From positions 1 to 33,723 of the IMG/VR virus record IMGVR_UViG_3300020473_000007: 33,723 nucleotides of DNA. The stretch is one strand, 5' to 3'. This DNA is from a virus. The translations under genes were made by a program, and so were the position numbers. This document shows, in pieces, positions 1-33,723 of the stretch. Numbering within the stretch: the stretch's first letter is position 1; each line of letters begins with the position of its first letter. Below the pieces are notes generated by a model, which worked only from the letters and a program-made list of their open reading frames with translations, did not search any database and was not told the DNA's origin.

Positions 1-77
1 GATTGATTATAATTTTTATATTCAACCACCTGATTGTTTTTGTCTTTAACTTCCTCCATAGCAGGTGGTTGATTAAA
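1..77. repeat. Terminal direct repeat, left copy (77 bp)
   Basis: Bases 1-77 are identical to 33647-33723. Both copies lie inside the terminase large subunit reading frame, and that frame continues across the joint. An exact repeat of this length is what a de Bruijn assembler leaves when it closes a circle with k = 77, so it most likely marks circular completeness and not a biological terminal redundancy. The alternative, a true short direct terminal repeat inside terL, is much less likely because terL would then be split in a linear genome. Confidence 0.95.
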
Positions 78-707
78 AAATTTCCAGTTATCTGGTTTAA
101 TCAGCATCTTTGCTTCTTGTTTACTAATATAGTCAGGTATAATAGTTTCACCTGCCATTATTGCCCACCAATGATCGGTATCTGGTGGGTTGGTATCGCA
201 AACGACACCATACCATGTTGGGCCACCATCACGCATAGATGGAAAACGACCAACACGCATAGAACAAGCATCAACAATACTTTTAGGAATCTCTCGTGCC
301 TCATTTATCCATACCCCCGTTAATTCAAGAGATAACAATTTCTTTACATCTTCTGGTCTATCAAGAGCCAAAAAGATTACCTCACAGTCAATATCTCCCT
401 TTTTAAGTTTGTGTGTGTAAGGTACACTCCAAGTAAAACCACCCCAATCTTCTTCGGGAAACCAATCTAGCCAAGTCTTGATTGTGGTTGTTTTAAGCTG
501 TGGATTTGTGTTACGAATAACTGCCCAACGAGTTTTACGTATTCCTTCTTCATTTGGTTTTTGTGAGATTGCTCGTTTTATTATTTCAATACAACAAGCT
601 ACAGATTTACCACTTCCTACAGGGCCACGTATTCCTCTGAAGAAAGTATCATTTTTTAAGAATTCTTTTAGTACCTGTCCATCAGGTTTATAATTTAGTG
701 ATGCCAT
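1..707 (-). CDS. terL: Terminase large subunit, N-terminal ATPase part (continues at 33646)
   Basis: This is the packaging motor ATPase that translocates DNA into the prohead through the portal. The start ATG is at 707 and the product begins MASLNYKPDGQ. Walker A GPVGSGKS is at residues 28-35, and a Walker B-like VWINEARE follows near residue 130. The frame has no stop down to base 1 and continues in frame at base 33646 in the circular molecule. Joined to 32848-33646 it gives 501 residues, normal for a podovirus TerL. The start overlaps the end of the upstream 64-residue gene by 20 bases. It is incomplete in this window only because the circle was cut here. Confidence 0.95.
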   Translation of the reverse strand, partial: MASLNYKPDGQVLKEFLKNDTFFRGIRGPVGSGKSVACCIEIIKRAISQKPNEEGIRKTRWAVIRNTNPQLKTTTIKTWLDWFPEEDWGGFTWSVPYTHKLKKGDIDCEVIFLALDRPEDVKKLLSLELTGVWINEAREIPKSIVDACSMRVGRFPSMRDGGPTWYGVVCDTNPPDTDHWWAIMAGETIIPDYISKQEAKMLIKPDNWKFFNQPPAMEEVKDKNNQVVEYKNYNQ

Positions 708-882
708 AATTAACCGCTAGTTCATATAACTTTTCTCTAGCTTGTTCAGATAGAGATTCTATGATTCTATCAGCTTCGTGGTTTGTTACCAACTCTTTTG
801 GATAATGTTTCATATGTTGTGATTTAACAACAGTACGTAGTGTATCTATTTCTCTAATAGAATATTTAGTAAATATTGTCAT
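688..882 (-). CDS. Hypothetical 64-residue protein upstream of terL
   Basis: The family is not recognised. The 64-residue product (MTIFTKYSIREIDTLR...) is charged and predicted mostly helical, with no membrane segment, cysteine pair or clear motif. It starts inside the end of the DUF5872-like gene (879-1277, TGA/ATG overlap of 4 bases) and runs 20 bases into terL, so it is translated as part of the packaging operon. Its place directly before terL suggests a packaging or maturation helper, but nothing in the protein itself shows this. Confidence 0.75.
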   Translation of the reverse strand: MTIFTKYSIREIDTLRTVVKSQHMKHYPKELVTNHEADRIIESLSEQAREKLYELAVNYGITKL

Positions 883-1277
883 ACTTTTCTATATCTCCTT
901 ACTTTTCTTGCAATAGATTTTGGTTGTTTACTAAATTGTTTTCCACTCGCTTTATCTTTTCTTTTCTTAGCCGTAGTTCTCGCATATTCTTTTGATGATA
1001 ATTTTTTAATGGCTTTTTCTGGTAAATAACGTTCTCCTGTTTCTGAAGATTTTTTTCCTGACTTTGTACGCCATTTTTGTTTTGACCATTTAGATAATGA
1101 GTTAGATTTCTTTTTAGCACCACTATATCCACCTCCTGCTTTTTTATATGCTTTGACGGCGGCTTGGGCTTTTCTTCCTGACCATTGACCTGCCGCAGTT
1201 CCGTGTGATGCTTGTGCTTTTATTCTAGCTACAATACGTTTCCATAACGAAGGATTTTTTTTCTTTGCTGTACTCAT
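879..1277 (-). CDS. Basic DUF5872-like protein
   Basis: This is a 132-residue, very lysine/arginine-rich protein. The N-terminal block (about residues 6-65) has the pattern NPSLWKRIVARIKA, GQWSGRKAQAAVKAYKKAGGGY and NSLSKWSKQKWRT. The C-terminal block has RYLPEKAIKKLSSKEYA and SKQPKSIARK. I recognise this arrangement from the DUF5872 family found in marine phages and large algal viruses. Its biochemical role is unknown; the charge suggests nucleic acid binding, perhaps with packaged DNA. It overlaps its neighbours on both sides by 4 bases. Family assignment is from memory of the pattern. Confidence 0.8.
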   Translation of the reverse strand: MSTAKKKNPSLWKRIVARIKAQASHGTAAGQWSGRKAQAAVKAYKKAGGGYSGAKKKSNSLSKWSKQKWRTKSGKKSSETGERYLPEKAIKKLSSKEYARTTAKKRKDKASGKQFSKQPKSIARKVRRYRKV

Positions 1278-1495
1278 TTTTTTGCTGTGTTATATGATGC
1301 TGTTACTACTCGTAAATTACTTGGTGCATTATTTTGTGGGTTGCCATCTATATGATGAATATGTTTATTGTCGCCTTTTTTTACGATACCAAGTTTAAGA
1401 GCACGTCGTCTTGCTCTATTTCTTTTTACACGATCTTTTTTTGACGAAGAAGATGATTGGAAAGAATCATACTCGTGTCTATAATCTCTACTCAT
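1274..1495 (-). CDS. HNH endonuclease
   Basis: This is a 73-residue single-domain HNH nuclease. A basic linker (DRVKRNRARRRALKLG, residues 21-36) precedes the ββα-metal core: HIHHIDGNPQNNAPSNLRVV at residues 45-64, with His47/His48, Asp50 and Asn60 in the expected places. No zinc-binding cysteines are present. Free-standing HNH genes beside terminase are common in phages and either assist packaging-end cleavage or act as mobile homing nucleases. Here it is translationally coupled to both neighbours (4- and 8-base overlaps), which favours a fixed operon gene over a recent insertion. Confidence 0.88.
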   Translation of the reverse strand: MSRDYRHEYDSFQSSSSSKKDRVKRNRARRRALKLGIVKKGDNKHIHHIDGNPQNNAPSNLRVVTASYNTAKK

Positions 1496-1673
1496 TACTA
1501 TTTAAAATATGTTGTTTTGCCATTGCGTATGCTTTTTCTTTAGAATGACCACGTATCATTTTAAATTCTGCGTAATCTTTTATTTGTTTTTCTCTATGGC
1601 GTTCAAGTTCTGCAAGTCTTGACGTTTCCATACTTTGGGCAATTTTTTTATTTTTTTCTAATTTTTTATTCAC
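1488..1673 (-). CDS. Hypothetical 61-residue charged protein
   Basis: The family is not recognised. The product is a charged, helix-rich protein with likely coiled-coil character (KKLEKNKKIAQSME..., LAELERHREKQ). I choose the GTG at 1671-1673 as start: GAGG lies about 5 bases upstream, and the GTG overlaps the TGA of the preceding 47-residue gene (GTGA joint). A TTG at 1676 is in frame but too close to the GAGG. The gene overlaps the HNH gene by 8 bases. Its function cannot be read from the sequence. Confidence 0.65.
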   Translation of the reverse strand: MNKKLEKNKKIAQSMETSRLAELERHREKQIKDYAEFKMIRGHSKEKAYAMAKQHILNSNE

Positions 1674-1813
1674 CAATACCTCACTAGTTCAATTAATTCT
1701 ATTATAACAATTAATCCTAAAAATAAAGCTAAAAGTGTATGATATATATTCCATAGAACATAATAATTTTTCTGTGGATATTTTTTAGTAGATTGTTTTT
1801 TTCTTACGACCAT
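1670..1813 (-). CDS. Small single-TM protein (47 residues)
   Basis: This open frame has ATG at 1811-1813 and TGA at 1670-1672. The product starts MVVRKKQSTKKYPQKN, a strongly basic tail of about 16 residues. It is followed by a hydrophobic helix at about residues 24-41 (HTLLALFLGLIVIIELI) and ends VRYW. The N-in basic tail plus one helix is a typical small phage membrane protein. It overlaps the 3' end of the 278-residue gene by 29 bases and couples to the next gene by GTGA. It may be a holin- or pinholin-like or superinfection-related protein; this cannot be resolved. The frame's membrane-protein character and tight joints are the reasons for calling it. Confidence 0.6.
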   Translation of the reverse strand: MVVRKKQSTKKYPQKNYYVLWNIYHTLLALFLGLIVIIELIELVRYW

Positions 1814-2621
1814 CAAAACCCTTATCGCCAAAGGGTGTACCACCCACTCCCATTCCTGTTGGTGTTCCTGTTCTGCTTCCTGTTGAAGATGTAGTTTTCT
1901 TTTTAATTGCTTGTAATATTCTTTCTTTTGTTCTTTGAAAAATATTTTTTTTCTTTTTTGTTGTATCTTTTTTTACTTCCTTTTTAGGAATGTTTTTATT
2001 GCCTTTTGCGGTTTCACTTAATCCTTTCATAATCTTTTTCATTATTTCTTGGTATCTTTTTGGATTAGTTTGTTGCAAATTTTTAAGATTTTTTTTTGTT
2101 CGTGCTTCTGCAAACTTTCGTGCTTTACGACCTTTATATACTCTACGAGCTATATCACCTGCAATACCAACAACAAGTGTACCACCTGCACCTGTGGTAA
2201 TAATTTCTGACATTGAGAATTTATCTTTATCTTGTGGTTTGGGAACATCACTTTTCTTATTTTGTAATTCTATTTTTCTTGTTCTTTTGTCTTTGTTATC
2301 TGTTGCACGAACATCATCTTTACTTGTTTTTACTTCTCTTTGTTTAGATTCACCTTGTCTTATTTTTTCCATTTCTTCTTTAAGATTTTCTTTTGCTCGT
2401 GAACTTAATAAAGTTTTTTCCTTTTTTTTCTTGTTTGAATCAATTTCTCGTTTTTTTCCTACACCAAAGGCTTCTCTAGTTGTAGGTTCGTTTTTAGTAG
2501 AAATAGTTACTTTACCATCTTCACGTCGTCTAAGTTCATACTTTCGTTTTCCCATTGCACGAAGTTTATAGTCAGTAGGATTTTTCCGTAATTCTTGTTC
2601 GTATGTTCCTGTATAGGCCAT
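1785..2621 (-). CDS. Lysine-rich 278-residue protein of unknown function
   Basis: The family is not recognised. The 278-residue product is extremely rich in Lys/Arg and low in hydrophobics apart from one stretch near residues 140-160 (ITTGAGGTLVVGIAGDIARR) that could be a short membrane or amphipathic segment. The N-terminus (TYEQELRKNPTDYKLRAMGKRKYELRRR) looks folded, the middle is a charged linker, and the C-terminus ends in a Gly/Thr-rich tail plus KKK. It sits between terS and terL in a run of basic proteins. A DNA-associated or internal virion role is plausible from charge alone; no catalytic motif is visible. Confidence 0.75.
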   Translation of the reverse strand: MAYTGTYEQELRKNPTDYKLRAMGKRKYELRRREDGKVTISTKNEPTTREAFGVGKKREIDSNKKKKEKTLLSSRAKENLKEEMEKIRQGESKQREVKTSKDDVRATDNKDKRTRKIELQNKKSDVPKPQDKDKFSMSEIITTGAGGTLVVGIAGDIARRVYKGRKARKFAEARTKKNLKNLQQTNPKRYQEIMKKIMKGLSETAKGNKNIPKKEVKKDTTKKKKNIFQRTKERILQAIKKKTTSSTGSRTGTPTGMGVGGTPFGDKGFDGRKKKTIY

Positions 2622-2628
2622 AGAGTTA

Positions 2629-2820
2629 TTATCCTTTCTTTTTCTTTTTTGTCAACATAAGCACTTTTCTTTTTACTTTGGCTGACAAATCTTTGAAGTG
2701 AAATAATTTTTTACTAGAAGATGTATGTGTCTTTCCAGAATGAAGATCCCCATTAGGCATCTTATGTGAACCACCTGTATGAACTTTACCATCTTTGGTA
2801 TAATGTTTAACTCCTTTCAT
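2629..2820 (-). CDS. Small basic conserved phage protein (63 residues)
   Basis: The product begins MKGVKHYTKDGKVHTGGSHK and continues MPNGDLHSGKTHTSSSKKLFHF, ending in KKKKKG. I recognise the HxxKDGxxHxGxxHKMPNGDLHSGKTHTSSSKKLFH pattern as a small protein frequent in marine phages, of unknown role. The several regularly spaced histidines could bind metal, but this is inference. It starts at the TAATG joint with the 20-residue gene upstream, and 7 bases separate its end from the next gene. Confidence 0.75.
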   Translation of the reverse strand: MKGVKHYTKDGKVHTGGSHKMPNGDLHSGKTHTSSSKKLFHFKDLSAKVKRKVLMLTKKKKKG

Positions 2821-2882
2821 TAGTAACCTTTTTTCTTTTTCTTTTTAGTTTTTGGTGCTTTTGGCATTTTATATCCGGGCAT
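2820..2882 (-). CDS. 20-residue lysine-tailed micro-protein
   Basis: ATG at 2880-2882 and TAA at 2820-2822 give MPGYKMPKAPKTKKKKKKGY. Both ends are TAATG joints, to the DUF6321-like gene upstream and the 63-residue gene downstream, which leaves no gap in the operon if this frame is translated. Tiny MPGY-type lysine-rich frames are a recurrent sight in marine phage packaging regions (recollection, unchecked). The peptide is far too short to fold. It could bind nucleic acid, or its translation could simply keep ribosomes moving between flanking genes. Confidence 0.6.
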   Translation of the reverse strand: MPGYKMPKAPKTKKKKKKGY

Positions 2883-3202
2883 TATTTCTTTCCTTTCTTT
2901 TTTTTATTTTTTAATCGTATTGACATTGCTTTGGCTTTACGTCTTGCATCAGCTTTACTTGAGGCACCCCACGCTCTTAATGACAAAAGTAAACGAGTTG
3001 GTCTACCTTTGCTATCTCGTTCAGGCCCCGGCATATTTCCCATCCGTGCTAAAAAAGATGCCCGTCTAGGATTATCTCCAGACTTGACCGGTGCTTTTAA
3101 TGTACCACCTGTTTGTCTTTTATAAGATGCACGACCTTTTGCATTTAATCCTCCTTTAGGATTCTTACCTGCCTTTCTTTGCCACGCCGGTGATTTAGCC
3201 AT
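2882..3202 (-). CDS. DUF6321-like basic protein
   Basis: This is a 106-residue basic protein. I start it at the ATG at 3200-3202, giving MAKSPAWQRKAGKNPKGGLN. The pattern AWQRKAGKNPKGGLNAKGRA, SGDNPRRASFLARMGNMPGP, DSKGRPTRLLLSLRAWG is one I recognise from the DUF6321 family of marine phages and large DNA viruses. The frame stays open up to 3322, but that extension runs through a 13-base poly-A tract and non-coding sequence and is rejected. The function is unknown; small, basic and next to terminase, it may accompany DNA packaging. It is the first of the basic-protein run downstream of terS. Confidence 0.8.
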   Translation of the reverse strand: MAKSPAWQRKAGKNPKGGLNAKGRASYKRQTGGTLKAPVKSGDNPRRASFLARMGNMPGPERDSKGRPTRLLLSLRAWGASSKADARRKAKAMSIRLKNKKKKGKK

Positions 3203-3474
3203 TAGAATACCACGTACAAGATCATTGATACAATTATGTAAGTAACCATAACCGAACCTTAACAGAAAAAAAAAAAAATTACAAGCAACGAACCTTAAAC
3301 GACTATAATGTCTGAGCACCACCTACCTTATAATCAGGCACGGGTTTTTCTAACCCACCCTTGTTTATTACTTCGGTGTTAGAAAAGCCGTGCCGCATAG
3401 TGAGGTCAGCTTTATGTGAATGATACTGGCAAGAGCCAGTAGCATTCGGATTGGGCTTACGCCAACAATCCCGA
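3203..3474. other. Structured intergenic segment between terS and the basic-protein operon
   Basis: No gene is supported in these 272 bases. Three hairpins follow one another. The first is an 18-base arm at 3337-3354 pairing with 3378-3394 (GGCACGG...TTTCTAAC with GTTAGAAA...CCGTGCC). The second is 3424-3430 with 3435-3441 (TACTGGC/GCCAGTA, 4-base loop). The third is 3448-3456 with 3461-3471, a 6+3 bp stem whose minus-strand loop is GTAA (GNRA type). None is followed by a T-run on the minus strand, so they are not standard intrinsic terminators. Nearer the downstream gene lie a 13-base poly-A (3266-3278) and a 10-base direct repeat CGAACCTTAA at 3253-3262 and 3289-3298. Confidence 0.7.
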
Positions 3475-3864
3475 TTACTTCAAGTCTATGTTTATACTGA
3501 AATCACCCTTAACCATATGTTGGTGCTTATCTGGTGCTTTGAATCCTGCCCTATCAAGTATATCCTTACTTGCTTCAAGTTGTACATACTCTGATTTCGC
3601 ACCTGAACATAAATCAAGTAACCTTGATTGTGCTTTAACTGCACTCATCCCCAAGTTATGTTGTATCTGTTCAAACATATACTGTTGTACCTTCGGATTT
3701 CGTAGCATACGACTTGCACTTACTCTGGAACTATTCCCCTTGTATCCTGCGAGTTTTGACGCTTCTGTTATCGTACATCCTGTAGATACGAGAGTATCAA
3801 CTAACTTCTTTGCTTTCGGTGTGATTTCATTGGTTTCTTTCATTGAAACGGACATACTCTTCAT
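3475..3864 (-). CDS. terS: Terminase small subunit (probable)
   Basis: This protein recognises viral DNA and loads TerL for packaging. The product of up to 129 residues has an N-terminal helix-turn-helix-like segment at about residues 17-55 (ITPKAKKLVDTLVSTGCTIT, EASKLAGYKGNSSRVSASRM, LRNPKVQQYM), the usual TerS pattern of repeated short helices. A helical oligomerisation part and an unstructured acidic/basic tail follow. The most upstream ATG (3864) overlaps a predicted -10 box, so the real start may be ATG 3855 or 3843 (MKETNEI...); none has a good Shine-Dalgarno sequence. It is the first gene of the minus arm, followed by 272 non-coding bases. The call rests on fold pattern and position. 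Confidence 0.75.
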   Translation of the reverse strand: MKSMSVSMKETNEITPKAKKLVDTLVSTGCTITEASKLAGYKGNSSRVSASRMLRNPKVQQYMFEQIQHNLGMSAVKAQSRLLDLCSGAKSEYVQLEASKDILDRAGFKAPDKHQHMVKGDFSINIDLK

Positions 3865-3890
3865 ATATCAGCTACTGTTGAAAAAGTCAA
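3862..3890 (-). promoter_or_regulatory. Candidate sigma70-type promoter for the minus (late/packaging) arm
   Basis: On the minus strand TTGACT (3890-3885) is followed after exactly 17 bases by TATATG (3867-3862). The -35 lies in a small palindrome, GTTGACTTTTTCAAC, that could be an operator or hairpin. The -10 overlaps the first possible terS ATG, which would force use of a downstream start. Box match is partial (5/6 and 4/6), so this is a prediction only. Confidence 0.4.
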
Positions 3891-3914
3891 CATACCTGAT
3901 TGCGTATGACGGGA

Positions 3915-3969
3915 TTGTTAGAAAAACCACTAGTGGTAAGATTTGTAAAGAACAAATCTTTTCTAACAA
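3915..3969. other. Three-way-junction structured element
   Basis: Nested complementarity is perfect here. An outer stem TTGTTAGAA (3915-3923) pairs with TTCTAACAA (3961-3969). Inside are the palindrome ACCACTAGTGGT (3926-3937) and a second hairpin AAGATTTG (3938-3945) with CAAATCTT (3953-3960) around a 7-base loop. Folded, this is a compact three-way junction, possible in RNA of either strand or in extruded DNA. It has no T-run and no ORF. The outer stem carries the TTAGAAAA motif also found in the 3337-3394 hairpin on the other side of terS. Confidence 0.65.
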
Positions 3970-4025
3970 CCACTTACATACACTTTATGTTTAATTAAAG
4001 ATTTAACGGAGCTTCGCACATTATA

Positions 4026-4068
4026 ATGACAAGGACTCTTTCTAAAGAAACTGTCCTTACGCAGTCAT
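4026..4068. other. Stem-loop in the divergent control region
   Basis: ATGAC (4026-4030) pairs with GTCAT (4064-4068) and AAGGAC (4031-4036) with GTCCTT (4053-4058). Inside, TTTC (4039-4042) pairs with GAAA (4047-4050). The hairpin lies between the three-way junction and the long inverted repeat; the flanking bases up to 4140 hold no ORF that I can support. Confidence 0.5.
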
Positions 4069-4145
4069 ATTTCTTCGGTGCTTACGCTCATTATATTTGA
4101 CTAGCTATCCTGCAAAGACTCCTCACGAATTGATGGATGTATTGT

Positions 4146-4174
4146 TTGAGTCAAGTTATTTGTTTTAGTATTAG
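4146..4174 (+). promoter_or_regulatory. Candidate sigma70-type promoter for the plus (early) arm
   Basis: TTGAGT (4146-4151) and TATTAG (4169-4174) are separated by 17 bases. Transcription would begin near 4181, so the transcript would include most of the long inverted repeat that follows. The -10 and spacer are themselves part of the left arm (4153-4178). The match to consensus is modest and the assignment rests on spacing and position. Confidence 0.4.
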
Positions 4175-4475
4175 TTGCGTAAACATTGATGTCCTTCCGT
4201 TGTTAAGATTAATGGAAATTATCGAAGCTATAGATACCTACAAATATTTGAGAGGTAGGAAAGCCACCCCTTTATATAAAGGTAGGGGTGGTGGCTTACA
4301 TTTTGTGCCGTCAGCTAACGGCAGTAGCCAACTCCCTCCGGTTTCCTCCATACCGGCCGATCCTAAAACCTCCGGGAGTTGCAAATTTTGTAGGTATCTA
4401 TATTTCGTAATTTCGCTATTAATCTTAACAACGAAAGGACATAACAATGGCAACTAATACTAAAACAAATAACTT
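4153..4475. ncRNA. Long inverted repeat with multi-hairpin core (candidate structured RNA or origin)
   Basis: The left arm 4153-4244 is complementary to 4387-4475 in blocks: 4153-4178 with 4450-4475 (26/26), CATTG 4184-4188 with 4445-4449, 4189-4213 with 4418-4442 (24/25), AAATTA and CGAA in 4216-4226, and 4229-4244 with 4387-4402 (16/16). That is about 81 pairs. The 142-base core holds three stems: AGCCAC...GTGGCT (4262-4296) around the palindrome CCTTTATATAAAGG; TGCCGT/ACGGCA (4306-4323); and CAACTCCC/GGGAGTTG (4329-4381) with an inner CCGGT/ACCGG. The core is GC-rich against an AT-rich genome. The right arm contains AAAGGA (4434-4439), the ATG (4447) and about nine codons of the first early gene. 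Function unknown. Confidence 0.75.
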
Positions 4476-4977
4476 AACACTTCTTGATAATATTAATTCA
4501 TTTGTTGATTTTATGGATTGTTCACATATTCCTCCGACATCTGATGGTTCTTCATATAGTGATGGAACATATGATGTTGAATGGAATGTTGATAATATCT
4601 TATATTATGGTGGTTCGTTATCATATACTATAAATCAAATTGAAGCTAAAAAATCTTATTATGACAATTTGACTTATAGATTAAATAATATGAATCAAGA
4701 TACACACACCGATTCAGATATTGAAGATACAAAAGAAAAGATTGCATCTGTAGAACCTGTTATCTTTAACCTTTCTAAAATGGAAGCGTTACAACAAAGA
4801 TTATTTTACGCATTTGTTGGACGTCATATTGGAATTGAAATTGGAGATAATACTTCAATTCAAAATTTAGTTAAAGATGTTAGAAAATATTTAGATTCTA
4901 AAAAAAGAAAAAATATGGAATCTAAAAATTCTAATAAGTTTGATATTGATTTAAATCAAACTGTTACTCTTAAATAA
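4447..4977 (+). CDS. First early gene, unknown 176-residue protein
   Basis: The family is not recognised. The 176-residue product is rich in Asn, Asp, Ser and Lys, without a membrane segment or a known catalytic motif. It has a helical middle (INQIEAKKSYYDNLTYRLNN...) and a basic stretch near the end (KYLDSKKRKNMESKNSNK). The start ATG follows AAAGGA at 4434-4439. Both, and roughly the first nine codons, lie in the right arm of the long inverted repeat, so translation could be controlled by folding. An intrinsic terminator 10 bases after the stop makes it a single-gene unit. Position suggests an early host-takeover or regulatory protein; this is inference. Confidence 0.8.
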   Translation: MATNTKTNNLTLLDNINSFVDFMDCSHIPPTSDGSSYSDGTYDVEWNVDNILYYGGSLSYTINQIEAKKSYYDNLTYRLNNMNQDTHTDSDIEDTKEKIASVEPVIFNLSKMEALQQRLFYAFVGRHIGIEIGDNTSIQNLVKDVRKYLDSKKRKNMESKNSNKFDIDLNQTVTLK

Positions 4978-4986
4978 TATTAACTT

Positions 4987-5025
4987 ATTCCCTCTAGTCT
5001 TAATTGATTAGAGGGAATTTTTTTG
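4987..5025 (+). terminator. Intrinsic terminator after the first early gene
   Basis: ATTCCCTCTA (4987-4996) pairs perfectly with TAGAGGGAAT (5009-5018) around a 12-base loop, and a run of seven T (5018-5024) follows directly. This is the clearest rho-independent terminator in the window. It separates the 4447 gene from the downstream early genes. Confidence 0.92.
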
Positions 5026-5085
5026 TACTTTCTTTTGAAAAAGAAAGATACCAAAGAAAACCATAACTTTAGATTGGAGCATATA

Positions 5086-5265
5086 ATGGCATTTCGTTAT
5101 CATCTTATTTTGTTTTCAGTATTCATATATTCGTCTATAGTAGTCATAGATGGTTGGCATAAAAGTGAATTTGAATTCTGGACATCACTCATATACTTTT
5201 GTACATACATCTCAGTATACGGTGTTGAATTAATAAAGTATCTATCTTCAAATGAAAGACCTTAA
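5086..5265 (+). CDS. Small two-helix membrane protein (59 residues)
   Basis: The ATG at 5086 has GGAG 8 bases upstream and gives MAFRYHLILFSVFIYSSIVV. Two hydrophobic helices are visible, at about residues 5-23 and 33-53 (FWTSLIYFCTYISVYGVELI), with a short polar turn between and a polar SSNERP end. The frame extends to a TTG at 5023, but that start lies in the terminator T-run and is unlikely. The protein is probably in the inner membrane. Early phage membrane proteins of this size often block superinfection or alter the host envelope; no specific role can be shown. Confidence 0.65.
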   Translation: MAFRYHLILFSVFIYSSIVVIDGWHKSEFEFWTSLIYFCTYISVYGVELIKYLSSNERP

Positions 5266-5514
5266 TTGGTTTTTCATTTGCGGATTTATATTTTAAAATG
5301 TGCAAACTTGATGACCTCACTATCATCAGCACTAAGCAAGGCATCAATGCACCCGTAATGCAGGACACACAAATCCTTCCTCATATATTGTCCTGCACTA
5401 TGGTTGCATAGCCCGACTAGTTGCTATAAAACTGACTAGCAATGTGCAACTATGTCAAGACTAAATAGGTTTGAATCCTATGCTTGGCAAAAGGTTTTTG
5501 GAATTTGTACCTAC

Positions 5515-5543
5515 TTGACGACTAACAAACAAAAACATTTAAA
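5515..5543 (+). promoter_or_regulatory. Candidate promoter for the early operon
   Basis: TTGACG (5515-5520), a 17-base spacer, then TTTAAA (5538-5543). Predicted transcription start near 5550 falls at the beginning of the 5547-5579 hairpin, so that hairpin would form the 5' end of the mRNA. The -10 match is partial. Confidence 0.4.
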
Positions 5544-5546
5544 CTG

Positions 5547-5579
5547 TAGCTACATCTTTAACAGAACGAGATGTAGCTA
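5547..5579 (+). promoter_or_regulatory. Leader stem-loop upstream of gene 5615
   Basis: TAGCTACATCT (5547-5557) is perfectly complementary to AGATGTAGCTA (5569-5579) with an 11-base loop. There is no T-run behind it, so it is not a terminator. It sits 23 bases before the AAAGGAG of the next gene and may protect the mRNA 5' end or space the ribosome site. Confidence 0.6.
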
Positions 5580-5614
5580 TAGCTATATTAGACTTAAAAA
5601 CAAAGGAGTATATT

Positions 5615-5947
5615 ATGTCTAAGTATTTAAAAGAAGATTCACGACAACATCATTACGAAACTATTGTGCGTGAAGAACACGTCAAAGAAATCAATCGGAT
5701 CAATACATTCCGAGAGATGTCTAATGAATATCAAGATGTCATTCAAACTAAATATGCAGATGATACAGTTTCACACGATCAATTTGGTTTAGCTATGACA
5801 TACTACAAAGAAATGGAGTTCTTAACAAAGTTATGTCTATTGCAAATAGAAAACAATATGATTTCAGATGAATATGTAGGTTATATGAAAGATATTGCTA
5901 AAGCTGTAGACAAACTAGAAAGGATTGCAAATGGCTCTACAAAGTAA
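5615..5947 (+). CDS. Hypothetical 110-residue early protein
   Basis: The family is not recognised. The start is fixed by AAAGGAGTATATTATG. The product is charged and largely helical, beginning MSKYLKEDSRQHHYETIVRE. It contains a histidine-rich start, a middle helix (YYKEMEFLTKLCLLQIENN) and the end AVDKLERIANGSTK; no transmembrane segment is predicted. It opens the main early operon, overlaps the next gene by 17 bases and would be expressed first from the candidate promoter at 5515. The function is unknown. Confidence 0.75.
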   Translation: MSKYLKEDSRQHHYETIVREEHVKEINRINTFREMSNEYQDVIQTKYADDTVSHDQFGLAMTYYKEMEFLTKLCLLQIENNMISDEYVGYMKDIAKAVDKLERIANGSTK

Positions 5948-6110
5948 AAAATTATACAGATGTAAGGTTACAACTAGTGAAACAACTTATGTTGAAGCAG
6001 ATTGTGAAGAAGATGTAAAAGAAATGGCAATTTGTGGTCAAGTTAACTCGGTAACTGACCAAGAAGTTTTTGTTTCTAACATAGAGGAGGTGAAAACTAT
6101 TGGCGATTGA
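5931..6110 (+). CDS. Hypothetical 59-residue early protein
   Basis: The family is not recognised. I place the start at ATG 5931, with AAAGGA at 5919-5924 and a spacing of about 6 bases, rather than an in-frame TTG at 5925. The product MALQSKKLYRCKVTTSETTY continues VEADCEEDVKEMAICGQVNS; the alternating β-type pattern followed by an acidic tail suggests a small β/α fold. Three cysteines are present but not in a zinc pattern. It overlaps both neighbours (17 and 11 bases). Confidence 0.7.
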   Translation: MALQSKKLYRCKVTTSETTYVEADCEEDVKEMAICGQVNSVTDQEVFVSNIEEVKTIGD

Positions 6111-6360
6111 AGCACTAGAACAACAATATGAGTGGGAGTTGAATTCTGAACTTTACACTCTACAATACCTAATTAAGTGTGAGTATGAGATGCGAACAAT
6201 ACTTAAATGCACAGGTGCTATTGAAGTGGCTTTGCATAATTGTGAAGCGAAAGAGTTATCGCAAGATAATTTGGAACGCATCACCACTTCTCTAACCATA
6301 CTTAAAGAACAAGCTAAGGGGCTAGCTGATCTACTACGAAAGGAAAAGTATGACCTTTAG
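6100..6360 (+). CDS. Hypothetical 86-residue helical early protein
   Basis: The family is not recognised. The start is TTG at 6100, chosen because a strong Shine-Dalgarno sequence GAGGAGGTG lies at 6083-6091 and no ATG fits. The product is almost entirely helical (AIEALEQQYEWELNSELYTL, LTILKEQAKGLADLLRKEKY), likely a helical bundle or coiled-coil dimer. Cysteines at residues 27, 37 and 48 do not form an obvious metal site. The non-ATG start and strong ribosome site indicate tuned translation in the early operon. Confidence 0.7.
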   Translation: MAIEALEQQYEWELNSELYTLQYLIKCEYEMRTILKCTGAIEVALHNCEAKELSQDNLERITTSLTILKEQAKGLADLLRKEKYDL

Positions 6361-6396
6361 CTTAACATTAATCTAACCATAAACAAAGGAGTAAAT

Positions 6397-7257
6397 ATGT
6401 TAGATGATATAAAAAAAGACTACGAGTTTCCAACAGAAATGGTGGAACTTGAAGCACTAAACACGACAGGCCAAATTGGTAAAGACAATTACAAAGTACC
6501 TACTGATATGGCTAGAGCGTGTGTACGTACAGATACCGGACAAGTTCTAGGTATTCACGGCAGTAAATACAAACCTATCGCACACAAAGATGTGGTTGAT
6601 AAAGTTATGCAAGGCGTTGAAAAGACGGGTATGTTTGACTACGAAACCAAGATAGAAGTCTTTGAGGCAGGTGCAAAAATGCGTGGCTCTGTTACCTTCA
6701 ACAACCTTGTAGTAGAACCACAGAAAGATGATATTATTAAGTTTCGTATCAACTTCTTCAATTCATATGACCAATCGTGGGCATTTGCAACTATATGTGA
6801 TGGCTTACGTTTGTGGTGTATGAATGGTTGCACTACACCAATGAACGCATCAACATTACGATTCAAACATACAACGAATGTAAACATTCAAAGTATTACA
6901 GATCGTGTAAAGTCTGGTCTTGATTTCTTTATGGATTCTGGTATGGACTATTCACAATGGGCACATATCAAGTTGCATCCACATTCAGTTCAAAGATTTC
7001 TTGAACAAACATTATGCAAAACATTCAAACGTTCTTCTAATTCTATACCTTACAATGTAACAAGAACAGAAACATTACTTGAAGGTTTTGATAGAGAAGC
7101 ACGATCATTAGGTAGAACTAAATGGGCATTGTACAATGCAATGACATACTGGTCAACTCATACTGATGGACAGCGTGGACACGCTATTCGTAAACGTAGA
7201 GAAGATGAAGTGTCTAAAACATTAGGTTCTGTACAATGGAAAGAACTAGTTGCATAG
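6397..7257 (+). CDS. DUF932 phage/plasmid-type protein
   Basis: This 286-residue protein belongs, by its pattern, to the DUF932 (phage/plasmid-like TIGR03299) family. It has an N-terminal segment with VRTDTGQVLGIHGSKYKPIA, a core with GAKMRGSVTF, FRINFFNSYDQSWAFATI and GLRLWCMNGCT, and a helical C-terminal half ending RRREDEVSKTLGSV. DUF932 proteins are common in phages and conjugative plasmids near replication or recombination genes, and their biochemical activity is not established. The start follows AAAGGAGTAAAT. It opens a subset of larger early genes and has a 42-base gap to the next one. Confidence 0.85.
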   Translation: MLDDIKKDYEFPTEMVELEALNTTGQIGKDNYKVPTDMARACVRTDTGQVLGIHGSKYKPIAHKDVVDKVMQGVEKTGMFDYETKIEVFEAGAKMRGSVTFNNLVVEPQKDDIIKFRINFFNSYDQSWAFATICDGLRLWCMNGCTTPMNASTLRFKHTTNVNIQSITDRVKSGLDFFMDSGMDYSQWAHIKLHPHSVQRFLEQTLCKTFKRSSNSIPYNVTRTETLLEGFDREARSLGRTKWALYNAMTYWSTHTDGQRGHAIRKRREDEVSKTLGSVQWKELVA

Positions 7258-7299
7258 TAGTATATAAATAGTATAATAAGAGTACGAAAGGAATATATT

Positions 7300-7497
7300 A
7301 TGACCGAGGGTGAAATCTTTGATGAGGTAGTTGCCCGTCTTGGTGAATCAGAATCTATACAAGAGTTTAGACATGCTGTAGAACCATTTGCAGAAACAAT
7401 AATCTCATCACCACTATTTCCAAATGCCAAAAAAAGTCGTTTCAATGATGTTACATATCATATGTGGAACGATTATTGGTCTGAAAAATATTTATAG
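7300..7497 (+). CDS. Hypothetical 65-residue protein
   Basis: The family is not recognised. The small acidic-to-neutral product begins MTEGEIFDEVVARLGESESI and ends TYHMWNDYWSEKYL. The start has AAAGGA at the usual spacing (AAAGGAATATATTATG). The C-terminal aromatic cluster suggests a folded helix end or a protein contact. A 115-base gap with two hairpins follows. Confidence 0.7.
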   Translation: MTEGEIFDEVVARLGESESIQEFRHAVEPFAETIISSPLFPNAKKSRFNDVTYHMWNDYWSEKYL

Positions 7498-7612
7498 AAT
7501 CATATGCAAGGTCTTTTTTATATATTTTGTGTGCCTTGCAATGATTAGGTTTGGGCGTACCTAGTTATGAGAAAACGCCCACCATAAATCCATTAAAACA
7601 AAGGAGTATATT
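7498..7612 (+). promoter_or_regulatory. Leader with two hairpins before gene 7613
   Basis: TGCAAGG (7505-7511) pairs with CCTTGCA (7534-7540), and TGGGCGT (7552-7558) pairs with ACGCCCA (7575-7581). The second stem ends 18 bases before AAAGGAG of the next gene. Neither has a T-run placed for termination. They may be processing or mRNA-stability stems; no good promoter boxes are seen. Confidence 0.45.
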
Positions 7613-7993
7613 ATGGATAAATATAATGTTGACTTAAAATTTGATCGCCAAACTTTAAAGTTTGGTAAGTCGCCAAACACGTGCGAGTTCATTGATTTTC
7701 ATTTAGATAACCCAAAAGTTTGGGAACTGTACCTACAGTTTGCATCTGATATGGTACATCACGGACACAAAAAATTATCAAGTGAAATGCTTATCAATCG
7801 TGTTCGTTGGGAAACAATGGTTAATACTACTGACAAACAATTCAAAATAAATAACAATCACAAACCTTATTATGCAAGACTCTTGCTCTCAACACAAAGG
7901 TTTAAGAATACAAAGTTCCTTGAAGTTAGACAAAGCTGTGCAGATGACTTATCATATTCCGAATGTGAAATATTGATGAGTCCATATGTATAG
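7613..7993 (+). CDS. Conserved phage protein of the FxxFHxxNP/KINNNxxxYYARL type, unknown function
   Basis: This 126-residue protein has the order CEFIDFHLDNPKVWELYLQF, GHKKLSSEMLINRVRWETMV, then KQFKINNNHKPYYARLLL. I recognise this pattern from a widespread small phage and mobile-element family that often sits beside nucleases and HTH replication genes, with no established activity. The start uses the same leader AAAGGAGTATATTATG as gene 5615. It overlaps the HTH gene downstream by 8 bases, so the two are probably co-translated. Confidence 0.75.
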   Translation: MDKYNVDLKFDRQTLKFGKSPNTCEFIDFHLDNPKVWELYLQFASDMVHHGHKKLSSEMLINRVRWETMVNTTDKQFKINNNHKPYYARLLLSTQRFKNTKFLEVRQSCADDLSYSECEILMSPYV

Positions 7994-8468
7994 AATTGCA
8001 GTCAAAGAATTACAAGAAAGACGGCAACACCTAGGATTATCTTCGCAAGAAGTTGCAGAAAAACTAGGTGTTTCCGATTCGTTAGTATCGCTTTGGGAAT
8101 GTGGTAAAAAGCAACCAAGCAGCACTATGTTTTTTAATTGGATAACTGTGCTTGGCTTTAACTTTATTCTCAATGTACATCAATCTCAAATCCCAAAAAC
8201 TTTTGAGCCAAGCTACGATACAAAGCGTTGGATCACAGAAGAATTTGGAGAAAGGTATAACTATGAGCAAGAACTTAAAATCTTTATCAACCATTATCGG
8301 GCAGGTGCGACAACTAAATCGGATTGGCAGTACGCTTTCCGATCTTGGTTATTGCGTTCCAAGAAATTCCAATCCAATACAACTCAAACCACCGAGGGTA
8401 CTGCAGAACGCCGTGAGCGTATTAACAATGTCTTTGCTATTAGCAATAAAACAAAACAAAGTAGATGA
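7986..8468 (+). CDS. XRE-type HTH protein with replication-initiator-like C-terminus
   Basis: This is a 160-residue protein. Residues 6-60 form an XRE/Cro-type helix-turn-helix (LQERRQHLGLSSQEVAEKLG, VSDSLVSLWECGKKQPSS). The C-terminal part at about residues 100-130 has F-NHYRAGATTKSDWQYAFRSW-L, matching the F-xY-A-G-xxxDW-xxxFRxWL pattern seen at the end of many phage replication-initiation proteins. An HTH plus this element suggests an origin-binding protein acting like lambda O, and it could also repress transcription. The last 206 bases are shared with the next gene in another frame. The HTH call is firm; the replication role is inference. Confidence 0.75.
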   Translation: MYRIAVKELQERRQHLGLSSQEVAEKLGVSDSLVSLWECGKKQPSSTMFFNWITVLGFNFILNVHQSQIPKTFEPSYDTKRWITEEFGERYNYEQELKIFINHYRAGATTKSDWQYAFRSWLLRSKKFQSNTTQTTEGTAERRERINNVFAISNKTKQSR

Positions 8469-8868
8469 GTATGTAGCTACAGAAGATGATGCCACTAAAA
8501 GTTTACATTTATTAAATGAAACATTACGACATTGTAAAAAATTAATGTTACCTGCAGATCCTAAATATATAGGCACGGCTATAGAAATGTGTGCCTCTAC
8601 ATTTGGGTGTGATGTACCTAATGAACTTGGTTTAAAAATATACAAAGACATATTAGCAAAATATCCACAATGTATTATAGAAGAATACACAATAGAATTA
8701 ATAAAGACTTACAAATACAGGAGGTTGCCTGTACCTGCAGACTTTTTAAATATCTATGAACCACCATACGAACACGGAATGTTGTTCATAGAAAATACAT
8801 ATTTAAAAACAAAAAAGTTTGCAAACATAGTACAAAAGTGCTATAAAATAGATACGAAAGGAGTATAA
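8263..8868 (+). CDS. Putative helicase-loader-like protein (201 residues)
   Basis: I start at ATG 8263 (GGAGAAAGG just upstream), giving MSKNLKSLSTIIGQVRQLNR, and reject the open extension back to 8152. The middle and C-terminal half (LKIYKDILAKYPQCIIEEYT, IELIKTYKYRRLPVPADFLN) has the shape common in phage loader or replisome-organiser proteins, where a helix pair ends in a PTPAEL/PVPADF-type motif. It overlaps the HTH gene by 206 bases in a different frame, mirroring the initiator/loader order of lambda O/P-type modules. An alternative start near 8428 would remove most of the overlap but has no ribosome site. The role is inference. Confidence 0.65.
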   Translation: MSKNLKSLSTIIGQVRQLNRIGSTLSDLGYCVPRNSNPIQLKPPRVLQNAVSVLTMSLLLAIKQNKVDEYVATEDDATKSLHLLNETLRHCKKLMLPADPKYIGTAIEMCASTFGCDVPNELGLKIYKDILAKYPQCIIEEYTIELIKTYKYRRLPVPADFLNIYEPPYEHGMLFIENTYLKTKKFANIVQKCYKIDTKGV

Positions 8869-8869
8869 T

Positions 8870-9679
8870 ATGCAACCAAAGAAAAAAGTAGAACGACCTA
8901 AAACACTTGGTGGTTCAGATGCTGTACGCATTATGGAAGGTGATTGGCACACACTCTGGAAAGAAAAGACAGGGCGTCAAGAACCTGCCAACTTGGATCG
9001 GGTGTTACCTGTACAAATCGGCATTGTTACAGAACAATTAAACAAGCAATGGTTTGTTCAGGAAACAGGACATAAACTATTACCGGCTAGTAATCAACAC
9101 GAATTCACAGATGGATTTCGCCACGCTAGTCTTGATGGAATGGTAAATGTTAGTGACAAAATATGTGTCCTAGAGTGTAAGCATACCAATGCCAACAACA
9201 CTTTAGAAAATGTTATACGAAAATATATGCCACAGCTACAACATTATATGCAAGTTGCAATGATGGATAGAGCGTACCTCTCAGTAATTTTTGGTAATAT
9301 GAGATACGAATGGTGTGAAATAACATACGATAATGATTACATAAAGATGCTTTACGAAATGGAAGATACCTTTTGGAAGCAACATATATTAAATGACAAA
9401 GAACCAGAAAATATAAAAGCAGAAAAAATAATACAAGACTATACAAATAACATAAAAGTAAACGATATGATTCGTATTGATATGGAGAAGAACAATGAGT
9501 TTGTAGCTAATGCACATACTTGGCGTGAAACGAAAATACCATACGATCAACACCGAGCAGTTGGTAAGGTATTGAAAGAACTAATACCTGCCAACTGTCG
9601 TCTTGCTGAAGGTGGTGGTATCAAAATATCACGAACAAAAGCAGGACACCTAACCATCAAAGAAAACAAAGGAGGTTAA
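8870..9679 (+). CDS. YqaJ-like viral recombinase / exonuclease
   Basis: This 269-residue protein is a PD-(D/E)XK nuclease of the YqaJ/lambda-exonuclease type, which resects double-stranded ends for annealing. Visible motifs are the opening TLGGSDAVRIM (residues 12-22), an acidic helix with GIVTEQLN (E55), the catalytic SLDG (D89) and LECKHT (E102, K104), and the following Q-xxHYMQV (residues 122-129). The start has AAAGGAGTATAAT. The annealing-protein candidate and SSB follow directly, which makes a complete exonuclease/annealase/SSB recombination set. About 70 C-terminal residues beyond the nuclease core are unassigned. Confidence 0.9.
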   Translation: MQPKKKVERPKTLGGSDAVRIMEGDWHTLWKEKTGRQEPANLDRVLPVQIGIVTEQLNKQWFVQETGHKLLPASNQHEFTDGFRHASLDGMVNVSDKICVLECKHTNANNTLENVIRKYMPQLQHYMQVAMMDRAYLSVIFGNMRYEWCEITYDNDYIKMLYEMEDTFWKQHILNDKEPENIKAEKIIQDYTNNIKVNDMIRIDMEKNNEFVANAHTWRETKIPYDQHRAVGKVLKELIPANCRLAEGGGIKISRTKAGHLTIKENKGG

Positions 9680-9680
9680 T

Positions 9681-10271
9681 ATGATGGGTAACATTGAACC
9701 AAGAGTAAAGAAAATACTACAAGAGTATGATCTTAAACCCGAACACGCACTCTGGGAACTAAAGCGTGGTGGTAAAGCAACATTAGTTATGTTGCACAAA
9801 TACTGTGAACTTGTTGGAGCTAAAGCAGGTGTTGTCATTGATGACATACTTGAAGTAGAAACAAACTCTGCACAAGGTATTGCAGTAGTTAAATGCTATG
9901 CACACAATGACAAAATGAAAGTCATTACCTACGGAGAAGCAAGTCCTAAAAATAGTAAGGTTGCTTATCCATATGCAATGGCAGAGAAACGTGCTGTAGA
10001 TAGAGCCATACTTAAACTTGTTGGATTACACGGCTTTGTATATTCAGAAGATGAGTTTGATACAACAGATCAGAAGATAGGTTCTGCAGATGATGACGCT
10101 ATTAAAACATTTCTTACTAATATTGAAGGTAGCAAAACTATTAAACAAGCTACCGGATATTATGAAATGGCAAAAGTAAACATAGCTAAAGCCAAGAAAT
10201 CTAATCCGGGATTGTATCAAATGGCTGTAGCTAAATATGAATCTAAACGAAAGGAACTACAAAGTGTATAA
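9681..10271 (+). CDS. Putative single-strand annealing protein
   Basis: The 196-residue product has a core with VLHKYCELVGAK-type helices, a β-rich middle (IAVVKCYAHNDKMKVITYGE) and the pattern ASPKNSKVAYPYAMAEKRAV, DRAILKLVGLHGFVYSEDEF. The A-EKRA-DRA-L helix resembles the KRA(A/L) helix of Rad52/ERF-type annealing proteins, and the gene sits between the YqaJ exonuclease and SSB, the classical place of an annealase. The C-terminal 60 residues are helical and basic, as expected for a partner-binding tail. The exact superfamily could not be settled by eye. Its last bases overlap the SSB start. Confidence 0.55.
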   Translation: MMGNIEPRVKKILQEYDLKPEHALWELKRGGKATLVMLHKYCELVGAKAGVVIDDILEVETNSAQGIAVVKCYAHNDKMKVITYGEASPKNSKVAYPYAMAEKRAVDRAILKLVGLHGFVYSEDEFDTTDQKIGSADDDAIKTFLTNIEGSKTIKQATGYYEMAKVNIAKAKKSNPGLYQMAVAKYESKRKELQSV

Positions 10272-10689
10272 TAAAATTACATTGATAGGTAATCTAGGTG
10301 CTGACCCTGAAATAAAACAAACAGGTGCAGGATCTAATTACGCCATCTTGTCTTTAGCTACAAACAGAGTAGTTAAAGGCGAGAAAGATACCGAATGGCA
10401 CAAAGTTGTTGTTTGGGACGATAAGATTGCTGACATACTTTCTAAATATAGTAAGAAAGGTAGTCGGGTTTTATTGGAGGGAAGATTAACATATCGGGAT
10501 TGGACAACCGAAGATGGTGAAAAACGAACCAAAGCTGAGATACACTTAGATAGGTTCAATTCAGAAATGAAACTTATGGATTCTAAATCTGATAACTCTA
10601 CACCATCTGTAACTACAGATGAAAAATCAAAACCACGAGGATTTGAAAAAGAAGGCCTTGATGATTTTGATGATGAGATTCCAATCTAA
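10264..10689 (+). CDS. ssb: Single-stranded DNA-binding protein
   Basis: This is an OB-fold SSB that coats single-stranded DNA and feeds it to replication and recombination. I start at GTG 10264 (AAAGGA at 10250-10255), giving 141 residues beginning (V)YNKITLIGNLGADPEIKQTG. Core signatures are LGADPEI, ILSLATNR, TEWHKVVVW, YSKKGSRVLLEGRLTYRDWT. An acidic tail ends DDFDDEIPI, close to the bacterial DDDIPF tip that binds partner proteins, with the last Phe replaced by Ile. The upstream frame to 10237 is not needed. It overlaps the previous gene by 8 bases and is joined TAATG to the next. Confidence 0.93.
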   Translation: MYNKITLIGNLGADPEIKQTGAGSNYAILSLATNRVVKGEKDTEWHKVVVWDDKIADILSKYSKKGSRVLLEGRLTYRDWTTEDGEKRTKAEIHLDRFNSEMKLMDSKSDNSTPSVTTDEKSKPRGFEKEGLDDFDDEIPI

Positions 10690-10898
10690 TGTTTAAAATA
10701 TTTGTTGTTACACTATGGTTAGAATATGAAGGTAGATTATATATGAAGTATGCTGTACCTTTACTAGCCAAGTGTAACGTCTTTACGTGGTGGAGTGTGC
10801 AAGAACAATTCAAAAATTCTGTAGTTAATGTAGCCGCTATGAAGTGCACACGATTTAAAGATTTTAGGTACGATAGGAGGATTTATGACCGCAAATGA
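10689..10898 (+). CDS. Hypothetical 69-residue protein after ssb
   Basis: The family is not recognised. The start ATG shares its A with the ssb stop (TAATG), a strong sign of coupled translation. The product is basic and rich in aromatic residues (MFKIFVVTLWLEYEGRLYMK, CNVFTWWSVQEQFKNS), and ends DFRYDRRIYDRK. The first ten residues are hydrophobic but too short for a membrane helix. It overlaps the LexA-like gene by 14 bases. Confidence 0.65.
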   Translation: MFKIFVVTLWLEYEGRLYMKYAVPLLAKCNVFTWWSVQEQFKNSVVNVAAMKCTRFKDFRYDRRIYDRK

Positions 10899-11139
10899 AG
10901 CACGTGTATTAAAGTTTGTAAAAGACTTTTTAAGTATGTATGGGTTTAGCCCATCTTATAAAGAGATTGCAGAACATCTAGCGTTCTCATCACCTTCACA
11001 AGCACATAAAATATGTATGCAATTAGTGAAGAAAAATAAATTAACCAAAGGTGTAGGTGCAAGAAACCTAGAAGTATTAGGCACAGATTGGTATGCACAC
11101 GCACCATCAGATACAGAGCCAAAAAATGGGAAAGTTTAG
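10885..11139 (+). CDS. LexA-type winged-helix DNA-binding protein (no peptidase)
   Basis: The 84-residue product matches the LexA N-terminal DNA-binding domain. ARVLKFVKDFLSMYGFSPSY, KEIAEHLAFSSPSQAHKICM and QLVKKNKLTKG follow the LexA order of helix, GxxPSxxEIA turn, recognition helix and wing. There is no C-terminal S24 peptidase, so it cannot self-cleave like LexA. It could bind LexA-type operators in the host or phage, or act as a simple early repressor. The start has AGGAGG at 10874-10880. It overlaps the nuclease gene by 14 bases. Confidence 0.82.
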   Translation: MTANEARVLKFVKDFLSMYGFSPSYKEIAEHLAFSSPSQAHKICMQLVKKNKLTKGVGARNLEVLGTDWYAHAPSDTEPKNGKV

Positions 11140-11452
11140 CAAGAGCAAGGGATATAGAGTAGAAGCAAAACTTGTAAAGGAGTTTGTTAAACACGGAATA
11201 AAAGCACGGCGACAACCAATGAGCGGAGCGATACCAGATTTCCCTTACGACATAGAAATAAGACAAGAACCTTGGCACAAACTAAGCGTGGAAGTAAAGG
11301 CACGAAAAGATGGAGCCGGATTTAAAACACTAGAAAGATGGAAGTCGGGTGCTGACTTGCTGTGCCTACACAAAGACCACGGCACAACAATGGTATGTTT
11401 AGACTTGCCTTTATTTATAGATATATTAAAACAAAGTAATGAACAAGATTAA
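11126..11452 (+). CDS. PD-(D/E)XK nuclease, Holliday-junction-resolvase-like
   Basis: I start at ATG 11126, giving 108 residues beginning MGKFSKSKGYRVEAKLVKEF. The layout is that of small archaeal/phage resolvases: E13 in the first helix, ARRQPMSGAIPDFPYDI with D42, then LSVEVKARKDG with E56 and K58, followed by the ERWKSGADLLCL helix. Such enzymes cut branched recombination intermediates before packaging. It follows the exonuclease/annealase/SSB set and so completes a recombination pathway. An upstream in-frame ATG at 11093 would add an unlikely histidine-rich extension lying inside the previous gene. Confidence 0.82.
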   Translation: MGKFSKSKGYRVEAKLVKEFVKHGIKARRQPMSGAIPDFPYDIEIRQEPWHKLSVEVKARKDGAGFKTLERWKSGADLLCLHKDHGTTMVCLDLPLFIDILKQSNEQD

Positions 11453-11570
11453 TGAACAAGGGCAAATAGTTGACGACAATGGTGTACCCATTAAAGATCA
11501 CAAAGGAGAAATTATAGTTGTACCCCTAGAATATAGATACAATTATCAAGAGTATCAAAAAAAAGATTAG
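11439..11570 (+). CDS. Last early-arm gene, 43-residue acidic protein
   Basis: ATG 11439 to TAG 11568-11570 gives MNKINEQGQIVDDNGVPIKD, continuing HKGEIIVVPLEYRYNYQEYQ and KKD. The alternating DNGxPI and GEIIVVPLEY pattern looks like a short β-hairpin protein. It overlaps the resolvase stop by 14 bases. Its stop is one base away from the stop of the convergent minus-strand gene. No family is recognised. Confidence 0.6.
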   Translation: MNKINEQGQIVDDNGVPIKDHKGEIIVVPLEYRYNYQEYQKKD

Positions 11571-11571
11571 T

Positions 11572-11703
11572 CTATAGGTAGAATAAAAGTAGAATTAGCC
11601 CTACAACGGCTATAGCTGAGTACAGAGGGTAAGCTGAAATCTGAAGTATAATCTTACCCCAAACCTTACTGCACACCCTTCTAGCCTTCTCTATGCTTGA
11701 CAT
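11572..11703 (-). CDS. Last late-arm gene, 43-residue single-TM protein
   Basis: On the minus strand ATG 11703 to TAG 11572 encodes MSSIEKARRVCSKVWGKIIL, then QISAYPLYSAIAVVGLILLL and FYL. GGAGG stands six bases before the ATG. There is a basic N-terminus and one hydrophobic helix from about residue 25 to the end. It follows the holin gene by 20 bases and so belongs to the lysis cassette; it could be a second holin, antiholin or lysis regulator. Assignment of any of these is inference. Confidence 0.7.
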   Translation of the reverse strand: MSSIEKARRVCSKVWGKIILQISAYPLYSAIAVVGLILLLFYL

Positions 11704-11723
11704 TTTTGCCTCCAAATAATCTA

Positions 11724-12110
11724 TTATGGTTTTTTGTTTTTGTTTTGCCATTGTTGTCCAATTTTTTCTGCACTACGCCCAACAGTATAACCACCGACAC
11801 CAATCATTATAATATCTAATAATGAGTTTTGCACGGACTCAGGAATGTTAGGTGCAGTAAATCCAAACCAATGTGCTACCATTAGTGCGGCAAACAATAA
11901 CATCATTATTGGTCGCCAACTTCTTTGCAACCACGTACCTTGTGCTTCTAATTGTATAACAGTTGCGGCGGCTTCTATTTCTTTTAGATCGCCTGTAATA
12001 ATTTTGTGCTGTAACTCAGCTTTAATTTTTTCTTTTTCTGCTTTAGATGTAATGACTTTATCTACAGTAGAAAATATTGATTTAGCTATAGGTGCAAGTA
12101 AAGGTAACAT
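11724..12110 (-). CDS. Holin of the GTA_holin_3TM type
   Basis: This 128-residue inner-membrane protein forms the lesions that release the cell wall hydrolase. Residues 18-58 are a charged helical segment (KVITSKAEKEKIKAELQHKI). WLQRSWRPIMMLLFAALMVA (60-79) gives the first clear membrane helix and LLDIIMIGVGGYTVGRSAEK (97-116) the second. The LQRSWRP and GVGGYTxGRSxEK motifs are those I know from the gene-transfer-agent holin family. It overlaps the SleB hydrolase gene by one base, as lysis partners often do. Confidence 0.87.
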   Translation of the reverse strand: MLPLLAPIAKSIFSTVDKVITSKAEKEKIKAELQHKIITGDLKEIEAAATVIQLEAQGTWLQRSWRPIMMLLFAALMVAHWFGFTAPNIPESVQNSLLDIIMIGVGGYTVGRSAEKIGQQWQNKNKKP

Positions 12111-12511
12111 TAGATTATATTATTGTAAAATTTGTGATCGCCAATAGTAACTACAGGCGTTTGGCCTTGTGCCCATTTAGGCATAATGTTTGTAGTGTGA
12201 TAATGCGTTGACCCTTCTGTATTATCTTTTATCTTTTCTTCTAATACCAAATAAGCAAGAGCAAACATTTTTAAATAAACTTCATCTACCATTGGTAAAT
12301 TCTCCATCTTTTCTTTATTAGGATCACCTTCATTCCAACAACTAAACTGCCATTCTTTTAAACAAACTTCTTTTGGTGTGTTGCCATACCAACGTCTAGC
12401 CTCGGCTCTATTTTTTATAACACTAGCTACAGCAATCTGACCACTAGTATCTTGGTTGCGAGATTCACCCCACATTGTCTTTGCCATTATGTCTAAATCT
12501 TCAAACGTCAT
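12110..12511 (-). CDS. SleB-type cell wall hydrolase (endolysin)
   Basis: This 133-residue hydrolase of the SleB/Hydrolase_2 family degrades peptidoglycan at the end of infection. The signatures are LAKTMWGESRN-type with the catalytic Glu16, GQIAVASVIKNRAEARRW (24-41), CLKEWQFSCW (50-59), STHYHTTNIMPKWA (101-114) and IGDHKFY (123-129). No signal peptide is present, so it needs the adjacent holin for release. It is a single domain without a wall-binding module, usual for Gram-negative hosts. It overlaps both neighbours by 1 and 4 bases. Confidence 0.92.
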   Translation of the reverse strand: MTFEDLDIMAKTMWGESRNQDTSGQIAVASVIKNRAEARRWYGNTPKEVCLKEWQFSCWNEGDPNKEKMENLPMVDEVYLKMFALAYLVLEEKIKDNTEGSTHYHTTNIMPKWAQGQTPVVTIGDHKFYNNII

Positions 12512-12966
12512 ATAAACTTTAATAACTTTAACTCATAATATATAAAAATCAAGAGTCCTGCAATAGCTAATGATGCAACTATAATTGTTTTCCTGCGTTC
12601 TTTTTCTTGTTCTAGTCGTTTTAACTCTCTTTTTTTCTCAGCACGGGCACTAGCAATTTCACCTTGTAATCGTTCCCATTGACCCGGTGAACCATATAAT
12701 AAAAAGATTTCACGCAACTGATCACGCATACGAGCAAGTTCTTCTTTACGAAGATGGGCTTCTATGGCTGTTTGTTCTACCGAACTAAATTTACCAAACA
12801 AGGATCTTCCTTTTTTTTCTGCGTGTATTTCAATGTTTGCTTCACCTATAGCCCACTTTGATATATACCCACTTAGACTAGACAAGTCTTTACCTACCTG
12901 TATACCTTTCATAATTACAGAATGAGCAGTTTTAACTGCGGCAAATGCTGAAAGCGGATCAATCAT
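12508..12966 (-). CDS. Coiled-coil protein with C-terminal membrane helix
   Basis: The 152-residue product begins MIDPLSAFAAVKTAHSVIMK, a start I have seen in marine podovirus proteins of unknown function. Residues 65-125 are a long charged coiled coil (RKEELARMRDQLREIFLLYG, ASARAEKKRELKRLEQEKER), and the end TIIVASLAIAGLLIFIYYEL is a membrane helix. A membrane anchor plus coiled coil beside holin and hydrolase resembles a spanin-like or late membrane component, though the anchor is C-terminal. It is joined TAATG to the gene upstream and overlaps the hydrolase by 4 bases. Confidence 0.7.
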   Translation of the reverse strand: MIDPLSAFAAVKTAHSVIMKGIQVGKDLSSLSGYISKWAIGEANIEIHAEKKGRSLFGKFSSVEQTAIEAHLRKEELARMRDQLREIFLLYGSPGQWERLQGEIASARAEKKRELKRLEQEKERRKTIIVASLAIAGLLIFIYYELKLLKFI

Positions 12967-13121
12967 TAATGTACTCTTTCGTAATCGTAATATTCTTCAA
13001 AGCCTACAGATTCTATAAACTCCTTAGCTTCACTTAAACTGTCAAAGGATTTGGCTTCTATAACCACAACATATTGTTTGCGGTATTTTTTAACTTTGTA
13101 TGTTAATCTAAGTTCTTCCAT
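12966..13121 (-). CDS. Hypothetical 51-residue protein in the lysis cassette
   Basis: ATG 13121 to TAA 12966 encodes MEELRLTYKVKKYRKQYVVV, then IEAKSFDSLSEAKEFIESVG and FEEYYDYERVH. The pattern β-β-α-β suggests a small α/β fold. Both borders are overlaps (14 bases with the XhlA-like gene, TAATG with the next), so it fills what would be an unexplained 141-base gap in the operon. No family is recognised. Confidence 0.7.
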   Translation of the reverse strand: MEELRLTYKVKKYRKQYVVVIEAKSFDSLSEAKEFIESVGFEEYYDYERVH

Positions 13122-13314
13122 ATAAAAGACCAAGTATTATAGTTATCAACAATCCAATAATAGATGCACTTGATGACCATAGCAATACCTCTAGTCTTTT
13201 AATGCGATATTCAACAGCATCAAGACGTTGACCTGTCATTTGTCTATACACGACACATTCTCTTTCGTGAGCCCTCATTTCTTTAGCTACATCTTTTATA
13301 GTACGTGTGTCCAT
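13108..13314 (-). CDS. XhlA-like small membrane protein
   Basis: This is a 68-residue protein with a helical charged N-terminus (DVAKEMRAHERECVVYRQMT), a heptad-like DAVEYRIKRLEVLLWSSS and a C-terminal membrane helix SIIGLLITIILGLLYGRT. The order is that of the XhlA/haemolysin family, which assists holin-mediated lysis in several phages. It shares one base with the upstream tail chaperone-like gene. Its proximity to holin and hydrolase supports a lysis role. Confidence 0.72.
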   Translation of the reverse strand: MDTRTIKDVAKEMRAHERECVVYRQMTGQRLDAVEYRIKRLEVLLWSSSASIIGLLITIILGLLYGRT

Positions 13315-13610
13315 TATTTAGGTTTCTCTGGCATAGTAACAGCTTTAGCTTTATCTACTGTATCTATATCTTTAGTTATATCTCTTAGCTTTTGTCTATA
13401 AGTTTTCCAATCAGCAGACATTGTTAAATCTGACATACCCATCCAATCACACTCAGCAAGAAGGTTAGTTCTTTCTTCACGAATACTTGCCATTAGTCTG
13501 TCATACTCACCTTTAGCCCACTCTACATCTCTAGCTTCAAGTTCTTTGATTTCGTCAGCAGTAAGTTTTACCTCAACACCATTAACCATTTTAGTTTTAT
13601 AAATAGACAT
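13314..13610 (-). CDS. Tail fibre assembly chaperone-like protein
   Basis: The 98-residue product has a helical middle and the pattern RTNLLAECDWMGMSDLTMSA followed by DWKTYRQKLRDITKDID (residues 47-83). This LLAECDW...W-xYRQ-LRDI signature is that of phage tail assembly chaperones (Phage_tail_APC type), which fold or attach fibre tips. It lies immediately downstream of the last fibre-tip gene in transcription order, as such chaperones do. It is not expected in the finished particle. Confidence 0.75.
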   Translation of the reverse strand: MSIYKTKMVNGVEVKLTADEIKELEARDVEWAKGEYDRLMASIREERTNLLAECDWMGMSDLTMSADWKTYRQKLRDITKDIDTVDKAKAVTMPEKPK

Positions 13611-13626
13611 ATTTACCTCCTTTCTT

Positions 13627-14238
13627 TTAATCTACTATTCCATAAACAGTAATTGTTCCTGCATAATTACCACTTGATGTTTGAAATTTAACATAGGGTG
13701 TTATGGTTGTAGCATTAAACCTACCATTTATAATTGATGTAAACACATAATTAGTTGAACTATTAAAATTTAAATGTCCGTGATACCTTGCTTTAACTGA
13801 ACTATCGTTTATTGCAAAAACTGTGATTTCAAATGTAGCATGGTCAGAGTTATTTGGTACATAATAAGCTACTGAAGCACCTCCTGTATCTGTTTGTCCA
13901 GACCTATGCCAACTTGTATAACTAATGGAATCATTTGCACCATTAACATCAGTATGATTTCTAATACCACCTTTTTGAATTTGTGTAGAAAAAGTATCTG
14001 ATGCAGTTCCAAAAAACATATTTAAATTTGGATTACTTGCAGAAAAAGTGCTAAGATTATGTCCAAATATTTTGTATGCTTTATATGTTGTGCCTATTGT
14101 TGCACTCGTTAAATCTAAAGTAATAGATGGATTTGAACCATCATTTGTACTAGATACTAATTTAACCAACCCACCTGTTGCAAAAGGCAATGCAGTTACA
14201 CTAGATAAAGAATTATTATTTGCTCTAATTATTGCCAT
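13627..14238 (-). CDS. Fibre-tip/receptor-binding-like protein, class B (203 residues)
   Basis: The protein is rich in Ser, Thr, Asn and β-strands, without helices, as in phage adhesins. It starts MAIIRANNNSLSSVTALPFA and has a domain beginning GGLVKL, followed by YKIFGHNLSTFSASNPNL and ending ITVYGIVD. The same GGLVK ... HNL ... VYGIV frame recurs in the C-terminal half of the gene upstream (14238-15278), so the two share a domain. It is joined TAATG to that gene. It is probably displayed on the tail; the binding target is unknown. Confidence 0.7.
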   Translation of the reverse strand: MAIIRANNNSLSSVTALPFATGGLVKLVSSTNDGSNPSITLDLTSATIGTTYKAYKIFGHNLSTFSASNPNLNMFFGTASDTFSTQIQKGGIRNHTDVNGANDSISYTSWHRSGQTDTGGASVAYYVPNNSDHATFEITVFAINDSSVKARYHGHLNFNSSTNYVFTSIINGRFNATTITPYVKFQTSSGNYAGTITVYGIVD

Positions 14239-15278
14239 TATTCTACTATCCCATAAACTATAAACAATCCTTCATCAATAGTTCCTGTTGATGGAAAAAA
14301 TTTAATATAATTCATAGCACTTGTTAGAGAACTAGTGAAATAATTTAAATTACCATAAATATTATTATTATTGTTATAGTGAATCCAATTACAAATATAT
14401 TTTTTATAATCATTTGTTCCAGAACGACCAAAGTTTGTTAAATCAAATTCATAATAATTTCCAACATTTGCTTTTAAATTCCAACCTTGAAAGTCATAGT
14501 AATTTGAAGTGCTTCCCGAACCAACAGCATGAGAATTAGAAATTAACTGTGCATAATGAGAACCAAAATTACCAGTAAAAGAAATTGTAGACCCGTTGTC
14601 TGGTGAATCTGCAAATCGTAAATCTGATGGTGTTGAATGTGTAAGATTATGCACTACTATTTTAAATCTATTATAGCCTGTCATAGTAGAACTATTAAAC
14701 ACAACTTCTGAAACACTAGAACTTACATTTGTTTCTGTAATTTTAACTAACCCACCTGCATTTCCAAAAGATAGATTACCACTTCCATCTGTAATTAATG
14801 CTTTGTTTGCACTTGGTGCTGTGCTAGGCAAGGTTAATGTATATGATTGTGCCGCACTATGAGGTGGGCCTTTAATTGTTACTCCGTGGCTATTAGTTTC
14901 GCAATTTAATTTTATTGCTCCCGAATCTGATCCTGCTCCCTTTGATATAATTGTAGGTGCAGTAGCTAACTTATCATTAGTTACAGTATTATCACTTGGT
15001 GTACCTATATTAAGAACATCACCTAATACTAAAATAAAATTTATAACATCACCTGTTACCAAATTACTTGCAAAAGTAAGTGTGCTACCAGATACAGTAA
15101 ATGAAGTGCCCGGACTTTGTATTATACCATTTAGACTTACGATCATATGGTTCGCAGAAGCCGGTACATAGTTTGCAGAATTATATTGCATAGTGTAGGC
15201 GGCTTGACCATTAACTACAGATATGGTGTCTAGCTTTATAAAGTTTCCTGTTATAGGTTGTTGTCCAATATAAGGCAT
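14238..15278 (-). CDS. Tail fibre-like protein with class B tip (346 residues)
   Basis: I start at ATG 15278 (MPYIGQQPITGNFIKLDTIS), which shares a base with the upstream stop (TAATG) and follows GGAGATAG; the longer frame to 15299 is rejected. Residues 15-95 look like a fibre-attachment β domain (AYTMQYNSANYVPASANHMI), residues 100-175 are a linker ending LTLPSTAPSANKALITDGSG, and the C-terminal domain from about residue 180 begins GGLVKITETN and ends FIVYGIVE. The tip domain is shared with the downstream 203-residue protein. Probably part of the host-recognition apparatus. Confidence 0.75.
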   Translation of the reverse strand: MPYIGQQPITGNFIKLDTISVVNGQAAYTMQYNSANYVPASANHMIVSLNGIIQSPGTSFTVSGSTLTFASNLVTGDVINFILVLGDVLNIGTPSDNTVTNDKLATAPTIISKGAGSDSGAIKLNCETNSHGVTIKGPPHSAAQSYTLTLPSTAPSANKALITDGSGNLSFGNAGGLVKITETNVSSSVSEVVFNSSTMTGYNRFKIVVHNLTHSTPSDLRFADSPDNGSTISFTGNFGSHYAQLISNSHAVGSGSTSNYYDFQGWNLKANVGNYYEFDLTNFGRSGTNDYKKYICNWIHYNNNNNIYGNLNYFTSSLTSAMNYIKFFPSTGTIDEGLFIVYGIVE

Positions 15279-15769
15279 TAGTTTGCTATCTCCAACCACA
15301 TAACTGTACTAGGTGAACCTGCAAAAGCACCATCATAACTTCTATTTATATACAATGTGCCAGAGTTTACTTTAAGTTGACATTTTACAGGTATAGCCGA
15401 ACCATCAGTATTTGTTATACTTGTAAATATTGTTGAAGGCATATATGCATTAGCATTTAATGATGTACTATTATAAAAAATATGTGTAGCATCTGGTGAT
15501 GAACTACCTGTTGATAAAAAATCTGAACCATCAACAACCCATTTATAATAAGTATAAACATTTGTTCCACCATCTGCATTTGCAACACCAGATATAAGTA
15601 CAATGCTACTAGAACTTGATGGTGTAAAACTACCAAAATCTAAATCATCTGCATAAGAAGTTGCACTTGACCTCGTAGAATTTGTTGTAATCTTTGTAAT
15701 TTTATGACTCAATAGTTTACCTCCTACACCTGTTGTTAACGAACTTGCTAATATTTTACTTAATGGCAT
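15278..15769 (-). CDS. Fibre-tip-like protein, class A (163 residues)
   Basis: This β-rich, Ser/Thr/Asn-rich 163-residue protein starts MPLSKILASSLTTGVGGKLL. The SSIVLISGVANADG segment and the end STVMWLEIAN follow the same layout as the end of the 16069-16956 fibre protein (SSKILITGF..., ITLMEIGA). I take it as a short stand-alone version of that tip domain. It is encoded in the fibre cassette, and its stop overlaps the next start. No enzymatic motif is present. Confidence 0.65.
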   Translation of the reverse strand: MPLSKILASSLTTGVGGKLLSHKITKITTNSTRSSATSYADDLDFGSFTPSSSSSIVLISGVANADGGTNVYTYYKWVVDGSDFLSTGSSSPDATHIFYNSTSLNANAYMPSTIFTSITNTDGSAIPVKCQLKVNSGTLYINRSYDGAFAGSPSTVMWLEIAN

Positions 15770-15772
15770 AAT

Positions 15773-16069
15773 CTATTCCTTTGGGTATTTATCCTTAACT
15801 GTTTTTATTGTTTTTTTCCATTCATCTATACCTTTATGATAAATAGTATCTAGTTGTTCTTCTATTCTTGGGTATTCTTTTTTTCTTTGCATCTTATATT
15901 CATTAGCTTTGTCTACTTTATCTAATTCTGCCTTCTTTGTTTTGATTTGTTTAACAGTAATTTTGTTTGGATTGTTATCAAACCAAGTAATTTTATCATA
16001 ATCTTCACCTACAACTTTTACTCTTGCATTTGAGTCTAAAGCTAATATTGCATCAACTATAATTGCCAT
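15773..16069 (-). CDS. XkdW-like phage protein (98 residues)
   Basis: This is a charged helical 98-residue protein. The end YKMQRKKEYPRIEEQLDTIY, then HKGIDEWKKTIKTVKDKYPK, is the conserved R-xYP-xEEQLDxIYH...K-x-I-xVKxKYP motif seen in XkdW-like proteins of many phages. Such genes lie among tail-fibre genes, and their role is presumed to be assembly. The start MAIIVDAILALDSNARVKVV has a hydrophobic β-type opening. It is joined TAATG to the fibre gene upstream. Confidence 0.75.
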   Translation of the reverse strand: MAIIVDAILALDSNARVKVVGEDYDKITWFDNNPNKITVKQIKTKKAELDKVDKANEYKMQRKKEYPRIEEQLDTIYHKGIDEWKKTIKTVKDKYPKE

Positions 16070-16956
16070 TATGCACCTATTTCCATTAAAGTAATATTTG
16101 AAGTTGGAACTGCTGTTTCTTTATTATTGTAAGTATATCCTCCACCATTAATTATTAAAGTTAATGAGCTTAAACTACTTCCATAGTGGTTTGCATAAGC
16201 AAAAAAATTATAAGTTGTCGCTGAAGTTGTATTTGGTGAATCTAAAAAATGTAAAAGTGGTGCTTTATCTGGTTTTGAATAACTACTAGCAGCTATTATT
16301 GAATGACCAGTACCTACACCACTATTCCAACTACTTGCATCACCTTCTCCAATAATAGTAGAACCTCTTTTTATTGTTACACCATAAGTTTGCACACTTG
16401 AATTAGTTGAGGACATAGATATAAAACCTGTAATCAGGATTTTACTACTTGTTGCACTTGGAGTTATACTAGCAGTTAACACTTGTACTTTGTTATCAAC
16501 ATTTGTGCTTGAATAACTAGCGTATTGATCATCGTGAACATTAACAACTTGTAAAACTTTACCACCACCTGCTTCTGCAAAACTATTATCACCTCTTAAA
16601 AATGTACTGCTACTTGCTGTGCCTGTTGCTGATAATTTTGCTATTGAAACCGAACCATCTGCTAATTGACTTGTACCAACACTACCACTTGCAGGATTAA
16701 TTGTACCTACGGCTCTACCTAAATATATACAATACATATCATCTGATCCTGCTGTTGCTTCAGTTAATGTTAAACTTGTACCAGAGGCAGAGTACGCATA
16801 TGTAGGTTCTTGTCTTACATTGTTTATATATAATGCAATATCATTAGCATTAGTTACAGATTGCGATAATGTATAGTTTTGAGTTGCACTAACAGAAAAA
16901 TCTTGTTTAACAAGCGATTGTGAAGATGTAGTAGGAGTAACACCAAGATAAGCCAT
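16069..16956 (-). CDS. Tail fibre-like protein with class A tip (295 residues)
   Basis: Residues 1-90 resemble the usual attachment domain of marine phage fibres (MAYLGVTPTTSSQSLVKQDF, NYTLSQSVTNANDIALYINN). A short stalk-like linker has SGSVGTSQLADGSVSIAKLS, and the tip from about residue 132 begins KVLQVVNVHDDQYASYSS, contains SPNTTSATTYNFFAYANH and ends NITLMEIGA. KVLQV...LMEI tips are a recurrent receptor-binding domain in marine phages. The tail attaches it to the particle; the ligand is unknown. Confidence 0.78.
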   Translation of the reverse strand: MAYLGVTPTTSSQSLVKQDFSVSATQNYTLSQSVTNANDIALYINNVRQEPTYAYSASGTSLTLTEATAGSDDMYCIYLGRAVGTINPASGSVGTSQLADGSVSIAKLSATGTASSSTFLRGDNSFAEAGGGKVLQVVNVHDDQYASYSSTNVDNKVQVLTASITPSATSSKILITGFISMSSTNSSVQTYGVTIKRGSTIIGEGDASSWNSGVGTGHSIIAASSYSKPDKAPLLHFLDSPNTTSATTYNFFAYANHYGSSLSSLTLIINGGGYTYNNKETAVPTSNITLMEIGA

Positions 16957-17300
16957 TAGGTTATCTCCATTATTGACAATGCTACATCCAATGAAGCTGA
17001 TGCACTTGCTTGTGCTTTAACAACATCAGTTGTTTGCACGACAACTTTTTGTCCTCCAAACACTTCAAGTGTAGTGTTAGCCGGTATATCTACTGCTTTT
17101 AACAAAAAGATGTTAGCATTAGTTTCTGTATCAGAAGTATCACTTACTAATTGTACATCTGCAGTTATTGCACTTGTTGTTTTATTACACAATGCCATAC
17201 CTAATACAACTGTACTTGTGCTCGAAGGTACAGTATAAATTGTATCTAACGAACTATTACTTACACTTGCTTTTGTTTTTACTTTAAATGTATTAGCCAT
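16956..17300 (-). CDS. β-rich virion-associated protein (114 residues)
   Basis: The 114-residue product MANTFKVKTKASVSNSSLDT is Ser/Thr/Val-rich. The pattern YTVPSSTSTVVLGMALCNKT and IPANTTLEVFGGQKVVVQTT is that of a small jelly-roll or immunoglobulin-like virion protein seen between fibre genes in marine phages. No signal peptide is present. It overlaps the downstream fibre gene by one base and lies 13 bases from the main fibre gene. The exact location in the particle is unknown. Confidence 0.65.
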   Translation of the reverse strand: MANTFKVKTKASVSNSSLDTIYTVPSSTSTVVLGMALCNKTTSAITADVQLVSDTSDTETNANIFLLKAVDIPANTTLEVFGGQKVVVQTTDVVKAQASASASLDVALSIMEIT

Positions 17301-17313
17301 AATGTTTCCTATA

Positions 17314-18168
17314 TTAACCTAAAGCAATAGCTAATGCAACAGGGTCGGGTGCTGTGTTAGTAATCGTTACTGTATCTGTTGCACTTACAGCTACTTGCAT
17401 ATTTGTTCCTGCCGTAAAAGTTAATGTATTTCCATTTGATATTGTTTGTGATGTAGAGCCATCTGTAATTGTAAAATCATTAAATGTACCTGTTCCGTCT
17501 GCACCATCTGAGCCGTCGCTACCCGGATTTCCTTGTGCACCTGTTGCACCTTGTGGTAAACCTAATGCTAATACACCTGTAGATGTATTATAAGATGCTG
17601 TAGCTGATGCTCCGGGTGATAATGTGCTTACTGTTACACCACCTGCAATAGGTTGTGAACTTACAGAAACATTACCAGAACCATCAAAAGATAATATTTT
17701 ATTGGCTCTAGTTGCCGGTATTGATAATGTAGGTGTTGTGTCATCACCATCTGTTAATCTTATACTTCTTGTAATTTGATCTTTATTATCACTAAATATA
17801 GCAACAGCTTTATCTAATTCTGTATTTAAGGCAGTAATATCAAATGTGCCATTGACAGGAAAATCTGTTGTTCTTTCTATAGTAATACGTCTAACAACTA
17901 CAACTTTATCATCTGCTGTAAGTCCAGAGCCAAATGTAATAACTGCACCTGTACCAAACTCATACGCACTATCGCTAGAAGAATTACTAGCTGTTACTTT
18001 ATACGTAGTAGTTGTAGTAGGATTAGCATTGTATGTAGCTAATGTACCATTCTTATAAACTTGTAAGTCAGCTATACCAAAAAATTCAAATGTAATAGTA
18101 AACGCAGTCTGTCCACCTGTAGCTGTAAAAACTTGTCTACCTGTATTTTGTGCTGATGCAATCGTCAT
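17314..18168 (-). CDS. Tail fibre, T7 gp17-like N-terminus with collagen-like segment
   Basis: The 284-residue product has a tail-attachment domain at residues 1-135 that follows the T7 gp17 N-terminal layout: FTITFEFFGIADLQVYKNG, VVVRRITIERTTDFPVNGTF, then LNTELDKAVAIFSDNKDQIT. Residues 140-200 are a linker, and residues 207-227 are seven collagen-like Gly-X-Y triplets (GATGAQGNPGSDGSDGADG...), which would form a trimeric stalk. The C-terminal β region is short. At 284 residues it is about half the length of T7 gp17, so receptor binding may be delegated to the separate tip genes downstream. It overlaps the gp16-like gene by 4 bases (ATGA). Confidence 0.88.
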   Translation of the reverse strand: MTIASAQNTGRQVFTATGGQTAFTITFEFFGIADLQVYKNGTLATYNANPTTTTTYKVTASNSSSDSAYEFGTGAVITFGSGLTADDKVVVVRRITIERTTDFPVNGTFDITALNTELDKAVAIFSDNKDQITRSIRLTDGDDTTPTLSIPATRANKILSFDGSGNVSVSSQPIAGGVTVSTLSPGASATASYNTSTGVLALGLPQGATGAQGNPGSDGSDGADGTGTFNDFTITDGSTSQTISNGNTLTFTAGTNMQVAVSATDTVTITNTAPDPVALAIALG

Positions 18169-21100
18169 TCTTTTATTCCTGTAATTGTATCATATATATA
18201 ATCAATCATATGCTCTATCCCTAAAAGTGTACTTCCGGGTAAAAGTCGTTTTATAGTATCGTGTTTTTCTTCTTCTGTAAATCGGTTGTCAGATAAAACT
18301 GATATTAAATCATAAACTGCGGCAGGGCCTGCACCTACAACACTTTTAAAAGCGTCTTCTCCAGACACTTCTCCAAATCGTGCATCTTGTCCTAATAATG
18401 GTCTTAATCCTAATGGAGTTTCAAATGCTCCTTGACTTAAAGTTTCTAAATGAAAATTTAAATCTCCTAATAATCCTGTAATACCTGACAATTCTACACC
18501 TCTTATTGTTCTTTCAACCCAATTTTTATTTTCCCAATATGATGGATTTTTTAAAAAATCTGCGGCAACGCCTAATGCAATCATACTCATCATACCATTT
18601 ATAACTACTGCACCTTTTTCTCTACCTTGCACGGCAGATAGGAATACTTTACCATTTGCTCCCATCATCCAACTAAAAAACTGTGTTAATAATTGTAAAG
18701 GTGCAATATTTATTTTAGCACCAAATTCTGTTGCATCAAATTTTGCTCCTATAGGAAATCCAATCGTATTTGCAAATTTTCTAAATAAATTATTATTAAA
18801 TAATTGTCTAGCACCTTCACTATTAATACGAATAACACCACTCATCATATTAGGTACATCTGCTGTTGTTGGTGTTACAATTCTTCTATCTACATCTGTT
18901 CTTAATGCTTGTGCAAATATTTCTCTTGCTGTTTTACCACCTGCTATCTTATCCCATTCTCTTACATTAGCTAAATAATGCGTCCCCCCACCTTTTTCTA
19001 CTGCCTCTATTGGCATACTTGCTATTAATTTTGCATTATTTTCATCAATACCATATGACAACAGCCGTTGTTGTCCTTTTACATCTAATAAACCTTTTGA
19101 CCAAGCTACACTATCTTCTAAAAATCTATGAGCACTTAGTAATCCGTTAAAAGTTTTAAGAAAATATGTCAATGGTTGTAAACCATTAAATGTATAAAAA
19201 TATTCTTGTGCCCTTTCGGCGTGTCTGCCTATATATTTATCTAAAATATTGCCAGATCGTGTAGCATCAAGATGAATACCACCTTGCCATACATATCTAT
19301 TAGTCATAGACATTGCTAATTCCATTAATGGATTTAAATAATGCACATCTGCCATATTACTTTTAGCAAAAGGGTTCATACTACGGCTAACAGCATCTTT
19401 ACTAAAACCATTAAAATATGTTTTCATAAAACCATCTACCATTATTGGTCTAGCTAATTCAGGTAATCCAGATATTGTAACTTTGCCCATATAGGCAAGG
19501 TGAATTACATTTTCTAGCAACTTTGTGGCTCTTACAGACATAGATGCAGGATCACCTGTAAAAAATGTGCCTAACAATTTATCTTTCTCATCTATATAAG
19601 CGTTAAGTATTCTATTTCTATCTGTAGCACTTATACCTTGGCTTATCATATCAATTTCTTTGTTTATTATGTAATCTCTCATATGTACATCACCAAAACG
19701 GCGAGTAAATTCAATAGAAGCACCTATTTTTTGAGCGTAACTTCTCATAATAAAATTAATATCTGTTTCAATAAATTCTTTTATTTCACTTATTGGCAAT
19801 AAAGTATCTCTTTCAAGTAATTGTTTTGCACCAATTTTACCTCTACCTCTATATGTTTTATCTATGCCATTTGCATTATCAATATTCATAAAAGATGCTT
19901 GTTCGTTTCTAATATCATCAAATCTACGCGCAGTTTCTGCTTCAATAATTAAATCTCTTTCATTTAATGGTATTTTATCTGATTTTTTCATTGATATACC
20001 ATACTCTTTAGCATAACTAAGTTGTCTTAAATTATCTCTTATTGATATATACTTAGGATGACCAGAAGAATGTGGTACGCCTTTATTAGGTTGCGATAAC
20101 TTTTGGCGTATTAGTCCTTTTAATTGATCTGCTTGATCATTTACTTTATCTAAACGCCATATAATTGGCATATAATCTTTAATAAGTGATGTATCTTCAT
20201 CAAATTCTCTTATTTCATTATTTATTGATTTAACATCTTGTTTTAATTTTTTTCTTCTATCTAATAAAGCCTTAATTCTAGGATCACCGGCAGGTAATTG
20301 TGTTACATTACGATCAATTTTTTCTATTGCTGATTCTAATCTTAACAAAGTACGCTTCATTGTGTTTTGATTAGCATATAAACCTAATAATGAGTTTTGT
20401 TCGTTGTAATATTTAAAAAAATTATCTACTTGTTTTAGTGAATTTTTTACAGCTTTTCTTGTTTGTGGATCAAAGTGTACTAAAATTTCTTTATCGGCTC
20501 TAGCTTCACCAACAAGTTCAAAATATTCTTGTTTGCTCATTCGTTTTTTACGAGCAGGATCACGAAGAATAGCATTTCTTATATTACCAAAAGTTGATTC
20601 CACTGCTACACGGAAACCTTGTTTTCGTCTTTCCCAATTTGTTTGAGTTGCATTACCACCCATTAATTTATGAAAATCATCTTCTACTTTAGCTATAGTT
20701 TGTATATAAAAACCAAAATGTTTTAGACTTAAATCTGTAGCTATAGAGGTTGGTGATGCTCTACCCATTTTATTTAGTTGTGTCTGTGTAGCGTGATTAC
20801 CGGATATTTGATACAAGTCCTCCATATATTGTAATTTTTGTTTTTCTGTAAGTATTTTATTTTTAAATATTTTTTCTAGTCCTCTACGCAATGGACTTAC
20901 TTTTTCTAATGTTCTTAAAAAACCATCTACATCTGTTCGTAAATAAGCATTTTCTGGTCGCACACTATATTCAACTGCCCATTTATTTACAGCTTTTTCG
21001 TGTTCTAATTTTGATGCAAATTTGTCAGGTTTTACATAAATTTTTCTTCCAATAGCTTTTATAAACTCAAAGTGCATATAATCATCCATTGTTTTAAACA

Positions 21101-22244
21101 TTTTAGCTATTGGTATATTTAATTTTAAATCTTTAAATTCTTCTTTATATGTTTGTGTAAGCCATTTTTGTTTTATTCCTACATCATCAAATGTAATTTG
21201 ATTATTTTTTTCATTAAACTCGGCAACTGTTCTATGTAATAAAGGCATTTTAGCATCTGGTGTATTTGCAAGATTGTTTTTTATTGCAGTAAGTTGTTCT
21301 TTTGTATATATATTACTTACATCATCAAATTGTTTTGCATTGCCTTTAACTTCTACTTTAGCTTCTTTATGTTTTGCAGTAACATTTTTTTTATTATTGT
21401 AAAAAATTTTATTAGTTTTATCTTTTACAAAAATAATTCCATTTTTTAAACTTGTAGCATCAAAATAAAATTTAGTTCCTGCAGGTGATAATTTAACATT
21501 TGCTTCTTCAAATGCTTTATTATAATCATCTATATATTGTTTTACATTTTTGCCAAAATATCGTTTAAAAGCATCAGGATCATCTCCTGTTAATCTTGCT
21601 ATTGTACCTGTCATTAACCCACCAAACAATGCCGCAGATCCTGTCATCATTAAACCTTCACCTTCTGGTTTTGTAGGGTCAAGTTTTGATGCAACATATT
21701 GACTTGCTCCTTCAGCTAAACCTACTTGTAAGCCACCTCTTGCGGCGTTCATTAAAAACATATTATGTCTTATGCCAAATATAGGTATTGCTGTAATAGG
21801 ATTAATTAAGGCTGACGCTAAATAAGTACCAATACCTGCATCAGCTATATTATCTCGTCTTTCTTGATTTCTATCTATTCGTTCTTTAATTCTTTGTGTT
21901 TCTTTAGGATTTGCTGATTCTGTAAATTGGTCTGCGTGATGTTCATATCCTTTAATTTCGCCAAAAGGATTGTAGTTTGGATCAAATGCACCAACACGAC
22001 CTCCTGTTGCAACTTCTTCTATTCTTTCTACTGTTTGACCTATGCCTTCAAGCATTACTATATCAACCATATCTCTAAATAAACTTTGATCTACAGTAAC
22101 ATCAGTTGATCTAGGTAGTATTGGCCTTGTTGATTCTTGTATATTATCTATATTTTGAAATAAATTTGCACTTTCTTGCACCTGTTGTTTTTGTTTAGGT
22201 GTAGTTACATTTAATTCATAATCAGATAAAGGTTTTTGTATCAT
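18165..22244 (-). CDS. Internal virion protein, gp16-like (1359 residues)
   Basis: This is the largest protein of the genome, at the place and of the size of T7 gp16 (about 1,300 residues), the ejected protein that spans the envelope and draws DNA in. It is mostly helical, with hydrophobic stretches near residues 130-200 (ASALINPITAIPIFGIRHNM) and in the last third (VINGMMSMIALGVAADFLKN). I do not find the N-terminal transglycosylase motif of T7 gp16, so the wall-cutting activity seems absent or divergent. Identification rests on order and length, since ejection proteins diverge strongly. ATGA overlaps link it to genes on both sides. Confidence 0.8.
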   Translation of the reverse strand: MIQKPLSDYELNVTTPKQKQQVQESANLFQNIDNIQESTRPILPRSTDVTVDQSLFRDMVDIVMLEGIGQTVERIEEVATGGRVGAFDPNYNPFGEIKGYEHHADQFTESANPKETQRIKERIDRNQERRDNIADAGIGTYLASALINPITAIPIFGIRHNMFLMNAARGGLQVGLAEGASQYVASKLDPTKPEGEGLMMTGSAALFGGLMTGTIARLTGDDPDAFKRYFGKNVKQYIDDYNKAFEEANVKLSPAGTKFYFDATSLKNGIIFVKDKTNKIFYNNKKNVTAKHKEAKVEVKGNAKQFDDVSNIYTKEQLTAIKNNLANTPDAKMPLLHRTVAEFNEKNNQITFDDVGIKQKWLTQTYKEEFKDLKLNIPIAKMFKTMDDYMHFEFIKAIGRKIYVKPDKFASKLEHEKAVNKWAVEYSVRPENAYLRTDVDGFLRTLEKVSPLRRGLEKIFKNKILTEKQKLQYMEDLYQISGNHATQTQLNKMGRASPTSIATDLSLKHFGFYIQTIAKVEDDFHKLMGGNATQTNWERRKQGFRVAVESTFGNIRNAILRDPARKKRMSKQEYFELVGEARADKEILVHFDPQTRKAVKNSLKQVDNFFKYYNEQNSLLGLYANQNTMKRTLLRLESAIEKIDRNVTQLPAGDPRIKALLDRRKKLKQDVKSINNEIREFDEDTSLIKDYMPIIWRLDKVNDQADQLKGLIRQKLSQPNKGVPHSSGHPKYISIRDNLRQLSYAKEYGISMKKSDKIPLNERDLIIEAETARRFDDIRNEQASFMNIDNANGIDKTYRGRGKIGAKQLLERDTLLPISEIKEFIETDINFIMRSYAQKIGASIEFTRRFGDVHMRDYIINKEIDMISQGISATDRNRILNAYIDEKDKLLGTFFTGDPASMSVRATKLLENVIHLAYMGKVTISGLPELARPIMVDGFMKTYFNGFSKDAVSRSMNPFAKSNMADVHYLNPLMELAMSMTNRYVWQGGIHLDATRSGNILDKYIGRHAERAQEYFYTFNGLQPLTYFLKTFNGLLSAHRFLEDSVAWSKGLLDVKGQQRLLSYGIDENNAKLIASMPIEAVEKGGGTHYLANVREWDKIAGGKTAREIFAQALRTDVDRRIVTPTTADVPNMMSGVIRINSEGARQLFNNNLFRKFANTIGFPIGAKFDATEFGAKINIAPLQLLTQFFSWMMGANGKVFLSAVQGREKGAVVINGMMSMIALGVAADFLKNPSYWENKNWVERTIRGVELSGITGLLGDLNFHLETLSQGAFETPLGLRPLLGQDARFGEVSGEDAFKSVVGAGPAAVYDLISVLSDNRFTEEEKHDTIKRLLPGSTLLGIEHMIDYIYDTITGIKE

Positions 22245-24640
22245 TTTTTATTTCTATATTTATATAAAATATTATTATAAAATTTAATATATTCTGGTAA
22301 ATCATTAGTAAAACCTAATTGGTCATAAATAGCTTGTACACTATCTATTGTACCTTCATCTTCTACTATTGCCGCAATTCGTTCTCCTGTACCTTTTATT
22401 AATAATTGTTTTTCGTAATCTGAAATTTCATATTGTAAATGTTTTCCATATATATCATTAAAAGGGTCAAGAATAACTTGTGATCTACCTGTTTCATCCA
22501 TAACAGGATCAACTAATCCTTCTTCATCTCGTATGTGTAAAAAATATTTCATTGTTAACGGATTGCTTGTTGGTAATGTTTCAATACCTCTTACTGCAGG
22601 TACAACAATAAATTCTGCTTCATCATATGTAAGTGGTCGTTTTTCACCTCCATACATATTTGCTCTATCTTCATTCCAATTATCTCTATAAACATTATAC
22701 ATATAAGATTTTAAATATGATGAATCTTTTTCCATTGTTTCAGGATTAAGTATTGCAAAATTTTCTATTGGGTACATACCAAGCGACTCTTGATTTTTTA
22801 AACCTTCTGATCCTGTAGCTCCAAATTTCGTAAGTCCATATATGCCCTGTTTTGCATAACTTGTAAGTAATTTTTCTGCTTGTTTTTGTATTTCATCTTT
22901 TCGTAATGTAACACCAATATTGTTTTGTAAAAGAGTATCTCGTATTAATTTATTAAATTTATATTGGCTGCTTTTTGAAAAAAATGTTGCTCCCGGTAAT
23001 TCTACACCAAATACATTTGTATCTACATCTAAATCTTGTACTGCGGCTTTTATGCCTTGGTCTACTCTATCTTTTATTAATGTTAGTTTTTCATTATCTC
23101 GTGTTATTTCTTCTTGGAATACTTCATATTCATTTTTTGTTTTTAAATTTTGTAATGTTAACTGCCCACCTAATCTAAGATTATTTATATTACGAAGATA
23201 ACTATATGTACTTGATCCTATATCTGCCGGCATAAGATCAACCATATAATTTTGATATTTAGAAGCATCTTCAAGATATCCTTGTAGCCATTCTACATCA
23301 CCTGACCATATTTTATCATTTAACATTGTTTTAACTCCAGATGGAATATATTTTGTTGCAAATAACATTTTGTAGTCATCAGGATTGTTAATATCAAATT
23401 CTTGTCCTGTTGTTGGTAATCCTAAAGATTCTCTTAGTCCATCAGCACTTGCTATTCGTTCTGTTAATTTTTGGCTATCTAATTTATCCATTAATTGTTT
23501 TGCTCTAAAATTTGTAATTACTTCTTCACCATTTTTAATTGCTTCTATACCTAAAGATATCTGATTGTTAGAGTCATCATTATCTATAGCATCTTTCATA
23601 ATACTTAATCTTTTTTTAACAACATTATTTAAAAATGTTTTATTTTGACCTGTAAGTGTACCCATTGATTTTTGAAAGTCTGCTAAAGTAATTGTTGTAT
23701 CAAATCCACCTTGTTGATGTTCAGGCGAATATAACTTTGCATCACCAACACCATTAATTAACAATTCAAATGCTTCTAAATTTTTAGCAAACTTTTTTTG
23801 ATTTACTACTTGTTGATTAGCAACAGATAATGGATTCATAAAATCACCATAGGTTTCAAAAAATTTTACAAGGTTTTGCATATTGTTTAAATCATTTTTG
23901 TAATGTATACGTGCATAACTTGATATATCTTCAAATTCTAATGCTTCGTTTGCAAAATCTTGTTCAAGTATTGTTTTAGCTACATTTATTTTTCCTGCAA
24001 TAAGTGCAGATTCTATCTGTTCTTGTGTGCTTTTAGTATATGCTTTGTATTCTTCATTCCTTCCTTGTTCTTGTATGTTTAAAAAATTAGCTTCTGTTTG
24101 TTGTTTATATTTATTTGCAATATTATTAATATCATCTTCTAATAATGCTTTATATTCATTAGGAAATGATTTTTGTGTTGCTTCAATTATAGGTTCTATT
24201 TGTAATGCAAATTCATTTGGATCACTTCCTTTTTCAAAACGAACTCGTTTATATACAGCATCTAATTGATCATCAAAAAATGAACCAACTTCTTTTTTTA
24301 TTTTAGCTAAAGCAAATTTGTCATACTTTTGTTTTGATTCTGTAAATAAAAAAGTAGGTACATTAATTGGTTTTGGTTTTTTAAAAGTATAATTTTCTCC
24401 ATTTGGTTTTTCTAAAGTAACATCTTCATATTCAATAGAAAAATCTTCTATTTCTTTTTGTGCCCTAAATATATCAATACCTTGTGCACCTTTTCTTAGA
24501 CCTTCAGCTAATACTTGTCCTGCTTCACTTTGAACTTTATATGCTCTATCTAATGCACGAGATACCTTTTCTTGCCCAAATTGGGAAGTTACACCAATTT
24601 GTGGTGCGTATTGAGTTTGTTGTTTGTATCGTTCAGCCAT
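22241..24640 (-). CDS. Internal virion protein, gp15-like (799 residues)
   Basis: This soluble, largely helical 799-residue protein lies between gp14-like and gp16-like genes and is close in length to T7 gp15 (747). It begins MAERYKQQTQYAPQIGVTSQ and contains long charged helices (KRLSIMKDAIDNDDSNNQIS). In T7, gp15 and gp16 form the periplasmic channel of the DNA ejection motor. No enzyme motif is seen. The assignment is by synteny and size. It starts 3 bases after the gp14-like stop. Confidence 0.8.
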   Translation of the reverse strand: MAERYKQQTQYAPQIGVTSQFGQEKVSRALDRAYKVQSEAGQVLAEGLRKGAQGIDIFRAQKEIEDFSIEYEDVTLEKPNGENYTFKKPKPINVPTFLFTESKQKYDKFALAKIKKEVGSFFDDQLDAVYKRVRFEKGSDPNEFALQIEPIIEATQKSFPNEYKALLEDDINNIANKYKQQTEANFLNIQEQGRNEEYKAYTKSTQEQIESALIAGKINVAKTILEQDFANEALEFEDISSYARIHYKNDLNNMQNLVKFFETYGDFMNPLSVANQQVVNQKKFAKNLEAFELLINGVGDAKLYSPEHQQGGFDTTITLADFQKSMGTLTGQNKTFLNNVVKKRLSIMKDAIDNDDSNNQISLGIEAIKNGEEVITNFRAKQLMDKLDSQKLTERIASADGLRESLGLPTTGQEFDINNPDDYKMLFATKYIPSGVKTMLNDKIWSGDVEWLQGYLEDASKYQNYMVDLMPADIGSSTYSYLRNINNLRLGGQLTLQNLKTKNEYEVFQEEITRDNEKLTLIKDRVDQGIKAAVQDLDVDTNVFGVELPGATFFSKSSQYKFNKLIRDTLLQNNIGVTLRKDEIQKQAEKLLTSYAKQGIYGLTKFGATGSEGLKNQESLGMYPIENFAILNPETMEKDSSYLKSYMYNVYRDNWNEDRANMYGGEKRPLTYDEAEFIVVPAVRGIETLPTSNPLTMKYFLHIRDEEGLVDPVMDETGRSQVILDPFNDIYGKHLQYEISDYEKQLLIKGTGERIAAIVEDEGTIDSVQAIYDQLGFTNDLPEYIKFYNNILYKYRNKK

Positions 24641-24643
24641 AGT

Positions 24644-25138
24644 TTATGTCATAAAAGTTTTTATATCGGCGGCAGTTGAAAATAAACTTCCTACAGCTTC
24701 ACCTGCTTGTCCTATTAATCTTGTGCGTCGTGCAGATAATCTGGCTTGTCCTTCTATCTGTGCGGCTTGACCTTCATATATTGATTGTCTAGCACCAAAC
24801 ATAGCTTGTTGTGCTCTTTCTAATCCCATTAACCTATTATAATTTAAATCTTTTTTTACTAATTTTTTATTACCTTCTAAAAATGCTCCATAGGATGGTG
24901 AATTAATATCTGCTCCACTAACAGAAAATGCCGCATAATTTTTTTTCTTTAATCTTGCCGCATCTTCTTTAATTTTATTAGCTTTTTGTTCCATAGCAAG
25001 AATTTCAGCTTGTGCTCTTTGTTCATACATTTTTTGTTTTTCTTGAGCCATTCTAGTTTGTAAATCCATTTGTGCTTTAATGTAATCACTTTCATTACTA
25101 AACATATTGGCAAAAAAACTAAATACTGCTCCACACAT
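24644..25138 (-). CDS. Internal virion protein, gp14-like (164 residues)
   Basis: The 164-residue product begins MCGAVFSFFANMFSNESDYI (short hydrophobic start, as in T7 gp14 MCWAA...). A long coiled coil rich in Ala, Gln, Glu and Lys follows (QDKMYEQRAQAEILAMEQKA-type, residues 30-70), then a Gly/Ala-rich tail (ARQSIYEGQAAQIEGQARLS, AGEAVGSLFSTAADIK). T7 gp14 makes the outer-membrane part of the ejection channel. Length and position agree with that family. It is joined TAATG to tail tubular protein B. Confidence 0.82.
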   Translation of the reverse strand: MCGAVFSFFANMFSNESDYIKAQMDLQTRMAQEKQKMYEQRAQAEILAMEQKANKIKEDAARLKKKNYAAFSVSGADINSPSYGAFLEGNKKLVKKDLNYNRLMGLERAQQAMFGARQSIYEGQAAQIEGQARLSARRTRLIGQAGEAVGSLFSTAADIKTFMT

Positions 25139-27594
25139 TAGAAATATACCTCCGAAGTTATAGCCAATATTCTAAAAGGCACAGGCACAGTTTGTGTTAT
25201 AGAAACAAAAGGAGTTTGTGTATATCCTAATGTATGTATATCTTTTTTTCCTGTATATCCTACCATTTGTAATCCATTATCATTAAGCAATACATCATTA
25301 GTATTTACTTGTAAATTATATGTTTTAGATAATTCCAATATAGTTTTACCTATTTTACGAGGATAACCATATGTAGATCCTAAACCTCTTATTGGTTGAA
25401 CAGAATCAATAGGTAGTGTTTCTATTTCAACTGTATAGTTTAATCCTATATCACACGCACTTGCCGGTAATTGAAAATTAACTACCCCTCCTGACGATAC
25501 TGTTCCTGAACCATAGTATCGTATATCATCTTCTTCATCAGATCCAGATGTAGCGTGTACAATTTTTCCACGTAAATCAGGGTTAGCATTAAGTCCTGTA
25601 AACACACGACTTGTTGTAAATTCTATTGTAGCATTATCAGATGCCGAAACTGTTTGATCAATAACAACTATATATTCACCAGAAGTTCCTGTAGCATTTG
25701 CACTTTGTATTATATATTCTGTAGAAGCACCACCAATCTTAAACTTTTCTCCTGTTGTTGGTGCATTGGCAAAACCATCTAGTGTAAGTTGTCTACTTGA
25801 CGTTACAGCACCATTTACTAATACTGTGCCGTGTGGCTGATATGATCCCGATAATATTTTACTTACTGAACAATCTGTGGGCAAGGCAAATTGAGAATTA
25901 GATATTTGTTCTAAATAATATTTATCTGCACCATTTACTGTTCTTTTAACAACAGTATATAAAAAAGAGGTAATACCTGCTGTTGATAAAAAACTACCAT
26001 CTGTTTGCCATATTACCCATCCTGCTAGTTTTTCTTGTCTTTGTGCAGAAAATACACCTAGTGACCCATCATCATTTGCAAATAAAATAAACTGTTCTGT
26101 CTTTGCTCCTGTTGATTTTATAATACCTGTATCTGTAGGATTATTAACTGCTTGTGGTGATAAGAATGTTAATACAGTTGGAACATAATCTTCCGTAGCT
26201 GTATTATAGAAAAACTCTCTTACAGTTTTACCATTAGGTTGTACAAATATTGCCGCACCATCAAATAGTCGTGGCATACATTTTTGGGTAGCACCTAAAC
26301 TAGATTGTCTTTCTAATTTTAAATCTGATGGTGTAAGTGGTCTACCTACTTGTGGTTTAAGATAAAACTCACCTGTACTTGTAAATATTTCTAAATGTTT
26401 ACCAGATACTAAATGTCGTATTTCATTAATTTGATCAGATGATATAGCAATCTGTATAGAGTCTGTATCCTCACCTTCTCCAACATCAAAGTTAAAAAAA
26501 TCTGCTGTTTTGCTACCGGCAACAAAATCACTTATTGATCCACCTGCAAAAAATAATCTTTGTTGATGAAATTTACACGTAGTAGGATAACCATTATAAT
26601 CACTATATACTTGCTCATCCCATTGTTTTGTTGGTGGGTGTCCTATAATTCTTACATTAGTACCTCCTCCATCTGCCGAATCCCCTCCTGTATCACTTGC
26701 ACCTGCTGTGTAGGTATATCTATCGTCATCTAATACAGCTATAGTAAATGTGCCATTTAAATTACCTGCCGCTAATCCATCACCATCTTCATTAAGTATA
26801 GATTCTGCACCTTCTATAGTTACACTAGCACCATTTGCAAAGCCGTGTGCAGGATGCAATACTGTAACTGTACCACTTCCTTCTTGACTTTTAAGAGGGT
26901 CATCATCTAATTCTATTCTTACATTTTTTTTTAATGTAGCTGTTACTGTTGTTGGATTGGTATAGGCAGTAATTAATAATTCAGATCCGTGATATCGTAT
27001 GCGTGTTCCTACCATAGTTGCTGAAAAGTAATCTGCACTTGTAGTACAGGTAACACCTGTTTGTGCTGTTGTTTGATCAATATCTAGTGTAATAGAATCT
27101 TCAGCAAATTTAAAATATGGTTGATAAACTTGATCTTGGTTTGTACTTTCTTTAAATGCAAAATCTGTAATAGTAAATGTTGTTGCTCCTGTTCGTGTAA
27201 TTATTTTAGGTTTAAAATCATTGTGAGTAATTATCATTGTATCGGCTTGTTGCGTATAAGTAAGTTCAAATAGATTACTTGTAGTCCACGCACAGCTTGT
27301 AAAACTTTGCAATAAAGTACCATTAGTAGAAAAAATTTTACATTTAGTATTTTGGAATGCAATTATATATTCTTGATCTTCATTAAATATAAATGGTTCT
27401 ATCCTAGTAGTTTCACCTAAATCATATCTAAACAAAGTACCTTGTCGTCTTTCAACAGGGCCTTGATTTAAAACAAAAACATTTCTAGCTTTTTTAAGTG
27501 ATTGTTGAAATGCGGCTATATCAGTTCGTGATATAACAGTTTCATCAACTTCTCCACGAGTAAAACTGTTTTGGTGTACACGTTGTATTGCCAT
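25138..27594 (-). CDS. Tail tubular protein B (nozzle), gp12-like
   Basis: The 818-residue product matches the T7 gp12 nozzle protein in size (794) and order. The N-terminus RVHQNSFTRGEVDETVISRT with RNVFVLNQGPVERRQGTLFR is the classic opening of this family. A β-propeller-like body follows (SDKQFVAGSKTADFFNFDVG-type), with WVIWQTDGSF and an end with QPIRGLGSTYGYPRKIG. It forms the tail tip through which DNA leaves. It lies directly after tail tubular protein A (3-base gap) and is cotranscribed with gp14-gp16-like genes. Confidence 0.93.
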   Translation of the reverse strand: MAIQRVHQNSFTRGEVDETVISRTDIAAFQQSLKKARNVFVLNQGPVERRQGTLFRYDLGETTRIEPFIFNEDQEYIIAFQNTKCKIFSTNGTLLQSFTSCAWTTSNLFELTYTQQADTMIITHNDFKPKIITRTGATTFTITDFAFKESTNQDQVYQPYFKFAEDSITLDIDQTTAQTGVTCTTSADYFSATMVGTRIRYHGSELLITAYTNPTTVTATLKKNVRIELDDDPLKSQEGSGTVTVLHPAHGFANGASVTIEGAESILNEDGDGLAAGNLNGTFTIAVLDDDRYTYTAGASDTGGDSADGGGTNVRIIGHPPTKQWDEQVYSDYNGYPTTCKFHQQRLFFAGGSISDFVAGSKTADFFNFDVGEGEDTDSIQIAISSDQINEIRHLVSGKHLEIFTSTGEFYLKPQVGRPLTPSDLKLERQSSLGATQKCMPRLFDGAAIFVQPNGKTVREFFYNTATEDYVPTVLTFLSPQAVNNPTDTGIIKSTGAKTEQFILFANDDGSLGVFSAQRQEKLAGWVIWQTDGSFLSTAGITSFLYTVVKRTVNGADKYYLEQISNSQFALPTDCSVSKILSGSYQPHGTVLVNGAVTSSRQLTLDGFANAPTTGEKFKIGGASTEYIIQSANATGTSGEYIVVIDQTVSASDNATIEFTTSRVFTGLNANPDLRGKIVHATSGSDEEDDIRYYGSGTVSSGGVVNFQLPASACDIGLNYTVEIETLPIDSVQPIRGLGSTYGYPRKIGKTILELSKTYNLQVNTNDVLLNDNGLQMVGYTGKKDIHTLGYTQTPFVSITQTVPVPFRILAITSEVYF

Positions 27595-27597
27595 TCA

Positions 27598-28215
27598 TTA
27601 ACTACTGCTACTTGGTACAACTGCTCTAATACCATCTGCAGTTCCTCTATTTCTTACTTCTATGAGTAAACTTGTATTTAATTTTCTTGTAGTTTGTGTT
27701 TGTGATTCTGTACTACGTGCTAGTAATAATTGTTGTTGAGCACGTCTTTGATATAGTGTAGACAAATTATCATTTCTTGCTATTGCACCTGCAAATAAAC
27801 TAGCAAGTTCAAATACAAGGGCTTGTACAAAATAGTCTGGTAATTCTGCTTCGTGTGGTTGATATGTGTAATGACATACGACAGTATCGTTAGTGCTTGT
27901 ATTTGTAAATAATTCTTCGTTGTATCTATCAAATACAATAACATTATCCGAAACTGTTAATGTGTGTATTAATATTGCATCATTAGGTATTTGATATGCA
28001 GAATCCCATTTATCTAAAGGATTGGTCGCAAGTTTAGAAAGTTGTGCTTGTTTAGAAGCAAATCTCCATCTAGCTTTTGTTAACATAGAACGTAATGTTG
28101 TTTCATATAGTTGATTGGCAACCTTGCTTTCTGTTGTATTGTCAGTAAAAGAAGCAATAGTGTTTGCTCCAATTAAAACTAATCCTTGATTACATATATC
28201 TATTTTACTTACCAT
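27598..28215 (-). CDS. Tail tubular protein A (gatekeeper), gp11-like
   Basis: The 205-residue protein, close to T7 gp11 (196), forms the ring between portal and nozzle and carries the fibres. Signatures are ICNQGLVLIGANTIASFTDN, TLRSMLTKARWRFASKQAQL and the YQIPNDAILIH motif, all usual for this family. The C-terminal helices (SLFAGAIARNDNLSTLYQRR) pack against the portal. It begins the tail module after a strong 28228-28245 hairpin that separates it from the head genes. Confidence 0.93.
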   Translation of the reverse strand: MVSKIDICNQGLVLIGANTIASFTDNTTESKVANQLYETTLRSMLTKARWRFASKQAQLSKLATNPLDKWDSAYQIPNDAILIHTLTVSDNVIVFDRYNEELFTNTSTNDTVVCHYTYQPHEAELPDYFVQALVFELASLFAGAIARNDNLSTLYQRRAQQQLLLARSTESQTQTTRKLNTSLLIEVRNRGTADGIRAVVPSSSS

Positions 28216-28227
28216 AATTTAAATATC

Positions 28228-28245
28228 GGGGGAGTTGCCTCCCCC
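28228..28245 (-). other. Stem-loop with GNRA loop between head and tail genes
   Basis: On the minus strand GGGGGAG-GCAA-CTCCCCC is a perfect 7-bp GC-rich hairpin with a GCAA tetraloop. It lies 7 bases after the head-decoration gene and 12 bases before the tail tubular A start. It is followed by AT-rich sequence but no clean T-run, so attenuation, processing or mRNA stabilisation is more likely than full termination. Confidence 0.75.
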
Positions 28246-28251
28246 AATACC

Positions 28252-28500
28252 CTATGTACCATTAATACAAGTAACTGTAGCCGCCGCTGTTGCACTTGAT
28301 ACAACAAGGACATCTACTGTTCTTGTGCCACCTGTAGACCCAACAGCAATGATTACATCATTCTGTTTAAGCTGATTGGTAGCATTGTTAAAATATCCAG
28401 ATCCTGCAATAGTACCTACAGCATCTGCAGAGTTGTAGAGATAAACATTCTGATCTCCACCACCTGCAATCTTTTTTAAGTTTGCTTGAGTAAAAGCCAT
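28252..28500 (-). CDS. Head decoration / head-fibre-like protein (82 residues)
   Basis: The 82-residue protein MAFTQANLKKIAGGGDQNVY continues LYNSADAVGTIAGSGYFNNA and LKQNDVIIAVGSTGGTRTVD. I recognise the opening as similar to phi29-type head-fibre/decoration proteins and to small proteins after the capsid gene in marine podoviruses. It is a compact β fold. Its position directly downstream of the major capsid gene, with its own ribosome site, supports abundant expression as a capsid surface protein. Confidence 0.72.
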   Translation of the reverse strand: MAFTQANLKKIAGGGDQNVYLYNSADAVGTIAGSGYFNNATNQLKQNDVIIAVGSTGGTRTVDVLVVSSATAAATVTCINGT

Positions 28501-28510
28501 TAGTTTTCTC

Positions 28511-29335
28511 CTATTCTGTTATTTGACATTCTATAGCACCATCATTGTCAATCATCACAGCACCCATAGACATATATGAAGTGATTAGATTACTGACCTT
28601 TTCAGGAATATAGTTTACTTCAGTTCTGATATCAGCACCCATAGCAAGACCAACTGATGATCTATGCCACGCATGACAATCTCTTGTAGTACCAGAAAGT
28701 GATAATCCAGAGAATGAGAACCATAAAAATCCTAACCATCTCTTAGCCGTCATACCACCTGCATATGGTAATTCTTTTTCACCAATATACTCTGCTCTTG
28801 AAAACTGATCTATTTGTAATAAATCAGCCCAACCTGCAGAAGATACAACAAAGTATCTCTGACCATCATCAGGCACATCTGCTTCACCAAATGCTTCGTA
28901 AACTGTTAGGGCTTTAGCAAGTGTTAATGCCGCAGACCCGTGTGCTACGTTGTTACTATTTGACCCTGCATCAAGTACATCAACAATTAGTTGGTCTGTT
29001 TTTCTACCTAATGCCGCCGCCGCTGATTGAGAAAGTACTTGTCTTTCATCAATGTTAGTTTTCAACTCATCTAATCTATCAACATAATCTGCCGCATAGT
29101 AATCAGATAGAGTTACGTCAACTGTATTGTGCGTGATTTCCATAGTCGGTACATTTGCGTGTCTTGACTTTTCAGTCGCAGACCCTTTGCCCACCTTCTG
29201 GAATCTTGCTTGGTTGCCTTTTACATTATTAAGCTGTCTTACTGTATTTCTCAGTTTAGAACCCATACGTTGGTATGCCATATGTACTTCAGATTCAAAC
29301 TGCTTAATAAAGGCAGTAGTAATGGAAGTTGCCAT
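28511..29335 (-). CDS. Major capsid protein
   Basis: This 274-residue HK97-fold coat protein builds the icosahedral head. It begins MATSITTAFIKQFESEVHMA. The expected order follows: an N-terminal helix, VGKGSATEKSRHANVPTMEI, the ADYVDRLDELKTNIDERQVL spine, then FGEADVPDDGQRYFVVSSAG and GMTAKRWLGFLWFSFSGL. These motifs fit the podovirus/Bordetella-phage-like capsid family. No decoration domain or protease is fused to it. It lies between gp13-like and decoration genes; the scaffold two genes upstream supplies assembly. Confidence 0.9.
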   Translation of the reverse strand: MATSITTAFIKQFESEVHMAYQRMGSKLRNTVRQLNNVKGNQARFQKVGKGSATEKSRHANVPTMEITHNTVDVTLSDYYAADYVDRLDELKTNIDERQVLSQSAAAALGRKTDQLIVDVLDAGSNSNNVAHGSAALTLAKALTVYEAFGEADVPDDGQRYFVVSSAGWADLLQIDQFSRAEYIGEKELPYAGGMTAKRWLGFLWFSFSGLSLSGTTRDCHAWHRSSVGLAMGADIRTEVNYIPEKVSNLITSYMSMGAVMIDNDGAIECQITE

Positions 29336-29365
29336 TCCTATCTCCTATTTAGTTAATATTACAGT

Positions 29366-29902
29366 TTATGAATTGTCCGTAGAATTCTGATTAAGGGTTC
29401 TCCAACGTGGGCCACACACATCATCTATGGGTTCACCATTAAAACCTTTCGGTTCTATATAAAAATACTTCATTTTTACACGTTTGACAAGTAGGGGTCT
29501 ATTAGAAATTGTAAAACCCATATATTTAACCCAACGTAATGTTTTTTCTTGTTCTTCTGTAGCTACATTCCACAAGTAAGAATAATGACTTGCCAACCAA
29601 GTAAACACTCTTTTTTGATGTCGCATATACCTATAATTAGCAAAAGGTTCTTCTGTGCTTAACCACCAAGCTGTACCTTTTTTTTCGTTATCCATTGATG
29701 AACAACAACCAAACATTGCTTCTATTGTACCATCATCTTGATATACACCAAACGTATAAACATTAGGTCTATTAATACGAAAAGGATAGAGTAAAGTCCA
29801 TAAAGGGTCTTTACCCATAACAGCTAATTCAAACTTATCTGTTTGTTTTATTTTTGGTGCAAGTTCAAAGCAATCATCAGGGATTGCTATATCCATATAC
29901 AT
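29366..29902 (-). CDS. T7 gp13-like protein with GNAT-type fold
   Basis: This 178-residue protein begins MYMDIAIPDDCFELAPKIKQ and has PLWTLLYPFRINRPNVYTFG, then TAWWLSTEEPFANYRYMRHQ, KRVFTWLASHYSYLWNVATE and EKTLRWVKYMGFTISNRPLL. The layout matches the Phage_T7_Gp13 family, whose fold is related to GNAT acetyltransferases; the K-x-L-xWVKxMGF motif is typical. In T7 the protein is needed for internal core assembly. Whether it binds acetyl-CoA is not visible: the usual Q/RxxGxG/A loop is not clear. It overlaps the scaffold gene by one base. Confidence 0.82.
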   Translation of the reverse strand: MYMDIAIPDDCFELAPKIKQTDKFELAVMGKDPLWTLLYPFRINRPNVYTFGVYQDDGTIEAMFGCCSSMDNEKKGTAWWLSTEEPFANYRYMRHQKRVFTWLASHYSYLWNVATEEQEKTLRWVKYMGFTISNRPLLVKRVKMKYFYIEPKGFNGEPIDDVCGPRWRTLNQNSTDNS

Positions 29903-30687
29903 TATCTATATAATCTCTGAAACGCATCATCTACTTGTCTTACAAATGATTCATCTCTTTCTTTAGGATCAAAGTAACGAGGATCTTTCATCATACTTCT
30001 AACATCTTCTAATGATAATTTATTCATTGGTTCTGATTGCTGTCTTGAAATATTTTGTTTTTGCATATCCATAACTTTTTCTAATATTTCAATACCTCTT
30101 GCTGATTGTCCTAAAGTTGTTTGTATATATTCATAATCATCTGCACCGAAGTGACTTTGTGCAAACGAATCAACCGCATCTATACGCAGTTGTGCATTTT
30201 CACCTAATTTTTCAATTTCATCATCTAAATTAGGTGCGTAATGATTTTGTGCAGTAATAAATTTATTAATACCATCTTCAAACATTTCTTGGTTATACGC
30301 ATTATTTACACAATGATCTTTCCACCAATCAAACAATGGATTTTCTACTACATCTTCTTCTGTTATAGTTTCTGGAAGTGCAGGTAAAGCATATTCTTCA
30401 GGTACTTCTGATTCTGCTTCTTCTGATAATTCATTTATAATTTCATCACGCAGTTCGTCTTTTTTTCCTCCAACAAACTTCTCTAAATGTTCATTTGATT
30501 TTAACAATTCATCTGTGCGTATTTCTCCTGTATCTGCATTCCAAAACTTTTCAGGCACATTTTCTGGCCTTTCATTTGAAATTGTTTCACGTGGAACATC
30601 TGACTCTATGGGTTGTGGTTCTGGTTGAGGGTCTTGTGTAATGTTTTCAGGTACAGGTTCTTGATTTTCTTCAGCATTATCTGACAT
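29902..30687 (-). CDS. Capsid scaffolding protein
   Basis: This 261-residue, very acidic protein lacks hydrophobic core segments. Its N-terminal Pro/Glu-rich tail (QEPVPENITQDPQPEPQPIE) leads to the ERPENVPEKFWNADTGEIRT motif usual in T7 gp9-like scaffolds. The body is helical, and the C-terminus PRYFDPKERDESFVRQVDDA ends in a basic helix that would bind the capsid. It directs procapsid shape and leaves before or during packaging. It overlaps the Bbp19-like gene by 11 bases. Confidence 0.9.
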   Translation of the reverse strand: MSDNAEENQEPVPENITQDPQPEPQPIESDVPRETISNERPENVPEKFWNADTGEIRTDELLKSNEHLEKFVGGKKDELRDEIINELSEEAESEVPEEYALPALPETITEEDVVENPLFDWWKDHCVNNAYNQEMFEDGINKFITAQNHYAPNLDDEIEKLGENAQLRIDAVDSFAQSHFGADDYEYIQTTLGQSARGIEILEKVMDMQKQNISRQQSEPMNKLSLEDVRSMMKDPRYFDPKERDESFVRQVDDAFQRLYR

Positions 30688-30967
30688 CTTGTTTCTCCTT
30701 TACTATACGTTGACTTCGCCCTTTATTAAATCGTCTTTGCATTAGTCCAACAATATATCGCTGTCCTTCAAGATGGCGTAGAGACGCATCAGATATTTCT
30801 GACCCTGCTACTGATTCAATAGTTATTTGACGTAAATAAGACAAAATAGCTTGTGCATCTTCTCTTTTAAACACACTTTCAAATAACGTATTGATTCGTT
30901 CTTCTTCTTGGGGATTTCTTTCAAAGTTGTCCAAACCAATTATACGATTGGGCTTTGTGGTTTTCAT
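30677..30967 (-). CDS. Bbp19-like phage protein
   Basis: The 96-residue protein MKTTKPNRIIGLDNFERNPQ contains VFKREDAQAILSYLRQITIE and DASLRHLEGQRYIVGLMQRR, the helix-loop-helix layout of the Bbp19 family (named from Bordetella phage BPP-1) found between portal and scaffold genes in many short-tailed phages. The role is not established, but fixed position implies head morphogenesis. It follows the portal gene after 12 bases. Confidence 0.75.
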   Translation of the reverse strand: MKTTKPNRIIGLDNFERNPQEEERINTLFESVFKREDAQAILSYLRQITIESVAGSEISDASLRHLEGQRYIVGLMQRRFNKGRSQRIVKEKQDVR

Positions 30968-30979
30968 TCTACTTTTATA

Positions 30980-32584
30980 TCACCCTGTAAATGATTTTGC
31001 AATATCTGATGCTTGTTTTGGATCAATACCTTGTTGTTGCATATTAGCACCCATTTGTTGTAATTGTTGCCCTGCTTGTATCATTTCTTCATCAGAACGT
31101 ATTAATTCTTCTGGAACACCTAGTTTCTTAGCTATAAATTTAGCCATATCTTGTTGTTTAATTAATAGGTTTGTAATCTGTGGCCCTACCCTGCCTTGCA
31201 ACATTGCAACAAAACGATCTATTGTTGCTACATCTTGTTGTTGCTGTGCTTGTGCTAATGGCGAAGATGATCTAATTTTAATTTCTCTACCATTAACAGT
31301 AGGTATGTTTATTCTTCCTTGTTTTTTTAAAATATAAATTACTCTTTGTAGTACAGGATTAACAAGTTCAGCTTGTAAACGACCAAATGCCGCACCTATT
31401 TGACGAGATAAATCTGCCATACGTTCTGCTACTTCTGTTGCTGACATTGGAGTTTTCTCATTTGGGTTGCCTAACATATCATTATATAAGGCCTTTTTAA
31501 TATTTTGTCGCATATCTCTTATCACTAAATCAGATACTTGAAAGTTACCCGCAGGTGCGACAGGTGTTAGACCGCTACTACCTACAGCTTTTGGTATGAT
31601 TGTTCCGGGAATTAATTGTATATTATCTACATTAATAACGCCATCATCTTCAACTTGATACATTCCCGATATTGCCATTTGTGCATTTTCTAATATTAAT
31701 TCTATAACTAAATTAGCTGTTTTAATTGCAGGTAAAGCTAATTGAAGTGGGCCTCTACCATACACTTCTCCTGCACATTTACTCCATCTATAAATAATAA
31801 AAGGATTAGATCCTATACCTTTAAATGTATCGTTAAATAATTCAGCTTGATACATTTCTGATATTACACAGTATTTATATTCTTCCTCTTTTCTATTTTC
31901 ATAATCTCTATATACAACTTCAATAACTTTACAATCTTTATCAGGATTCTTACTCATTTCTTCCATCATACGTTCTGGTATTTTTGCGTTAGGATATGCA
32001 ACAGTTATTTGTTTAAACTTAATATATCGTTCTCTAAATACGTGATCTATTTTATCATCATATCCAGAATCTAATAATACCTGTGGTAAAGGAATAGAAC
32101 GAAAACGTACAGGTTGTACAGCATCACCTTCTTCTACAAGCAATACTCCTGTGCCTACAGCACAATCTAAAAATGTTTCGTGTACTTCTTGAGAAAAATT
32201 AGAGTTTTGTAATATCTCAAATATATATTCTGTAACTTGGTCAAGGTTTTCATTTACAGCTTTTTGTTGGTCTTTTGGTATTTCTGTGCCAGATGTTAAA
32301 TCAGCCCACCTTGCATAGTTAGGAACTATACCTGCTTGTAATCGTGAAGCAAATTCTTGTACACCTACTACGGCAGTTTCATCAAATATAGATTCACTTC
32401 TTCTTTTTGCTATGCTTTCAGAATAAAACGATTCACGTTGAGGTAGTGCATATTCATAGCAATCTTCAAAGATAGGTGTCCATTGATCTTTAATAGCTTT
32501 CGCTTTACGATAACGTGCTAATAGTTGATTTACTTTTGATTCAGATAAATCAATAGTAGCTTGTGGTTTAACATCTACAACCAT
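30980..32584 (-). CDS. Portal protein (head-tail connector), gp8-like
   Basis: The 534-residue product equals T7 gp8 (536) in length and forms the dodecameric channel for DNA entry and exit. Signatures are LLARYRKAKAIKDQWTPIFE, DCYEYALPQRESF, then VQEFASRLQAGIVPNYARWA and GTGVLLVEEGDA near the N-terminus, with the tunnel region in IGAAFGRLQAELVNPVLQRV. The end is a Gln-rich helical barrel (QQLQQMGANMQQQGIDPKQA). It shares one base with the small Pro-rich gene upstream. Confidence 0.95.
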   Translation of the reverse strand: MVVDVKPQATIDLSESKVNQLLARYRKAKAIKDQWTPIFEDCYEYALPQRESFYSESIAKRRSESIFDETAVVGVQEFASRLQAGIVPNYARWADLTSGTEIPKDQQKAVNENLDQVTEYIFEILQNSNFSQEVHETFLDCAVGTGVLLVEEGDAVQPVRFRSIPLPQVLLDSGYDDKIDHVFRERYIKFKQITVAYPNAKIPERMMEEMSKNPDKDCKVIEVVYRDYENRKEEEYKYCVISEMYQAELFNDTFKGIGSNPFIIYRWSKCAGEVYGRGPLQLALPAIKTANLVIELILENAQMAISGMYQVEDDGVINVDNIQLIPGTIIPKAVGSSGLTPVAPAGNFQVSDLVIRDMRQNIKKALYNDMLGNPNEKTPMSATEVAERMADLSRQIGAAFGRLQAELVNPVLQRVIYILKKQGRINIPTVNGREIKIRSSSPLAQAQQQQDVATIDRFVAMLQGRVGPQITNLLIKQQDMAKFIAKKLGVPEELIRSDEEMIQAGQQLQQMGANMQQQGIDPKQASDIAKSFTG

Positions 32585-32844
32585 TATACTCCTAGAGTTT
32601 GTCTAGTTTGTATATCCCCACTTACCATAAACCCTTGTCCGCTTTTTCTACCAGAAAGTAAAGAACGTCTACCTCTTTTTCCTGATAAATCGGCAACACT
32701 TTCTTGATATGCTTCATCTTTCTGTTTTGCCTTTTCAGCTAACTCATTACGCCTAGCTTCTGCTCTTTGTTGGCGTAATGTTTTTTCATAAGGGCTAGGT
32801 GGTGGTGGTGGTGGTGGTGTATATCCGCCTCCGCCTCCGCACAT
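32584..32844 (-). CDS. Small Gly/Pro-rich protein, T7 gp7.3-like by position and tail motif
   Basis: The 86-residue product opens MCGGGGGYTPPPPPPPSPYE, a cysteine right after Met followed by Gly5 and Pro7 runs. A charged helix (QRAEARRNELAEKAKQKDEA) leads to the end GKRGRRSLLSGRKSGQGFMV. The G-RRSLL...GxGF tail resembles the end of T7 gp7.3, a tail-assembly and adsorption protein encoded near the portal. That likeness is partial. It starts 3 bases after terL. It may be a minor virion component. Confidence 0.65.
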   Translation of the reverse strand: MCGGGGGYTPPPPPPPSPYEKTLRQQRAEARRNELAEKAKQKDEAYQESVADLSGKRGRRSLLSGRKSGQGFMVSGDIQTRQTLGV

Positions 32845-32847
32845 AGT

Positions 32848-33723
32848 TTACCTCCTTCTTTCATAAATGTTTTTAGGTTGACCACTAAAAACATCAAAAT
32901 TACGTTTCGCTATTATAGGTTTACTATATTTCGTTCCAATCGTCAACGACCTACCCTCACCTGCACCTAATAATAAATATTGAAGTGCATCGTGAATGTG
33001 TGAAAATCTGTTCTTATTTGGGCGTTCATCATAGCGTTCTCCCGATACTTGTAGTCTTCTATAGTGATATCCTCCTGCAAATCCTCTAATTAAATTAATG
33101 CAATTTTTATCTATAAGAATACCAGATTCACCATCTACCATTCTTGTTAATGTAGCATTTACACTTTCTAATCGAAGTGTTACATCATTACTTGGTGCGG
33201 GTCGGGCAGTTATACCTTTACCTCTTAATATTTGAAAAGGTGTGTTTTCATCTGTTTGTACTCTATGATCACCGGCAGGATCGCCAAATATATAAAATGG
33301 TCTAGGGTGATACTTTGCCATAGATTGTTTCATTAAGTCAGAAAACTTTACTATACCCATATCTTCAGCTACAAGTTCTTCTAATACTATCCATCTTGTT
33401 CTTATTTTTTGTGCAAATACACAGGCGGGAGTTAATCCAAAATCTATACCCATATAGATTGGTAAGGATTCGGCAATAGCTAATTCACCTTTAGCTACGT
33501 GTACATCTTGTCTAAATGCTTCATAAACAGGTTTGCCATCTTCTACCTGCCCAAGTTTATTTAATACATATACATCTATCCACGATTTTGTTTTTCCTCT
33601 AATTATATTTCTATAATAATTCTGTGTAAGGTTGTTTTGATTTTCCGATTGATTATAATTTTTATATTCAACCACCTGATTGTTTTTGTCTTTAACTTCC
33701 TCCATAGCAGGTGGTTGATTAAA
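32848..33723 (-). CDS. terL: Terminase large subunit, C-terminal nuclease part (continues from base 1)
   Basis: This part holds the headful nuclease of the packaging motor. From the internal Met at 33705 (residue 217 of the joined protein) it runs 285 residues. The RNase-H-like acid residues are visible in YMGIDFGLTP (Asp 304), IFGDPAGDHR (Asp 358) and FSHIHDALQYLL (Asp 455). Upstream of 33705 the frame enters the terminal repeat and continues to 707 in the circular molecule. The Met at 33705 is therefore not the gene start. The length of 501 residues and both domains are intact. Confidence 0.95.
   Translation of the reverse strand, partial: FNQPPAMEEVKDKNNQVVEYKNYNQSENQNNLTQNYYRNIIRGKTKSWIDVYVLNKLGQVEDGKPVYEAFRQDVHVAKGELAIAESLPIYMGIDFGLTPACVFAQKIRTRWIVLEELVAEDMGIVKFSDLMKQSMAKYHPRPFYIFGDPAGDHRVQTDENTPFQILRGKGITARPAPSNDVTLRLESVNATLTRMVDGESGILIDKNCINLIRGFAGGYHYRRLQVSGERYDERPNKNRFSHIHDALQYLLLGAGEGRSLTIGTKYSKPIIAKRNFDVFSGQPKNIYERRR
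33647..33723. repeat. Terminal direct repeat, right copy (77 bp)
   Basis: Exact copy of bases 1-77, with the same terL reading frame on the minus strand. Removing one copy gives the 33,646-base unit. Confidence 0.95.

Follow-up and report, generated by a model that had tools for sequence, protein, structure and literature searches.

Long hairpins are already known from the leaders and origins of phages. In the first early leaders, such as the lambda N leader and T7 R0.3, RNase III sites extend over tens of base pairs. Transcripts of the T4 e/soc type reportedly carry short hairpins, in which the ribosome site is hidden in the read-through mRNA and not in the mRNA started at an internal promoter. 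Hairpin or cruciform origins and single-strand initiation sites present long imperfect hairpins in control regions, where shape prevails over sequence, and the protelomerase site telRL of N15 is a long palindrome in a circular phage map. The locus described here, which lies in a viral stretch of 33,723 nucleotides (the window, that is, the whole stretch of DNA analysed), resembles each of these in part. As in the lambda N leader and T7 R0.3, the first early gene has a hairpin leader, although theirs are far shorter, and as in the T4 e/soc type the ribosome site is within one inverted-repeat arm, but the window has no conspicuous internal promoter and the arms of its relatives reach 600 bp. With the hairpin and cruciform origins it shares the long imperfect hairpin, the one in the window being far longer. 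Both telRL and the window repeat are long palindromes; however, the latter has a 142-nt core, and nothing in the ORF list of the window was recognised as a protelomerase-like protein.

The left arm of this giant inverted repeat (4150-4244, non-coding in the window) is complementary to the right arm (4387-4478), and the two enclose a GC-rich core (4245-4386) with three smaller stems at 4250-4304, 4306-4323 and about 4327-4382; none of these features is assigned to a strand. Since 85 of the 88 aligned positions of the arms are Watson-Crick pairs, the approximately 81 paired bases given in a preliminary description understated the repeat, and a repeat search recovers blocks of 29 nt (97%), 25 nt (96%) and 16 nt (100%) within the arms. 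The right arm contains the ribosome site (4434-4439), the ATG (4447) and about 10 codons of gene 1, rather than the nine counted before. Folded as RNA, the hairpin reaches -153 kcal/mol on the plus strand and -159 kcal/mol on the minus strand (z -15.9 and -18.1, respectively), and none of 100 shuffles matched this stability. In sliding folds it is the top structure of the 33.7-kb window, with a chain of 101 bp against 65 at the next locus, and in a whole-window scan its inverted-repeat score is 62, while the runner-up, which adjoins it, scores 29.5. This runner-up is a weaker inverted repeat around gene 1 (4539-5374), and the second strongest helix of the window, the 65-bp folded chain at 27838-28008, lies in a coding region.

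The core is indeed GC-rich, at 50.7% compared with 33.5% for the genome (99.9th percentile of 142-nt windows), and it was from this richness that selection on structure had first been suggested. As such evidence it is weak: folded alone, the core gives z -2.4 on the plus strand (2 of 200 shuffles equally stable) and z -1.4 on the minus strand (15 of 200). The suggested selection on pairing is supported by the relatives described below, many of which keep a hairpin without sequence similarity and in which paired changes exceed the controls.

Inverted repeats are sometimes assembly errors, and this had been raised as a possible objection. The hairpin is, however, present with 0 differences in four IMG/VR loci (L003-L006; L numbers designate the loci of relatives) from two other metagenome contigs, while an isolate phage, Hodr, has a hairpin of its own and further relatives show the same feature with other sequences. 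Chance is disfavoured by z values below -15, and the arms are imperfect. An assembly artefact is thus ruled out, and artefact and chance together have a negligible probability. A 77-bp terminal direct repeat (1-77 and 33647-33723) was also noted, as assemblers leave on complete circular or permuted genomes.

A covariance-model search of the window against Rfam gave no match above the gathering score, and only two sub-threshold matches in 3865-5100 (E 0.28 and 0.46); membership of any Rfam family was accordingly rejected, and the preliminary description, too, had named no known RNA of such a layout. A transposon or MITE was rejected as well, the repeat being single copy in the genome, and no transposase was recognised in the window's ORF list. 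Four direct-repeat families occur in 3860-5500, none of which forms an evenly spaced array at the hairpin, although short or diverged sites can escape such a search. The GC skew changes sign near the repeat, where the transcription divergence also falls.

According to the ORF list, genes to the left of the repeat are directed leftward and those to the right rightward, so that the repeat does sit where the two transcription arms diverge. On the right, gene 1 (4447-4977, plus strand), the first early gene, encodes 176 aa with no Pfam or PHROG match at E 0.01, and its lone-sequence structure model is of low confidence (pLDDT 52); a rightward intrinsic terminator (4987-5018, plus strand) follows directly. 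On the left, the leftward operon begins with the gene for the terminase small subunit, TerS (3475-3864, minus strand; Terminase_2, 5.9e-10; phrog_51, 8.4e-14), at whose start lies a leftward sigma70-like promoter (3862-3890, minus strand; TTGACT, 17 nt, TATATG). This promoter is overlapped by a perfect dyad, GTTGAAAAAGTCAAC, at 3877-3891. The form GTTGA-N5-TCAAC has its sole match in the window here, while chance alone would give about 1.6 matches with one mismatch; its right half, TCAAC, is present in 9 of 9 aligned sequences and the whole dyad in 5 of 9. The dyad is a possible operator of the TerS promoter. In addition, profile matches in Pfam and PHROG indicate that the window encodes a RecE/YqaJ-like exonuclease and a RusA-like junction resolvase, as well as a helix-turn-helix protein (7986-8468, plus strand) with a DnaT-like or replication-initiation part (phrog_1408, E 7.6e-7; its Pfam DnaT match, E 0.008, is below the cut-off), which makes it a candidate initiator. 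Among the listed ORFs of the window, none was recognised as a polymerase.

The nearest named phage found is Pelagibacter phage EXVC031P Hodr (OQ414635), whose portal protein and TerS share 78 and 70% identity, respectively, with those of the window. Its divergent region between TerS and the first rightward gene (12037-12860) likewise holds a giant hairpin (-130 kcal/mol, z -8.3, 0 of 100 shuffles), and this gene 1 too is without Pfam or PHROG match. The hairpin is larger than that of the window, covers both ribosome site and ATG, and lies in the region of the strongest structure of Hodr, with a 143-bp chain compared with 60 at the next locus in sliding folds. The two hairpins share no similarity detectable by blastn, nor does Hodr gene 1 significantly resemble window gene 1 (at E 0.01). 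Unlike in the window, the repeat of Hodr continues into the TerS codons, so that TerS and gene-1 codons are partly reverse complements over about 95 nt (approximately 11941-12036 and 12530-12635). The record OQ414635 does not annotate the hairpin as a feature.

Relatives were collected by three TerS-anchored scans, each keeping the best 80 of more than 560 relatives, which left 226 loci, all of them with TerS (226/226). With the window and Hodr added, upstream DNA of at least 450 nt was available for 194 sequences; 120 were non-redundant, and blastn overlap at the repeat grouped these into 61 families. Each 1100-nt region was scored by alignment with its own reverse complement, and 199 stretches from 36 of the same loci served as controls (95th percentile 20, 99th percentile 23.6, maximum 38). 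Among the 120 sequences, 86 score above 20 and 57 above 38, where alignments that cross the centre were treated slightly differently in control and survey. At least one member exceeds 23, near the control 99th percentile, in 35 of the 61 families. An earlier set comprised 36 families; 11 of their representatives score beyond the control maximum and 19 beyond the 95th percentile (Mann-Whitney p 1.6e-14), and perfect hairpins of at least 7 bp occur at 2.1 per kb in the region compared with 0.3. The length of the folded-helix chain, a blunt statistic, placed 11 of these 36 representatives beyond the control maximum and 15 beyond the 95th percentile; the symmetric inverted-repeat alignment was adopted in its place. 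The preliminary description had named homologous phages without the repeat or without covarying pairs as evidence against its proposal: this applies in part, since no member exceeds 23 in 26 of the 61 families. Whole genomes were scanned for the window, Hodr and the more distant MEP301, and in the last the giant repeat is absent genome-wide (best score 28).

Some other observations were made in this region. Upstream of TerS, L013, L014, L016 and L017 have several smaller hairpins and no strong giant repeat, and by eye a stem with a run of T that resembles a rightward terminator. A GCTTCGC loop motif seemed enriched and one-sided in orientation (10 vs 1 in 36 regions of 700 nt; 10 vs 4 in 216 kb of control) and was rejected; its one-sidedness is weaker in the 61 families (13 vs 4 families).

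The length of the arms varies greatly across the relatives, from about 45 to about 600 bp. A start could be assigned in 33 hairpin families, and the right arm covers the ATG of gene 1 in 24 of them and ends before it in nine. Over up to 4 members per family, right arms that stop short of the ATG end at -16 to -56 (L186 and L087 lie further off), and other ends fall at +25 to +90 or at approximately +120 to +245. Extents were first taken from alignments with weak gap penalties, which allow chance extension, and the long ones were therefore retested with stiffer gaps and 100 shuffles. In eight relatives (L115, L103, L125, L155, L207, L208, L142 and L150) the right arm runs through the entire gene, to 31-55 nt beyond its stop codon, with z of 53 to 110 outside the start region. 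On the other side, the repeat enters the TerS codons in Hodr (-95), L184 (-130), L181 (-140) and L166 (-251), with z of 18 to 35; in these four, two divergent protein genes are partly reverse complements. On retest the long extents of L179 (z 5.3), L104 (4.3) and L173 (3.0) were weak and the outer extension of L106, L136, L068, L210, L119 and L157 was not significant, while the repeats of the window, L091 and L102 are shorter and do not reach that far out. Consequently, the earlier proposal that folding would hide the start of gene 1 fits the common configuration, but hiding the start codon is not the whole point, because nine families end before the ATG, others run hundreds of bases past it and some enter the TerS codons.

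The gene-1 proteins themselves are diverse, 105 of them falling into 26 clusters, the biggest of 41. That of L037 is modelled as a helical bundle (pLDDT 88) without a significant PDB match (best E 0.028). The C-terminal part of the gene-1 proteins in alignment A5 (profile positions 97-126) resembles the phycobilisome linker CpcN over 30 residues (E 3.6e-7); no stretch passes singly, and the match may be due to chance.

Is the pairing itself kept up? In two family alignments (A2 and A3), 40 of 192 and 56 of 157 pairs have changed on both sides, whereas shuffles give 20.2 and 36.6 (none of 500 reaching the observed count) and a slid-alignment control at most 11 and 40; the structures were derived from the same sequences as these counts, which inflates the cells scored as paired. 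Further pair types exceed the shuffles in A2 (110 vs 98, 2 of 500 as high) and show no excess in A3 (59 vs 56.2, 110 of 500 as high). Between L018 and L019 the coding arms contain 25 compensated pairs where 3.2 are expected, mostly as scattered singles and doublets rather than tracts, and between L142 and L150 five lie in the leader, against 0.1 expected, and none in the coding arm. A clear excess is lacking for the coding arms of L115 and L103 (24 vs 15.1) and for L125 and L155 (17 vs 24.3), where the alignments are poor. Over 21 closer pairs of sequences, 1808 base pairs are unchanged, 315 are broken on one side and 76 are compensated. In the 23 listed close pairs, some of which are one contig under two identifiers, the arms differ at 1.7% of sites and the rest at 3.4%. 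After same-contig repeats and pairs with less than 2% change outside the arms were dropped, eight diverged close pairs were left, and five of them (L061/L064, L108/L109, L113/L146, L159/L168 and L129/L152) exhibit strong constraint on the arms, for example 0 of 160 sites changed vs 45 of 878 in the surroundings, or 1 of 140 vs 92 of 885. Such constraint is absent from L007/L037, L063/L065 and L142/L150. In this neighbourhood, L063 looks recombinant relative to L064 and L065, with arms from two sources and a pairing score of 52 compared with 82 in L064. Judged from these comparisons of sequence, self-complementarity seems to be kept while the sequence turns over, so that shape rather than sequence would matter. 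The hairpin sequence is not kept, which makes it unlikely that a packaging element, one of the functions first proposed, would be recognised here by its sequence.

Such coupled changes might also arise with no function at all. By fold-back template switching during replication, one arm could be copied onto the other, and a repeat that arose by accident would then stay matched and perpetuate itself. This requires no selection, and it explains the variable arm length, the matching within unlike sequence types and the coupled changes, besides the three diverged close pairs without arm constraint. Copying alone, however, should not lower the rate at which the arms diverge, as is seen in the other five pairs, and should leave tracts instead of the scattered sites of L018 and L019. 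It also has to account for a repeat between TerS and gene 1 in 35 of the 61 families (the relatives were searched only upstream of TerS, and the fixed place is thus partly built into the search) and for one such place per complete genome in the two scanned genomes that have it. We regard a functionless palindrome as improbable.

Selection on the fold of a single RNA should show as tolerance of that RNA's G-U pairs throughout the arms. When all arm pairs are taken together, A:C exceeds G:T on the plus strand (116.7 vs 36.3, family-weighted; 27 families vs 2, with 6 ties), and the minus-strand RNA is the stabler in 32 of 35 families (Wilcoxon 1e-8). The order of minus-strand mismatches, G-U, U-U, G-A, A-A, G-G, C-U, A-C, C-C, resembles the order of RNA mismatch stability. 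These features at first seemed to point to a structured leftward RNA, either separate or the 5' leader of the terminase operon, in which the giant hairpin would be functional and which would be antisense to the start of gene 1. The same lean is found in the families that end before the ATG (16.2 vs 6.5; 5 for, 0 against, 4 ties), and 12 of 20 family representatives have a leftward promoter-like site scoring at least 9.5 either within the right arm or to its right (our own count, with no control). Sites to the right of the repeat have no consistent position over 35 families, though, and the window has none there; the left flank yielded no leftward terminator either. In close pairs G>A equals C>T (39 vs 36), which speaks against a leftward RNA, though T>C is above A>G (65 vs 28).

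More decisive is where the asymmetry lies. In the 24 start-covering families, the far leader has A:C/G:T ratios of 0.7 and 1.4; the value is 2.3 between -50 and -20, rises to 6.0 and 7.0 between -20 and +50, and is 1.6 and 1.7 further on. By our own arithmetic, third-position rates of TerS predict about 1.27, and a ratio of about 2 would follow from nothing more than the richness in A of the right arm near the start. Counted by family, the A:C excess has 16 for, 0 against and 8 ties in the zone -20 to +15, compared with 13 for, 9 against and 2 ties in the far leader. Away from the start no RNA strand is clearly favoured, because the ratios of 0.7, 1.4, 1.6 and 1.7 are near 1.27; most of the arms would thus have little strand preference, as DNA or arm-to-arm copying would give. 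The leftward RNA was consequently dropped as the main selected molecule, its asymmetry in start-covering families being limited to roughly -50 to +50 of the gene-1 ATG, and we consider it quite unlikely. In the start region, the mismatch ratios show strand-specific selection, at the level of RNA or of the strand. We read it here as a message-strand duplex loosened where ribosomes bind, although a minus-strand RNA acting there would look alike.

The message strand offers another explanation, in which a transcript started to the left of the repeat would fold and hide the ribosome site of gene 1, and translation would proceed only from starts inside the repeat or after RNase III cleavage. As in the T4 type, the ribosome site is paired in the predicted folds of both the window and Hodr, and the pairing at -20 to +15 is tight, being 85% Watson-Crick with G-U almost absent on the message strand; the ATG is covered in the 24 families given above. 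A rightward intrinsic terminator within 110 nt after gene 1 in 19 of 32 families makes rightward transcription through the gene likely, and single promoter candidates lie to the left of the repeat in L009 (TTGAAA, 18 nt, TATAAT, strong, score 12.7) and in the window (TTGTTA, 16 nt, TAAGAT, weak, score 8.4). However, no rightward promoter scoring at least 9.5 was found upstream of or inside the repeat in any of the 20 family representatives (L009 is not among them), and no position stands out for gene 1 over 35 families. Nor is there a sigma70-like promoter between the arms in the window, whose three best rightward sites of this type all lie outside the core and right arm. The sole recurring promoter is the leftward one at TerS, which is strong in the Hodr relatives. 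Moreover, nine families end before the ATG, a ribosome site could be hidden without arms as long as 600 bp or pairing with TerS codons, and A:C in place of G:U around the start loosens the very hairpin that would be needed. This explanation is therefore rather unlikely.

A fold-back element acting at the level of DNA, in replication or recombination, with the hiding of the start codon as a side effect or second use, is in our view plausible, at somewhat below an even chance. The comparisons establish the self-complementarity, its place, its upkeep across unrelated sequences and its independence from what the arms encode. A DNA role is favoured because no recurrent promoter that would give a transcript over both arms was found over the families scanned, and because genes for an exonuclease, a resolvase and an initiator-like protein are present. 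It also fits arms of any length that pass through leader, gene 1, terminator, TerS promoter or TerS codons (35 of 61 families). The region between the leftward operon for terminase and virion proteins and the first rightward gene would be kept as a long imperfect palindrome, and either DNA strand, when single-stranded or supercoiled, would be able to form a hairpin or cruciform, 45 to about 600 bp long. Most likely, we infer, the repeat would serve as DNA as a place where recombination-dependent replication starts or is repaired, and fold-back copying between the arms may help them to stay matched. On this view, the hairpin that covers the gene-1 start in the mRNA would be a by-product, or would have a second use, and would be trimmed near the ribosome site. 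Against the DNA-level element stand the 6- to 7-fold excess of A:C over G:T at -20 to +50 around the ATG, the stabler minus-strand RNA, which could mean a leftward RNA, the 26 families without a strong repeat, the three diverged close pairs without arm constraint, the further pair types of A3, the two further pairs without a clear excess of compensation, and a fixed place that is partly built into a search of the relatives limited to the DNA upstream of TerS.

It is possible, and we suggest it tentatively, that the lineage selects reverse complementarity itself, whereby TerS and gene 1 are pulled into partial reverse complements, and that an element of up to 600 bp defined by shape alone rewrites the first early gene as it evolves. 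No description of the feature was found among the matches listed in the open-licence PMC full-text literature; as far as could be checked in that part of the literature, the lineage-wide, sequence-free version of up to 600 bp that enters both flanking genes is a new variant. SAR11 phages are among the most abundant marine viruses. A long self-complementary element that is kept without its sequence being kept is unusual, and it would evade ordinary homology searches. The element can be tested in an isolate, namely Hodr on HTCC1062. The repeat may mark the replication or the early-late switch of a whole phage group, and may help to explain the orphan look of the first early genes of these phages.
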